Part shown: positions 1 through 64,000 of the stretch, piece after piece
Numbering within the stretch: position 1 is the first letter of the stretch
How the letters are laid out: the number at the start of each line of letters is the position of its first letter
Assembly: GCA_001829495.1 (NCBI GenBank)
Contig: MIBJ01000017.1
Span: 111,029 to 175,028 of the forward strand
Direction of reading: 5' to 3'
Source: Spirochaetes bacterium RBG_16_49_21
Lineage (GTDB): Bacteria > Spirochaetota > UBA4802 > UBA5550
Length of the DNA: 64,000 bases
Made by a program: the position numbers and the translations under genes
Notes under the pieces: generated by a model
Databases searched by the model: none
What the model saw: the letters and a program-made list of their open reading frames with translations, nothing else
What the model was told of the DNA's origin: nothing

Positions 1-363
1 GCACACGCTCATCCGATCATGATGAATCTGCGCAAGATTCAGAAAAAGCACGGCGACATCAAGGATCATATCCCTTTTGCGCCTGCCGCTGCCGAATTCG
101 GTGGAGCCGGACATATCGATCATGAGCACGACCGACAGCTCCCGCTCCTCAATATACTGCTTCACGAACAGGTTGCGCATCCGCGCCGACACGTTCCAGT
201 CGATGCTGCGGATATCGTCGCCGTACTGATATTCCCGCACGGAATCAAAAACAAGCCCGTGGCCCTTGAACGCCGAATGGTACTCGCCGACAAACAGGGT
301 GGAGAGCTTCTTGCCGGTCGTAAGCCTTATTTTCTTCAGAAGCGCTAATTGCGGGGACTCCAA
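1..363 (-). CDS. DUF58 domain-containing protein, truncated by window edge (N-terminal part)
   Basis: My - strand translation from a TTG at 363: LESPQLALLKKIRLTTGKKLSTLFVGEYHSAFKGHGLVFDSVREYQYGDDIRSIDWNVSARMRNLFVKQYIEERELSVVLMIDMSGSTEFGSG; typical DUF58 start and downstream of MoxR. Not in the ORF track because it lacks an ATG and is cut. Confidence 0.85.
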   Translation of the reverse strand, partial: MESPQLALLKKIRLTTGKKLSTLFVGEYHSAFKGHGLVFDSVREYQYGDDIRSIDWNVSARMRNLFVKQYIEERELSVVLMIDMSGSTEFGSGRRKRDMILDVAVLFLNLAQIHHDRMSVC

Positions 364-1347
364 TCAGGGAACCTCCACCGAATCGAAGAGAAATTGTACC
401 ACATCCTCCACTGTTTTACCGTCGGCCTCAGCCTCGTAGGAAAGTATGATCCGATGGCGGAGCACATCGGCTCCGATCTCCTTTATGTCGTCCGGCGTCA
501 CGAAACCGCGGCCGCGGAAAAAGGCTATGCAGCGGGACGCCTTCATGAGCGCAATGGAAGCACGGGGGCTTGCGCCGTACTCAATGTATTTCTTGAGCTC
601 CTTCTTTGCAGGTTTCCGCGTCTGGCCCACGATGGTCACGATGTAATTGATAAGCTTATCGTCGATATATATTCTTTCTATCAATTCCGTCTTTCTCACG
701 ATCTGTTCCCACGAAAGAACCGTGGACACCTTGTCGACACTGATGTCGCCGAAGCGGGTCAATATCTCCCTCTCCTCATGATGCGACGGATAATCCACGA
801 GCGCCTTCATGAAAAAGCGGTCCAGCTGTGCCTCGGGCAGCGGATAGGTACCCTCCTGCTCGATCGGGTTTTCCGTGGCAAGCACCATAAACGGTCTCTC
901 GAGCGGATAGGTCTCTTCGCCGATGGTTACCTGCTTCTCTTCCATTGCCTGAAGAAGCGCGGACTGCACCTTGGCAGGCGCCCGGTTGATCTCGTCGGCC
1001 AGAAGCAGGCTCGTGAAAATCGGGCCCTTCTTGGTGAAAAAGTCCATCTCCTTGGGATTATAGATGCGCGTGCCGATAAGGTCCGCGGGCAGAAGATCGG
1101 GCGTGAACTGTACGCGCTGGAACCCAGTGTCTATGGCGCGGCTGAAAGACCGTACGGTCAGCGTCTTGGCAAGCCCCGGCAGACCTTCAAGAAGGATATG
1201 GCCTCCTGAGATAAAGCAGATGATGATCCGGTCAATAAGCCGCTCCTGACCGATGATCACCTTCGCGATCTCGGATTTTATCGCGGCGATAAAGCCGTTT
1301 TCAGACTTTACTTTTTCAGTCAGCTTTTCTATCTCAGCGTAGTCCAT
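364..1347 (-). CDS. MoxR family AAA+ ATPase
   Basis: Walker A GLPGLAKT, Walker B LLADEINRAPAKVQSALLQAMEE, ATENPIEQEGTYPLPEAQLDRF; adjacent to DUF58. Confidence 0.95.
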   Translation of the reverse strand: MDYAEIEKLTEKVKSENGFIAAIKSEIAKVIIGQERLIDRIIICFISGGHILLEGLPGLAKTLTVRSFSRAIDTGFQRVQFTPDLLPADLIGTRIYNPKEMDFFTKKGPIFTSLLLADEINRAPAKVQSALLQAMEEKQVTIGEETYPLERPFMVLATENPIEQEGTYPLPEAQLDRFFMKALVDYPSHHEEREILTRFGDISVDKVSTVLSWEQIVRKTELIERIYIDDKLINYIVTIVGQTRKPAKKELKKYIEYGASPRASIALMKASRCIAFFRGRGFVTPDDIKEIGADVLRHRIILSYEAEADGKTVEDVVQFLFDSVEVP

Positions 1348-1514
1348 AAGCCCCCCGTGATTTCAGGATGAATAAGATTCAGTATGAAAATGAAATTTAT
1401 AAACGATGCTATTTTGTCTACCAGAAATTATGAAAGGTTACAAAAAGAAAGGTAATTGCCCAATAACCGACAGGTGGGCAGATACAATGAAAGGTGTCTA
1501 CATTAGAAAGAAAA

Positions 1515-1546
1515 GGGGCTGTATAATAAGCAAATTACACAGCCCC
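1515..1546 (-). terminator. Rho-independent terminator for the alpha/beta hydrolase gene
   Basis: GGGGCTGT...ACAGCCCC 8-bp stem followed on the - strand by TTTTCTTTC. Confidence 0.7.
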
Positions 1547-1575
1547 GCAGAATACTCTCAGTATCGGAATTTACT

Positions 1576-3345
1576 TTAGAGAAGCGGGAAGCTGGTTACC
1601 TGTCCCGCTACAATATACCATACTATGAACATTGCGTTTATGAACGCACCGGCATATACTTGACCCGTTTTTTCATAAAAATAGGTTGATATGAGGCTCA
1701 CGATAATGAACAGCGGCAACAACTGTATCGCCACGATCACGTACAGAGTCATTTTCGGATGGATGGGGACCATTCCGATAATAAGAAGCGGAACATAGAG
1801 CAACAGGAGCAACAGGAGATAGCCCCCGGCCCCCAGAACCGCACTCACGATCATTCTTTTTTTGAATGAAGCATTCGGTGAACGCATCTGCCCCTGCAAT
1901 ACTACCGTGAACATCAGATAATACAGTGCCAGGGGAATGATATACCGCAAAGCTATTTTAAACTGCGTCAAGCTCAATGGTTTGAGCGCCATAACCCACA
2001 ATCTGAAATCCGTTTTGAAAAAAAAGGCTGAAGCAATATCGGCGAGATAAGCCGTGGCTACAACCAGTAAAGCAAACCACGCGGAAAGCCCGATCTTTTT
2101 CCATTCAAGGCCGGAAGAAGTCTTGAGACCGTATGATATTCCATTCCCGCCTTTTTTCTTGTTGGATGCCAGATGCCACACGCTAAAAAATATAAGCGAA
2201 AGGACGGCATTGACCACCAGCCAGAACACCAGGTTGTTCGTTACCTTTTGCGGGAAGAGCCACGATGCGTTCCACTTATCCGCCACTAAAACCGTTAACG
2301 GAAAATAGGTGACGGTCGGAATTAAAAAGACCAGAACCGCACTGATCCACCACCCTGCGCCGCCCGCGGGCTTCGGATTCTGTGGGCTCTTTTTCAACGA
2401 GCTGAAATAGCCGGTTTTCAACATGAGGTCGCCAGCCGCGAACATGAGCAGGATCGCCCCTATCAAGGCTATGAGGGTCCCGATCTCCTTCCAGTACCAT
2501 ATCTGCTTGTCCGGAGCCAGGGTTTGTTCCCCTCCCAAGGTCTTTTGGAACCACTCGATCGCATAACCTATCGCCGCTTGAGAAAGATGATCTCCCGGAT
2601 GCGTCGTTTTCGGCTGATACAAAACGCGGGCCGTCCCCTTTTCGATTGAGCCGTATATTTTGCCGGGGACGATCGCCTCGTTTACGCCAAAAACTTTTTT
2701 GAGCGCATCACTATTCACTACATCGCGAGCCTTCAATACCTCCCACATGAGCATCGAAAATTCATCATAGGTACTGAATACTAAAGCCAGGTTTTTGGGA
2801 AAGGTAGTGGTTCCCGGTACCGGTATGTATTTTTCTGAATATTTCGTTTTTGTGCTTGATCCTTCGAGAACCATCGCCCGGTAATCGTTTGGGCGCACCT
2901 TTGCAGCTATGACTGAAGCCCATCCGCCCATGGAATGGCCTTCGAGGCCGATTCTGCTTTTATCGACGAAATCAAGAGTCCGGAGATACGCGAGGCCGTC
3001 AAAGGCGCCGTACGCATTTGCGCCAACCGGCGGGTCTGAGTACCCGTGCCCGCTCTGATCGAGCTCAAGAACAACCCAGCCCCGGCGCGCGAATTCTATC
3101 GCGAATCCAGACTGCGTCTCGCGTGAATTGATGTACCCATGTATTGCGAGAATGCCGGGGGCCGGGGTCTTCGGCGTGGCATTTTTCGGAATAAATAGAA
3201 GACCGCTCATGATCATACCCCCGGTTCCGGCAAAACGAACGTCGCGAACCTTGACCTTGCAGAAATCATTTTGTACCAGATTCGCGATTACTCCGCCGAC
3301 GAGGATCATAATAATCGAAACCAGCAAGAGTATCTTCCCCTTCAT
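1576..3345 (-). CDS. Alpha/beta hydrolase with N-terminal membrane anchor and C-terminal multi-TM domain
   Basis: GHSMGGWAS nucleophile elbow; C-terminal half with several hydrophobic helices. The ORF extends to 3654 but the likely start is MKGKILLLVSIIMILVGG at 3345. Confidence 0.8.
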   Translation of the reverse strand: MKGKILLLVSIIMILVGGVIANLVQNDFCKVKVRDVRFAGTGGMIMSGLLFIPKNATPKTPAPGILAIHGYINSRETQSGFAIEFARRGWVVLELDQSGHGYSDPPVGANAYGAFDGLAYLRTLDFVDKSRIGLEGHSMGGWASVIAAKVRPNDYRAMVLEGSSTKTKYSEKYIPVPGTTTFPKNLALVFSTYDEFSMLMWEVLKARDVVNSDALKKVFGVNEAIVPGKIYGSIEKGTARVLYQPKTTHPGDHLSQAAIGYAIEWFQKTLGGEQTLAPDKQIWYWKEIGTLIALIGAILLMFAAGDLMLKTGYFSSLKKSPQNPKPAGGAGWWISAVLVFLIPTVTYFPLTVLVADKWNASWLFPQKVTNNLVFWLVVNAVLSLIFFSVWHLASNKKKGGNGISYGLKTSSGLEWKKIGLSAWFALLVVATAYLADIASAFFFKTDFRLWVMALKPLSLTQFKIALRYIIPLALYYLMFTVVLQGQMRSPNASFKKRMIVSAVLGAGGYLLLLLLLYVPLLIIGMVPIHPKMTLYVIVAIQLLPLFIIVSLISTYFYEKTGQVYAGAFINAMFIVWYIVAGQVTSFPLL

Positions 3346-3424
3346 TAAATCTACCCCCTTTTTTATAAATTTTGTCATTATCAGATATGGATTATTATAC
3401 AATGTCAACTCATTAATGCTTATG

Positions 3425-3799
3425 AAGAATCCGGCATCGCACTTTATGACCGATGCATGGATGGAGGCATCCGGGGTGCAGAATCCTGCGGCATTCGGCT
3501 GCTTCCCCAGATTTTTACAGTTGTCAAGAGAAGCGAAGACCATATCCCTGGAAGAGACGATACGCAAAATGACCGGGGCGAACGCGGAGCGGTTCAATAT
3601 AAAGGATCGCGGGGTGTTGCGGCAAGGCCTTGCAGCCGATATAACCGTATTCAACGGGGATACGGTAAGGGATAATACCTCGACTTCCGGAACAGCAGCG
3701 CCACCTCAGGGTGTTGAAGAGGTTTTTATCAACGGCGTTCATGTCGTTACAAAAGGAAAGATCAACAGCGCATTACGGCCGGGAAAGGTTGTACGGTAA
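3425..3799 (+). pseudogene. C-terminal remnant of an N-acyl-D-amino-acid deacylase/amidohydrolase
   Basis: SHFMTDAWMEASGVQNPAAFGCFPRFLQLSREAKTISLEETIRKMTGANAERFNIKDRGVLRQGLAADITVFNGDTVRDNT...GVEEVFINGVHVV is the typical C-terminus; the N-terminal metal-binding barrel is absent and upstream sequence is the divergent hydrolase gene. Confidence 0.8.
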
Positions 3800-3801
3800 A
3801 T

Positions 3802-3832
3802 AAAAAACCCGATTAATACAATCGGGCTTTTC
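3802..3832. terminator. Bidirectional terminator
   Basis: aaaaaaCCCGATTaatacAATCGGGcttttc. Confidence 0.75.
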
Positions 3833-3856
3833 ATGGCTAAGGTTTATAAAATACGG

Positions 3857-4057
3857 TTATATTATCGAAACTTGAACGGCCTTGGGGCCTTTCTCGCCTT
3901 GTACTATCTCAAACTGTACTTCTTGACCTTCGGGAAGTGTTTTAAAACCCTCACCAATAATGCTGGAGTGATGTACGAAATAATCCTTTCCATCACGAGA
4001 GGTAATAAATCCAAAACCCTTCTGGTCATTAAACCATTTGACTTTGCCTTGTGTCAT
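3857..4057 (-). CDS. Cold-shock protein, CspA family
   Basis: [36 protein letters not shown] motifs. Confidence 0.97.
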
Positions 4058-4220
4058 ACTGCTGACTCCTGTAATTTTGTTACGGGATGAAACCCCTTTT
4101 AGATAAGCTAAAATACTACTATGAAAATTACCTTAAAAAAATAGGGTATGATTATAGAAGAATTTAAAGTGCTTAATCTTTACAGACATTTTAAACACAA
4201 ACCCGAATATTGTCAAGACT

Positions 4221-6143
4221 TTAATGCGTAATCTTCACTATCTGGACCTTCTTCTCTTTTCCCTTAATCTCAAGCGGAGGAATTTCAGTCACAGTATATT
4301 TTTTCTTTGTCTGCTCAAAAAGCTCCAGCGACGCGAGAATCTCACCGGGTTGTGCGGCAGAACAGAGTCGTGAAGTCAAATTTACGGCGTCTCCGACGCA
4401 GGCAAAGTCCATTCTGAACTTTGAGCCGATATTACCGACAACGACATCGCCGTCGTGAACGCCGATGCCGACTTCAAAAATCGGCAGTTTGTTCTTCTGT
4501 CTTTCATCATTTACCTTCGTAACCTCGCGAATGATCTTTATTGCCGTATCAATCGCGCGATCGGCCCTTTTTTCACCGGAAAAATGCGCCATTATCTGGT
4601 CGCCGACATAATCATCGATATCACCCTTGCTGCTTTTGATGATTTCCGACTGCAGTTCGAGATAAAAATTCAGCACCCCGATCACCTTTTCGGGATCGTT
4701 CTTCTCGGAAAACGATGTAAATCCCCGAACGTCTGAAAAAATAAACGCGAGTTTTTTCCGGTCGGTCACGCCGAGACCAAGCCCGCCGTTTACGGTTTTT
4801 TTGTCCTTCAGCATGCTCTTGGTGGATTTTGATACGAACTTCTCCAAATGGTATTTCACCTTTATCTCGTCGATCATGTAATTCGATATATCGCCGAGCC
4901 TTCCTATCTCATCGTATGTGGCAATATAAATTTTATCATCAAGATTGCCCTTGCTTACTGAAATAGCCCACCGCTCAAGTTTTTTCAGATTTTTAATATT
5001 ATAATTCAAAACGAAGAACAATGCGACGCAGCTGACGGCGATCATAATGAGCGCTATTTTTATTACCTGCTTAATATTTTTCGCCGAAGTCTTTTTGATG
5101 ACGTCCACGTTAAATACGATAGCGAGAACGCCGAGCCTTTTGATGCCCTCGACCCTCTCTGAAAGCATGCCGATCCGCGATATTATAAGATCATCGGCTT
5201 CTTTCGCTTTCGTCGTATTATCCTCGATGTATGCCTTTATCTTATTTTCTTTCAGGATATAAAGCCACCGGTCGCTCCACAGCCATCTCTCGCTCTTGGG
5301 AACCGGCTTGTTTCTGAAGGCCATGCTGTTGTTGAATAAAGATAAAAAGAGAAAATCCGCGTCATATGCCTTTGCGACCTTAAGCTGCATCCCCTTTTCC
5401 GGTTTGTATTTTGCCGGATCAAACTCCTCATCGAGCCGATCCCGGTATTTGTTCCAGAGATACAGATATATCTGATTCTTCCTTTTTTTGTCTGCGGCGT
5501 GGTACTCGGGATACAAACGGTTATAGTCATTCAAAAGGGAGACGACATTTCCTTTATGCAAAAAAATAGGATAGATGATGGCACGGTATCGCGTCGCGGT
5601 TATATTTTTGCTTTTTTTGTCTTTTGTTTCGATCGTATAATCAAATGAAATAAGCTTTTCCTCGTTTTCCTGCAATGCTTCCTTGATATAGGGCAGTATG
5701 GTGCTTCGACGATAGTCCCGCTGATCGGTGCTGAATTTGACTCTCCCGAACTCGTCGGTAAGCACGATCTTTGAGATGTCGTCATTATAGATGATGAAAT
5801 TTTGCGATTCGCGCTGTATAATCTGATATTTGGTCTCCAGCTCTTCCTTTGTGGTTTCTATGTTCTTATCAAGGTAGAACTCGGCAGGGCCGGATAGTAT
5901 CCGGGTCAACGACCGGGCTTTCGCATTTTTTTCCTCTTCTATAAGCTGCCGGTTATTAAGATACATGATCAGCGTCAGAACCGATATGACAATAACCACC
6001 ACGAGCGTAAGCAATGCGAGAAAACGGATTCTCAGTCCGAAATAGACCTCCCGGATATTTCCCATTTCACTTATCAGTTTATTCTGTTTAAAAAAAAGGT
6101 GAAGAATACGCTTGGAGAGCGGCTGTTTCTTGGCCCGTGTCAA
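4221..6143 (-). CDS. Membrane class III adenylate/guanylate cyclase (sensor region, HAMP-like, CHD domain)
   Basis: C-terminal FIFSDVRGFTSFSE...GDQIMAHFSG...FACVGDAVNLTSRL; TM segments; TTG start. Confidence 0.9.
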   Translation of the reverse strand: MTRAKKQPLSKRILHLFFKQNKLISEMGNIREVYFGLRIRFLALLTLVVVIVISVLTLIMYLNNRQLIEEEKNAKARSLTRILSGPAEFYLDKNIETTKEELETKYQIIQRESQNFIIYNDDISKIVLTDEFGRVKFSTDQRDYRRSTILPYIKEALQENEEKLISFDYTIETKDKKSKNITATRYRAIIYPIFLHKGNVVSLLNDYNRLYPEYHAADKKRKNQIYLYLWNKYRDRLDEEFDPAKYKPEKGMQLKVAKAYDADFLFLSLFNNSMAFRNKPVPKSERWLWSDRWLYILKENKIKAYIEDNTTKAKEADDLIISRIGMLSERVEGIKRLGVLAIVFNVDVIKKTSAKNIKQVIKIALIMIAVSCVALFFVLNYNIKNLKKLERWAISVSKGNLDDKIYIATYDEIGRLGDISNYMIDEIKVKYHLEKFVSKSTKSMLKDKKTVNGGLGLGVTDRKKLAFIFSDVRGFTSFSEKNDPEKVIGVLNFYLELQSEIIKSSKGDIDDYVGDQIMAHFSGEKRADRAIDTAIKIIREVTKVNDERQKNKLPIFEVGIGVHDGDVVVGNIGSKFRMDFACVGDAVNLTSRLCSAAQPGEILASLELFEQTKKKYTVTEIPPLEIKGKEKKVQIVKITH

Positions 6144-6150
6144 TCTTTTA

Positions 6151-6190
6151 CTCCAAAGAATATGTCCTTATAGTCGAATATTCTTTGGAG
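6151..6190 (-). promoter_or_regulatory. 13-bp perfect inverted repeat overlapping the Shine-Dalgarno of the cyclase gene
   Basis: - strand CTCCAAAGAATAT-14 nt-ATATTCTTTGGAG, then TAAAAGA-TTG start; GGAG lies in the 3' arm. Confidence 0.6.
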
Positions 6191-6217
6191 CTCCATGTCA
6201 AAGTCAAGTGAATATTT

Positions 6218-7396
6218 CTAAATTTTCTGTAAAATCATTGACGTGCCCATGCCGCCGCCCGCGCAAAGCGTCGCCAGGCCCTTGGAGAGCCTTCTCCTCT
6301 TCATCTCATACAAAAGGGTGATTATAATCCTGACGCCGGTCGCGCCGACCGGATGGCCGAGGCTGATTCCGCTCCCGTTGACGTTCGTAATCTCACGGTT
6401 GAGCCCCATGGCCTTCTCGCAGGCGAGGTACTGGGCGGCGAAAGCCTCGTTCAGCTCAATGAGCTCAATATCCTTGAGCGCAAGGCCTGCCTTTTCCAGC
6501 GCCTTCCGGGTTGCGGAAACAGGGCCGATGCCCATGATATCCGGATCCACGCCGGTCGTCGCGGTTGAAACGATCTTCACCATCGGCTTAATCCCGAGCT
6601 CCTTTGCCTTTTCGGCGGACATTACGATAACACCGGCTGCCCCGTCATTGATGCCCGAGGCATTTCCGGCCGTTACCGTGCCGCCTTCTTTAAAGCTCGG
6701 CTTGAGCCTGCTCAGAGTCTCCCGGGTGGTATCGCGCCGCGGGTGTTCGTCCGTGTCAATCCGCTCAACGCCCTTTTTCCCCTTCACCTCAATGGGGATG
6801 ATCTCATCCTTGAATGAACCCCTATCGATCGCGTTTATCGCCTTCTGCTGGCTTAAAAGCGCCAGCGCATCCTGGTCATCACGGCTAATCTTGTACTGTA
6901 CCGCCAGGTTCTCCGCGGTTATCCCCATTGCCGGGCCGACGCCGAGGTTGGTCAGGGAGTCCCACATGGAATCCCTGAGCTCGGTATGTCCGATATTCGA
7001 GCCATAGCGCATCTTGTCCGCGGTATACTGCGCGTTGCTCATGCTGTCGGTTCCGCCGGCCATAATGACGTCGGCCTCGCCGCATTTTATCTGGTAATAG
7101 GCCATCTGCACCGACGACATAGACGAGGTGCAGTTCCGGTGGATCGTTATGCCCGGAACCGTTACGGGGAAGCCGGCTTTAACCGCTGCGACGCGGGCAA
7201 GGTTATTCTCGCCGTTGGTCCGCTGATAATTGCAGCCCCATATGACATCGTCAATAATCCCCGGCTCGATTCCGGCCCGCTTGACCAGTTCCCGCATTAC
7301 CGGAATCGTCAAATCAAGCGCGCTTACATTTTTAAAGACCCCGCCCAATCTCCCCACGGGAGTTCTACAGGCAGAGACTATTACCACATCTTTCAT
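6218..7396 (-). CDS. Acetyl-CoA acetyltransferase (thiolase)
   Basis: HRNCTSSMSSVQMA, NEAFAAQYLACE, NVNGSGISLGHPVGATG, CAGGGMG motifs. Confidence 0.95.
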   Translation of the reverse strand: MKDVVIVSACRTPVGRLGGVFKNVSALDLTIPVMRELVKRAGIEPGIIDDVIWGCNYQRTNGENNLARVAAVKAGFPVTVPGITIHRNCTSSMSSVQMAYYQIKCGEADVIMAGGTDSMSNAQYTADKMRYGSNIGHTELRDSMWDSLTNLGVGPAMGITAENLAVQYKISRDDQDALALLSQQKAINAIDRGSFKDEIIPIEVKGKKGVERIDTDEHPRRDTTRETLSRLKPSFKEGGTVTAGNASGINDGAAGVIVMSAEKAKELGIKPMVKIVSTATTGVDPDIMGIGPVSATRKALEKAGLALKDIELIELNEAFAAQYLACEKAMGLNREITNVNGSGISLGHPVGATGVRIIITLLYEMKRRRLSKGLATLCAGGGMGTSMILQKI

Positions 7397-7423
7397 AACA
7401 TCCTCCTTGTTTTGATAATTTGC

Positions 7424-7447
7424 AGGGGACGGTCATGACCGTCCCCT
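7424..7447. repeat. 24-bp perfect palindrome AGGGGACGGTCATGACCGTCCCCT
   Basis: Read directly; related palindrome at 23592-23619. Confidence 0.8.
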
Positions 7448-7457
7448 ATAAATTATA

Positions 7458-7476
7458 TGAATGAACGACCATTAAC
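7458..7476. promoter_or_regulatory. Putative TetR operator upstream of thiolase
   Basis: TGAATGAACGACCATTAAC; 17/19 match to the site upstream of the tetR gene. Confidence 0.65.
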
Positions 7477-7502
7477 TTAATCAGGAAAAAATTTATAAAC
7501 CG

Positions 7503-8123
7503 CTACGCGTCCGCCCGCTTCATCGCAACCGCCGGAGCCGATCCAAGGCCGCAAAGGACGAACCGGTATATGAAATTTACTATTTCATCGACTGTATACT
7601 TCCCCCGCGGAGAATACCATATCCGCGCCCTCACGATCATGGAAGCGATGCTGAACGCGGCGAGCTTCTCGTCGATATTGATGAACAGGCCGGCCGTTAT
7701 CCCCCTTCGGATGATCGCGGTCGTGATCCGGTCAAAATCATCCCGCAGCTTGATTATCCTCTTCCGATGAGCGGGGGACAGGTTTTTCAGGGCCACATCA
7801 AAAAGAAGTTTCGATATCCTCTTCGCGCTCAGGGTAAGCCTCAATAGATTCTCTATCACCAGACGGAGGGCCTGTTCCGGGTGGATGCTCTCATCCTTCT
7901 CAAGATGCTTGATGGGTGCAAGAATCTCCACCATCTCATCGAGGAGTATCTCATAGAGAATGGATTCCTTGCTCTCAAAGAAATTATATATATTCGCCGG
8001 CCTAAAACCGCACGCCTTTGAGATATCCCTCATGCTCGTCTCGGCATATCCCCGTTCCCAGAAGAGAATACTGGATTTCGCCATAATCAGGTCTTTGGGG
8101 GGTTTGTTTTTCTTTTCAGCCAT
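7503..8123 (-). CDS. TetR/AcrR family transcriptional regulator
   Basis: N-terminal HTH: IMAKSSILFWERGYAETSMRDISKACGFRPANIYNFFESKESILYEIL. Confidence 0.93.
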   Translation of the reverse strand: MAEKKNKPPKDLIMAKSSILFWERGYAETSMRDISKACGFRPANIYNFFESKESILYEILLDEMVEILAPIKHLEKDESIHPEQALRLVIENLLRLTLSAKRISKLLFDVALKNLSPAHRKRIIKLRDDFDRITTAIIRRGITAGLFINIDEKLAAFSIASMIVRARIWYSPRGKYTVDEIVNFIYRFVLCGLGSAPAVAMKRADA

Positions 8124-8133
8124 GATAGCATTG

Positions 8134-8153
8134 GTTAATGAATGACCATTAAC
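8134..8153. promoter_or_regulatory. Putative TetR autoregulatory operator
   Basis: GTTAATG-aatgac-CATTAAC perfect 7-bp inverted repeat, about 10 bp upstream of the tetR start. Confidence 0.7.
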
Positions 8154-8185
8154 ATAACCGGGGTTCGGGAGTCAAGCATTAATGC

Positions 8186-10756
8186 TCACAATGATTTGGC
8201 CCGCAGGCGGTCCAAGGCCCAGCGCGTGTATTTTCTGATGCGTTTGTCCGGATCGTTTTCAAGGAAGTTCAGTATCTCGGCCCCCTTTTTCGTCTCCAGT
8301 TTTTCAAGCGCCCTGGTCACCATGATCCGCACCTCCTCGTCCGGATCCCGCGCAGCCAGCACAATCCCCCTGAATGCGGATTTCGTTCCCACGAGCGCCA
8401 GCATTTCGGCCGACTCCTTTCTCACCGCCGGACTCCGGTGCGAAAGATTCCTGATTCTGCTTTCAACGTAGCCGGTTGAATCAAGAATCTCGGCGATAAA
8501 CGGCTTTAATGACGGAATATCCTCCTGAAGAAGCTCTTCCAGGCTCTTTTCACCTTTCTGCTTCATCTTCTTGAACACCTCGGTGATGCGCTTGCGAAGA
8601 TCCGGCACCGCGTCCTTGAACAACTCTATTATCCGTGATATCTCCTTTTTTGCGGTCTTGTTCGCAAGGGCGCGCGTTATCTCATCCGTCAATTCCTCCT
8701 CAACCTCCAACCGGGCGATCAGGATATCTATGGAATCGAGCAATCGTGAATGCCCCAAACCGAGGATTGCGCCCTTCTTCACCGAGGCCGCCTCCTCCTC
8801 GTCAAAAAGAATATTCTTGAGGTCCTTGATGATCGCCTCCGATCCATGCGTGCCCAGAACCTGGGCGACCTGTGAACGGACGCGCTCCACCGGATCTCTC
8901 AGCATCGACAGCGCATCACTGAGCAGTTTCAGCTCTTCAAAAGCGACGAGAGCCAATACCCCCGCTATTCTCACGTCCGGGTCGGCGTCCTTGAGCGACA
9001 GTGCTATCCGCTTTACAAATGACTTTTCGCCGAGAGCCGGTATCGAGGCGATGAGAGACGCCCGCACCCTGGCGTCCGCGGTATCCAGCAGCTCCTCGAT
9101 CTTTTTAATAAGCTTTTCTTTGGGATATCCCGAAAGCACCCGGGTGAACTCCCTGGCTTCCTCCAGCGGCAAGAGCGGCAGGTTTTCAAGTATGGTTTGT
9201 ATGCAGTACTCCATATCCATCTCTCCGAGCACCTTCAGTGCCCGGATCCTGATCCTGTGCGGGCACGCCTCCCTGCCGCACCTGATCAGCTGGAATATCT
9301 CAGGCAAGATCAAATACGCCGACATCTTCTTGAGTGCGTCTATTAAAAGCGCGTCATGCCCGAATTCCTCATCCCTCAAAAAAGATAGCAGGGTTTTAAC
9401 GAGGATTTCATCCCCCCGCCCGGACACATACGGGAGGAGAACCCTTATGGCATCATCCTTTCTTCTTTTATTAAGCTCCCGGTCAAAAAGTCTTATGGCT
9501 TCATCATTTCCCCTTGTTGATATGCATTCGGCGGTTTTTGCATACAGCTCCGAGAGCTCGCCGTTTCCCTCAAAGAGCGCGAATACCTTCTGCGCAAGGA
9601 TCGTAATATAGGAGCTGTTCCCCTTTTCAGGAAGCAATTGCGCGCACATGAGCAGGCTGCCCGGGTTGTCGGTGTTTTCTATTATTGACAGAAAAGAGGT
9701 TACATTGACCGCGCATGATTTTTTCAGAAGCTCGCATCTTCTCTCAAAATCCTTCCGATCGCCGAGATTAACATCGGAGCATAGCCTGCGAAGGGCGCCG
9801 TTTCTATCAAGATAGTCGGCAGCGATAAACCTGAATTCCAGATTATCGCTGGGGAGAAAGTGCATGGCGATATTCTCATCATCCTGAGACCCGTCCCGTA
9901 ATAATTCAAGAACATGAAAGATCTGATTCTCGGTGAGCTTTTCAATCTCCGGGCTATACGATTGCGGAAATTCATTCAGTATCCTATCGAAGCACGCCTT
10001 TCTCACCTCAAAAACGGGATCATTCATAACGAGGGTGTTGAGCTCGCTTGCCAGCCGCTCCTTCTCATGCGTATTGAATCCGGAGGCGACGGTCTTCCGT
10101 ACTAACGCGTGGGGATCGTTAAAACCCTCCCACAGGGCGCGTACTGATTTTTCGTCCCGGCTGTCATGAAGGAGGAACTTGACGGCAAAATAGCGTGAGG
10201 CCCATTCAGGGTCGCCCATCATCTCCCTGATCTCAGGCATTTTATCCTTGAATATCTCGCGGGCGACCCTGCCGTCGAACTCCTCTCCTTTGCCGGCAAG
10301 AGAAAGCCTCCGCATCGGAATAAGGTCGCCCGATTTATCCAGCCACGCGGTCAGGAGCCGGGCGAATCTTTTCTTCTCAAGACTTACCAGAAAGCATTTG
10401 AACAGCCCCTTCTCCGCCGCGTAGCCCAGCACCCTCAAAAAATCCCTTTTCTTTTTCTTTGAGAGCAGCCTCTCGAGCCAGAGATCATCAATGCCGGAAA
10501 GGGCAATTATCTGATTGCCGTTTTTCCGCGCGAATTTTTCAAATATCTTTGATCGCCGTAAAAGGCGCCGGGCGCTGTACCTGCGCTTCAACAGCGGCTC
10601 TGCAAGCTCCGGGTTTTGCACAACCCGCCTTAATCTTGACAGCAGCGAAATCCTCGTAAACAATTTCCATGATGTTATTATTATTGCGATCGCAACAGCC
10701 GAACCGAGAATCGACAGCGCCCCATAATAAATAATCAAACTCGCATCCATCATCAC
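8186..10756 (-). CDS. Membrane-anchored HEAT-repeat protein
   Basis: N-terminal TM (LIIYYGALSILGSAVAIAIIITSWKLF) followed by many HEAT units, e.g. DADPDVRIAGVLALVAFEELKLLSDALSMLRDPVERVRSQVAQVLG. Confidence 0.85.
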   Translation of the reverse strand: MMMDASLIIYYGALSILGSAVAIAIIITSWKLFTRISLLSRLRRVVQNPELAEPLLKRRYSARRLLRRSKIFEKFARKNGNQIIALSGIDDLWLERLLSKKKKRDFLRVLGYAAEKGLFKCFLVSLEKKRFARLLTAWLDKSGDLIPMRRLSLAGKGEEFDGRVAREIFKDKMPEIREMMGDPEWASRYFAVKFLLHDSRDEKSVRALWEGFNDPHALVRKTVASGFNTHEKERLASELNTLVMNDPVFEVRKACFDRILNEFPQSYSPEIEKLTENQIFHVLELLRDGSQDDENIAMHFLPSDNLEFRFIAADYLDRNGALRRLCSDVNLGDRKDFERRCELLKKSCAVNVTSFLSIIENTDNPGSLLMCAQLLPEKGNSSYITILAQKVFALFEGNGELSELYAKTAECISTRGNDEAIRLFDRELNKRRKDDAIRVLLPYVSGRGDEILVKTLLSFLRDEEFGHDALLIDALKKMSAYLILPEIFQLIRCGREACPHRIRIRALKVLGEMDMEYCIQTILENLPLLPLEEAREFTRVLSGYPKEKLIKKIEELLDTADARVRASLIASIPALGEKSFVKRIALSLKDADPDVRIAGVLALVAFEELKLLSDALSMLRDPVERVRSQVAQVLGTHGSEAIIKDLKNILFDEEEAASVKKGAILGLGHSRLLDSIDILIARLEVEEELTDEITRALANKTAKKEISRIIELFKDAVPDLRKRITEVFKKMKQKGEKSLEELLQEDIPSLKPFIAEILDSTGYVESRIRNLSHRSPAVRKESAEMLALVGTKSAFRGIVLAARDPDEEVRIMVTRALEKLETKKGAEILNFLENDPDKRIRKYTRWALDRLRAKSL

Positions 10757-10772
10757 GCCTCCTGAACGTGTC

Positions 10773-12389
10773 CTACTTTTTCTTTTTCTTAATGACTTTA
10801 TAAATAGGGATCGCCTCCGATATTCCCTTGACGGTTACCGGCTTTCTCCCCTCAAGGAGAAACAAATTGTCCAGGAGGCTGCGGGTCTGCTCGGTAATGA
10901 TAACCTCCCCCGGGCCCGCAACGCTCTCCAGCCGGGACGCTATATTGACGGTGTCGCCGATTACGGTATAGTTCATTCTCCGCGGGCTGCCCAGATTGCC
11001 GGCGACAAGATATCCGGTATGCATCCCGATCCCGACTTTCAAGGACGAGGCCTCTCCCTTGAAGAAGCGCCTCCCCTTTGAGCTGATGAGATTCTGTATC
11101 TCCAGAGCGCAGGAAACAGCCAATATGGCGTCCTCCTTTTTCGTTTGAAGGGGCACTCCCCATGCAGCCATGATCGCGTCGCCGATGAACTTGTCGATGT
11201 AGCCCTTATACTTGATCACCACTTCAACCGCCTCGCTGAAGTATTCATTCAGTATCTCTATGATGTATTCCGGATCGCGGCCCTGCGAAAAAGAGGTGTA
11301 CCCCCGTATATCGGCGAAAAATATCGTCGCCTCCTTCTTATCGCCTCCGGGCTTAAGCAGATCCGGAGACTCCGTAAGCCTTTGGACTACTTCGTGGGAC
11401 AGATATCGCGAAAACATGTCCTTGATAAGCCTTCTCTCTTCAACAACCTTTTCAACGGTCTCCTCCAGCTTCCGCTCCCGTGTCTGATCCGTGAATAGGA
11501 GGGTTATTCCCTCGAATCTGCCCCGCTTGGCTTTAAGCGGGCTGATGTTCAGTGAAAAATCCATTTCCCGGCCGGAGCGAAAAATCCCCTGAATCTCCGG
11601 CTGTTCCCTTTGATCCGTTAGGGAAGATTGTACGGCTTTGATTATTCTCTTATCAATTGAATTCTTAAAGACCTCGTTGATATTCTTCCCGATATCTGAA
11701 TCGGTCAATTTAAGGCCCTCTCCCGCTTGCTCGTTGAAATACCGTATCCTCCCCTCCATGTCCGTGGTGACGAGAAGATTCGTCATTGAAGAGAATATGT
11801 TCTCCTGATATACCTGCAATTCTTCTATCTGTTTCAGATAATCCTTGGTCTGCTGGAACAGCTTCGAGCTCTGGATCATGCCGTTGGCGAGCTTGGTAAA
11901 GGAATCGAGGAACAGGAACCGCTCCCGGTTGTAGTAATCCGGTTTGGCTGAATTAAGGATCAACACCCCCAGCAGTGACTTCGAAATTAAAATGGGAAGG
12001 GCGATCCCGCTCGTCATCTCGGGACTGAGCAAAAGATCGCTGAAAGAGGCGCTCTTCCTGTCCAATTGTATCACCGCCTCGTTTGAATCCCTGATGAAAT
12101 CAATAAAATGGGAATCAGCCGAGACATTCGGCGGGACCTCGAGCCGCCCCCGCCTGTACGCCAGCTTCAGATCGCTCTTCTTTTGTTCCGGATCCTCGCT
12201 CAAATACAGGCATGCCAGATCGGATTGGGTGATATCGATGGTCTGCTCAACTATTATAGAGATGAGGGATTGATAATCCAGTTGCCGTGTAAGATGAGCC
12301 CCGGCCCTGGTAAGCTCCTTCAATGGATCAAAATCCGGGGACATCAGGCTCCTCCTTATAGCTCTGAAAAAATAATATATACTCTTCAT
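10773..12389 (-). CDS. GAF-PAS class III adenylate/guanylate cyclase
   Basis: FFADIRGYTSFSQGRDPEYIIEILNEYF...GYIDKFIGDAIMAAWG...MNYTVIGDTVNIASRLE; N-terminal GAF and PAS-like regions. ORF begins at 12437; internal ATG at 12389. Confidence 0.9.
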   Translation of the reverse strand: MKSIYYFFRAIRRSLMSPDFDPLKELTRAGAHLTRQLDYQSLISIIVEQTIDITQSDLACLYLSEDPEQKKSDLKLAYRRGRLEVPPNVSADSHFIDFIRDSNEAVIQLDRKSASFSDLLLSPEMTSGIALPILISKSLLGVLILNSAKPDYYNRERFLFLDSFTKLANGMIQSSKLFQQTKDYLKQIEELQVYQENIFSSMTNLLVTTDMEGRIRYFNEQAGEGLKLTDSDIGKNINEVFKNSIDKRIIKAVQSSLTDQREQPEIQGIFRSGREMDFSLNISPLKAKRGRFEGITLLFTDQTRERKLEETVEKVVEERRLIKDMFSRYLSHEVVQRLTESPDLLKPGGDKKEATIFFADIRGYTSFSQGRDPEYIIEILNEYFSEAVEVVIKYKGYIDKFIGDAIMAAWGVPLQTKKEDAILAVSCALEIQNLISSKGRRFFKGEASSLKVGIGMHTGYLVAGNLGSPRRMNYTVIGDTVNIASRLESVAGPGEVIITEQTRSLLDNLFLLEGRKPVTVKGISEAIPIYKVIKKKKK

Positions 12390-12569
12390 GAGATTCCATG
12401 AATTATATAAATATAATTCTGCCGGTAAAAAAAGCAATAGATAAAATGTAAATAATGGGGAGTTTCGCGCGCTGCTATAAAAAATGTTGCAGATTATTCC
12501 CCCCGTGAGATAAAGGACAAGTCAGTAATACCGGATCATCGGATGAAATAACCTCGAAAGGAGACTGAT

Positions 12570-13637
12570 ATGTTTGATGAAATTCTTGATTTAAACAAGG
12601 AATATTTGGGAAACACGCTGCTCCACTATGCAACATCAGCAGCGGTGATCCTTGTGGGCGCGGCATGTATTTTGATTATCAGATATATCCTGAGAAAAAA
12701 ACTTGAGGCCGGTTCCGGAAAGGCTGATAAATCGCGAGGGGATGGTGTGGCAGCCGGCATGCAAAAATATCTCACCCCGTTTCTGTTTGTTATCGTCGTC
12801 TACGCATCGATTCGGAGCGTATTATCCTTCACCGCCCGTGTGGAGCAGGTCATTCACATAATTTTCATTGTCGCCGCAACCTACTACGGGATACGATTGA
12901 TTTTGGCTTTAGCCAGGGCCTCACTCACCTCGTACCTGAAAAAACAGGACAAGGATAAAGATATTCATGAGATAGAACAGAGGGTGCGCGGCATCTCAAC
13001 CTTCAATAATATCATCATATGGGCGCTCGGAATCATTTTTATAATAAGCAATCTCGGATTCAATATTACCGCCGTGGTGACCGGCCTCGGCATCGGCGGC
13101 GTCGCGCTCGCCCTGGCGTCGCAAAATATCTTCAGGGATCTATTCAACTATTTCGTCATCTTTTTCGATCAGCCGTTCCAGATAGGGGACTTCATCGTAA
13201 TGGACGACATACTCGGCACCATAGAAAAAATCGGCATCAAGACAACCCGGATCAAAAGCCTGCAGGGGGAGGAAGTCGTCATTTCCAATACCGACCTGAC
13301 GAGCAACAAAATCCATAATTACAAAAAAATGGAAAAGCGGCGGGTGCTTTTCACGATCGGCGTGGTCTACCAAACGAGCCCGGAAAAATTAACCGCCATC
13401 CCGGATATAATCAGAAATGTCGTCGGGAGCGTTGAAAATGCGGAATTCGACAGGGCTCATTTCAGGGAATTCGGGGACTGGAGCCTGATATTTGAGATAG
13501 TCTACTACGTTTTAAGCCCGGACTACAACCTCTATATGGACATACAGCAGAGGATTAACTTGGATATTTTCACGGAATTTGCAGGCTGCGGCATAGAGTT
13601 TGCTTATCCGACGAGGAGCATTTATATTGAAAAGTAA
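12570..13637 (+). CDS. Small-conductance mechanosensitive channel (MscS family)
   Basis: GLGIGGVALALASQNIFRDLFNYFVIFFDQPFQIGDFI. Confidence 0.93.
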   Translation: MFDEILDLNKEYLGNTLLHYATSAAVILVGAACILIIRYILRKKLEAGSGKADKSRGDGVAAGMQKYLTPFLFVIVVYASIRSVLSFTARVEQVIHIIFIVAATYYGIRLILALARASLTSYLKKQDKDKDIHEIEQRVRGISTFNNIIIWALGIIFIISNLGFNITAVVTGLGIGGVALALASQNIFRDLFNYFVIFFDQPFQIGDFIVMDDILGTIEKIGIKTTRIKSLQGEEVVISNTDLTSNKIHNYKKMEKRRVLFTIGVVYQTSPEKLTAIPDIIRNVVGSVENAEFDRAHFREFGDWSLIFEIVYYVLSPDYNLYMDIQQRINLDIFTEFAGCGIEFAYPTRSIYIEK

Positions 13638-13702
13638 TTTTTCAGGAGTTGCCGCCGCTGTCGCGCCGTGCCGCAAGGACTCGCCGGCTGTAACTGAAAA
13701 AT
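13637..13702. terminator. Bidirectional terminator hairpin between convergent genes
   Basis: ATTTTTCAG ... CTGAAAAAT outer stem spanning stop codon to stop codon. Confidence 0.55.
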
Positions 13703-14112
13703 CATTTTTTCGGAATCACCAGTACCGGCAAATTAATCGCGTCTATTATATTTTCATCCGGAGTATCAAATAGCATTGAGTATAATTTGTTTTTATGTTT
13801 ATGCTCGGTGATTATTAAATCAATATTGTTGTTTTTGCAATACTCAGTGACTTCATTATCCAGTTTCCCTTTTGACACGGCGTACGTTACCGTTGTGCTT
13901 TCCAGCAGTTCAGGCGGAGCGGTTTCCTGAACCCTCAGGGCGACGGCGTCCTCCCGGTCGGTCGGATGACGGTACCCGGCATCCGGATCATTAACGTACA
14001 GAATATGGAGCCGGCTTTTAAATTCCTTTGCGATCTCCAGGGCCTTTACAACAAGCGAGACATTTTTCGAGTCTAAATTTATGGGGTATAGAATATTCTT
14101 AATATTCAGCAT
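13702..14112 (-). CDS. Universal stress protein (UspA family)
   Basis: MLNIKNILYPINLDSKNVSLVVKALEIAKEFKSRLHILYVND; likely start at internal ATG 14112. Confidence 0.85.
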   Translation of the reverse strand: MLNIKNILYPINLDSKNVSLVVKALEIAKEFKSRLHILYVNDPDAGYRHPTDREDAVALRVQETAPPELLESTTVTYAVSKGKLDNEVTEYCKNNNIDLIITEHKHKNKLYSMLFDTPDENIIDAINLPVLVIPKK

Positions 14113-14146
14113 GGCGACCTCCGGTAAATAGTAATTAAAATACACC

Positions 14147-15640
14147 TCATGCAAAAAACAGCAGCGTAATCATAATGAATACCGGGATTAAAATCGGGAT
14201 AGAATATTTTATCATATAGCCGAAAAAACTCGGCATCGCGATACCCGACTCCTCTGCTATCGATTTTACCATGAAATTCGGCGCGTTGCCTATATAGGAA
14301 TTCGCTCCCATGAACACCGCGCCCGCGCTTATGGCGACAAGGGTATCGGCGTGCTTCGTCATTAAATCAAGCGCGTTTCCGCCGGCTGTTTCAAAAAAAA
14401 CCAGGTAGGTGGGCGCGTTGTCCAGAAAGCTTGAGAGAGACCCGGTTGCCCAGAAGAATTGAGGGTTCCTGAAGCCGCCGTTACTGTCGATAACGCCTCT
14501 GATTACCAGTCCCATAGGTCCGTCGGCTCCAGCCTTCAACATCGCGATCGGCGCGACCATGGTTATGAAAATGGCTGCAAACAGCTTCGCAACCTCCTTG
14601 ATCGGCTCCCAGGTAAATTCATTCTCCTTCCGTATCCCTTTGTCGGTTATCAGGATCGATATGCTTGTTATCACAAGAAGGAGACCCACTTGCAGCAGCA
14701 AGGACGTCGGCATGGAAACGCCGTTGATCGTAAAGGCGACGCCCATATCGATACTGGAGAGTAAGACCGACCCGACGATCGCCGCTATCAGAAAAAAATT
14801 CCGCTTCCCTTCAATCGACAACGTCCTGTTTGCCGCATTTGTCTCCGGAATATCTTTTTCTCTCGTATAATAAAAAATATCCATCATCAGGAATATGACC
14901 AAAAGCATGCCTGCAGCAACAGCCGTCTCTTTGTATACATGGGTCATGGTCCAGAAAAAGCTTACTCCCTTAAGAAATCCGAGGAAGAGCGGCGGGTCGC
15001 CGAGCGGCGTCAGGGACCCCCCGATGTTGGCTACAAGAAATATGAAGAACACGATGACATGAGTCTTGTGTGTTCTCCAGGCATTCGCCCTGATCAGGGG
15101 CCGGATCAGGAGCATGGCCGCGCCGGTGGTACCCATCCAGCTCGCGAGCAGAGTGCCGATAAGAAGAAATCCGCAGTTCACCACGGGCGAGCCGACGAGC
15201 TCGCCCTTAAGCTGGATTCCGCCGGATACCGTATACAGGGCAAGGAGCAATAATATAAAAGGAATAAATTCGCGGAGGTACACCTCCAGAATATAAAATA
15301 CCCCGGTGCCGATGCCGTATCGCAGAGTAAATGCCGAAATGAATAAGACCCCCCAGGCAAGGGCGATTTTGCCGTAATGGTGATGCCAGAAGCGCGGCAG
15401 GGCAAGAGGGAAAATGGCAATAGAGAGAAGAAGCCCGATAAACGGGATCGCCCAGACCAGGGACAGCTCCTTCCCATCAATATGAAAATGATGGCCCTTT
15501 TCCTCAACAGCGGAATGGTCGGATTCAACCTTGACAGACCGGCCACCCTGATGAGGAACGAGCTGTTTTTCCGTATGCTGATCGCAACGCCGGATGTTGA
15601 GATCCCAGAAAAACCAGGCATAGAGACAACAAAATCGCAC
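14147..15640 (-). CDS. Sodium:proton antiporter / citrate-transporter-like membrane protein
   Basis: Multi-TM; NIGGSLTPLGDPPLFLGFLKGV and MGANSYIGNAPNFMVKSIAEESG motifs of the ion transporter superfamily; start codon uncertain. Confidence 0.8.
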   Translation of the reverse strand: MRFCCLYAWFFWDLNIRRCDQHTEKQLVPHQGGRSVKVESDHSAVEEKGHHFHIDGKELSLVWAIPFIGLLLSIAIFPLALPRFWHHHYGKIALAWGVLFISAFTLRYGIGTGVFYILEVYLREFIPFILLLLALYTVSGGIQLKGELVGSPVVNCGFLLIGTLLASWMGTTGAAMLLIRPLIRANAWRTHKTHVIVFFIFLVANIGGSLTPLGDPPLFLGFLKGVSFFWTMTHVYKETAVAAGMLLVIFLMMDIFYYTREKDIPETNAANRTLSIEGKRNFFLIAAIVGSVLLSSIDMGVAFTINGVSMPTSLLLQVGLLLVITSISILITDKGIRKENEFTWEPIKEVAKLFAAIFITMVAPIAMLKAGADGPMGLVIRGVIDSNGGFRNPQFFWATGSLSSFLDNAPTYLVFFETAGGNALDLMTKHADTLVAISAGAVFMGANSYIGNAPNFMVKSIAEESGIAMPSFFGYMIKYSIPILIPVFIMITLLFFA

Positions 15641-15957
15641 CTTTTCCTATCACTGTATCCTCCCTATTGTTTTAATGTTAAATTCCCCGGATCGGCGCTG
15701 AATTAATCATGACCAAATAATAAAGCAAACAAATTTTTATGTATAATAAAATAAAGAAAACTTGGGCAGGGGAAGCAGAGAAATATATAATTTTTTATAA
15801 TAAAAATTCAAGGAATTAATACTGAAAAAATTAATGTTTTTAACTGAAATTTTCATGACTTTGTTAAAAATATTTGATATGATGAATCAATAAAGATAAA
15901 ATAACGTTCGATGTACCATGATATTAGGCACAGTAACAGAAATGCGCGGAGGTTAAC

Positions 15958-18327
15958 ATGAGCCAAATACTTTCAAACAAAGAGCTGAAAGCGATGAACG
16001 CTTACTGGCGCGCGGCCAACTATCTTTCCATAGGACAGATATACCTCTACGACAACCCCCTGCTCAAGGAGCGGCTCAGGCTTGAGCATATCAAGCCACG
16101 GCTGCTCGGGCATTGGGGAACGACGCCGGGGCTCAATTTCATCTATCTGCATCTCAACCGCGTGATCAAGGAACATGATCTGAACGTCATCTTCATCACC
16201 GGGCCGGGGCACGGCGCCCCCGGCATTATAGCAAATACCTATCTTGAGGGAACATACAGCGAATTCTATCCGGACATCTCGCAGGACGAACCGGGCATGA
16301 AAAAGCTGTTCCGGCAGTTTTCCTTTCCCGGAGGCATACCCAGCCACACCGCTCCGGAAACGCCCGGCTCGATCCATGAGGGGGGCGAGCTCGGATATTC
16401 CCTGTCCCACGCGTTCGGGGCTGCGTTCGACAACCCGGACCTGATCGCAGTCTGCGTGGTGGGCGACGGCGAGGCGGAAACCGGGCCGCTTGCCGCCTCC
16501 TGGCATTCCAATAAATTCTTGAACCCGATCAGGGACGGCGCAGTGCTTCCTGTTTTGCACTTGAATGGATACAAGATAGCCAATCCCACCATATTGGCCA
16601 GAATCAGCCGTGAAGAGCTGGAAAGCCTGTTTTCCGGATACGGATACCAGCCCTATGTTGTCGAGGGGTCAGAGCCCGAGGCCATGCACCAGTTGATGGC
16701 TCTGACCCTCGATACGGTAATTTCCGGGATCAAGGATATCCAGAACAACGCGCGCTCCAAAGGTCTCGCCGAAAGGCCCCGGTGGCCGATCATCATTCTC
16801 ATAACCCCTAAGGGTTGGACCTGTCCCCCGGAGGTCGACGGCCTGAAGCTGGAAGGCTCCTGGAGGTCGCACCAGGTCCCGATGACGGACATGGCTTCCA
16901 AGCCGAAACACGTGAGCCTGCTCGAATCGTGGATGAAAAGCTACGGACAGGAGGAGCTCTTTGACGCAAAAGGAAACCTTGTGCCGGAGGTGGCGGCGCT
17001 CGCGCCGAAAGGAGACCGGAGAATGGGCGCCAATCCTCACGCGAACGGCGGCCTGCTGCTGAAAGACCTGAAGATGCCCGATTTCCGGGAGTACGCGGTT
17101 GCCGTGCCTGGTCCCGGACGGACAACGGCAGAGGCAACCCGTGTGCTGGGAGGATTCCTCCGCGATATCATGAAGCTCAACCTTACCAACAGGAACTTCC
17201 GGGTGATGGGTCCTGACGAGACCTCGTCGAACCGGCTTGATTCAATCTTTGAAGCAACAGAGCGGACATGGCTCGGGGACATGAGGCCGGAGGACACCCA
17301 CCTTTCGCCCGACGGCAGGGTGATGGAGATACTGAGCGAGCATACCTGCCAGGGATGGCTTGAGGGCTATATCCTGACCGGCAGGCACGGACTCTTTTCA
17401 TCTTATGAGGCCTTCATACATATCGTGGACTCCATGTTCAACCAGCACGCGAAATGGCTCAAGGCCACGCGAAGCGATATTCCCTGGAGGCGGCCCATAG
17501 CCTCCCTGAACTATCTTCTCACCTCGCACGTATGGCGGCAGGACCATAACGGGTTCTCCCATCAAGACCCGGGCTTTATCGATCACGTGGTGAACAAAAA
17601 AGCGGACGTGGTGCGTGTCTATTTTCCGCCTGACGCAAACACCCTGTTGTCAGTAGCGGACCACTGTCTGAGGAGCCGCAACTATGTGAACGTGATAGTC
17701 GCGGGAAAACAGCCCGAGCCCCAGTGGCTCGATATGGATTCAGCGATTAAACACTGCACTGCGGGGATAGGTATCTGGGAATGGGCGAGCAGCGACCAGG
17801 GAGGGGAGCCGGACCTGGTCATGGCCTGCGCCGGCGACGTACCCACGCTCGAGACCCTGGCTGCTGTGGAGATTCTGCGCCGGCACGCTCCGGACGTAAC
17901 GGTGAGGGTCATCAACGTGGTCGACCTCATGACCCTCCAGCCTGCCGAGGAGCATCCGCACGGACTGCCGGACGGAGAATTCGACGTCCTTTTCACCACC
18001 GACAAGCCGGTCATATTCGCCTACCACGGATACCCCTGGCTGATACACCGGCTCACCTACCGGAGGACGAATCACCACAACCTCCACGTGCGCGGATACA
18101 AGGAGGAGGGAACGACGACCACGCCGTTCGATATGACCGTACGCAACGATCTTGACCGCTTCCATCTGGTCGGCGCTGCCATAGACCGCGTGCCCAAGCT
18201 GGGATATAGGGCTGCATACCTGAAGCAGATGATCCGGGACAGGCTCATAGAGCATAAGGAATATATAACATCCCACGGCCAGGACATGCCCGAGATTATC
18301 GAGTGGACCTGGGGAAGGAACGATTGA
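15958..18327 (+). CDS. xfp: Phosphoketolase (xylulose-5-phosphate/fructose-6-phosphate)
   Basis: [87 protein letters not shown]. Confidence 0.97.
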
Positions 18328-18338
18328 TCGGTGCAGAT

Positions 18339-19544
18339 ATGAAGCACAATAGTGAAAAAAACCCGCCCGGCCGCGTTATTCTTTGCATGAACGGGGGATC
18401 TTCATCATTCAAGTTCGCCCTGTACCGGATGGACGAGGGGTCAGAGCACCTGATTGCCGAGGGGATGCTCGACCGGATCGGCCTGAAGAGCGGCCGTCTC
18501 AGAATAGCAAACGCCGGGGGCGATGTTCTCAGACAAGAGGAATGCTTTGCGCAGGGACACCGGGACGCGGTTCTGATAAGCCTTGCCGCGTTCGAAACAC
18601 TGCGGCTGCCCGTCCCGGACGCGGTAGGACACCGTCTGGTCCACGGCGGTCCGGATCACATTAATCCGGTCGTCATCGATCCGGGCATTATCGCGTCCCT
18701 GAAAAAGCTCATCCCTTTCGCTCCCCTGCACCTGCCGGGAGAGATCATGGGAATAGAGGCGGCGGCACAGCGGTATCCCGGCGTGCCCCAGGTGGCCTGT
18801 TTTGATACCGGTTTCCACCGCCGCATGCCCGAGCTTGCCCAGCGGTTCCCCCTTGCCCGCAATCTCTGGAACGAGGGGGTGCGGCGCTACGGGTTCCACG
18901 GAATCTCGTATGAATACATCGTGGAAAAGCTCGGAGCCGAAAAATCAGGCAGGATGATCATCGCGCACCTGGGCAACGGCGCGAGCATGGCTGCGGTGAG
19001 GGACGGCATGCCTCTGGACACCACCATGGGATTTTCACCCACCGGCGGATTTATGATGAGCTCGCGCAGCGGAGACCTTGATCCCGGTGTGCTCCTGTAC
19101 CTGATGCAGGAGAAGGGGTATGACGCACCCATGATCGAGCGCCTGGTGAACCATGAGGCAGGGCTCCTGGGCGTTTCCGGCATAAGCCCGGACATGAAGA
19201 CCCTTCTGGACAAAAGGGATGCCGAGCCGGACGCAGGCCTGGCTGTGGATATGTTCTGCTATCATCTGCGCAAGCAGATCGGCGCGCTGGCTGCAGTGCT
19301 CGGAGGCGTTGACACGCTCGTGTTTACCGGCGGCATCGGCGAAAGAGGGGCGCCGGTGCGCTCGTGCGTGTGCGCGGGCCTGGAGTATCTGGGTGTGCGC
19401 CTTGATGAAGGAATGAATGCACGCCATGCTGATACGATCTCCGCATCGGACAGCGCCTGTTCCGTCAGGATCGTCCCGGCGAAAGAGGATCTGGTGATCG
19501 CGCGGCATACAAGCCGGCTGATTTTGCAGAAAGCCGAGTCATGA
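18339..19544 (+). CDS. ackA: Acetate kinase (acetate/propionate family kinase)
   Basis: MNGGSSSFKFALY, RRYGFHGISYEYI, AHLGNGASMAAVRDG, DTTMGFSPTGGFMMSSRSGDLDPG, TGGIGERG. Confidence 0.95.
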   Translation: MKHNSEKNPPGRVILCMNGGSSSFKFALYRMDEGSEHLIAEGMLDRIGLKSGRLRIANAGGDVLRQEECFAQGHRDAVLISLAAFETLRLPVPDAVGHRLVHGGPDHINPVVIDPGIIASLKKLIPFAPLHLPGEIMGIEAAAQRYPGVPQVACFDTGFHRRMPELAQRFPLARNLWNEGVRRYGFHGISYEYIVEKLGAEKSGRMIIAHLGNGASMAAVRDGMPLDTTMGFSPTGGFMMSSRSGDLDPGVLLYLMQEKGYDAPMIERLVNHEAGLLGVSGISPDMKTLLDKRDAEPDAGLAVDMFCYHLRKQIGALAAVLGGVDTLVFTGGIGERGAPVRSCVCAGLEYLGVRLDEGMNARHADTISASDSACSVRIVPAKEDLVIARHTSRLILQKAES

Positions 19545-19584
19545 TTACCGGGTCTGGTGATAAGTGATAAATGAGTATATAAAG

Positions 19585-20502
19585 TTACAATATGAATTCC
19601 AGATAATGCTTCGACGCCTCCTCCGGCCTTTCAATCATGGGCACGTGTCCGCAGCTTTGCATAATGATGATTTTCGAATTCCGTATCCCCCTTTTGAGAA
19701 CATAAGCGCCTGACACGTTGAGCACCCGGTCAGAGTCGCCCCAGAGAATGAGGGTCCTGGCGCGAATAAATCTCATTACCCTCTGCAGTTGATCGGGCGC
19801 TCCTACCTCGGTAAAAACTTTCGTATTGAACTTGCTGTTCTTCAGGGCCTTTTCCGCTAAATAGCTTTTAAGAGAACCGGGGATAAACGGCTTTTTGACG
19901 AATATGAAATCAAGAAGCTTGTCGTAATCCGAGATCGATTGTACGATAAGGGGGTTGTTCCCCTTTTTCAGCTCCTGGGAAAGCTCGCTCGGAAGGGGGC
20001 TTATGACGCCGCGGGACGCAAACAGCCCCAGGCTCAAGACTTCATTCGGATACAGAACAGCATAAACTCCGGCAATGTTTCCACCCATGGAATTTCCCGC
20101 CAGATGGAAATTCTTTAAGCCGATCTTCTGAACAAACCCGTGAACCCTTTTGACCTGGGAAAAGATATCGTATCTATCAGTCCATATTTTTGAGCTTTCG
20201 CCGAAACCGGGCAGATCAGGAGCTATGACATGGTGCTTCTTCGTGATATGTCTGGCGAACCGCGTCCAATTGTCCTTGTCGCCGCCGAACCCGTGAAGAA
20301 GCAGTACCGATTCCCCCTTCCCTCCTTCAAGATACACGATTTTATGATCGCCCACCTGAACCGATCTCTCGCTCAGGCCGGCCATGCTCCTTTCGATAAA
20401 CCTGAAAAATGAGGCCAGGGAAGAGGAACAGGACAGGGAAAAGAGGAATAGGGTCATTCCTATGGGGACGATTATTTTTTTTCTTAAGCCGTTATGATGC
20501 AT
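19585..20502 (-). CDS. Alpha/beta fold hydrolase, signal/anchor at N-terminus
   Basis: VLLLHGFGGDKDNW, GNSMGGNIAG, LWGDSDRVL, CGHVPMIERPEE. Confidence 0.92.
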   Translation of the reverse strand: MHHNGLRKKIIVPIGMTLFLFSLSCSSSLASFFRFIERSMAGLSERSVQVGDHKIVYLEGGKGESVLLLHGFGGDKDNWTRFARHITKKHHVIAPDLPGFGESSKIWTDRYDIFSQVKRVHGFVQKIGLKNFHLAGNSMGGNIAGVYAVLYPNEVLSLGLFASRGVISPLPSELSQELKKGNNPLIVQSISDYDKLLDFIFVKKPFIPGSLKSYLAEKALKNSKFNTKVFTEVGAPDQLQRVMRFIRARTLILWGDSDRVLNVSGAYVLKRGIRNSKIIIMQSCGHVPMIERPEEASKHYLEFIL

Positions 20503-20755
20503 TTCAGTGATGCCTCCTTCAAGGATTGAAGTTTCGATATATACAAATATACAAAAATATCAATGATGAAAAATTTCATTTGTCAACTATAAAAAACTTA
20601 GCTGACGAGCCCCCCTCAGGGGTTAAGGGACCAGGGAGGATAAGGTCAAAAATAAAATTTTAATTTACAAGATTTAATATCCTGTTATCCCGGAGCAAAC
20701 GCATGCTCGGATTCATCCAATCCATGATGAAAATAAGCAGAAGTCGGAATTCAGA

Positions 20756-22627
20756 ATGATACGGATATCAAACAGCCGCTTTGTCGACGATCAGGGGAGG
20801 ACGCTCATGGTGCGAGGCGTCAACCTCGGGGGAAGCTCGAAAGTCCCGGACGGGGCGACGCACCTGTGTGAAGAGTTTTTAAATTATAAATATGTCTCCT
20901 TTGTCGGAAGACCGTTCCCCCTGGAGGAGGCTGACGAACATTTCGAACGGCTTAAGCATTGGGGATTTACCTTTCTCCGGCTCCTCGTAACCTGGGAGGC
21001 AGTAGAACACGAGGGCCCGGGAATATATGACGAGGAATACCTCGATTATCTTCGGGCAATCGTCATCAGGGCGGGGGAATACGGGTTTACCGTGCTCATT
21101 GATCCCCATCAGGACGTATGGAGCAGGTGGACCGGCGGGGACGGCGCGCCCGCGTGGACGCTCGAGAAGATCGGATTCAACCTGCGCAGCGTAAGTGCAA
21201 CCTGCGTACCCGCGACGAATCATTCCTCCACGGGCAGCTCTTCCGACATGATCTGGTTCACGAACGCCACCAAGCTCGCGACAGCCACCATGTTTACCCT
21301 GTTTTTCGGCGGCAACGATTTTGCGCCCCTGACGCTGGTCGAAGGGGTGCTGGTTCAGGACTTTCTACAGAACCGATACATCAACGCCATCAGGGAAGTG
21401 GCAAAGCGCCTTAAAGATATTCGTTGCGTGATCGGATATGAAGCCATGAACGAGCCGTACAGCGGATACATCGGATGCGAGGACATTGCCCGGCCGATGA
21501 GCGCCTTTAATTACATCGCATCACCCAGCCCTTTTCGCTCCATGCTCCTGGGCATGGGCATCTCTCAAAAAGCGGAGCTGTGGAAGCGTAAATTTTTCGG
21601 GTCAAAATTGGTGAATCACACAATCGCCGGCAGCGAGGGCTCCAGGGTCTGGCATGATGACTCCGGCTGCGTCTGGTGCCGCAACAAGGTATGGGACTTC
21701 GACAAAAAGGGAAAGCCGCGCATACTCAGGCCCCGGCATTTTGCGGATGTTAAAGGCAGGAGAGTCAATTTTTCGTCGGATTACCTGCTTCCTTTTGTGA
21801 AGCTCTTCGCCGACGGGATCCGGAAAGAAGCGCCGAATGCAATGATATTCTTTGAAGGCGAGCCTGCCGGAGACATCTTTGATCTGGACGCGGGAGAGCT
21901 CGAGAACAGCGTGTACGCCCCACACTGGTATGATGCCCTGTGCCTTGTTAAAAAAAGATATCTGAGTTTCATCGGCGTGGACATCGACCGTAAAAAGCTG
22001 GTAATCGGGAAAAACAGGGTGCGGAGGTCATTCGCCGAACAGCTGAGACGCTTCACTGCCCGGTCCCGTTCAAGGCTGGCCGGGAAGCCGGTCATTATCG
22101 GCGAGATAGGCATACCCTTTGATCTGCATCACCGCAACGCATACCGCACCGGCAATTTCTCCCGGCAGACTGCGGCCATGAACAGAAGCCTAGCCGCAGC
22201 CGAGGAGTCTCTTCTGGGATACGCACTATGGAACTACACCGCAGATAACGACAATACCCGCGGAGACCGCTGGAACAGAGAGGATCTGTCGATTTTCAGC
22301 CGCGATCAGCAGACCGACAAGAATAATCTAAACTCGGGCGGAAGAGCCCTGACGGCGGTTCTCCGCCCCTATCCGGTCGCCACCGCCGGAGAGCCGCTTT
22401 CCCTGTTCTTCGACATCAAGAGCAAAATTTTCCTGTACCGGTTCAGGCATGACCCGGGCCGCGACGGTCGGACGGAAATCTTTGTTCCGTCGTATCACTA
22501 TGCGGAAGACTATGAGGTGATCGTATCCGACGGCAGCTATTATAAAGACGCGAGCACCCAGCGTCTCTACTACAGTCACGGCGCGATGCTTCGAGAGCAT
22601 AGGATAAAAATCATGCCGCGTTCGTGA
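20756..22627 (+). CDS. Glycoside hydrolase family 5 (endoglycosylceramidase/glucosylceramidase-like)
   Basis: VRGVNLGGSSKVP, GFTVLIDPHQDVWSRWTGGDGAPAW, GYEAMNEPYSGYIG (acid/base), PVIIGEIGIPFD (nucleophile). Confidence 0.88.
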   Translation: MIRISNSRFVDDQGRTLMVRGVNLGGSSKVPDGATHLCEEFLNYKYVSFVGRPFPLEEADEHFERLKHWGFTFLRLLVTWEAVEHEGPGIYDEEYLDYLRAIVIRAGEYGFTVLIDPHQDVWSRWTGGDGAPAWTLEKIGFNLRSVSATCVPATNHSSTGSSSDMIWFTNATKLATATMFTLFFGGNDFAPLTLVEGVLVQDFLQNRYINAIREVAKRLKDIRCVIGYEAMNEPYSGYIGCEDIARPMSAFNYIASPSPFRSMLLGMGISQKAELWKRKFFGSKLVNHTIAGSEGSRVWHDDSGCVWCRNKVWDFDKKGKPRILRPRHFADVKGRRVNFSSDYLLPFVKLFADGIRKEAPNAMIFFEGEPAGDIFDLDAGELENSVYAPHWYDALCLVKKRYLSFIGVDIDRKKLVIGKNRVRRSFAEQLRRFTARSRSRLAGKPVIIGEIGIPFDLHHRNAYRTGNFSRQTAAMNRSLAAAEESLLGYALWNYTADNDNTRGDRWNREDLSIFSRDQQTDKNNLNSGGRALTAVLRPYPVATAGEPLSLFFDIKSKIFLYRFRHDPGRDGRTEIFVPSYHYAEDYEVIVSDGSYYKDASTQRLYYSHGAMLREHRIKIMPRS

Positions 22628-22642
22628 CTGCTCGGCTGTTTG

Positions 22643-22707
22643 ATTATTTCTCGCAGAGTCGCGTCCGGTTTTATTCCATCAAAATCCTAGCGTCTTTGCG
22701 ATAATTT
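22643..22707. repeat. Degenerate 'CGCAGAGTCGCG...GCGTCTTTGCGA' inverted intergenic repeat
   Basis: TTATTTCTCGCAGAGTCGCG ... TAGCGTCTTTGCGATAATTTT; overlaps the GT2 3' end. Confidence 0.45.
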
Positions 22708-23508
22708 TCCCAATAGCTGAATAATAAGGATTTTTTTAATACGCAATTGGTTTATAAATTCGCGGTATTTTTTTCTGTCTTTCTCCCGCTTTTTATCGTA
22801 GTTGCCGAATTCATACCGGATAATATCCGACCTGATCTCTCCCTTGAATATCCGATACAGGGATATCCGGATTCCCTTCAGCATAAAGCCGAGGCGGCCT
22901 TCCTTAACGAAACGCCGCACGCTCACTCTCACGAATGTCGAATCGAGGAATTCCAGGGGTCGGAATCTGGATGCCCTCTTCACGAATTCGCAATCCTCGG
23001 CCAGGATCACGCTTTCGTCAAAACCGTTGATCCGTTCGAACAGCCTCCTGCTGACCAGTATGCAGAAGCCGAAGACCTCCGGATTAAACCTGCGCTCGAG
23101 GCGTATAATCGTGTATATGAGCCGGTGAATAAACCGGTCCGGCAACTGACTCGACAGCGGTTTGAATTCGCAGGACGCTATGTCATAATACTTATTCTCC
23201 ATCTCCTGAAGGGCGTTTTCCAAAAAGTTCTTCGGCAGAATGATGTCGGCGTCAAGGAAGAAAAAAAATTCGCCGGTCGATGCCCTCGCGCCCGCGTTTC
23301 TTCCGGCAGCCGGAAGTCCTCCCCTCACCACCCGTGCGCCGTATTGCTGCGCAATGGGCACGGTTTTGTCTCCGGAGCCTGCGTCAGACACAATGATCTC
23401 GAAGTCCTGGAAGGTCTGTTTTCTCAGAGATTCCAGAAGCTGGGGAAGATATTTCTCCTCATTTAAAGCAGGTATTATGACGCTTATTTTCTTTGATTGG
23501 CAATCCAT
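22687..23508 (-). CDS. Glycosyltransferase family 2
   Basis: ISVIIPALNEEKYLPQLLESLRKQTFQDFEIIVSDAGSGDKTV; FFFLDADIILP. Confidence 0.93.
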   Translation of the reverse strand: MDCQSKKISVIIPALNEEKYLPQLLESLRKQTFQDFEIIVSDAGSGDKTVPIAQQYGARVVRGGLPAAGRNAGARASTGEFFFFLDADIILPKNFLENALQEMENKYYDIASCEFKPLSSQLPDRFIHRLIYTIIRLERRFNPEVFGFCILVSRRLFERINGFDESVILAEDCEFVKRASRFRPLEFLDSTFVRVSVRRFVKEGRLGFMLKGIRISLYRIFKGEIRSDIIRYEFGNYDKKREKDRKKYREFINQLRIKKILIIQLLGKLSQRR

Positions 23509-23591
23509 AGGTATAGAAGCTCCAATTTTTAAACTATTGTTTTTAAGAAAAAATTTTTCGTACAGGGTTACGGTCCTTTTCGTATAAAATA

Positions 23592-23619
23592 GCAGGGAAC
23601 GGCCGCGACCGTTCCCTGC
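23592..23619. repeat. 28-bp interrupted palindrome GCAGGGAACGG-ccgcga-CCGTTCCCTGC
   Basis: Perfect 11-bp stem; similar to the 7424-7447 palindrome. Confidence 0.75.
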
Positions 23620-23643
23620 GGGGCGGGCGGCGGGACAATATTT

Positions 23644-24450
23644 TTATTTCACAAAAATTTCATCGAAAAATTTCTTCATCTCCTCCCACGATTTCTTGTC
23701 CGCTTCGGCATTATACGCCAGAGGCAGTTTGTACTTTTTGCCGATAGCCGTAGAGCCGGGATTGGTAAAACTATGTATCGCTCCCGGGTAGCTGATAAAC
23801 TGGAAGTCGACACCGGCATCCGTCATCTCCTTCTTGAACGCCTCGATCTGCTCCGGGGTGACGAACTTGTCGTCTGCACCGTGCAGAACAAGAATCCTGG
23901 CTTTAACTTCACCCGGTTTTGCAGGCGAAACAGCGGCCAGGCTCCCGTGGAAGCTTACAACGCCCTTGAGCTCCGTGCCCTGGCGGGCCATATTCAGCGC
24001 CACGCCGCCGCCGAAGCAGTAACCGACGGCTGCGATGCGGTCGGGATCCACGCTGGCCTGCTTCTTGAGCAGTTCAAGGGCGGCTAAAAAACGCGCCTTC
24101 GCCGTATCAAAGTTTTTCATGACCTCAGATGAGAATTTCTTTGCAGTATCGGGATGGACCGCCGTCTTCCCCTTTCCATACATGTCCAGTGCAAGGGCCG
24201 TATAGCCGAGCTGCGCGAGCATACGGGCGCGCTTTTTGGCATAGTCGTTCAATCCCCACCATTCGTGCACTACCAGCACGCCCGGCCGTTTATCTTTTAT
24301 CGAATCGTCATATGCAAGATAGCCATTCATCACCATTCCCTGCACACGGTACTGAACCGGCTTCCCCTTAACCTTTGCATGAAGAGAAGAGAATCCGGCC
24401 GCGTACATCACCAGCAGCATACCAGCCAGCCCCACGATCATGTTTTTCAT
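23644..24450 (-). CDS. Dienelactone hydrolase family protein, exported
   Basis: PGVLVVHEWWGLNDYAKKRARMLAQLGYTALALDMYG, VGYCFGGGVALNMA. Confidence 0.93.
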   Translation of the reverse strand: MKNMIVGLAGMLLVMYAAGFSSLHAKVKGKPVQYRVQGMVMNGYLAYDDSIKDKRPGVLVVHEWWGLNDYAKKRARMLAQLGYTALALDMYGKGKTAVHPDTAKKFSSEVMKNFDTAKARFLAALELLKKQASVDPDRIAAVGYCFGGGVALNMARQGTELKGVVSFHGSLAAVSPAKPGEVKARILVLHGADDKFVTPEQIEAFKKEMTDAGVDFQFISYPGAIHSFTNPGSTAIGKKYKLPLAYNAEADKKSWEEMKKFFDEIFVK

Positions 24451-24607
24451 ACTATAAACCTCCTTTTAAAGAATTGAGCTAGATATTAGATACGCTTGCG
24501 AAATTCATCTCCCGAGAACGGAAAAGTTTAAGAAAAATTATTCAGGACGATAAATCCCTTTTTAGCTAAGTTAATAAGAAAACGGAAAAAAGGAAAATTA
24601 AAGTAGT

Positions 24608-24631
24608 CCCCCTCCCCTCAAGGAGGAGGGG
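24608..24631. repeat. C/G-rich hairpin, possible short member of the intergenic repeat family
   Basis: CCCCCTCCCCTCAAGGAGGAGGGG. Confidence 0.4.
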
Positions 24632-24678
24632 TAAGAGGTATTAACAAAATTCGCCTAAATCGAATAAATTTGTATATA

Positions 24679-24707
24679 TTGACTTTGCCCCTCGGAATAA
24701 TTATTAT
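24679..24707 (+). promoter_or_regulatory. Sigma70-like promoter for the aldehyde dehydrogenase
   Basis: TTGACT-N17-TATTAT. Confidence 0.5.
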
Positions 24708-24762
24708 ATTATAAGCTTTTGGCTTGAATCTCAATGTGGAGTCATTTCTCGAGGAGGAAATC

Positions 24763-26403
24763 ATGCTGAAACAATTGGCTAAATCGCCGCTCTTAATAAG
24801 AAGGCAAAGAAGAAAACCGGATAGAAGAGCCTCCGGCGGGAAAACCGTTTACTATGATCCTGCTACCGGAAAAGAGCTGGGCCGGGTTCGCAACACGGAT
24901 CTCTCGACAATTCGCACCCTGATGGCTGATGCGCGCAAAGCCCAGACGGAATGGGCCTCCCTGCCGTTCAGGGAAAGGAAAAGGCATATCCTGAAAATCA
25001 GGGATTATATTGTCGAACACTCGGATGAGATCGCGCGGGTGATAAGCGAAAATTCGGGAAAGACCAGAATCGACGCGCTCGCAACCGAGGTGATACCTTC
25101 TGCTTTGGCCGCCGAATGGTATGCGAAAAATGCGGAAAAGTATCTGAAGCGCGAGAATCTTCCCTCGTCAAGCATACTATTTTCCAACAAACGGAACGTG
25201 ATAGAGCGGCAGCCCCTCGGCGTGGTGGGCATAATCAGCCCGTGGAACTACCCTTTCTCCATACCCTTCGGCGAGATTATCATGGGCATCATGGCGGGAA
25301 ACGCGATCATGGTAAAGGTTTCCGCCGCAACGACGATGGTCGGCCTGGAGATTGAAAAAATAATGAAGAAGGGGGACCTGCCTGACGGTCTCTTCCATCT
25401 CCTGATCGGATCGGGGGATGATATCGCGAGCGCGATGCTGGAAAACGGGATCGACAAGATCTTTTTCACCGGCTCAACCGCAACCGGCAGCAGGGTGATG
25501 CAAAAGGCGGCGCGGCATATTACGCCGGTATCCCTGGAGCTCGGCGGCAAGGACGCCATGATAGTCCTCAGCGACGCTGATCTTGAGCGCACGGCGAACG
25601 GAGCCGCCTGGGCCGGATACCAGAACGCCGGACAATCGTGCGGAGCGGTGGAGCGGCTCTACGTTCATGAATCGGTGTACGACCGGTTCATGGAGCTCTT
25701 GTCCGAAAAAACCAGGGCCCTCCGCTTCGGCAGGGACCGGGACTTTAACGTGGAGATGGGCTCGATGACTACCCGCGAGCAGTGGGAGACCGTGAACCGC
25801 CATGTCGAAAGCGCCTTGCGCAAGGGCGCCAGAATCGCCGCGCAGTCCGATAGGGGAAAAAAAGTGCGCGGCTCCTTTTATCCGCCGATACTGCTCGCGG
25901 ACGTGGACCATTCCATGGAGATCATGCGGGAAGAGACCTTCGGTCCCGTCATTCCGGTGATGAAGTTCAAGACTGAAGAGGAGGCGGTACGGCTGGCCAA
26001 CGATTCATCCATGGGCCTTACCGCTTCGATCTGGACAAGGAACGTCAAGCTGGCCAAAAAAATAGGGCTCCGGCTTCAGGCCGGGGTCATAACCATCAAT
26101 GACCACCTCTATACCCATGGACAGCCGGAAACGCCGTGGGGAGGATGGAAAAATTCAGGCATCGGGTTTACCCACTCCAGGCTCGGGCTCATGGAGATGA
26201 CCCGCGCCAAGCTGATAAACTGGGACATGCTCCCTTCCCGTCGCAACATCTGGTGGTTCCCCTACGACCGGAAAACCTATGAAGGGCTCAAGGCGGCGCT
26301 CAGGTTCGCATTTCCGAAGTCGGCGGGCGATATTGTTCTCGGCGGAATCAGGCTTATTGCCTTTATGACGAGGAAGATGTTTACGCGGTGGAAAACAAGA
26401 TAA
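24763..26403 (+). CDS. NAD(P)-dependent aldehyde dehydrogenase
   Basis: VVGIISPWNYPFSIPFGEII, FTGSTATGSRVM, LELGGKDAMIVL, NAGQSCGAVERLYV; ATG at 24763 preceded by GAGGAGG. Confidence 0.95.
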   Translation: MLKQLAKSPLLIRRQRRKPDRRASGGKTVYYDPATGKELGRVRNTDLSTIRTLMADARKAQTEWASLPFRERKRHILKIRDYIVEHSDEIARVISENSGKTRIDALATEVIPSALAAEWYAKNAEKYLKRENLPSSSILFSNKRNVIERQPLGVVGIISPWNYPFSIPFGEIIMGIMAGNAIMVKVSAATTMVGLEIEKIMKKGDLPDGLFHLLIGSGDDIASAMLENGIDKIFFTGSTATGSRVMQKAARHITPVSLELGGKDAMIVLSDADLERTANGAAWAGYQNAGQSCGAVERLYVHESVYDRFMELLSEKTRALRFGRDRDFNVEMGSMTTREQWETVNRHVESALRKGARIAAQSDRGKKVRGSFYPPILLADVDHSMEIMREETFGPVIPVMKFKTEEEAVRLANDSSMGLTASIWTRNVKLAKKIGLRLQAGVITINDHLYTHGQPETPWGGWKNSGIGFTHSRLGLMEMTRAKLINWDMLPSRRNIWWFPYDRKTYEGLKAALRFAFPKSAGDIVLGGIRLIAFMTRKMFTRWKTR

Positions 26404-26477
26404 GTTGAAAATGAAGCATTGCGAAAAAAACAAATTGACTGTTATTCGATCGTCTTTTTAATATTTAAATTTCCAAC

Positions 26478-28532
26478 ATGAAATTTTTAAGAAAAAATCG
26501 ATCCGCCGCCTTAGCTTCATTGATAATCAACACCGTGAGAACGCTGTCAATGGATGCGGTGCAGAAGGCCAACTCAGGGCATCCCGGCACGCCGATGGCC
26601 CTGGCTCCGGTCGCCTACGTGATCTGGAACGACTTTTTAAGATTTAATCCCGGCAATCCCGGCTGGCCCAACCGCGATCGTTTTGTCCTGTCCGTAGGGC
26701 ACGCCTCAATGCTCCTCTATAGTATGCTTCATATTACCGGATACGATCTGTCGCTTGACGATATAAAGAGCTTCAGGCAGCTCCACAGCAAGTGCGCCGG
26801 CCATCCGGAATTCGGGCTCACACCCGGTGTGGAAGCCACCACCGGTCCCCTGGGCCAGGGCGACGGTACGTCGGTCGGGATGGCCATTGCGGAAAAGTGG
26901 CTCTCCCGCTATTTCAACCGGCCCGGCTTCGACATCATAGGCTACAGGATCTGCGCCATAACGAGCGACGGCAGCATGATGGAAGGAGTTTCCGGCGAAG
27001 CCGCGTCCCTGGCCGGCCACCTGGGCCTGTCCAATCTCGTCTGGATTTACGACAACAATCATATCAGCATCGAAGGGAGCACCGCTCTCACCTTCACCGA
27101 GGACGTTGCCGCGCGATTCCGCGCCTACAACTGGCGCGTGCAGCGCGTCAGGGACGCCAATGACCTAAGACTGCTGGGCACGGCATTGCAAAACGCGGCT
27201 CGCGAGAAGGAGCGTCCGTCGATCATCATCGTTGACAGCCACATAGCGTACGGAAGCCCGAACAAGCAGGACAGCGCTGCGGCCCACGGAGAGCCTTTGG
27301 GTGAAGACGAGGTGCGCGCGACGAAAATAAACTACGGCTGGGACCCGGACAAAAAATTCTTCGTGCCGGATGAGATAATGCAATACCGCGCCGAGGTGCT
27401 CAAACGCGGCGCCGCGCTCGAGCGGGAATGGCAAAAAAAATTCAGCGCGTACGCCGGACAATATCCTGAACTGGCGGAACAGTTCGTCCTGATGATGCAC
27501 GGCAGGCTGCCCGATGGATGGGACGCCGGCCTGCCGGAATTTCCGGCGGACGGAAAGGGAATCTCGACCCGGGCGGCGAACGGCACGGTGCTGAACGCGG
27601 TTGCTCGAAAAGTCCCCTGGCTTGTGGGAGGGTCGGCCGACCTTGCCCCGTCGACGAGAACGCTCATCGACGGGGCTTTAAGCTTTCAAAAGGGAAGCTA
27701 CGGCGGAAGGAACTTCCACTTCGGCATTCGCGAGCACGCCATGTCGGCGATAGCCAACGGGCTTTCCGTAAGCCGCCTGCGGCCGTATGCGTCGACCTTC
27801 CTGATATTCTCCGATTACCTGCGGCCTTCCCTCCGGTTCTCCGCCATCATGCGGCAGCCGGTCATCTATATCTTCACCCATGACAGCATCGGTCTGGGCG
27901 AAGACGGGCCCACGCACCAGCCCATTGAACACCTCGCCTCGCTGCGCGCCATCCCCCGGTTGCGGGTCGTTCGCCCGGCGGACGCAAATGAGACGAGCGT
28001 GCTGTGGAAATTCATCATGGAGCTGCGCGATCAGCCTGCCGCGCTTATTCTGACCAGGCAGAACATACCGGTTATAGACCGGAGCAACTATGCGCCGGCG
28101 ACCGGCGCGCTTCGCGGAGCGTATGTCCTCGCCGACGGCGGCGGCCTCCCCGACGTCATACTTATCGGTACCGGGTCCGAGGTGCATCTCTGCATAGCAG
28201 CTTATGAAAAATTGTATGCAGAGGGGATACGGGCCCGGGTGGTAAGCATGCCGTGCTGGTCGCTGTTTGAGGACCAGGATGCAGAGTACCGGGAAGCGGT
28301 TCTGCCCCGATCGGTCCAGGCCCGGGTGGCGGTTGAAGCAGGAGCAATCCTGGGCTGGGAGCGGTATATCAACGCCGCCAGGGGAGGCGGCATCCTGGGA
28401 CTCAAGGATTTCGGCGCATCGGCCCCCCTTGGCGACGTGCTCAAGGAATTCGGACTGACTGCGGAAAATCTCTATGCCCTGGCGAAGAAGAGCATGGAAA
28501 CGGCAAAACAGAGGTATGAGGGTCGGGGTTAA
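26478..28532 (+). CDS. tkt: Transketolase
   Basis: NSGHPGTPMALAPVAYVIWNDFLRFNP, ATTGPLGQGDGTSVGMAIAEKW, THDSIGLGEDGPTHQPIEHLASLRAIP. Confidence 0.97.
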   Translation: MKFLRKNRSAALASLIINTVRTLSMDAVQKANSGHPGTPMALAPVAYVIWNDFLRFNPGNPGWPNRDRFVLSVGHASMLLYSMLHITGYDLSLDDIKSFRQLHSKCAGHPEFGLTPGVEATTGPLGQGDGTSVGMAIAEKWLSRYFNRPGFDIIGYRICAITSDGSMMEGVSGEAASLAGHLGLSNLVWIYDNNHISIEGSTALTFTEDVAARFRAYNWRVQRVRDANDLRLLGTALQNAAREKERPSIIIVDSHIAYGSPNKQDSAAAHGEPLGEDEVRATKINYGWDPDKKFFVPDEIMQYRAEVLKRGAALEREWQKKFSAYAGQYPELAEQFVLMMHGRLPDGWDAGLPEFPADGKGISTRAANGTVLNAVARKVPWLVGGSADLAPSTRTLIDGALSFQKGSYGGRNFHFGIREHAMSAIANGLSVSRLRPYASTFLIFSDYLRPSLRFSAIMRQPVIYIFTHDSIGLGEDGPTHQPIEHLASLRAIPRLRVVRPADANETSVLWKFIMELRDQPAALILTRQNIPVIDRSNYAPATGALRGAYVLADGGGLPDVILIGTGSEVHLCIAAYEKLYAEGIRARVVSMPCWSLFEDQDAEYREAVLPRSVQARVAVEAGAILGWERYINAARGGGILGLKDFGASAPLGDVLKEFGLTAENLYALAKKSMETAKQRYEGRG

Positions 28533-28563
28533 AAAATTCATTACCGGTGTGGAGGTGGAGACA

Positions 28564-29463
28564 ATGAAAATAGGCTTTATCGGGTTGGGCAGGATGGGAG
28601 GCAGCATGGTCGAGCGGCTGCTCCAGGGAGGCCATGAGGTCATAGCCTTTGACCGGGACGCGACAGCGATGAAGGCCGCCGAAAACAGGGGAGCTGTCGG
28701 AGCCCGGTCCATAAGCTCCCTGGTCCCGGCCCTTGCGCCTCCCCGCATTGTCTGGGTCATGGTCCCCGCCGGAACGATTACAACAGCCGTGACCAACGAG
28801 GCTTCCGAAAGCATGGAGCCCGGTGATATAATAATCGACGGGGGCAACTCCAATTACCGCGACACCCTGAAGCAGGCTGAAGCCTTGAAGCAAAAAGGGA
28901 TACAGATGCTCGACGCCGGCACGAGCGGCGGCGTCTGGGGGCTCAAGGAGGGATACTGTCTCATGGTGGGAGGCGACAAAGCGGCCTATGAAACGGCGGA
29001 GCCGATTTTCAAGACCCTTGCGCCTGAAGGCGGATACGGCCGCATGGGTAAAAACGGCTCGGGCCATTTCGTCAAAATGGTGCACAACGGCATTGAATAC
29101 GCCATGCTCCAGTCCTACGGCGAGGGGTTCGAGATACTGAAGGCCAAGAAGGAATTCAACCTTGACTTACTGCAGATCTCGCGGCTCTGGAACCGCGGCA
29201 GCGTAATCCGCTCATGGATCCTCGAGCTCTGCGGGCTCGCCTTCAGTAAAGATCCCGATCTTTCAGCGGTCAAGGGATACGTCGAGGACTCCGGCGAGGG
29301 GAGATGGACCGTTGCCGAGGCCATCACCGAAAATATACCGGCGCCGGTCATCACCCTCGCCCTTCTGCAGAGATTCGCATCGCGGCAGGAGGAGTCCTTC
29401 AGCGCAAAGCTCATCGCAGCGCTCAGGAATGAATTCGGCGGGCACGCGGTACGGGAGAAATAG
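28564..29463 (+). CDS. gnd: 6-phosphogluconate dehydrogenase, decarboxylating (short ~300 aa form)
   Basis: MKIGFIGLGRMGGSMVERLLQGGHEV, DGGNSNYRDTL, DAGTSGGVWGL, GSGHFVKMVHNGIEYAMLQ. Confidence 0.95.
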   Translation: MKIGFIGLGRMGGSMVERLLQGGHEVIAFDRDATAMKAAENRGAVGARSISSLVPALAPPRIVWVMVPAGTITTAVTNEASESMEPGDIIIDGGNSNYRDTLKQAEALKQKGIQMLDAGTSGGVWGLKEGYCLMVGGDKAAYETAEPIFKTLAPEGGYGRMGKNGSGHFVKMVHNGIEYAMLQSYGEGFEILKAKKEFNLDLLQISRLWNRGSVIRSWILELCGLAFSKDPDLSAVKGYVEDSGEGRWTVAEAITENIPAPVITLALLQRFASRQEESFSAKLIAALRNEFGGHAVREK

Positions 29464-29515
29464 GGAGATCCGCTTCCCATCGGACAAAATGCATAACACA
29501 CGTGAGGAGTATAGC

Positions 29516-31069
29516 ATGGATTCAACAGCTCCGGAAGCAGTCATCGACAGCAGATACGTGCGAGCCTGTGATCTTCACTTGGAAGAGCCGGAGTTACAGC
29601 CCTTCTGTCTTGTCATTTTCGGCGGCGTGGGGGACTTGAGCCAGAGAAAGCTCCTGCCTACGCTGAGCCATTTATTCGGGAACAGGGAGCTGGTTCAGAA
29701 TTTTTCCATCCTGGGCGTCGGCAGACAGGAGCTGGATGATGCATCCTACCGCAACTTCATCCGCAAGGCCCTGGATAAGTACTCGGAAGAGCCCGTAGAT
29801 AATGAGGCTTGGAACGGCTTCGCCGGACATGTTTATTATCACTCCATGGACGTACAGAAAGACCACGGATATGCAGCCCTGCGCAAAAAAATCAGCGGTA
29901 TAACAATACCCGACGACGAAGGGAATAAAAACGTGATCTATTACATGGCAGTGCCTCCTCTGCTGACCCCGATAATAGTGAAAATGATGAAAACACACGG
30001 CCTGTCAGGAAATGCGTTCGCGGCCAAAATTCTTGTGGAAAAGCCGTTCGGCCGCGACCGGAGCTCAGCGGTCGAGCTGAACAGAATACTCTCCGACTCA
30101 TTCAGCGACAGCCGGATATACAGAATCGACCACTACCTGGGAAAGGAAACGCTCCAGAACCTGATCTTCTTCCGCTTTTCAAATAACATCTTCGAGCCCC
30201 TCTGGAACCGGCGCTACATCGACAACGTTCAGATTACGGTGGCGGAATCCATCGGCATAGAGCACCGCGGCGCCTTTTACGAGCAGGCAGGGGTCGTCCG
30301 CGATATCGTGCAAAACCACATTATGCAGATCATCGCCCTGGTGGCCATGGAGCCGCCGGTGGGATTCAAAGCGGATTACGTGCGCGACGAGCGGGTCAAG
30401 GTGTTTCGCTCCTTCCGGCCCATGGATGATTCCTTCATCGATGAATATACGCTCCAGGGGCAGTACGGCGCCGGCATAGTTGCCGGCGAAGAGGCCATCG
30501 CCTACCGTGAAGAAAAAAATGTCGCCGGGGACTCGGTCACCCCGACGTTTATCGCCGCTAAAATATACATTGACAACTGGCGGTGGGCCGAGGTCCCCTT
30601 TTACATCAGAACGGGCAAAAGGCTGGCGCAGAGGATAACGAATATCGTGGTGCAATTCAAGCAGCCTCCGCTGCGGCTCTTCGGCGGCTCCGGCGATCAG
30701 CTCTATCCCAATATACTCACCCTGACCATTCAGCCTGAAGAGGAGATATCGCTGAAAATGGGAATAAAATATCCGCACGAGAACAACAAGATATACCAGG
30801 CTGATATGAAATTCAACTACAATCAGAACTTCGGGACAAAACCACATCCTGCATATGAACGCCTCATCCTCGACTGTTTAAAAGGGGACCAGACCTTGTT
30901 TGCGCGGGAAGACGGGATTGATGCGACATGGGAGATGGTTGATCCTATGATCAAGCGGTGGGAAAACAATCCGAACAGGAATTTCCCGAACTATACGGCC
31001 GGCACCTGGGGGCCGGCAGAGTCGGACCGACTCCTGGAAAAGGAGGGGCGACGGTGGCACACCTCGTAG
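29516..31069 (+). CDS. zwf: Glucose-6-phosphate 1-dehydrogenase
   Basis: IFGGVGDLSQRKLLPTLSHL, RIDHYLGKETLQNLIFFRFSN, PFYIRTGKRLAQR. Confidence 0.97.
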   Translation: MDSTAPEAVIDSRYVRACDLHLEEPELQPFCLVIFGGVGDLSQRKLLPTLSHLFGNRELVQNFSILGVGRQELDDASYRNFIRKALDKYSEEPVDNEAWNGFAGHVYYHSMDVQKDHGYAALRKKISGITIPDDEGNKNVIYYMAVPPLLTPIIVKMMKTHGLSGNAFAAKILVEKPFGRDRSSAVELNRILSDSFSDSRIYRIDHYLGKETLQNLIFFRFSNNIFEPLWNRRYIDNVQITVAESIGIEHRGAFYEQAGVVRDIVQNHIMQIIALVAMEPPVGFKADYVRDERVKVFRSFRPMDDSFIDEYTLQGQYGAGIVAGEEAIAYREEKNVAGDSVTPTFIAAKIYIDNWRWAEVPFYIRTGKRLAQRITNIVVQFKQPPLRLFGGSGDQLYPNILTLTIQPEEEISLKMGIKYPHENNKIYQADMKFNYNQNFGTKPHPAYERLILDCLKGDQTLFAREDGIDATWEMVDPMIKRWENNPNRNFPNYTAGTWGPAESDRLLEKEGRRWHTS

Positions 31070-31098
31070 GGGGCCTGACCTCGGTTGAAGGAACTATA

Positions 31099-31848
31099 AT
31101 GGCGAAAAAGTTGCTGATCTCCACTATTGACAAGCTTGCCGATTTTGCCGTAGCGTTCTGGATCGAGCGGTGCACCATGGCGCTGCAGCGAAAAAAATAT
31201 TTTTCCGTTGCCCTTTCCGGCGGTTCAACCCCGGTACCTTTCTACCGAAAACTATCGGGCATCGCCGACCCTGCCCTGTGGCGGAATACCCACATCTTCC
31301 CGGTCGATGAGCGTTTCGTACCCTCCGGCCATCCCGATAATAATTTCCGCATGATCCAGGAAACCCTGACGGGCAAAGTCCCGATACCGGCGAGCAACCT
31401 GCACCCCGTCATTATTACGGGAACCCCCGAGGATTCAGCCCTGCTCTATGAAACAGAGATAAAGAGGTTTTTCAATCTTCCGGACGGGACTATGCCCCGC
31501 TTCAACCTGGTTCTTCTCGGTATAGGCGCCGAGGGCCATACCGCATCGATCTTTCCGGGAAGCCGGATCATCCGGGAGAAGAGCCGTCCCGTGGCTGTGG
31601 AATCTCTTGATGAAAAAAGGCACCCCCGGGTCACTCTGACGCTTCCGGCATTGAACAACGCGGAGCAAATACTCTTCCTGGCGACCGGGCAGGCTAAGGC
31701 GGGGGCGTTGAAAAAAATATTGGAGGAAAACGACGCGCACCTGCCGGCGTCATTGGTTGATTCCGGCACCGGCTCGGCTATATACCTTCTCGATCCCGGC
31801 GCCGCGTCCGGGCTTTCGCAAGAGACGGCGGCCAAGTATGGATTCTGA
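31099..31848 (+). CDS. pgl: 6-phosphogluconolactonase
   Basis: FSVALSGGSTPVPFYRKL, FPVDERFVPSGHPDNNFRMI, LLGIGAEGHTASIFPGS; ATG at 31099. Confidence 0.95.
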   Translation: MAKKLLISTIDKLADFAVAFWIERCTMALQRKKYFSVALSGGSTPVPFYRKLSGIADPALWRNTHIFPVDERFVPSGHPDNNFRMIQETLTGKVPIPASNLHPVIITGTPEDSALLYETEIKRFFNLPDGTMPRFNLVLLGIGAEGHTASIFPGSRIIREKSRPVAVESLDEKRHPRVTLTLPALNNAEQILFLATGQAKAGALKKILEENDAHLPASLVDSGTGSAIYLLDPGAASGLSQETAAKYGF

Positions 31849-31892
31849 AACCGGGGATCATTCTCATATCACGAGCGGCCCGGGAGGCTGAA

Positions 31893-32525
31893 TTGAAAAA
31901 AATCGTTATCCCTGCGATCATAGCGCACAACGCGCAGGAGCTCGACCGGATGGTGGACTCGGTAAAAGGGCTCGTTCCCCTGATCCAGCTCGACATCATG
32001 GACGGGGTTTTTGTGCAGAACAGATCGCTCGATTTCGATTTCGACCTCCATGAGGACCGGGCGCTCTTTGAGGCCCATTGCATGGTAGCCGAACCGGAAC
32101 AATGGGTTAAGCGGATATGGCGGCAGGTGGGCACGATAATCGTTCATTTTGAAGCGTGCCGCGAACCGGGAAAAATTATCAGTCTAATAAAGAAAAAGGA
32201 ACGGAGGGTCGGCATGGCCATAAATCCGGAAACCCCGGTTGAGGCGATCAGCTCCCTGCTCAAAGACCTCGACCAGGTGCTGGTCATGACCGTGGACCCC
32301 GGCTTCTATGGGAGTCCGTTCATTCCGGAGGCGGGCAGGAAAGTGGAGAAGCTGCGGAGCCTTATGCCGCAGATGGATATTGAAGTGGACGGCGGCATAA
32401 CCCCCCGGACCATAGAGCTCGTGAACGATTCCGGAGCAAACAAATTTGTATCAGGCTCCTTCATCATGAGATCAGATGATATAAAGAGGGCCCTGTTGTC
32501 CTTGCAGGAAAAAATCGGGTTGTAA
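31893..32525 (+). CDS. rpe: Ribulose-phosphate 3-epimerase
   Basis: IQLDIMDGVFVQNRSL, AINPETPVEAI, VMTVDPGFYGSPFIPE, EVDGGITPRTI. Confidence 0.9.
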   Translation: MKKIVIPAIIAHNAQELDRMVDSVKGLVPLIQLDIMDGVFVQNRSLDFDFDLHEDRALFEAHCMVAEPEQWVKRIWRQVGTIIVHFEACREPGKIISLIKKKERRVGMAINPETPVEAISSLLKDLDQVLVMTVDPGFYGSPFIPEAGRKVEKLRSLMPQMDIEVDGGITPRTIELVNDSGANKFVSGSFIMRSDDIKRALLSLQEKIGL

Positions 32526-32556
32526 GCCCGTCAATACTATTACGGGAGGAAGTTTC

Positions 32557-33375
32557 ATGAAAATATTCATAGACAGCGCAGATATCGATGAAATTAAACA
32601 GACGTATGAATGGGGGGTCGTTGACGGGATAACAACGAACCCGAGCCTTCTCAAACAGGCGGTGGAGCGAAGAGCGGCCGCCGGTGAAAAGACCGACATA
32701 AGAAAATATATTGAAAAAATTCTAATGACCGCCAAGGGAACGCCCGTGAGCCTGGAGGTAACGGAGCGGGAGTCCAAAAAAATGATAGAACAGGGAAGGC
32801 GGCTCTTCGATATGTTTAATCCCGTGGCGAAGAACGTGTATATAAAAATACCGGTCAATCCCTCGTTCAGTGAAGAGGATGATATCCATTTCCACGGCAT
32901 TGAAGCCATCAGGACGCTCGCGAAAATGGGCATACCGATCAACTGCACCCTGATCTTCACGCCGGAGCAGGCTCTCCTTGCAGCCAAGGCGGGGGCAAAA
33001 ATCCTCTCCCCCTTTGCCGGCAGGATCGACGATCATCTGCGCAAAAAAATGAACATCGATTTCAAGAAAACCGACTATTTTCCGGCGGATGGAATAATCG
33101 AAAAGGGAGCGCCGGTCGACGACAACGGCATCGTATCGGGCATAGATCTTGTGCGGAAATGCGTGCAGATCGTCGCCACGTACGGGCTCGGCTCAGAGGT
33201 TCTGGCGGCGTCGCTGCGGAACCCCCGCCAGGTCCGGGACGCCGCGCTTGCCGGGGCCCATATCGGGACCCTTCCCTTTGAGGTGATCAAGGACATGCTG
33301 AAGCATGGTAAGACCTATGAGGGTATGAAAAATTTCACCCGGGACATTGTTCAGGAATACGCTGATTTAAAATAA
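32557..33375 (+). CDS. tal: Transaldolase
   Basis: MKIFIDSADIDEIKQTYEWGVVDGITTNPSLL, VKNVYIKIP-like, LTFGTLPFEVI-like C-terminal region. Confidence 0.95.
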   Translation: MKIFIDSADIDEIKQTYEWGVVDGITTNPSLLKQAVERRAAAGEKTDIRKYIEKILMTAKGTPVSLEVTERESKKMIEQGRRLFDMFNPVAKNVYIKIPVNPSFSEEDDIHFHGIEAIRTLAKMGIPINCTLIFTPEQALLAAKAGAKILSPFAGRIDDHLRKKMNIDFKKTDYFPADGIIEKGAPVDDNGIVSGIDLVRKCVQIVATYGLGSEVLAASLRNPRQVRDAALAGAHIGTLPFEVIKDMLKHGKTYEGMKNFTRDIVQEYADLK

Positions 33376-33424
33376 AATTGCCGCTGAGCCACTGAAGATG
33401 TATCTTGGAACAATAAGACCGTGG

Positions 33425-33440
33425 GGGGTGAGGTCAGGGG
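33425..33440. repeat. Solo terminal segment of the GAGGTCA intergenic repeat
   Basis: GGGGTGAGGTCAGGGG, same as the 3' end of elements at 36.0 and 54.6 kb. Confidence 0.5.
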
Positions 33441-33477
33441 TGCTCTTAACTCTTAAATAGCTCGAGGAGATAATCAG

Positions 33478-34461
33478 ATGACGGGCGAATCTGTTTTAAA
33501 AAACGATACGGCTCCGGAAATTTACGATGTGATCATTATCGGCGGAGGGCCCGCAGGTTTGAGCGCGGCCATCTACTCCTCCCGGGCGGGCTTAAGCACG
33601 CTCGTCATCGACAAGAGCCCGAACGCCGGAGCACTGGGCTCCGCGCACAAGATCGAAAATTATCCGGGAATGGCCACACCGGTCAGCGGAAGCGAGCTTC
33701 TGTCCCTGTTCCGCAAACAGGCCGAATCCTTTGGGACTTCGATTATAAAAGAACAGGTGATCGGAGTGAACTTCGAATCCGATCCGAAAGAGATATTTAC
33801 CAATCAGGACACCTTCCGCGCAAAAGCCGTTATCATCGCGACCGGGTCAATGGGAAGGAATCCCTCACTGCCGGGTGAGGAAAAATTCCGGGGGCGCGGC
33901 GTGAGCTATTGCGCCACCTGCGACGCGCCGTTCTACAAACACCGCGAGGTCGCGGCAGCCGGAGAGCTTCCCGAAATCATCGAAGAGATAAATCAGATAG
34001 CGAAATTTGCAAAAAGGGTCTTTATTATCTCACGGAGCAAAAACCTGACCCGGGAACAGGAGGAGATTGTTACGCGGCACCCCCACGTCGAGCTGAAGCT
34101 GGGATGCAGCGTGAAGGAGATACGCGGTTCTGAAAACGTCACCGCCCTCCTCACGGCGGACCCTTCCGGGGCGCCGGAGGAGATACCGGTGGACGGTATA
34201 TTCATCTATCTCCGCGGAAATCAACCGGTCGTGGATTTTCTTTACGGCGCGGTTGATATGACGGACGGATGCATTATGCTGAATGACCATGGCATGTCCA
34301 CATCGGTAAAGGGGGTCTTCGCCGTCGGCGATGTCACGTGTAAAAAAATCAGGCAGGTTGTGGTCGCCGCTTCCGAGGGGTGTATCGCCGCCCTTTCGGC
34401 CGAACAGTATATCAACCAAAGGGAACGGGTTCGCTCCCAATGGTCGACGGGAAAGGCTTAA
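33478..34461 (+). CDS. Thioredoxin-reductase-like FAD-dependent oxidoreductase with atypical NAD(P)H domain
   Basis: IIGGGPAGLSAAIYSSRAGLSTLVI, GVSYCATCDAPFY, GVFAVGDVTCKKIRQVVVAASEGCIAAL; canonical GGGxSA and HRRxxxR are missing. Confidence 0.9.
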   Translation: MTGESVLKNDTAPEIYDVIIIGGGPAGLSAAIYSSRAGLSTLVIDKSPNAGALGSAHKIENYPGMATPVSGSELLSLFRKQAESFGTSIIKEQVIGVNFESDPKEIFTNQDTFRAKAVIIATGSMGRNPSLPGEEKFRGRGVSYCATCDAPFYKHREVAAAGELPEIIEEINQIAKFAKRVFIISRSKNLTREQEEIVTRHPHVELKLGCSVKEIRGSENVTALLTADPSGAPEEIPVDGIFIYLRGNQPVVDFLYGAVDMTDGCIMLNDHGMSTSVKGVFAVGDVTCKKIRQVVVAASEGCIAALSAEQYINQRERVRSQWSTGKA

Positions 34462-34471
34462 GGAGGAAAAT

Positions 34472-35680
34472 ATGGCTGAAAAAAAATACCCATATGTGAT
34501 CGTCGGCGGCGGTCTCGCGGGAGTATCCGCCATAGAAGGGATCAGGGAGGCGGATAAGTCCGGCGCTATTCTATTAATCGGCAGTGAAAAGGATATGCCG
34601 TATGACCGGCCGCCCCTGTCGAAAAAGCTCTGGTTCGGCAAAAAGAAGATTGAAGAGATTTTTCTGCATGACCGGACTTTTTATAGCAACAATAATGTTG
34701 AATTGACGCTGGGGTCAACCGTAACGGGACTGGACAGGGCGAAAAAAATGCTCACGACCGGCAGCGGCGACACCCTCCTCTATTCAAAGCTTCTCCTCGC
34801 AACCGGCGGATTTCCCCGCAGATTGCAAATCCCCGGCGGCGATCTGGCTGAGATATGCTACTACCGTACCCTGGAAGACTATAAAAGAATCCGCGGCATG
34901 GCCGCTGAGGGGAAGACGGCACTGGTCGTCGGCGGAGGCTTCATCGGCTCCGAGATCGCGGCTGCGCTCAGCGTGAATAAACTGGACGTCACCATGATCT
35001 TTCCCGAGGATTATCTGGTCCAGAGAATATTCCCCGAGGGCCTGGGCAGATCAATCCAGAAAAAATACGCCGGACGCGGGATCTCCATACTGAATCAGGA
35101 CGAGCCGGCCTCATTCGAAAAGAAGTCGGGCCGGATAACAACCAGAACGAAAAAAGGGAGGGAGATACAATCAGACATCGTCATAGCGGGGATAGGTATT
35201 ATCCCGGCGCTGGAATTGGCCCGGCAGGGGGGGGTAAGCACGGACAATGGAATCCTCGTCGATGAATATCTTGCCGCATCCGACCCCGATATTTATGCGG
35301 CAGGCGACAACGCCAATTTTAACTATGCCGCCCTGGGACAGCGGATGCGCCTTGAGCACTGGGATAATTCCATTGCCCAGGGCAGGGCAGCGGGAAGGAA
35401 CATGGCGGGAGCGGGTGTGAAGTTCGATTATATCCCCTATTTTTTCTCCGACCTTTTTGAATTCGGATACGAGGCGGCGGGGAATATCAATTCGCAGCTG
35501 GAGACTTTTTCGGATTGGAAAAAAGAGTATGATACCGGCGTCATATATTATCTGCAAGACGGCGCGGTCAAGGGCGTGATGCTCTGCAACGTATGGGAAA
35601 AAATCGACGCCGCGCGCGATCTGATCCGCAAACAAAAGAAGGTGAAACCCGGAGACCTCAAGGGTGCAATATCATTTTAG
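34472..35680 (+). CDS. AIF/rubredoxin-reductase-like NAD(P)/FAD-dependent oxidoreductase
   Basis: YVIVGGGLAGVSAIEGIRE, DRPPLSKKLW, ALVVGGGFIGSEIAAAL, DPDIYAAGDNANF; ATG at 34472. Confidence 0.92.
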   Translation: MAEKKYPYVIVGGGLAGVSAIEGIREADKSGAILLIGSEKDMPYDRPPLSKKLWFGKKKIEEIFLHDRTFYSNNNVELTLGSTVTGLDRAKKMLTTGSGDTLLYSKLLLATGGFPRRLQIPGGDLAEICYYRTLEDYKRIRGMAAEGKTALVVGGGFIGSEIAAALSVNKLDVTMIFPEDYLVQRIFPEGLGRSIQKKYAGRGISILNQDEPASFEKKSGRITTRTKKGREIQSDIVIAGIGIIPALELARQGGVSTDNGILVDEYLAASDPDIYAAGDNANFNYAALGQRMRLEHWDNSIAQGRAAGRNMAGAGVKFDYIPYFFSDLFEFGYEAAGNINSQLETFSDWKKEYDTGVIYYLQDGAVKGVMLCNVWEKIDAARDLIRKQKKVKPGDLKGAISF

Positions 35681-35696
35681 TAATCAAGGAGGAATT

Positions 35697-36017
35697 ATGC
35701 TCGCCGAAATGAAGTGTACTCCGATAGATAAAGCCAAGCCGCCGATGCCTTTGACTGAAGCAAAAAAAATGTTGAGCGAAATATTGGGGTGGACACTCGT
35801 GAATTCAACGATAACGCGTGAATTCAAATTCAAGAATTTCATTGAAGCCATGCAGTTTGTCAATAAAGTCGCCGATCTGGCAAATAGTGAAGACCACCAC
35901 CCTGACATTCATATCTCTTACAGCAAGGTCAGATTGGAGCTGTCGACACATGCGATCGGCGGGCTGTCGATGAATGATTTTATCGTAGCGGCGAAAATTA
36001 ATCTCTTTAAACCCTGA
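35697..36017 (+). CDS. Pterin-4a-carbinolamine dehydratase
   Basis: EDHHPDIHISYSKVRLELSTHAIGGLSMNDF active-site motif; stop TGA lies in an intergenic repeat. Confidence 0.93.
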   Translation: MLAEMKCTPIDKAKPPMPLTEAKKMLSEILGWTLVNSTITREFKFKNFIEAMQFVNKVADLANSEDHHPDIHISYSKVRLELSTHAIGGLSMNDFIVAAKINLFKP

Positions 36018-36110
36018 CCTCACCCCCCGGCCCCCTCTCCTATTAAGAAATGAAAAAAGGAGAGGGGGAGTCTAAGGATGAAGCTTAATGCTCCGCGCGG
36101 GTGAGGTCAG
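36014..36110. repeat. Intergenic repeat element A with 11-bp terminal inverted repeats
   Basis: CTGACCTCACC (36014-36024)...GGTGAGGTCAG (36100-36110); internal stem CCCCCTCTCCT (36031-36041)/AGGAGAGGGGG (36058-36068). Confidence 0.85.
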
Positions 36111-36163
36111 AAAAGGGTTATTCGCGCCTTTGCGACTTTGCGAAAATATAATATGAGGTGAAC

Positions 36164-36919
36164 ATGGAGGGTAAATCTTTAATCGGAAAAACTGCCCTGG
36201 TGACCGGTGCGGCCAAAAGGATCGGCCGGGCTATAGCCCTTGAGCTTGCCGCGCAGGGAGCGAATATCGCAGCCCATTACCGTCATTCAGCCGGGGAGGC
36301 CGAGGAATTGCGCCGGGAGATTGAATCCTATCAGGTAAACTGCTGGCTCGTCCAAGCTGATTTTGCCGTCCGGACCGAATATGAGAGCCTGGTGGACGCT
36401 GCATTAGACAAGGCCGGCGCATTGGACATCCTGGTCAACAGCGCTTCAATATTTCCCCCAAGCACGGTGCACGATTGCACCTGGGAGGATATGTCCGCCA
36501 GCATGCAGATCAATGCATGGGCTCCCTTTTATATCAGCCGCTCGTTCGCCCGTAAGGCAGGGAGGGGAGCCATCATTAATCTATTGGATGCGCGAATCGC
36601 GGGCCTTGACGCAAACCATGTCGCGTATCTTCTGAGCAAGCAGGCGCTGGAATCCTTTACGCGCCTGATGGCCTTGGAATTTTCCCCGGGTGTCAGAGTA
36701 AACGGGGTGGCGCCGGGAATAATTTTGCCGCCGCCGGCCACGGATGACCGCTCTATAAAGCAGATGATCCCCGCGGTGCCGCTGAAGCGGCAGGGGGACG
36801 TGCGCGAAATTGCGGATGCGGTTTTATTCCTGATAAAAAACGAGTATATCACCGGACAGGTGGTGTACGTAGACGGAGGCGGGCATCTTGCCGGCGCTAA
36901 GGAGCATGCCCATGGATAA
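36164..36919 (+). CDS. Pteridine reductase / FolM-like SDR
   Basis: TGAAKRIG (PTR1-type TGxxxRxG instead of TGxxxGxG), NSASIFPPS, INLLDAR...YLLSK, PGIILPP. Confidence 0.85.
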   Translation: MEGKSLIGKTALVTGAAKRIGRAIALELAAQGANIAAHYRHSAGEAEELRREIESYQVNCWLVQADFAVRTEYESLVDAALDKAGALDILVNSASIFPPSTVHDCTWEDMSASMQINAWAPFYISRSFARKAGRGAIINLLDARIAGLDANHVAYLLSKQALESFTRLMALEFSPGVRVNGVAPGIILPPPATDDRSIKQMIPAVPLKRQGDVREIADAVLFLIKNEYITGQVVYVDGGGHLAGAKEHAHG

Positions 36920-37265
36920 AATCATGATAAAGGACCTGCTCGCACGATGCATTGTCGGCATCAATAGCGACGAGCGGCGCGACAAACAGGACGTAATCAT
37001 CAATATAACCCTGTCAGCCGACCTTAAAAAGGCGTGCAAAACCGACAAATTCGAGGATACGGTCGATTACAGCATCATCAAAAAGAAAATACTGGAGATG
37101 GTTGAGAATTCCCGATTCTTTTTGATTGAGGCTTTGGCGGAACATATAGCAGCCGCCTGCCTTGATTTCAGCGGCGTGCAAGGCGCGCTGGTTTCGGTGG
37201 AGAAACCTTCAGCCCTTCGATTCGCCCGGAGCGTGGGCGTGGAAATCTACCGGGAAAGAGAGTAG
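36912..37265 (+). CDS. folB: Dihydroneopterin aldolase
   Basis: MDKIMIKDLLARCIVGINSDERRDKQDVIINITL; AEHIAAACLD. Confidence 0.92.
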   Translation: MDKIMIKDLLARCIVGINSDERRDKQDVIINITLSADLKKACKTDKFEDTVDYSIIKKKILEMVENSRFFLIEALAEHIAAACLDFSGVQGALVSVEKPSALRFARSVGVEIYRERE

Positions 37266-37269
37266 CGCA

Positions 37270-37827
37270 ATGCCGACCGCATACATCGGCGTGGGATCGA
37301 ACATCCGGCCCGAGAAGAACATAAAAAAAGCCGTGGCGCTCCTTTCACGACATGCATTCATCACCGGGATTTCCACATTCTATCAGACCAAGCCGTTTGA
37401 TCGGTGCGGTGATCCGCTCTACTATAACGGGGTTGTCAGAATCAAGACCGCAGCTCATCCGCTGGAGCTCAAGCACCATGTTTTAAGAAGCATCGAAAAA
37501 AAACTGGGAAGGCGAAGAACGTTTGATAAATCAGCCCCGCGGAGCATAGACCTTGATATTCTCGTGTATGACGAGGTGGTGATGAACGACGGGGAGTTAT
37601 GCATCCCTGATCCCGCCATCCTTGAAAGGCCCTTTGTAGCCATGCCGCTGTATGAGCTGGCTGAAGAGCTGATCCTGCCCGGATGGAACCGGAGCATGCG
37701 CGAGATCGCGGAAAAATTGAAAGATGATGACCTGCGGCCAATGCCCGAATATACCAAACAACTAAGGAGGATTATCAGCAATGGATATCGTAAAAGTGGA
37801 ACGCCTGATCAGGGAATTGTTGGTTGA
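37270..37827 (+). CDS. folK: 2-amino-4-hydroxy-6-hydroxymethyldihydropteridine diphosphokinase
   Basis: AYIGVGSNIRPEKNI, RRTFDKSAPRSIDLDILVYDE, IPDPAILERPFVAMPLYEL. Confidence 0.95.
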   Translation: MPTAYIGVGSNIRPEKNIKKAVALLSRHAFITGISTFYQTKPFDRCGDPLYYNGVVRIKTAAHPLELKHHVLRSIEKKLGRRRTFDKSAPRSIDLDILVYDEVVMNDGELCIPDPAILERPFVAMPLYELAEELILPGWNRSMREIAEKLKDDDLRPMPEYTKQLRRIISNGYRKSGTPDQGIVG

Positions 37828-38350
37828 GATCGGCGAGGACCCGGACAGAGAAGGATTATTAAAGACGCCCCGCCGGTTCGCCGAATCCATCGAATATTTG
37901 ACCTCCGGGTACCATACCGACATCACGAAGGTGATCAACAAGGCCATTTTTACCCAGGCAACCCACAATATGGTGATCGTCAAGGACATCGAATTATACA
38001 GCCTGTGCGAGCACCATCTCCTCCCCTTTTTCGGCAGATGCCACATCGGTTATATATCAAAGGGAAAGATATTCGGAGCCAGCAAGCTCCCCCGGATCGT
38101 GAATATGTATGCACAGAGGCTGCAAACTCAGGAGCGGCTGACCGACCAGATTGCCTACGCCATCCATGATAGTATCGAAACCCACGGCGTCGGCGTTGTA
38201 ATTGAAGCCAGGCATCTGTGCATGATGATGCGGGGAATAGAAAAGCAGAATTCGAAGATGATAACCTCATCCGTTCTGGGCGTTTTCCGGGAATCGCACA
38301 CGACCAGGAACGAATTCTTATCTTTAGTTAATCAGAATGGATACGCGTAG
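37781..38350 (+). CDS. folE: GTP cyclohydrolase I
   Basis: DREGLLKTPRRFAESIEYLTSGY, SLCEHHLLPFFGRCHIGYI, GVVIEARHLCMMMRGIEKQNS. Confidence 0.96.
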   Translation: MDIVKVERLIRELLVEIGEDPDREGLLKTPRRFAESIEYLTSGYHTDITKVINKAIFTQATHNMVIVKDIELYSLCEHHLLPFFGRCHIGYISKGKIFGASKLPRIVNMYAQRLQTQERLTDQIAYAIHDSIETHGVGVVIEARHLCMMMRGIEKQNSKMITSSVLGVFRESHTTRNEFLSLVNQNGYA

Positions 38351-39777
38351 TTTATAACCGCATTGATGATAGTGATGAGCGTCTGCGGATAAACCCCGAT
38401 CCATACAAGGAGGAGGGTCATCACGCAGAGGGCGACGCCGGCTGCCGGAGAGGATGAGAATGCCGTACGCCCGGCATTCTGCCCTGCATCCGGCTCCGCG
38501 TACATGACTGCGACGATCCTCAAGTAATAGTAGATACTTATGGCGCTGTTTATGATCAGAATGATCACGAGGGCCCATAGTCGGGCCTTCATGCCGGCCG
38601 CGACCAGATAATATTTAGCCAGGAAGCCTGCGGTCAGGGGGATGCCCGCAAGCGAAAGGAGCGCAGCGGTCAAGGCTGCCGCGAGCCAGGGCCTTTGCCA
38701 GAAGAGCCCCCGGTAATCCTCTATGGAATCGGCGTCCCTCTCCCCGCCGGAGAGCGCGGCGACCACGCCGAAAGCCGCGAGCGTGGTGATGAAATAGGAC
38801 ACGAGATAGAAGGCCGCTGCCTCCACGGCCAGGTCGCCTCCGGCGATGAAGGCTACCAGCAGGTAGCCGAGATGGGCGATTGAAGAATAAGCGAGCACCC
38901 TTTTAACGTTCTCCTGCCTGAGGGCCAGCAGGTTCCCCGTAAACATTGAAGCAACCGCTATGGCGCTGAACAGAAACAGCAGCTTTTTGTACTGATGAGC
39001 CCCCATTATAAAAAAGAATCTTACCAGAAGGCTGAATACCGCCCCTTTGGACACGGTGGCGATATAGGCGGTGACCGGGGACGGAGCCCCCTCATACACG
39101 TCCGGAGTCCACATATGAAAAGGCACGATCGCCAGCTTGAAGCCGAAACCGACGAATAAAAGCCCGAAAGCGGCATAGAGAAGCGGAGTGGGCATGCCCT
39201 GTATCTGAAGTATTTCTGATATCCCCTTAAAATCCATTGTCCCGCATTCAGCGTAAAACAGGGCTATGCCGAAGAGTAAAAATGCCGATGAGGCTGCTGC
39301 GAGGATAAGATACTTCACCCCCGCTTCGATGCACCGGGTGAAACCGCGCAGATATGAAATCAGCACATACAGGGAAACGCTCAGTATCTCCAGGCCGAGA
39401 AAGAGCGGAATGAAGCTGTTCGCCGCCGCAAGAACAGAGGCGCCGAGCGTAGCCAGAATGAGCAGGATATAGAACTCCTGGCAATCATCCTTTCTTTCAC
39501 GAACATAGCCGTACGACAGGAGAGCTACCACCAGGGATGCGGCCAGGAACAGTCCGATATAAAAAAGGGCGTACCCGTCCATGGATAACAGTGATCCGTC
39601 AGTACGGACAGGCTTGGGCGCAAAAAAAAGTGACGTAAAAGCGGCGATAAAGATCAAGACCGTGAGAGCTACCGTGAGCTTCAAATTGCGGTAAAACGAT
39701 ACCGTCAGGAGGAGCGGAACCACTGCTCCGCCGAGTATCAGAAGGGGAATCATTTCATGAAGCTCTACCAGCGTCAC
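38332..39777 (-). CDS. nuoN: NADH-quinone oxidoreductase subunit N
   Basis: GFGFKLAIVPFHMWTPDVYEGAPSPVTAYIATVSKGA; operon position. Confidence 0.95.
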   Translation of the reverse strand: MTLVELHEMIPLLILGGAVVPLLLTVSFYRNLKLTVALTVLIFIAAFTSLFFAPKPVRTDGSLLSMDGYALFYIGLFLAASLVVALLSYGYVRERKDDCQEFYILLILATLGASVLAAANSFIPLFLGLEILSVSLYVLISYLRGFTRCIEAGVKYLILAAASSAFLLFGIALFYAECGTMDFKGISEILQIQGMPTPLLYAAFGLLFVGFGFKLAIVPFHMWTPDVYEGAPSPVTAYIATVSKGAVFSLLVRFFFIMGAHQYKKLLFLFSAIAVASMFTGNLLALRQENVKRVLAYSSIAHLGYLLVAFIAGGDLAVEAAAFYLVSYFITTLAAFGVVAALSGGERDADSIEDYRGLFWQRPWLAAALTAALLSLAGIPLTAGFLAKYYLVAAGMKARLWALVIILIINSAISIYYYLRIVAVMYAEPDAGQNAGRTAFSSSPAAGVALCVMTLLLVWIGVYPQTLITIINAVINYAYPF

Positions 39778-39798
39778 GGCAAACCTCGCATATCTTTT

Positions 39799-39842
39799 AA
39801 CCCTCTCGGCCCCCTAAATCCCCGGAGGGGGACTTAAAAGCT
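39799..39842. repeat. Intergenic repeat element F (short/decayed)
   Basis: CCCTCTCGGCCCCCTAAATCCCCGGAGGGGGACTTAAAAGCTTC; shares GGCCCC-stem-GGGG-ctTAAAA with element B. Confidence 0.5.
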
Positions 39843-39877
39843 TCTGACAAATGAGTGTTATGGCTGATAAACATATA

Positions 39878-41539
39878 TCATTGTCTCCTTAGGAAGCCGA
39901 TAGGCTGATTTGCAGGTAAACGTAAGCCCCCTTCTGGGGTCGCTCTCGTACCTCCTGTACTCCGCGACATTGGGACATCCTGTCCGGCAGGTTTTGGGGG
40001 GCATGAGCGCGTGAAATGCGGGTAGGAGTTAGCCTCCCGGAGATGCTCTGACCCCACCTGGGTCAGGCCGGTCTGTTCCCGAATCGCCTCAAGAGAGGCC
40101 TTGACCGTATTGAGCATCGGCTGAGGAAAGAGGCCGAGCCAGAGTATGACTGCCATCATGGCCCCCAGCAGGGACATCTCGCGCAGGGAGAGGTCCCCGA
40201 CCTTGGCCGGAGTTTCGCCCCCGCCGTGGAAAATCGACTGTATGATCCATAAGCCGTACACGGCTGAGAAAACAAGCCCGAGCGAGGCGAGCACGGTTAT
40301 CGGAAGATTGACCCGATACGCTCCGGCCAGTACCAGGAACTCAGCCACGAAATTCCCCAGTCCGGGGAGCCCTGTTGACGCCAGCGCAAAGAAGAGCGCC
40401 ACGCCTCCCATGCGCGGCGCATCCCGCCAGTACCCGCCCATTGTTCCTATCTCGCGGGTGTGGAGCCGCTCCTGGAGCGCGCCGGCGAGAATAAAAAGGG
40501 CGCCGGTGCTTACCGCATGGCAGACCATCTGCATCACCGCGCCCTGGAGCGCGAGCTCGTTCGCAGCGAACGAGCCGACCATCACGAACCCCATGTGGCT
40601 CACGCTGGTGTAGGCGACGAGCCGCTTTAAATCGGCCTGGGCGAACGCGAGCTTTGCGCCGTAGATAATTCCGACAACCCCGATGCTCATGCCGATGTAT
40701 CTGAAATCCAGACTGGCCTGGGGGAACAGGGGGATAACAAAGCGCAGAATGCCGTACGCTCCGGTCTTAAGCAGCAGGCCGGCCAGGATCACGCTCCCCG
40801 CGGTCGGGGCCTCGGTGTGCGCATCGGGCAGCCAGTTATGAAAGGGCACGGCCGGGAGCTTGACCATAAAGGCAATGAGAAAGCCGGCAGCCAGAAGCCG
40901 CGCTTCAGCGGGCTCAAGCGCCGTTTGTAAAAGGTTCAGGTAATCGAAGGTGTAAAACCCCGTGTTTCGGGCATTGATGAAATACAGTCCTAAAATGGCG
41001 ATGAACATAAACAGGCCGCTTGCCTGGGTGAAGATGAAAAACTTCATGGCTGCATAGTTCCGGTTTTCATGGCCCCAGATTCCGATGAGCAGGTACATGG
41101 GCACGAGCATAAGCTCCCAGAAAAAGTAGAACAGGAACAGATCAACGGCGAGGAATACGCCCATGATCCCCGCGAGATTCCAGAGCAGATTAAAATGAAA
41201 GAACCCGGCCCGCTCCCGTATTTCGCTCCAGGAACAGAGGATCGCCGCGAGGCCGATGAAGGCGACGAGTCCTGCCATCACCAGGCTTAGTCCGTCCATG
41301 GCAAGATGAAAGTTTATCCCGAACTGGGGTATCCAGGGCAGATAGAACTCGGATATCCATGACTGGCCGGCGCAATTCAATCTCTCATACGTGCTTACCC
41401 ATAGGAACAGAATCAGGACAAAATCCGCCGCCAGCGCCAAAAGCGACACGATCCGCGCCGCCATGGCGCTCCATCTGCCCAAAAGCCAGGCCAGCACGCC
41501 TCCGGCGATCAGAATTACTATGAGGAGCACCAATATCAT
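39878..41539 (-). CDS. nuoM: NADH-quinone oxidoreductase subunit M with unusual C-terminal extension
   Basis: LPAVPFHNWLPDAHTEAPTAGSVILAGLLLKTGAYG; ends LFPQPMLNTVKASLEAIREQTG + about 62 aa. Confidence 0.95.
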   Translation of the reverse strand: MILVLLIVILIAGGVLAWLLGRWSAMAARIVSLLALAADFVLILFLWVSTYERLNCAGQSWISEFYLPWIPQFGINFHLAMDGLSLVMAGLVAFIGLAAILCSWSEIRERAGFFHFNLLWNLAGIMGVFLAVDLFLFYFFWELMLVPMYLLIGIWGHENRNYAAMKFFIFTQASGLFMFIAILGLYFINARNTGFYTFDYLNLLQTALEPAEARLLAAGFLIAFMVKLPAVPFHNWLPDAHTEAPTAGSVILAGLLLKTGAYGILRFVIPLFPQASLDFRYIGMSIGVVGIIYGAKLAFAQADLKRLVAYTSVSHMGFVMVGSFAANELALQGAVMQMVCHAVSTGALFILAGALQERLHTREIGTMGGYWRDAPRMGGVALFFALASTGLPGLGNFVAEFLVLAGAYRVNLPITVLASLGLVFSAVYGLWIIQSIFHGGGETPAKVGDLSLREMSLLGAMMAVILWLGLFPQPMLNTVKASLEAIREQTGLTQVGSEHLREANSYPHFTRSCPPKPAGQDVPMSRSTGGTRATPEGGLRLPANQPIGFLRRQ

Positions 41540-43428
41540 AAAACCACCGCCAGACCGATCATGATGATTGCGCCTGCCGCAATACCGATTGCATACCAGC
41601 GCAGCATTCCGGACTGCGTCCAGCTCAGGCCCCGGTTGGCCGAAAGGCTTATGGCCGCTATCCCGCGGTTCACCATGTCGGCAACGTCATTCCGGTTCTT
41701 CCGGGCTGCAAAGATAAAAGGAAGGACGAACAATTTATCATAAAGCCAATCGAATCCCCATCCTGAGAAAAAGAAGCGCCGCAGCCGGGAGCCCCGTGCC
41801 GCGGGCGAAAAGCGCCGGCCGTTCGCCGGAATGGTCATATAAAAAAGATAGGCTGCGAGCAGCCCCAGCAGGGGGGCAAGCGCTGCCGGGATTTGAAGGG
41901 ACAATTCAAGGCCGGCAAGCGATTCCCGGACCGGCAAAGCCTGAAAAACAGAACGGAGAAACCCGGAAAATATCCTGACATTTCCGAGCGTATCCGGAGT
42001 CTCAACGAAGCCGCCTGCAACAGAAAGGCACGCGAGCACCAGGAGGGGAAGATTCATCCTCCACCCGGGCACGCGATGAACGTCGGATTTCGGCTGCCCG
42101 AAAAAGGTGATGAATACCATGCGGAAGGTATAGAGCGCGGTTATGAAGGCCCCGGCCAGGCCCGCTGCCCAGAGCAACGGATTTCCGCTCCATCCAACGA
42201 AAGATCGCCAGAGGATCATCTCCTTGCTGTAGAATCCGGCACTCACCAGAGGAAGGGCCGAGAGTGAGGCCGCTCCGGCCATAAAGCTCCAGAATACAAG
42301 CGGCAGCTTCTTCCGCAATCCGCCCATCTTCGTCATATCGTGCTCGTCGTCAAGGGCGAGTATGACCGCGCCCGCGCCGAGGAACAGGAGAGCCTTGAAA
42401 AAGGCGTGCGTGACAAAATGGAATATCGCCGCGGACCATGCGCCCACGCCGAGCGCGAGGAACATGTAGCCGATCTGGCTAATGGTGGAATAGGCGAGCA
42501 CCCTTTTGATGTCGGTCTGCGCAAGGGCGCTCAAACCCGCGACCAGGAGCGTTGCCGCGCCGATGACGGCCACGGCGTTCATCACGACCGGGGCCAGCTC
42601 AAAAAGGGCGTGCGTGCGGCCGATAAGGTACACCCCGGCCGTCACCATGGTGGCTGCATGGATGAGCGCGCTCACCGGCGTGGGACCGGCCATGGCGTCC
42701 GGGAGCCATGTCTGGAGGGGGAGCTGGGCTGACTTGCCCAGGGCGCCTCCCAGGAGGAGGGCAGCCGAGACAGCAGCAAGAGCCGATCCCCGGCTCCACT
42801 GTCCTGATGCCGCCGCCATAAGATCCTGCACATTCAGGGTGCCGAAGCTTTTAAGGAGGAGGAAGAGGCCGATTGCCATTGCGGTATCGCCGACGCGGGT
42901 CATGATGAAAGCCTTGCGCGCTGCCAGGCCGTTTTTCGGATCCCGGTACCAGAACCCGATCAGGAGGTAGCTGCACAGCCCCACGCCCTCCCATCCGAGA
43001 TACAGGAGCAGGAGGTCGCCGGCGAGCACAAGGATGAGCATTGATCCGATGAACAGGTTCATATACGCGAAAAAACGGCTGTATCCCTCATCATCAGCCA
43101 TGAATTCGACCGAATAGAGGTGGATAAGGAAGCCGACGAATGTGATAATCAGCACGAACACGATGGAAAGAGGATCAAGGTAGAATGATATCTGCGGAGC
43201 AAAACCGCCGACGCTCATCCAGGTCCAGAGCGTGAGGGTGTATGATGACCCGGCAGGCGGATTCACCATGAAGGCGGCCGCGAGCACGCTCGCCGCAGCA
43301 GCAGACAATCCCACTGACCCGGCGCCGATCCATGCAACAGCAGGCCGGGCGAGCCTGCGGCCGAAAAAGGCAAGCGTGAGAAAGCCGGCAAGCGGAAGAG
43401 CGGGGATGATCCACACGAGCTCCGTCAT
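41536..43428 (-). CDS. nuoL: NADH-quinone oxidoreductase subunit L
   Basis: WEGVGLCSYLLIGFWYRDPKNGLAARKAFIMTRVGDTAM, AQLPLQTWLPDAMAGPTPVSALIHAATMVTAGVYLI. Confidence 0.97.
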   Translation of the reverse strand: MTELVWIIPALPLAGFLTLAFFGRRLARPAVAWIGAGSVGLSAAAASVLAAAFMVNPPAGSSYTLTLWTWMSVGGFAPQISFYLDPLSIVFVLIITFVGFLIHLYSVEFMADDEGYSRFFAYMNLFIGSMLILVLAGDLLLLYLGWEGVGLCSYLLIGFWYRDPKNGLAARKAFIMTRVGDTAMAIGLFLLLKSFGTLNVQDLMAAASGQWSRGSALAAVSAALLLGGALGKSAQLPLQTWLPDAMAGPTPVSALIHAATMVTAGVYLIGRTHALFELAPVVMNAVAVIGAATLLVAGLSALAQTDIKRVLAYSTISQIGYMFLALGVGAWSAAIFHFVTHAFFKALLFLGAGAVILALDDEHDMTKMGGLRKKLPLVFWSFMAGAASLSALPLVSAGFYSKEMILWRSFVGWSGNPLLWAAGLAGAFITALYTFRMVFITFFGQPKSDVHRVPGWRMNLPLLVLACLSVAGGFVETPDTLGNVRIFSGFLRSVFQALPVRESLAGLELSLQIPAALAPLLGLLAAYLFYMTIPANGRRFSPAARGSRLRRFFFSGWGFDWLYDKLFVLPFIFAARKNRNDVADMVNRGIAAISLSANRGLSWTQSGMLRWYAIGIAAGAIIMIGLAVVL

Positions 43429-43429
43429 G

Positions 43430-43738
43430 TCATCCTCTCATCCGGGACGCTGCGTCGGTGTCGAGCGTTTTAAACTGGTGATACAGCTGGAGAATAAGCG
43501 CGAGCCCGATCGACACCTCGGCGGCGGCCATCGTTAATATGAATATGAACATGACCTGGCCGTCCGGCTGGCCCCAGCGCGCACCGGCCATGACGAAGGC
43601 GAGTCCTGCGGCGTTCAGCATGATCTCGACGGACATGAGCATGAACACGATATTGCGCCGGATGAGGACCCCGCATAATCCCAGGCAGAAAAGGATTGCG
43701 GCGAGTATGAGGCCGTGCTCCACCGGTATGGATATCAT
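43430..43738 (-). CDS. nuoK: NADH-quinone oxidoreductase subunit K
   Basis: [31 protein letters not shown]. Confidence 0.95.
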
Positions 43739-44262
43739 TCCGATCCTCCTTCAAGAAATCGATGATAGGCTTTCCGGGCCGTATGCCCGAGATGATAGGC
43801 GCCGATGATCCCGGCAATGAGCAGAAGCCCTGAAAGCTCCACGCCGAGAAGATAGGTGCTGAAAAGGGACACCCCGACCTCCTTGGCCTCTACCACGGAG
43901 GCAGTCAGGGGCGAACCGGATCTTTCATAGAGTATATAGATGAACTGACCCAGCAGGATCACTACCAGAGCCGAGGGCGCAAGCCAGACCCGGAGGGTCA
44001 GCATCTCCCTTTCGGATTTAACCGCCTCCCTGCCCAGGTTGAGCATCATGATGACGAATATGAACAGCACCATGATCGCTCCCGCGTAGATGATGACCTC
44101 GAGGGCAGCGGCGAAGGGGGCGCCCATGATGAAAAAGACGACCGCCACCGACAGGAGCGATACGATCAGATAGAGAAGCGCGTGCACCGCGTTCAGCCTT
44201 GTTATCACCATGAGAGTGGCGAAGACCGCTACGCCGGATGTGATAAAGAACATGATGTCCAT
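43735..44262 (-). CDS. nuoJ: NADH-quinone oxidoreductase subunit J
   Basis: [24 protein letters not shown]; start set at [10 protein letters not shown] (44262). Confidence 0.92.
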
Positions 44263-44298
44263 GGCTCTTATCCTGTTAAGTCGAAATTCACTCATACT

Positions 44299-44390
44299 CC
44301 CCCTCCCTCGATGGGAGGGGGTGGGGGGAGGGTGCCGCGTCTTGTCCCTCACCCCCTCCTAACCTCCCCCATCAAGGGGGAGGGAGGTCA
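44299..44390. repeat. Intergenic repeat element E (two G/C hairpins) between nuoI and nuoJ
   Basis: CCCCCTCCC-tcgat-GGGAGGGGG (44299-44321) and CCTCCCCC-atcaa-GGGGGAGG (44363-44383); TGACCTC terminus (minus strand) at 44390. Confidence 0.75.
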
Positions 44391-44903
44391 CGGCAAAAGG
44401 CTCTTCACGTCCACCGGGGGCTCTTCGTTCTCGCCTTCACCCTTGCCCTTGCCCGTGATCGCGAGGCCGGCGACCTTGTAAAAGTTGAACCCCTTATATT
44501 TTCCCTCCCCGTCCACGAGGAGATGCTCCTTCTCGTACACGAGATTGCGGCGGTCATACTCGCTCATCTCAAAGTCGGGAATGAGCTGAATGGCGTAGGT
44601 CGGGCACGCCTCCTCGCAATAGCCGCAGAAAATGCAGCGTGAGAAATTGATACGGAAGAACTCCGGGTATCGTCTCCCGTCCGCGCTCTCAGCAGCCTGT
44701 AGTGCGATGCAGTCCACGGGACAGGCTGCTGCACACAGGTAGCAGGCTACGCAGCGCTCGCCGCCGTCCGGATCCCTGGTAAGGATGATCCGCCCCCTCC
44801 ACCGGGCCGGCAGGACCGGCTTCTCCTCCGGGTACTGGAGCGTCACCTTTTTTCGGAAAAGGTGGATGAAAACGAGGAACATGCTTCTCAGTATGCTGAA
44901 CAT
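44388..44903 (-). CDS. nuoI: NADH-quinone oxidoreductase subunit I
   Basis: [18 protein letters not shown] and [18 protein letters not shown] 2x[4Fe-4S]. Confidence 0.96.
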
Positions 44904-44919
44904 TTAGTTACCTTTGCAT

Positions 44920-45876
44920 CTAATTCTGCCAGACCAGCACGACCGCTCCAGTCACAAACAGATTCAACAGCGCCAGGGGGAGCAGGACCTTCCATCCATA
45001 ACCCATGAGCTGGTCATACCGCGGCCGCGGCAAAGAGCCTCTCATGAGAATGAATACGATTATAAAGAAAAAGGTCTTTATCAGGAACCACGCTATCGGC
45101 GGCAGGAAAGCGGGACCGAGCCAGCCGCCGAAAAAGAAGACCACGATAAGCGAGGATATGAGCGTGACCCCCAGGTACTCGCCCAGGAAGAACATGCCGA
45201 ACTTCATGCTTGAAAACTCTGAATGGTACCCTGCCACGAGCTCGCTCTCCGCCTCGGGCAGATCAAAAGGAATCCTGCGGGCCTCAGCCACGCCGGCTAT
45301 AAAGAATATTGCAAAGCCCAGAAACTGGGGCACGCAGAACCAGAGATGCTCCTGCGCCTCCACTATCTTCTTCAAGTTGAATGAATCCGCCATAATCACG
45401 ACCCCCATGAGGGATATTCCCATAAACACCTCGTAGGTGATCATCTGGGCCGCGCCCCTGAGCGCTCCCAGGAGCGAATACTTGTTGTTTGACGCCCAGC
45501 CGCCGAGAACGATGCTGTAAACCCCGAGCGAGGACATGGCCAGAAAGAAGAGGAGCCCCACGTCAAGATCGGCGGCGCAGATCCCGGGCGCAAACGAAAT
45601 AACGGCAAAGCTCATCAGGACCGAGGCGACCACGAACACCGGCGCGATGACGAACACCGCCCGGTCGCTGAACGGCGGAACCCAATCCTCCTTGAAGAAG
45701 AGCTTGATGATATCCGCGACGACCTGGAAAACGCCGAACGGGCCGACCCGGTTGGGCCCGTACCGCTCCTGAAAAAAAGCAAGGAGCCGACGCTCGAACC
45801 AGACGAGAAACGCCGCGCACGATATGACCGCTGCCAGCACGCCGGCTATCACGACAAGGCCCATGACTGTCATCAT
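44920..45876 (-). CDS. nuoH: NADH-quinone oxidoreductase subunit H
   Basis: [37 protein letters not shown]; likely start 45876 overlapping the nuoG stop. Confidence 0.95.
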
Positions 45877-48581
45877 CCGCCCTCCGTGATCGCGCCCCAT
45901 GCGGGCAGATTCATGAATTCAACTCCGGGCATGCCTGCCGGGTAACCGGCCACACCCTCCGGGATGCCGGGATCGATCTTCACCGCCAGGCTCGCTCCGG
46001 CGTCGGCTACTGCCACGCGCACCAGGGATCCATTCCCCGCGCCTATCCGCTTCGCATCCGACTCATTCATCAAAAGAAGATTCCCGGGAATACGCCCGGC
46101 AATCGAGGGGGAAAGTACGCTCAGCTCCTCGCTGCCGAAGATGCGGAAGTAGGGGACAAGGAGATACTCTCTCCCCCCGGGTGTGGGGGTAACAGGCGCC
46201 GGTTTGAAATATTCAAAATTTTTATGAGACGATCCGACCATTCTTATGCCGGGATCGCCTCCGCGAAGGGGGCCGCCGATCTCGGCCTGGAACTTGTTGA
46301 GCGCATGGACCGAGTTCCACCCGGCCGACCAGTAGAACGGGATGAGGGAAGGAGGCGGCCCGCTGCGAAAGCCTTCCATGGAAAATGTAAGGGGCGAATC
46401 GAAATCGAGCGCGGGCTTGTGCTCATGGATATCCTCATGCGCCTTCATCGCGGTCCTGCCGCTGTAGCGGTGCGGCTGGCGGGGAACCCTCTGGCCGTAT
46501 ATCCTGAACTCAGCCGGAGGGGCGATTTCTCTCATCCCCTGCAATTCGGGCTCCTCCGCGCACAACCCGGCGATTATATCGTCAATAGTGGTCCATTGCC
46601 CGGCATCCCCGATCCCGGCGTATTCCATAATCTCCGCAAGCATTCGCCATCCCGGCCGGCAGTCTTCCTCCGGGTCCATGACGCGGTAAAACCTCTGGCC
46701 GCGGCCTTCGTTGTTGACGAGCGTTCCGTCCGCCTCGGCAAAGGGTGCTGTGGGAAGTATGATCTCAGCCTTTGCCGCTGTTGCCGTGTCGATGAAATCG
46801 AGCACGATGACGTGCCTGCATTGCTCCCGGAATCGGTCGACGCGCTTCTTTTCAGAGCGCCGGTACAGGTCATTTTCAAGAATAATGGCCGCCCTTACCT
46901 CCCCCTTCTCGGCCCTCTGAAAAGCCTGATCAAGGGGCTTGCCGGAAAGGAGGCCGAGTCCGAAGCTGTTGCTTTCGGGAAGCGCAAGGAAGAGCCCTGC
47001 TCTCGGATTGACTGCGGCAAGCGCGGCTGCTATATTGGCGGCAGCCTCCATCACCGGCCCGCTCAGGCACCCTGCTCCGGACACGACAAGCGGGGCCGAG
47101 GCTTCCGTGAGCTCGCGGGCGATCTCCTCCGCCAGTTTCGCGACCGCTTGCTCCAATCCGGAAACGGCCGGAAGGTTTTCGTTTACCGCATGGGCGACCG
47201 CCTGCCCGAGGCGCGCGATCTGCGTCGGCGAGCCGCGAAAGATCCGGGTCGCCGCATCGTCCAGCCTGGTGGGCAAGAGGGATGCCACAAACAGGGGACC
47301 CGGCTCTTCATCTTTAATGACGCACAGGGAACCGTTGTCCCATTCGGGGATCCTGTTTTTTTTCAGGGACGCCGCCGCCCTGTTCTTCACCGACTGGCGC
47401 AGCGCCAGGGCCAGCATGGGCGCGGTGTTGGTCACGTCCTCGCCGAGCACAAACACCGCGTCCGCCTTTTCAGTCTCCCTGAGCGAGGGAAAGGAGGCGC
47501 ACCCGCTCTTCATGATCCGGATGGACAAGGCCGTCAGTTCCTCTTCAGCAGCGGACATGCCGGAATAGAAGTTGTCGGGCCCCACGAGCCTGCGAAGGGC
47601 GAAGTTTGATTCAACCGAGGCGCGCGGAGACCCGATCCCGATTACCCGCCCCCCCGCTATTATTTCCTTGATGGAGCGCAGAATGATTTTTTTGTCGGCA
47701 GGCTCCATGGCGCCGGAGGCGCTGTTCCGCTTCGCCGCTCTGCGGATTCTTTTCGCACTGCTTAAAAATTCATAGCCGAACCGCCCCCGGTCGCAGAGGA
47801 AATAGCCGTTCACTGCGCCGTTATACCGGCTCAGTATCCTCCGGACGCTCCCGTATCGCTCGGCCACCAGGGTATTGCAGCCGAGGCCGCAGTGCACGCA
47901 CACCGAGGCTGCGCTCTGGAGGTCCCATTTTCTGGTGTAGTGCTTTTTCAGGGTTTTGTCCGTGAACACGCCGGTCGGGCAGACCTCCGCCAGGTTCCCG
48001 CTGAACTCCGACTCCAGGGTACCGTGATCGTGCCTTCCGAAATATACATGATCATGGGCCGAGAAAACCTCGAGGTCGCGGCCTCCGGCGTAATCGCGGT
48101 AGAATCGCACGCACCGGTAGCACTGTATGCAGCGGTTCATCTCATGGTTGATAAAGGGGCCGAGCTCCTGATTAGCGTACGTGCGCTTCTTAAAGCGGTA
48201 TCGGCGGTACGCATGGCCGGCCATCACGGTCATGTCTTGGAGATGGCATTCACCCCCCTCGTCGCACACCGGACAATCGTGGGGATGGTTGGCCATAAGC
48301 CATTCGATTATGGAGGCGCGGAACTCCCTCACCTCCGGATCGTCGATTGATATCCGGAGTCCCCCTGCGACCTGCTCCATGCACGACATCACTATCTGAC
48401 CCCGGGTATCGCTTTCGTCCCGGTATTTTTTCACCGCGCACTGGCGGCACGCGCCCACCGAACCCAGGGCCGGATGCCAGCAGAAGTAGGGGATATTGAA
48501 TCCGAGGGACAAGCATGCATTCAAAAGATTCTTTCCTTCAGGCGCCTGGTACGGCTTGTTTTCTATATAAATTATTGCCAT
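45873..48581 (-). CDS. nuoG: NADH-quinone oxidoreductase subunit G
   Basis: [44 protein letters not shown]. Confidence 0.96.
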
Positions 48582-48584
48582 AAC

Positions 48585-49862
48585 TTATCTCCAGGGGCAG
48601 GACGGAGCGCTTATATGCCGGTCGAAGTCATCCCTGAAAAATTTTAGTCCGCTGCCAAGCGGCTCCATGGCTCCGGGAGCCAGGGCGCAAAAGGTACGGC
48701 CGGGAGCAAGCAGCCGCACATGGAATTCAAGTATCCCGATATCCTCCCGCGTGCCCCGGCCCTCCTCTATGGCCGCCAGGGTCTTCTCCACCCAGGCAAG
48801 GCCCTCCCGGCAGGGCGTGCACCAGCCGCACGATTCGCGGCTGAAAAACTTCTGTAAATTATGGATGAAGCCGACCGGGCAGGTCCGGTCATCCAGCACG
48901 ATGATGGTGCCGGTGCCCATGCGACTCCCGGCCTTAGCCACTGATTCAAAATCCATGTTCACGTCCAGGTGCTCCTCGAGCAGAAAATCGGTCGAGGCCC
49001 CGCCCGGCAGAAGGCCCTTCAATTTGAAGCCGCCCATCATTCCGCCTGCGTGCTCCTCCAGTATTTCCCGAATGCTCGTGCCCATGGGCAGCTCCCAGCA
49101 ACCCGGGTTCTTCACCTTGCCGGAGACCCCGTAGAGCTTCGTCCCTCCTTCCCCCGTGCGGCTCAGTCCCTTGAAGTACTCCGCTCCTTTAAGAACGATG
49201 TGCGGCACGCAGCAGAGGGTCTCGATATTGTTCACCACCGTCGGTTTGCCCCAGAGCCCCGCGGTCTGGGGATAGGGCGGCTTCCACCGCGGCACGGCGC
49301 GCCTCCCTTCAAGGGCGTTGATGAGCCCGGTCTCCTCGCCGCACATATATCTCCCCGCGCTCACGTGAAGCTTCATATCCAGATTGAAGCCGCTGCCCAG
49401 AATATTTCCGCCCAGATAGCCGGCCGCAAAGGCTTCAGCCAGGGCCCGGGTCAGAGCCGCGCACGCCTCTCTATATTCTTCCCTGATAAAGATAAAGGCA
49501 ACAGAGGCTTGAATCGCGAACGCCGCTATGATCATTCCCTCAATCAGCTGATGGGGGTTCCCTTCAAGCAGATACCGGTCCTTGAACGTGCCCGGCTCCA
49601 TCTCGTCCCCGTTCGCCACAAGATATTTCGGCTCCGGTGCATCCGTGCCCATGGGCACGAAGCTCCATTTCGCTCCGGTCGGGAACCCGGCTCCCCCCCG
49701 TCCCCGCAAGCCGGATCTCTTCACTTCTTCAGCGACGCCGGCAGGGTCCATCTGCTTAAGCGCCTTTTTTAACGCCGCGTATCCCCCCCGCCGTTCATAC
49801 TCCGTTAAGCGGGGAGGCCCTTCACCCGGCCGGATATCTCCTGTCAGCGGTCGCTCTGCCAT
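48585..49862 (-). CDS. nuoF: NADH-quinone oxidoreductase subunit F
   Basis: GLRGRGGAGFPTGAKWSF, GAYICGEETAL-like (GRYMCGEETGLINALEG), SCGWCTPCREG. Confidence 0.97.
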   Translation of the reverse strand: MAERPLTGDIRPGEGPPRLTEYERRGGYAALKKALKQMDPAGVAEEVKRSGLRGRGGAGFPTGAKWSFVPMGTDAPEPKYLVANGDEMEPGTFKDRYLLEGNPHQLIEGMIIAAFAIQASVAFIFIREEYREACAALTRALAEAFAAGYLGGNILGSGFNLDMKLHVSAGRYMCGEETGLINALEGRRAVPRWKPPYPQTAGLWGKPTVVNNIETLCCVPHIVLKGAEYFKGLSRTGEGGTKLYGVSGKVKNPGCWELPMGTSIREILEEHAGGMMGGFKLKGLLPGGASTDFLLEEHLDVNMDFESVAKAGSRMGTGTIIVLDDRTCPVGFIHNLQKFFSRESCGWCTPCREGLAWVEKTLAAIEEGRGTREDIGILEFHVRLLAPGRTFCALAPGAMEPLGSGLKFFRDDFDRHISAPSCPWR

Positions 49863-49868
49863 ACATCC

Positions 49869-50333
49869 TTACTCATATCTGCCGAGTATCGCGTCTAACT
49901 GCGCCGGCGTCAAACCGGTATGCAGGTCGTCGTCGATCATTATTGCCGGCGCCCGGTCGCAGACCCCCAGGCATGCGTTGGGCACCAGGGTAAAACGCCC
50001 GTCCCTGGTCGTTTCCCCCGGAGCTATGCCGAGCTTTTCAGAAAGCCGCCTTTTCAGATCCTCCTCGCCCATCACCCAGCAGGTCACGCTGTCGCAGATG
50101 AGGATGCGGTGCCTTCCAACCGGCTTTCGGAATATCAGGTTGTAGAAGGTGGCCACGCTGTCGAGCTCGCCGGGGGGCACGCCGAGATGCGCGGACAGCT
50201 CATACAAAACGTCATCGGAAATCCAGCCGCGGCGCCTCTGCACGATCTTCAGAGCCTCGATCATGCCGGCGCGCGTGTTGTGGCAGCGGGCCCGGTCCTC
50301 GTCGATCTCCCTCATCTCAATCTCTTCAAGCAA
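49869..50333 (-). CDS. nuoE: NADH-quinone oxidoreductase subunit E
   Basis: ICDSVTCWVMG...TLVPNACLGVCDRAPAIMIDDDLH. Confidence 0.95.
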   Translation of the reverse strand: MLEEIEMREIDEDRARCHNTRAGMIEALKIVQRRRGWISDDVLYELSAHLGVPPGELDSVATFYNLIFRKPVGRHRILICDSVTCWVMGEEDLKRRLSEKLGIAPGETTRDGRFTLVPNACLGVCDRAPAIMIDDDLHTGLTPAQLDAILGRYE

Positions 50334-50349
50334 TTCCCTTCCCCCTCCT

Positions 50350-52107
50350 TTAGCGATCGATATCCGCGAGCACGTAGTCGACGCTCGCTATTATGGCCAG
50401 AAGGTCGGCGACCGAGTGGCCCCGCGATATATACGGAATCATCTGCGCGTGCGGGAATGACGGGGTCCTGATTCTTGCCCGGTACGCGGACACATCGTTG
50501 TCGCTGATGAGATAATAGCCGTTGCTCCCCCGTACGGCCTCGATTCCGTGAAAACATTCCCCGTGCGGAATCACCGGGCCCCAGGTCACGGACAGAAAAT
50601 GGGTTATGAGGGTCTCGATGTCCTGCATGGTCTTTTCCTTGCGCGGCGGCGTGGCGAGCGGGTGATCGGATTTATAATCCCCCGGCGGCATATTGTCCAG
50701 GCACTGTTTGATTATCCGCACGCTCTGCCGCATCTCCTCGACGCGCACCACGCTCCGGTCGTAGCAGTCGCCGTTTCGTCCGACGGGGATGTCGAAATCG
50801 AACCGGTCATAGCCTGAATACGGCCTCTTTTTCCTGAAATCCCATTCCATGCCGCAGGCCCGAAGCCCGGGTCCGGTGACGCCCCACTCAACAGCCTCCT
50901 CGCGGGTATAGCACCCTATGCCGATGCACCGCGCCTTTATGATCCGGTTCTTCATCACGAGGGAATCGTATTCGTTCAATCTTTTCGGGAAGGAATCGAC
51001 GAACTCCCGCACGAGCCCGTCCCACCCGTTCGGAAGATCCTGTGCCACGCCGCCGATGCGGAACCAGTTCGGGTGCATGCGGTCGCCGCAGATCGCGGAA
51101 ACGATGTCGAAAACGCGCTCCCGGTCGATAAAGGTATAAAATACCGGCGACATCTGCCCGAGGTCCTGGCCGAATGTGCCGAGCCAGAGGAGATGGTTGG
51201 CGAGCCGGAAAAACTCGCACAGCATCACCCGGATCACCTGGGCACGCTCCGGAACCCGGATGCCGGCGAGCTTCTCCACCGTGAGCAGGTACGCGAGATT
51301 ATTCATCACCCCTCCCAGGTAATCGACCCGGTCGGTATACGGAATGAAGGTGTGCCAGCTCTGCCGCTCCGCCATCTTCTCCGCGCCCCGGTGATGATAG
51401 CCGATGTCCAGCACCGCGTCAACGATCTCCTCGCCGTGAAGCTGGAGGATGATCCGGATAATGCCGTGCGTGCCCGGGTGCTGGGGCCCGAGATTCAGGA
51501 ACATGAAATCGGTCTGGTCGCTCTGCCGCGCCATGCCGTACTCTTCCGGATTAAACTGCAACAGGGCCTGCTCCTCGTTCTGTTTCTCCTCGGGGAGCTC
51601 GAATATTCCCATCTCCGTGGCCCTGGCCGGATGCTCCTTGCGCAGGGGATGTCCCTTCCATGAGCGCGGCATGAGTATGCGCTGCAGATGGGGATGGCCG
51701 TCGAAGGCGACGCCGAACATGTCGAAGACCTCACGCTCATACCAGTTCGCGGATTCCCAGACCCCGGTCAGGGTCGGCGCCGAAGGCCTGTCCCCCTTTA
51801 ACGGCACCTTGATCCTGATATCCTCGTTCCGGTCAAAGGAGAGGAGATGATAGACGAGGGTAAAATCGCTGTCGGGCTGCCCTTCTCTTCTTTGACGCGA
51901 ACGCTCGTCAACGGCGGTAAGATCATAGAGCATCCGGTACGGCTTGGCTACGCCTGTTTTAAGATAGTGCAAGACCTCAACCGCCTTCTCCTTGCCAACC
52001 CAGAGTGTAGGTATCTCGTCCGCAGTCGATTGGAGCGTGAACGGCGGTTCGCCGAAACGGGCAAAAAGTTCATTCGCTACCGTGGTATGTTCGACAGCCG
52101 CTGTCAT
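50350..52107 (-). CDS. nuoCD: NADH-quinone oxidoreductase subunit C/D fusion
   Basis: Nuo[31 protein letters not shown] followed by Nuo[14 protein letters not shown]. Confidence 0.96.
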
Positions 52108-52110
52108 GTC

Positions 52111-52749
52111 TTATATTTCATCAGGGGAACGGAAATCCCCCATCCTGGTTCTTTCAGCCTTTTTCAGATCCCTCATGCACGGATTCTCCGGTTTTACAAT
52201 GCCCTGGTCTCCCACAATCCATGACAGGGGTCTTTTTTCCCTGCCTATCGATTTATGAAGAAGGGTAATTCCCTCCAAAAGGGCGTCGGGCCGCGGCGGA
52301 CATCCGGGAACATATACGTCAACGGGAAGAAAGGTATCAACCCCCTGAACCACGCTGTAGATATCGTACATGCCGCCGGAGTTGGCGCAGGAGCCCATTG
52401 ATATCACCCACCGCGGCTCCATCATCTGCTCGTACAGCCGCTTTATCACCGGCGCCATCTTGATGAAGACCGTACCCGCGATCACCATAAGGTCCGCCTC
52501 CCGCGGCGTTCCGCGGATCACCTCCGCACCGAACCGGGCGATATCGTAGCGGCTCGTGAGGGCCGTGGCCATCTCGACGAAACAGCACGAAAGCCCGAAG
52601 CCGAACGGCCACACGGAATTCTTCCTCCCCCATTGCACCAGATCGTTCAGCCGGGCGAGGAGAAACGGCTGAGGATGGCCGTTACCACTGGAATCATGCC
52701 CGCTCCGTGAAGCCCTGCGCTGATTCCCCGCGTCCGGCTTTATAATCAT
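52111..52749 (-). CDS. nuoB: NADH-quinone oxidoreductase subunit B
   Basis: [62 protein letters not shown]. Confidence 0.97.
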
Positions 52750-52753
52750 CGTA

Positions 52754-53167
52754 TTATATCCCCTTGGCTTTTCTGATCGATTTTAAAATCTCCCTGCCGC
52801 TTACGGCGTAGTCAAAAGCGCCGATCCTCCACTCATAAACGAGCACGGAAAGAAGAAACGCGAGGAAAACGAGAATAACGGCGAACCCGCCCCATCCGGT
52901 CTCCCGGACGGATATCGCCCATGATACCAAAAAAACGGTCTCGAGATCGAAGATGACGAAAAACATGGCTATGACGTAAAACTGCGCAGAGAAGCGGAGC
53001 CGGGCGCTCCCCGTGGAAAGTATCCCGGATTCGTACGGCTCGCCGGTCGCCGGCTCTCGATGGCGCCCGCCGAGCAGGTATGACAGAATAATCATGCCGG
53101 CCACAAGGATCACGACCGTGGTGGAATATATGAGAAGATAGAACAGACTTAAATTGTAATCGCTCAA
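52754..53167 (-). CDS. nuoA: NADH-quinone oxidoreductase subunit A
   Basis: [42 protein letters not shown]. Confidence 0.95.
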
Positions 53168-53226
53168 ATTACAACGTCCTCTGAATATTTATTTTCAGGC
53201 CTGCATAAATCAAAAAGATAGAAAGA

Positions 53227-53255
53227 TAAACTATAAAATATGAGCCGCAAGTCAA
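53227..53255 (-). promoter_or_regulatory. Candidate sigma70-like promoter of the nuo operon
   Basis: - strand TTGACT at 53255-53250, AT-rich -10-like TAGTTT/AGTTTA about 16-17 nt downstream. Confidence 0.4.
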
Positions 53256-53282
53256 TAAAAAAACTCAAAATCTCCAAGTCCC

Positions 53283-53340
53283 CCCCTGACCTCCCCTGTA
53301 GAGACGCAGTGCACTGCGTCTCTACAGGGGAGGTCAGGGG
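53283..53340. repeat. 58-bp perfect palindrome (nested repeat element C)
   Basis: CCCCTGACCTCCCCTGTAGAGACGCAG-TGCA-CTGCGTCTCTACAGGGGAGGTCAGGGG. Confidence 0.95.
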
Positions 53341-53433
53341 AGGAAGCCGCACCATTAAAAATTGCATCTCCGCCTATTTTGAATAGTCAAACAGAAAAAA
53401 CTTCACTATTTTAACTTAATGGAGTACATTCCT

Positions 53434-54594
53434 ATGTTAGTCGGCATTCCAAAAGAAACTTTTCCCGGCGAGCGACGGGTGGCGCTTGTTCCGTCGCTGG
53501 TTCCGGAACTGGCCAAAAAAGGGATCGGAACCGTGATAGAGGCGGGCGCCGGCGATCCGGCCGGCTTCCCCGACAGCGCGTACGCGGAAAAGGGAGCGCG
53601 GATAGCGACTAACCGGGAGAAGGTGTTCCTCTCCGCGGAGGTTCTCCTCCAGGTAAGGGCAATGGGAGCAAACCCCCGGGAGGGGCTCAAGGACCTGCCT
53701 CTTCTCAATGAGGGCACGGTCGTGATCGGCTTACTTGAGCCGCTGGCGGCAGGGGATATTCTGTCCCGCTATGCCGAAGCCGGCGTCACCTCTTTCGCCC
53801 TTGAGCTCATCCCCCGCATAACGCGTGCGCAGTCCATGGACGCGCTCTCCTCACAGGCAACCATCGCCGGCTACAAGGCCGCCCTGATCGCGGCGAGCAC
53901 ACTGCCCCGGATGTTCCCCCTGCTGATGACCGCGGCCGGCACGGTAACCGCCGCCCGCGTGTTCGTGATCGGCGCAGGCGTGGCAGGTCTTCAGGCCATC
54001 GCAACCTCTCATAGGCTCGGCGCCGTCGTGCAGGCATACGACGTCCGCCCCTCTGTTAAAGACCAGGTACAGAGCGTCGGCGCCAAGTTCGCGGAGCTTC
54101 CCCTTGAGCCGGGTGACGCTGAGGACGGGGGTGGATACGCACGGGCGATGGGCGAGGAATTCTACCGGCGCCAGGCGGAGATGATGGGACGGATCGTGTC
54201 CGCAAGCGATGTCGTCATATCAACGGCGACGGTGCCGGGGAAAAAGGCCCCGATCCTCATCACCGCGGACATGGTAAAAGCCATGGCTCCCGGGTCCGTG
54301 ATCATGGACCTGGCTGCGGAGAGGGGGGGAAACTGCGAGCTCACCAGGCCCGGCGAAACGATCGTGGAGCACGGGGTCACGGTGATGGGACCGGTCAATC
54401 TGCCGTCGGCCGTCCCGTATCACGCAAGCCAGATGTATGCGAAGAATATCTCCGCGTTTCTCATTCATCTGCTCAAGGACGGGAAGATCGATACGAATGC
54501 TGACGATCAGATCATCGCAGAGAGCATGATTACCGCCGGCGGCCGGATTGTAAACAGCCGCGTCAGAGAAGCGCTGAAGGCGGCGCAGACATGA
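53434..54594 (+). CDS. pntAA: NAD(P) transhydrogenase subunit alpha part 1
   Basis: MLVGIPKETFPGERRVALVPS, GAGVAGLQAIATSHRLGAVVQAYDVRP; track start 53419, alternative ATG 53434; stop TGA lies in repeat element B. Confidence 0.95.
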   Translation: MLVGIPKETFPGERRVALVPSLVPELAKKGIGTVIEAGAGDPAGFPDSAYAEKGARIATNREKVFLSAEVLLQVRAMGANPREGLKDLPLLNEGTVVIGLLEPLAAGDILSRYAEAGVTSFALELIPRITRAQSMDALSSQATIAGYKAALIAASTLPRMFPLLMTAAGTVTAARVFVIGAGVAGLQAIATSHRLGAVVQAYDVRPSVKDQVQSVGAKFAELPLEPGDAEDGGGYARAMGEEFYRRQAEMMGRIVSASDVVISTATVPGKKAPILITADMVKAMAPGSVIMDLAAERGGNCELTRPGETIVEHGVTVMGPVNLPSAVPYHASQMYAKNISAFLIHLLKDGKIDTNADDQIIAESMITAGGRIVNSRVREALKAAQT

Positions 54595-54700
54595 CCTCAC
54601 CCCCGGCCCCTCTCCAAATTGGAGAGGGGGGCTTAAAACTATAAGCTTAATCACCCCCCTTCTTTTATTGAGGAGAAGGGGGGAAGGGGGGATGAGGTCA
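54592..54700. repeat. Intergenic repeat element B with TGACCTCA/TGAGGTCA ends
   Basis: TGACCTCACCCCCGGCCCCTCTCC...; second hairpin CCCCCCTTCT (54654-54663)/AGAAGGGGGG (54674-54683); TGAGGTCA 54693-54700. Confidence 0.85.
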
Positions 54701-54762
54701 GGGGATGATGAGATAGAAAAGACAATAGAGATGCGCTTTTAATGAATAGGAGGAAGGGAACC

Positions 54763-55059
54763 ATGAATATAGATTTCATCACGCTCGCGTTTGTGCTCGT
54801 GCTCGCGACCTTTGTCGGGCTTGAGGTCGTAAAAAACGTGTCGCGCCTGCTCCATACCCCGCTCATGTCGCTCACCAACGCCATCTCGGCCATCGCCGCG
54901 GTCGGCTCCATCATCATCGCCGGAGAGCAGATCACCACCCTGAGCACGATTCTGGGCACGGTGGCCCTCGCCGCCTCCATGACGAACATCGTGAGCGGCT
55001 TCCTGTTAACGGAGCGAATGCTCAAGATGTTCAAGAAGCGGGAGAGTAAGAAAAAATGA
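54763..55059 (+). CDS. pntAB: NAD(P) transhydrogenase subunit alpha part 2
   Basis: VSRLLHTPLMSLTNAISAIAAVGSIIIAG; start MNIDFITLAF. Confidence 0.95.
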   Translation: MNIDFITLAFVLVLATFVGLEVVKNVSRLLHTPLMSLTNAISAIAAVGSIIIAGEQITTLSTILGTVALAASMTNIVSGFLLTERMLKMFKKRESKKK

Positions 55060-56438
55060 CGACGCAGGCCGCCATTCATCTCATCTACCTCATTTCTACG
55101 GCCTTTTTCATATTGTCGCTCAAGTGGATGAGCCATCCCGCCACCGCCCGGCGCAGCGTCCCGGTCGGAGCCCTGGCGATGATCCTTGCGATCGGCGGCA
55201 CCCTCCTCTATCCGGAGATCGTGGGGTATCAATGGGTCATTACCGCCATTATCATAGGCGCCGTTCTCGGAGTGCCGCTTGCCCTGGTGCCTCTCACCGC
55301 AGTGCCGCAGCGGACCGCCCTCTCCCACGCGTTCGGCGGACTCGCCGCAGGGCTCGTGGGCACGGCAAAATACTATCTCTGGCTCGGGGAGCACGGACTT
55401 ACCCCTTTCAGGACCGGCGCCATCGTGGCTGAGATCATCCTCGGCTTTCTCACCTTTACCGGGAGCCTCATGGCCGCCGGCAAGCTCCAGGAGATCATCC
55501 CGACGCGTCCCCTGACCTACCGCGGCCAGAACGCCGTAAATCTGGCCCTGTTCGCCGGAGCGGTGGCCATAAGCGTACTGCTCGTCGCCAACCCGGAGCA
55601 CTCCCATTATTTCCCGGTGATAATCGGACTCTCCCTCCTTTTCGGCGTTCTCATAATTATTCCGGTGGGAGGGGCGGACATGCCCACGGTCATATCGCTG
55701 CTGAATTCCTACGCAGGGCTCTCGGCCGTGGCCATGGGGTTCGTGCTGGAAAACAAGCTCCTGATTGCGGCGGGCGCGCTTGACGGCGCGTCAGGCCTTA
55801 TCCTCTCGGTCATCATGTCCCGGGCGATGAACCGCTCGTTCCGCAACATCATGTTCGGCGCATTCGGGAAGATCCAGTCTTCCGCCGCCGAGGCGGAAGG
55901 GAAAAGCGTAAAGAGCGCCTCAGCCGAAGAGGGAGCGCAGATACTCGTGACGGCGCAGTCCGTGATCGTAGTTCCCGGCTACGGCATGGCGGTAGCCCAG
56001 GCCCAGCACGGCGTGCGCGACCTCTACAACGAGCTTACCAAGCGCGGGATCGACGTGAAGTTCGCGATCCACCCGGTCGCCGGCAGAATGCCCGGCCACA
56101 TGAACGTCCTGCTTGCTGAAGCGGAGATACCGTACGACCGCCTCTTCGAAATGGACGCCGTTAACCCCGATTTTCCCCAGACCGACGTGTCTCTGGTCAT
56201 CGGAGCGAATGACGTCGTCAATCCTGCGGCGCACCACGACACCAGCAGCCCGATTTTCGGCATGCCGATACTTGACGCCGGCAAGGCGAAGAGCGTGCTC
56301 GTGATCAAGCGCTCCATGAATCCCGGATTCGCGGGGATCGAGAACGAGCTCTTCTACCAGGACAACACGCTCATGCTCTTCGGGGACGCAAAGACGATGA
56401 TCGCGGAACTTGTGCGGGAGCTCGCGAAAGAAAAATAA
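55056..56438 (+). CDS. pntB: NAD(P) transhydrogenase subunit beta
   Basis: GGADMPTVISLLNSYAGLSAVAMGFVL, VIVVPGYGMAVAQAQHGVRDL, NPAAHHDTSSPIFGMPILDAGKAKSV. Confidence 0.97.
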   Translation: MTTQAAIHLIYLISTAFFILSLKWMSHPATARRSVPVGALAMILAIGGTLLYPEIVGYQWVITAIIIGAVLGVPLALVPLTAVPQRTALSHAFGGLAAGLVGTAKYYLWLGEHGLTPFRTGAIVAEIILGFLTFTGSLMAAGKLQEIIPTRPLTYRGQNAVNLALFAGAVAISVLLVANPEHSHYFPVIIGLSLLFGVLIIIPVGGADMPTVISLLNSYAGLSAVAMGFVLENKLLIAAGALDGASGLILSVIMSRAMNRSFRNIMFGAFGKIQSSAAEAEGKSVKSASAEEGAQILVTAQSVIVVPGYGMAVAQAQHGVRDLYNELTKRGIDVKFAIHPVAGRMPGHMNVLLAEAEIPYDRLFEMDAVNPDFPQTDVSLVIGANDVVNPAAHHDTSSPIFGMPILDAGKAKSVLVIKRSMNPGFAGIENELFYQDNTLMLFGDAKTMIAELVRELAKEK

Positions 56439-56467
56439 GATCCGGAGCGAAGGATTGCGGCCCGCGG

Positions 56468-57283
56468 TCAGGGAACGCTTTTTCGATACTGCGCAATCTG
56501 CCGCGAGATGGCGACAAGGTTGCCCTCCTCGTCCCACAATTCCCCGTCCTCCTCCAGTAAGCCGCAGGTGATGAACCGGGTGCGAAAAATACCCTTCAGC
56601 CATCTCGTGGCCGGGATCTTCCTCACGTTTACGGACATCTCTATGGTCGGCACCCAGGCGACCATGCCCTGGGAGGCGAATACGGCAGGCGGGAATGAGT
56701 CCGCGAGTAAAAATATCGAGATCAGGTCGAAGGGGCGGTCGTCCCTGAACCTGATCCAACCCTTGTGCTCGGACTTGTCCGACAATTTCCCAAAAAACCA
56801 TCCGGCGCATTCAGGATCCAGCCGTATATCCAGATTGTCCAGCAGGGTTAAATTCGGAATCTTCGGGGAGGTGACGCATGCCTCCAACGGAGCGACAAGG
56901 GGCGCCGCCGTCTCGTAGCGCTCGAGCACGCACTCGATCTTTTCATCCGCGAAGGTTCCGAAGCTGCGAATTTTTTCCCTGCCGTCCTGGATCAGGCTGG
57001 CCTGCAGCCGGTTGAACTGGGTCGATCGGGTGATCATCTCAACGTGCAGATCCGCCTCCCCGATCACCGTCCGGGACAGGTAATTCGCGGTCACGATCGG
57101 CGTAGATCTCTTATCGCTGGCGAGCGCCATCGCGTTTGCAACGATCGCCATCAGGTACCCCCCGTTGGGGATTCCGTTGACCGACCAGTTATCCTGGACA
57201 AACCCTTTGTAGCGTAACGGCTCCGCTTCGGTCAAAGAAACGTCCTGATCGAAAAGATGCATGACCGGGCCCGGATGTGTCAT
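56468..57283 (-). CDS. Thioesterase family protein (TesB/acyl-CoA thioesterase-like)
   Basis: NWSVNGIPNGGYLMAIVANAMALAS; double-hotdog style C-terminus. Confidence 0.8.
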   Translation of the reverse strand: MTHPGPVMHLFDQDVSLTEAEPLRYKGFVQDNWSVNGIPNGGYLMAIVANAMALASDKRSTPIVTANYLSRTVIGEADLHVEMITRSTQFNRLQASLIQDGREKIRSFGTFADEKIECVLERYETAAPLVAPLEACVTSPKIPNLTLLDNLDIRLDPECAGWFFGKLSDKSEHKGWIRFRDDRPFDLISIFLLADSFPPAVFASQGMVAWVPTIEMSVNVRKIPATRWLKGIFRTRFITCGLLEEDGELWDEEGNLVAISRQIAQYRKSVP

Positions 57284-57519
57284 GGCCTACCCTGCATGAA
57301 AAAATAAACCCCGACAATAACGGCGACTACGATCACCAGCGCAACAATAATCATTCCGGATGAAATCTTTTTTCTCTGCGATGTTTTTTTCCATGTCCAC
57401 GGCGAAGCCGATACTTTTGTGGGCGCGTCAGGATTCGCTATCGGAAGCTTGCAATAAGGACATTCTTTGGCCATCTCAAAAACCATGCGACCGCAGTGAA
57501 TGCATTTTACTTTAGCCAT
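57280..57519 (-). CDS. Small zinc-ribbon single-TM protein
   Basis: MAKVKCIHCGRMVFEMAKECPYCKLPI plus C-terminal TM; overlaps the thioesterase start by 4 bp. Confidence 0.75.
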   Translation of the reverse strand: MAKVKCIHCGRMVFEMAKECPYCKLPIANPDAPTKVSASPWTWKKTSQRKKISSGMIIVALVIVVAVIVGVYFFMQGRP

Positions 57520-57808
57520 GTTAAACCTCTCCATTAATATTTTTTTAGGATAAATATATATAAGGAAACTCCTTAAAACATTTTAAGTACGTTTCCTTTG
57601 GGGCACTTTTATTGAATCTTACACCTTCCCGGAATACCTATCTCGGCTCAGGCATAACCTTTTATTATAATACCGAAATGCCGTCCAATCAATATCTATA
57701 TTACTTTTCATCGTCAGCCATCGCTGACCTTCTTAAGCCGTGATTTTATGAACAAAAAATAACACTGTTATCTTATGTTACAAGCAAAAATATATTTGAC
57801 TTATATGA

Positions 57809-57831
57809 ATAACTTATATAAGGCAAGTTAT
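57809..57831. promoter_or_regulatory. Inverted repeat ATAACTT-N9-AAGTTAT upstream of MCP
   Basis: Perfect 7-bp arms 33 bp before the MCP start, near a TTGACT hexamer. Confidence 0.35.
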
Positions 57832-57863
57832 TAACTATAAAAATTTCTTCCTAGGTAAATAAT

Positions 57864-60017
57864 ATGGCAGAAGATATTTTTAAAAAAATGATCCGGAATT
57901 ATATTCTCTATGGCTCATACGGAATTTTCTTGTCAGTTGGCACTTTATTTATCACACTTTTTATCGCATACCCCATGGTTTCCGATGCCCGGCTCCTCTT
58001 ATGCATAGGAATCCTGTCTCTATTAAGCTACTTTTCCACATTTGCAAGATACATCAACAATGTAGCGAAAATAGTCAACCTCATACGCAAATTAAAAGAA
58101 CCCGGCAATTATATAAAATTGAAAGATCGATTCCGAATAGTGGCCAGCCGATCCCTCTATAGAACCTTCCTCACCCTGATAATAACACTGATCCTCTTTT
58201 TCATTATCATATATTTTTTTTGGGGATATAAAAACATCTACTATCATTTCAATATATTCTTTATCTGCTTCTTTCTAATGCTCCACCTCTCTTATAATAC
58301 CAATACAACGTGGTTCATACGGAACTATCCCCTGGGCAGGTTTGGAGTACCCATCGGAGTACAGAATTTAAGAAGCAAGATTATCTCTCGCATCTTGCCG
58401 GTTGTTCTCCTGGCTACAGTGTCCATTTCATGCATGATATATCTGGTGAACGGCAAAATCATCAAGGAGGAAATCGATAGCGGCATACTACCCAACCTGG
58501 AGCTTATGTGTGGAAATGCGAACCTGGCTCAAGACTTCTCGCAGATTCCTTCCATTCCCATCATCAAAAAATACAGGGGCGCTATTTTTATCCTGAAAGA
58601 TAACGGCGAGATCGTATATAGTAATTCTAAAGAAACTCTATCAGGAAGAATCCAGGACGCGATACAGCGGGGTGACCAGCCTGAATACCTGTATAAAAAA
58701 ACAAAAGACTATTTCGATGCGATCAAGGAACAAAATACCGGCAGATTCGAGGGTGTTTACCAGAACAACCATGCGGTATTCTTCATCGGCAAAATCGCTC
58801 AGTCTGATAATTACGCCCTGCTCGTATTCGACGAGCTGATCCTCTACAAGACCTTCTATTTGAGCATATTCATTGAAACCGCCATTCTGTTCATAATAAA
58901 TTTTCTCATCTGGTTCGTCGTGAACAGGAGACTGCTCAAGATCTCCCGTCCCATGGATGAGGTTATTCCAGCCATAACAAGCGCCTCAAAAGGAGATCTC
59001 ACACAGACGATCAATCTCATAAAATCGCGAGATGTTATCGAGGATTTCACCAGATACTTTAAGACCTTTATCGACAATGTCCGGAACTTTATGAAAAACG
59101 CCGGGGAACTCTCGGAAAGGCTCATGGGACTATCGGAATCAATTGCCAGGATAGGGAATTATATCAAAAAGTCCTCCTCATCCCACGCTGAGCTTTTGCT
59201 TAAATCGACAGACGTCGTTAAGGACATATCCACGTCGTTCTCCAGTATTACAAATGATTCGGAGATGCACAATAAAAATATTTCCAATCTACAAAACATG
59301 ATCGACAAACTCAACGCCTCGATGAACGAAGTTTCAGGCAATGCGAACAGCGTGGTGAACTCGATGAAGCTTGTAGTGGGAAGCGCTGAAAACGGCTCCG
59401 GTCTCGTCGACAACACGTTTGAAGGCATGCAGAATATCGAGAAGTTTTACAGCGGCATGCTCAACGTAATAGAGATAATTTCCGACATCTCTGAGAAGGT
59501 GAACCTCCTCTCGTTGAACGCGTCGATCGAAGCGGCGCGGGCCGGGGACTACGGAAGAGGCTTTGCCGTCGTGGCGGATGAGATATCCAAACTGGCGGAC
59601 AACACGAGCTCGAGCGTCAAGGAGATAACGAGCCTCATCAATGAAGGCGATATCGAGGTTAAAAGAGACAAGGAAATGGTAGCGGACATGAGAAGCTCCT
59701 TCGGCCTGATCATGAAGAACATTGAAGCGACCGGCGTTATGATCGAAGGCTTCATCGACATGATACAGGCAAGGGTGCAGGACATTCAAAACATTAAAAA
59801 GGACATATCGGCGATCAGCGTTTTTTACAACGAACTCAACCAGTCGACCGGCGTGCAGAACAAAAACGCCCTCATGGTTTCAGAAACCATCGACCAGGTT
59901 AACTCCGGCGCGCGGGATTTTGTCGAAAGATCTGAAACCCTGGCAGATTCCTCAGAGGAACTGAAGAAAATGGCTGCCTCGCTGACGGAAACATTGAAAA
60001 TATTCAAGATTTCATAA
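57864..60017 (+). CDS. Methyl-accepting chemotaxis protein with multi-TM N-terminus
   Basis: ISEKVNLLSLNASIEAARAGDYGRGFAVVADEISKLADNTSSSVKEI hairpin-tip motif; multiple N-terminal TMs. Confidence 0.92.
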   Translation: MAEDIFKKMIRNYILYGSYGIFLSVGTLFITLFIAYPMVSDARLLLCIGILSLLSYFSTFARYINNVAKIVNLIRKLKEPGNYIKLKDRFRIVASRSLYRTFLTLIITLILFFIIIYFFWGYKNIYYHFNIFFICFFLMLHLSYNTNTTWFIRNYPLGRFGVPIGVQNLRSKIISRILPVVLLATVSISCMIYLVNGKIIKEEIDSGILPNLELMCGNANLAQDFSQIPSIPIIKKYRGAIFILKDNGEIVYSNSKETLSGRIQDAIQRGDQPEYLYKKTKDYFDAIKEQNTGRFEGVYQNNHAVFFIGKIAQSDNYALLVFDELILYKTFYLSIFIETAILFIINFLIWFVVNRRLLKISRPMDEVIPAITSASKGDLTQTINLIKSRDVIEDFTRYFKTFIDNVRNFMKNAGELSERLMGLSESIARIGNYIKKSSSSHAELLLKSTDVVKDISTSFSSITNDSEMHNKNISNLQNMIDKLNASMNEVSGNANSVVNSMKLVVGSAENGSGLVDNTFEGMQNIEKFYSGMLNVIEIISDISEKVNLLSLNASIEAARAGDYGRGFAVVADEISKLADNTSSSVKEITSLINEGDIEVKRDKEMVADMRSSFGLIMKNIEATGVMIEGFIDMIQARVQDIQNIKKDISAISVFYNELNQSTGVQNKNALMVSETIDQVNSGARDFVERSETLADSSEELKKMAASLTETLKIFKIS

Positions 60018-60104
60018 TAAGTTCGAGGAGAGGGCCCTCTTCTCCTCGCAAATTAATAACTTGCTTCACCTTCAAATTATGATTAATTTAATATATAAAA
60101 CGCC

Positions 60105-60491
60105 ATGCTGTATGAAATTGAAAATGTATCGCAAAAAGAGGAGCACATCTTCAGACGATGGTTCCAGGACGACTACTTTGACCTGATCGTCTGGTACGAT
60201 AAAAAGAGCGAAGGCATAGCGGGATTCCAGCTCTGTTATAATAAATTGTCCGATGAGCACGCCCTGACCTGGCATACTGCAAAGGGATTCAGCCACAATA
60301 GAATCGACGACTACCCGGGGATTTTTCACCACCCGGTTACCCCTATCCTGGTTCCGGACGGATATTTTCCCCATGACGAGCTTCTGGACCGGTTCAGGCA
60401 AAACAGCACCGCTATCGATGAAGATATCTCCCGATTGGTTATTGAGAAGATTAGTGAATACAATAACGCCTTGAGTACGGCTATGAAATGA
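60105..60491 (+). CDS. Conserved hypothetical protein (128 aa)
   Basis: Intact ORF between MCP and treS, no antisense conflict; function not recognised. Confidence 0.65.
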   Translation: MLYEIENVSQKEEHIFRRWFQDDYFDLIVWYDKKSEGIAGFQLCYNKLSDEHALTWHTAKGFSHNRIDDYPGIFHHPVTPILVPDGYFPHDELLDRFRQNSTAIDEDISRLVIEKISEYNNALSTAMK

Positions 60492-60508
60492 CCCGCCTCG
60501 CTAATGCG

Positions 60509-62152
60509 TCATTCCATCAAGTTAAAGATATAATATCCGTAACCGTTGGGCGTGAGAAGATACGGCAGCTCGCCGATCGCCGGGAAAATGGTGGCGCCTA
60601 TAATTTCAATCGGCGTATAGCCGCGTAACGACTGCAGGTTTATCTCCACCGGTTGGGACGAAGCGGACAGATTGAATACGCAGAGCAGTTTGACGTCTTC
60701 ATGCTCGATCAGATACACCAGTATCTTTTTATTGTCCGGATAAATAAAGTTAAGGGAGCCTCTGCCGAACGCGGGAAAGGTTTTTCGTATAAAAAGAAAA
60801 TGCTTGAGCCAATTCAGCAGCGAGCTCTTGTTATTTTTGTCCTCTTCGACGTTGATCGAGTTGAAGTTGTACACCGGATCGGTTATCACGGGCGCGTACA
60901 GCCGGGAGGGCTGGGCCTCGGAAAAACCGGCGTTCTTATTGTCGTTCCAATGCATGGGAGTGCGGACGCCGTTTCTGTCCCCCAGAAAGATGTTGTCCCC
61001 CATGCCTATCTCGTCGCCGTAATATATGACCGGGGTCCCCGGCAGCGTAAACAGGATCGCGTTGAGCAACTCTATTTTTTTCCGATCATTGCCGAGGAGG
61101 GGAGCGAGACGCCTTCTGATGCCTTTATTCAGCCGCATCTGTTTGTCTTCCGCGTAGACGTGAAACATATAGTCGCGCTCCTCGTCCGTGACCAGTTCCA
61201 GCGTCATCTCATCGTGGTTGCGGAGAAACATGGCCCACTGACACGATTCCGGAATTTTCGGCAGCCGCTTCATGATATCAACGATGGGACCATGGTGCTC
61301 CTGTCTCAGCGCCATGAAAAGCCGCGGCATCAGGGGAAAGTTGAAGGCCATGTGGAACTCATCGCCCTCCCCGAAATACCGGACGAGGTCCTCCGGCCAC
61401 TGGTTCGCCTCCGCGAGGAGCAGCGCGCCGGGATACTCCCGGTCGATGATGCTCCGTATCTCCTTTATGAACGCGTGCGTCTCCGGCAGGTTTTCGCATG
61501 ACGTGCCCTCCCCCTCGTACAGATAAGGAACGGCGTCCACGCGGAATCCGTCAAGGCCCATGTCCAGCCAATACCTGATCACCCGGATCATTTCCTCGCG
61601 TACTTTAGGATTTTCATAATTCAGATCGGGCTGGTGATAAAAAAACCGATGCCAGTAGTACAATCCGTTCTCCTTGCAGTACGTCCAGTTCGAGGTTTCC
61701 AGATCGGAAAATATGATCCGCGCATCTTTGTATTTCTCCGGAGTATCGGACCATACATAAAAATCGAAGTAGGCCGAACCGGGGCCTTTTTTCGCCTCCC
61801 GGAACCACCGGTGCTGATCCGAGGTATGATTGAGCACCAGCTCGCCGATTACCTTCAATCCCCGGCCGTGGGCTTGATACAGCAAGCTTCGGAAGTCTTC
61901 GATAGTACCGTATTCGGGACTTACGCCGTAATAATCGGTTATATCATATCCGTCATCCTTCCCCGGTGAGGGATAGATGGGCATCAGCCAGATGCAGTCA
62001 ACGCCGAGATCCACAAGGTAGTCGAGCCGCGAAATCAATCCCCAAAAATCACCCCTGCCGTCTTTATTGCCGTCCTGGAAGCCGCGCACGTACAGCTCAT
62101 AGATGACGGCGTTTTTATACCACGGAGTTTCTTGTTTGCTTTTTTCTTCCAT
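60509..62152 (-). CDS. treS: GH13 trehalose synthase / alpha-amylase family protein
   Basis: YELYVRGFQDGNKDGRGDFWGLISRLDYLVDLGVDCIWLMPIYPSPGKDDGYDI, GFRVDAVPYLYE, LLAEANQWP, FLRNHDEM. Confidence 0.88.
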   Translation of the reverse strand: MEEKSKQETPWYKNAVIYELYVRGFQDGNKDGRGDFWGLISRLDYLVDLGVDCIWLMPIYPSPGKDDGYDITDYYGVSPEYGTIEDFRSLLYQAHGRGLKVIGELVLNHTSDQHRWFREAKKGPGSAYFDFYVWSDTPEKYKDARIIFSDLETSNWTYCKENGLYYWHRFFYHQPDLNYENPKVREEMIRVIRYWLDMGLDGFRVDAVPYLYEGEGTSCENLPETHAFIKEIRSIIDREYPGALLLAEANQWPEDLVRYFGEGDEFHMAFNFPLMPRLFMALRQEHHGPIVDIMKRLPKIPESCQWAMFLRNHDEMTLELVTDEERDYMFHVYAEDKQMRLNKGIRRRLAPLLGNDRKKIELLNAILFTLPGTPVIYYGDEIGMGDNIFLGDRNGVRTPMHWNDNKNAGFSEAQPSRLYAPVITDPVYNFNSINVEEDKNNKSSLLNWLKHFLFIRKTFPAFGRGSLNFIYPDNKKILVYLIEHEDVKLLCVFNLSASSQPVEINLQSLRGYTPIEIIGATIFPAIGELPYLLTPNGYGYYIFNLME

Positions 62153-62163
62153 ACGCTGCCGCG

Positions 62164-62958
62164 CTATGTCTCGACCAATTTTTTCAACAGGCTCCTCGCC
62201 GAAGCCACGTCAGCGACATGGTACCGGGCTTTGGAAGATCCTCTTCCGACCTTTATGGAATAGCCGCGTTCGGGGATCGCGGCGAAGAGATCCTCATCGG
62301 TCGCATCGTCGCCCATACCGAGTATGAAATCGTAGTCCTTTAAAGACAGAAGATACGATGTGATTTTAGCTTTGCTGACCTCAAGGCTTTTTATTTCCAG
62401 CACTCTGTTCCCCTCAAGGATACCGAGATTGCGGTTGGCGACCATATTGAGCAGGTTCCCTTTCAGCTCCATCGCGCGCATCGACGCGAGCTCGACGTCC
62501 GAGCGGCGATAATCCCAGGCAAGCGAGAAATCCTTTTCCTCGATGAACGCCCCCGGCGTGCGGTCGCAATACAGCTCGAGAAGCGGTCTGATTTCATCCT
62601 TCCACCGCGTATCGGGCGTTGCCGAGGGCTTCCACCCGCCGGCGCCGCTTTTTAACCAGGCGCCGTGCTCCGCTATCAATATGAGCGGCAGTTCACCGAA
62701 ATGCCGCTCGAGGAATTCGCGCCTTCTCCCGCTTATTATCACCACATCGCTCTCCTCTTTTTCAGCAAGAGACGCCAGCATTTTAAAAAGATCATTGTCG
62801 GGAACGGCTTTTTCCGGCCGCTCGTCAAATTGCACCAGCGTCCCGTCGTAATCCAGGAGTAACAGACGCGCTGCGCCTGACTGGTAGCCGTTTACGATCA
62901 GGGCCATCTCATTCTTATTGATCATTTTTTGAGCCGGCGTTTCATTGATTTTCGGCAT
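62164..62958 (-). CDS. otsB: Trehalose-6-phosphate phosphatase
   Basis: LLLLDYDGTLVQF, VVIISGRRREFLERHF, LIAEHGAWLK, LGMGDDATDEDLF. Confidence 0.93.
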   Translation of the reverse strand: MPKINETPAQKMINKNEMALIVNGYQSGAARLLLLDYDGTLVQFDERPEKAVPDNDLFKMLASLAEKEESDVVIISGRRREFLERHFGELPLILIAEHGAWLKSGAGGWKPSATPDTRWKDEIRPLLELYCDRTPGAFIEEKDFSLAWDYRRSDVELASMRAMELKGNLLNMVANRNLGILEGNRVLEIKSLEVSKAKITSYLLSLKDYDFILGMGDDATDEDLFAAIPERGYSIKVGRGSSKARYHVADVASARSLLKKLVET

Positions 62959-63254
62959 GGACAGCTTTAAAAATTAACTCGATATTGTCCGCATACACAT
63001 AACAAGAATACTATCGGATGAAAGAACAAGTCAAGTAGCAGTTGGCACCACGGGGTAGGTATTTTATAAATTAATGTCATTTTCCAAGAAAAGCTCTCAA
63101 AAAATATAAGAAAAAAATCTTTAACATAGCTTATTTTAAGGGAACATCTAAGCGCTGCTTTTTTCATCTTAGAAATAAAAAGAGGTTCTTGCTTGACAAC
63201 AGATACCCTGCGTGATCCCCGATGCGCGGTTATTTCTTCGGAGGAGGCTTATTT

Positions 63255-63419
63255 ATGGGGATCATAACATTAATCATTCTCGGACTGGTTGTGTTCTTTG
63301 GGGTGAAATATCTGAAAAACAGAGAGACGGGAGAAACCCCGCTTGACATCCTGAAGGCGCGCTGCGCAAAGGGCGAGATATCCAGAGAAAGCTTCGACAG
63401 CATGAAAAAAGAGCTTTGA
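63255..63419 (+). CDS. SHOCT domain small membrane protein
   Basis: TM followed by TPLDILKARCAKGEISRESFDSMKKEL. Confidence 0.8.
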   Translation: MGIITLIILGLVVFFGVKYLKNRETGETPLDILKARCAKGEISRESFDSMKKEL

Positions 63420-63500
63420 TTCTTCAAAAACTTGAATTTAAGCTTCTTAAAGGTTACCTTTGTAATAATCATAGCGCAGCGAAGCTGCAAACAAATGCGA

Positions 63501-63596
63501 TTAGCCGCTGATTTTCGCGGATGTACGCAGATAATGATAAGTAAAAATCATGAAATCTGCGCAAATCCGCGTGCGTCCATGGCTAAAAATTTGAAA
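63501..63596. repeat. Imperfect inverted intergenic repeat
   Basis: TTAGCCGCTGATTTTCGCGGATGTACGCAGAT ... ATCTGCGCAAATCCGCGTGCGTCCATGGCTAA. Confidence 0.6.
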
Positions 63597-63666
63597 TTCT
63601 ATGAAACTTTAATTGTATAGTTTCTTAGAAGTTGCAAAAATTTTATAATATGAAAGGAACAAAACC

Positions 63667-64000
63667 ATGAACGAAAGCCGCGCGGATTTGAAAATGACCG
63701 AGAAAGATCCGGTGTGCGGAATGGATGTGTCAGTCGATTCCCAACACCGATACAAACACGACGGAAAGCACTATTATTTCTGCTGCGAGCATTGCCTGCG
63801 TAAATTCAGGGAAAATCCGCAGCAGTATTTAACCAAAGGAGCCGCTCAACAAGGTGTAAGGATTGAAGGGGGGATGACTAAGAATGCGGTGTACACCTGC
63901 CCCATGCATCCGGAAATCAGACAGCCCTCGGCCGGCGATTGCCCGAAGTGTGGCATGGCGTTGGAGCCGTCCGGCGTTCCCTTTTTTGCAGCTAAAACCG
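63667..64000 (+). CDS. Heavy-metal (copper) P-type ATPase N-terminus: YHS domain plus heavy-metal-binding domain, truncated by window edge
   Basis: DPVCGMDVSVDSQHRYKHDGKHYYFCCEHCLRKFRENPQQYL (YHS) and YTCPMHPEIRQPSAGDCPKCGMALEP. Confidence 0.85.
   Translation, partial: MNESRADLKMTEKDPVCGMDVSVDSQHRYKHDGKHYYFCCEHCLRKFRENPQQYLTKGAAQQGVRIEGGMTKNAVYTCPMHPEIRQPSAGDCPKCGMALEPSGVPFFAAKT

Follow-up and report, generated by a model that had tools for sequence, protein, structure and literature searches.

Element A, the repeat lying at the end of the pterin-4a-carbinolamine dehydratase (PCD) gene, is probably a non-autonomous, REP/MITE-like palindromic repeat that settles preferentially just 3' of coding sequences and acts there as a REP-like 3'-end hairpin. 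It was found in a 64,000-nucleotide stretch of DNA (the window) within contig C17 of a draft genome of 3.80 Mb in 83 contigs. The family resembles REPs, the hairpin repeats known from gene 3' ends, with an unusually precise placement, and not a mobile unit equipped with its own stop codon.

The PCD open reading frame, whose likelier start is the ATG at 35697, preceded by AAGGAGG, ends in ...AAA CCC TGA (AAACCCTGA). As the initial annotation had claimed, the stop TGA at 36015-36017 was found within an 11-bp terminal inverted repeat, which is mirrored at the far end of the element, and an inner stem of 11 bp is perfect. The predicted RNA fold of element A was -52 kcal/mol (z = -6.9 compared to shuffled sequences), with the PCD UGA paired within the outer stem. 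The element aligns with positions 1-80 of the BLAST consensus of its family, which is approximately 140 bp long and has two hairpins. Another repeat (GAAAAGGGTTATTCGCGCCTTTGCG...) adjoins the outer side of its right terminal repeat. No match to an Rfam family was found in the window at gathering thresholds. The coordinates of these features and of the related elements in the window are listed in Table 1.

Table 1. Coordinates in the window of PCD, element A and its parts, and related elements.
Feature	Position	Strand	Basis
PCD open reading frame (pterin-4a-carbinolamine dehydratase)	35664..36017	+	Pfam Pterin_4a, E 2e-30
Element A, whole	36014..36110	+	family copy with internal deletion
Element A, left terminal repeat CTGACCTCACC, containing the PCD stop TGA	36014..36024	+	sequence
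Element A, inner stem, left arm CCCCCTCTCCT	36031..36041	+	perfect 11-bp stem, sequence and fold
Element A, inner stem, right arm AGGAGAGGGGG	36058..36068	+	sequence and fold
Element A, right terminal repeat GGTGAGGTCAG, mirror of CTGACCTCACC	36100..36110	+	sequence
Element B, first triplet is the pntAA stop TGA (54592-54594)	54592..54700	+	sequence, fold
Element E, at the stop codon of nuoI (44388-44390); hairpin TGACCTCCCTCCCCC	44345..44390	-	sequence, fold
Related intergenic palindrome TGACCTCCCC-[GTAGAGACGCAGTGCACTGCGTCTCTAC]-GGGGAGGTCA, away from stop codons	53279..53344	.	sequence, fold
Lone TGACCTCACC end lying upstream of a gene, away from stop codons	33427..33436	-	sequence

The same arrangement had been described for elements B and E, and it held more fully for the former. 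The stop TGA of the pntAA open reading frame (53419-54594) forms the first bases of TGACCTCACCCCCGGCC, and element B contains two inner hairpins and a slightly imperfect mirror end at 54700 (TGACCTCATCC). The stop of the nuoI open reading frame (44388-44903, minus strand) does lie within TGACCTC, but element E lacks the mirrored GAGGTCA end and folds weakly (z = -1.9); it is at most a degenerate relative.

The family consists of multi-copy palindromes of approximately 90-140 bp, with about 40 copies detectable by BLAST in the genome itself. Its core is CCTCACCC...GGGTGAGG with two inner hairpins, and in this species the outer bases are usually (Y)GA. The end motif GACCTCNCCCC occurred at 119 sites in the genome compared to 11 for a reversed control pattern, bearing out the earlier view that the recurrence exceeds chance. 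Flanks amounting to about 0.57 Mb were fetched for about 100 of the 119 sites, leaving out about 20. Among the 165 ends scored, the base before the GACCTC or GCCCTC end was T in 93, C in 54, G in 17 and A in one. The congeners G004 and G002 gave 46 and 16 BLAST matches to the family, respectively. A shorter core, GACCTCACCCCCNGCCCC, was found across many phyla, from Bacteroidetes to Chloroflexi and Cyanobacteria; there A is the base that most often precedes the motif and a TGA stop was found at 2 of 86 sites, indicating that the (T)GA end is no general property of the motif.

Several other features of repeat architecture were observed. The GACCTC element is often nested in outer inverted shells (TCTCGCAAAGAC... 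or CCCTAAATCCCC...TTC; L087, L121, L085, L107 and L070), and at loci of this genome the two flanks of any one element are more alike than flanks taken from different elements. At L101:2900-3075 the gene-side flank TCATCCATGAACCTTCTC recurs inverted on the other side of the copy, as though the palindrome had grown outward. Hairpin loops of the element hold other perfect palindromes (AAGGCGGGGATGCGCATCCCCGCCTT, GTAGAGACGCAGTGCACTGCGTCTCTAC) at L069, L081, L093, L110, L123 and window positions 53297-53325; these are hairpins inserted in hairpins. Another abundant family of hairpins, GGCCCCCTAAATCCCCCGGAGGGGGACTT...AGCCCCCCTCCGGGGGG, is present at 39813-39850 of the window and at L072, L082 and L131.

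The position of the ends relative to stop codons was determined with gene calls from our own simple coding model, trained on long open reading frames. Of the 165 ends, 64 were entered by a coding frame whose stop lay between -300 and +150, and in seven of these the stop is the TGA of the element (sdhA, adenylate cyclase, phosphopantetheinyl transferase, dxr, cysC, a PTS EIIA gene and pntAA). PCD, which the filter for coding frames had dropped, and nuoI, whose sequence escapes the motif, bring the number to nine. In a separate gene-call analysis of 72 paired elements, 61 ends faced the 3' end of a gene: eight of them at distance 0 (TGA directly followed by CCTC), none at 1-3 nt and 24 at 4-60 nt. 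Counted together with unpaired copies and nuoI, the exact-stop cases number about ten. At a background of about 0.42 per nt, the Poisson probability of at least eight ends at distance 0, where 0.42 are expected, is 2e-8. Allowing for tolerated in-frame loss of the final codons reduces the excess at exact stops, and the probability weakens to about 0.001 with two and 0.05 with four expected at equivalent in-frame positions. In G001, G002 and G022, distance 0 was found in 3 of 13 stop-facing ends. These findings support the proposal of insertion at stop codons or of selection for them, which was to fall if copies genome-wide showed no enrichment there: at the approximately 100 sites with flanks the enrichment goes beyond expectation. 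It is real, yet confined to a minority of the copies. Seventeen of the 72 paired elements lie between divergent genes, showing that the gene-end position is a tendency and no rule.

It is possible, though less likely than not, that no targeting takes place at all, and that elements insert at random, purifying selection clears the copies that alter a protein, and the survivors in the TGA frame collapse onto distance 0. A surplus of TGA-frame (frame-1) endings over read-through endings, about 8-9 to 3, is what selection of this kind would be expected to leave. The near exclusion of A before the element end partly accounts for the gap seen at 1-2 nt, as it would alone forbid most insertions at those distances past a stop. 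On the other hand, 12 of the 30 stop-facing ends in the sister genome G004 crowd at 7-13 nt past the stop, where they are free of protein constraint.

Comparison with orthologues bears on whose stop codon the TGA is. NuoI of G026, where the element is absent, ends in the same terminal residue, and SdhA of G026 in the same terminal tyrosine; SdhA and NuoI both cover their family profiles through the last position. Adenylate cyclase has the same terminal lysine in five congeners, with the stops TGA, TGA, TAA, TAA and TAG. The ends of Dxr and EIIA were within a few residues of the orthologue ends. At the rpoB-rpoC junction, rpoB ends in ...KIDSLKNI-stop in six of six congeners: an element sits directly on the stop TGA in G001 and G004, in opposite orientations, G000, G003 and G005 have the stop without an element, and G002 has TGACCTC, a possible remnant. 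The rpoB copies could have descended from a single insertion. The G004 copy has TGA at the rpoB side only, with no mirror, and G004 copies in general end in CCCTCACC with variable outer bases and without TGA. The comparison with loci lacking the element, as suggested in the initial annotation, thus yielded the same ends for NuoI, SdhA, adenylate cyclase and RpoB, but no clean empty site was found in the congeners for PCD, present only in G026 at 48% identity, or for pntAA, of which only distant forms were found. The exactness of these four ends, beyond merely near, also speaks against random insertion followed by selection.

Judged from these sequences, the TGA is normally the native stop of the gene. 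The element does not bring a stop codon and sits on or just after one, because orthologues without it end at the same codon and the G004 ends have no TGA. The idea that the repeat spreads as a module supplying its own terminator codon is therefore largely refuted and must be regarded as very improbable. In this genome, 93 of the 165 ends do show the (T)GACCTC start of the family consensus, and the C-terminus of CysC is longer by a few residues (SRKD), coded by the flanking shell repeat TCTCGCAAAGAC (L112:3040-3060), and ends at the TGA of the element; under random insertion this would be a tolerated altered end. However, the other proteins keep their native ends, most copies lie off stop codons, and the terminal T is replaced by C or G at 71 of the 165 ends. 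A test of whether the outermost bases of the two ends covary, which would have pointed to selection for TGA/TCA pairing, gave no significant result (P = 0.32).

REPs and BIMEs of the GTAG and CGTC superfamilies are multi-copy palindromes that usually lie 3' of coding regions, in the space separating unidirectional or convergent genes; many form inverted pairs, and their RNA folds into a hairpin (PMC3733652). The family is likewise a high-copy intergenic palindrome, mostly 3' of genes and flanked by unidirectional or convergent ones, with an RNA hairpin and frequent inverted pairing. In contrast, its unit is longer (90-140 bp), coincides exactly with stop codons and nests in other hairpin repeats. 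No unpaired GTAG or CGTC tag was found in element A, which ends in CTGACC.../...GGTCAG, and the element is not a classical GTAG/CGTC REP. The absence of the tag also counts against a REPIN moved by the REP-associated tyrosine transposases (RAYTs) of the genome itself, a reading that we consider unlikely. REPINs are inverted doublets that form a hairpin, are non-autonomous and are linked to RAYTs (PMC3116915). Element A is similarly a non-autonomous palindromic doublet forming a hairpin, and the genome has four Y1_Tnp genes (L033-L036; G000 C17:106655, C46:60195, C25:19694 and C1:84811). The two tested were closest to NCBIfam REP_Tyr_transpos, below the cut-off, and appear RAYT-like in sequence. 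All four are flanked by GGGGTCAGAG/CTCTGACCCC-type repeats instead of the element, and they were rejected as obvious mobilisers.

MITEs are short elements with terminal inverted repeats, no coding capacity and many copies. Element A has terminal inverted repeats and is short, non-coding and multi-copy; it differs from MITEs in that no target-site duplication was evident at boundary offsets of -3 to +3 in 68 paired elements, which fits a REPIN-like doublet. We know of no autonomous transposon that matches it. A strong GC-rich hairpin directly past a coding region might also be a Rho-independent terminator, a role that can scarcely be credited here: neither hairpin is followed by a T-run, indicating that the element is not an intrinsic terminator, and it was not reported by a terminator scan.

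By this comparison, the role of the element is likely that of a REP-like 3'-UTR hairpin. E. coli REPs at 15 nt or less from a stop codon are reported to stall ribosomes, according to the summary in PMC12306157. The strong hairpin at or just past the stop codon is common to both; here, in contrast, the stop codon itself can join the predicted stem. The repeat would move within the genus and land preferentially just 3' of coding sequences. Where it lands on a stop codon, the host TGA would overlap the terminal (T)GA of the element, so that the native protein end is kept. The transcribed hairpin, starting from the stop codon, may then serve as a 3'-end and decay barrier and modulate termination and the downstream gene, as stop-proximal REPs would, and an element at a gene end would be retained since it does no harm there or is of slight benefit.

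Less probably, the repeat is a targeted mobile hairpin that recognises the host T(GA) common to its own end, making insertion automatically harmless to the protein. That copies sit repeatedly on the rpoB stop, in both species G001 and G004 and in opposite orientations, would be an instance of such targeting. A literature search on elements inserting at stop codons returned nothing direct, and targeted gene-end insertion and random insertion with selection both remain compatible with the findings. If insertion were truly aimed at stop codons, the family would be a clean case of a selfish repeat that spares its host by using a translation signal as landing site. Strong hairpins would then stand at the termination codons of core genes, rpoB, nuoI, sdhA and dxr among them, where any influence on termination, on mRNA decay or on the expression of downstream genes could be measured. 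Under the ordinary reading as well, loci with and without the element at the same stop codon would provide a comparative set for testing the effects of REP-like 3' hairpins.
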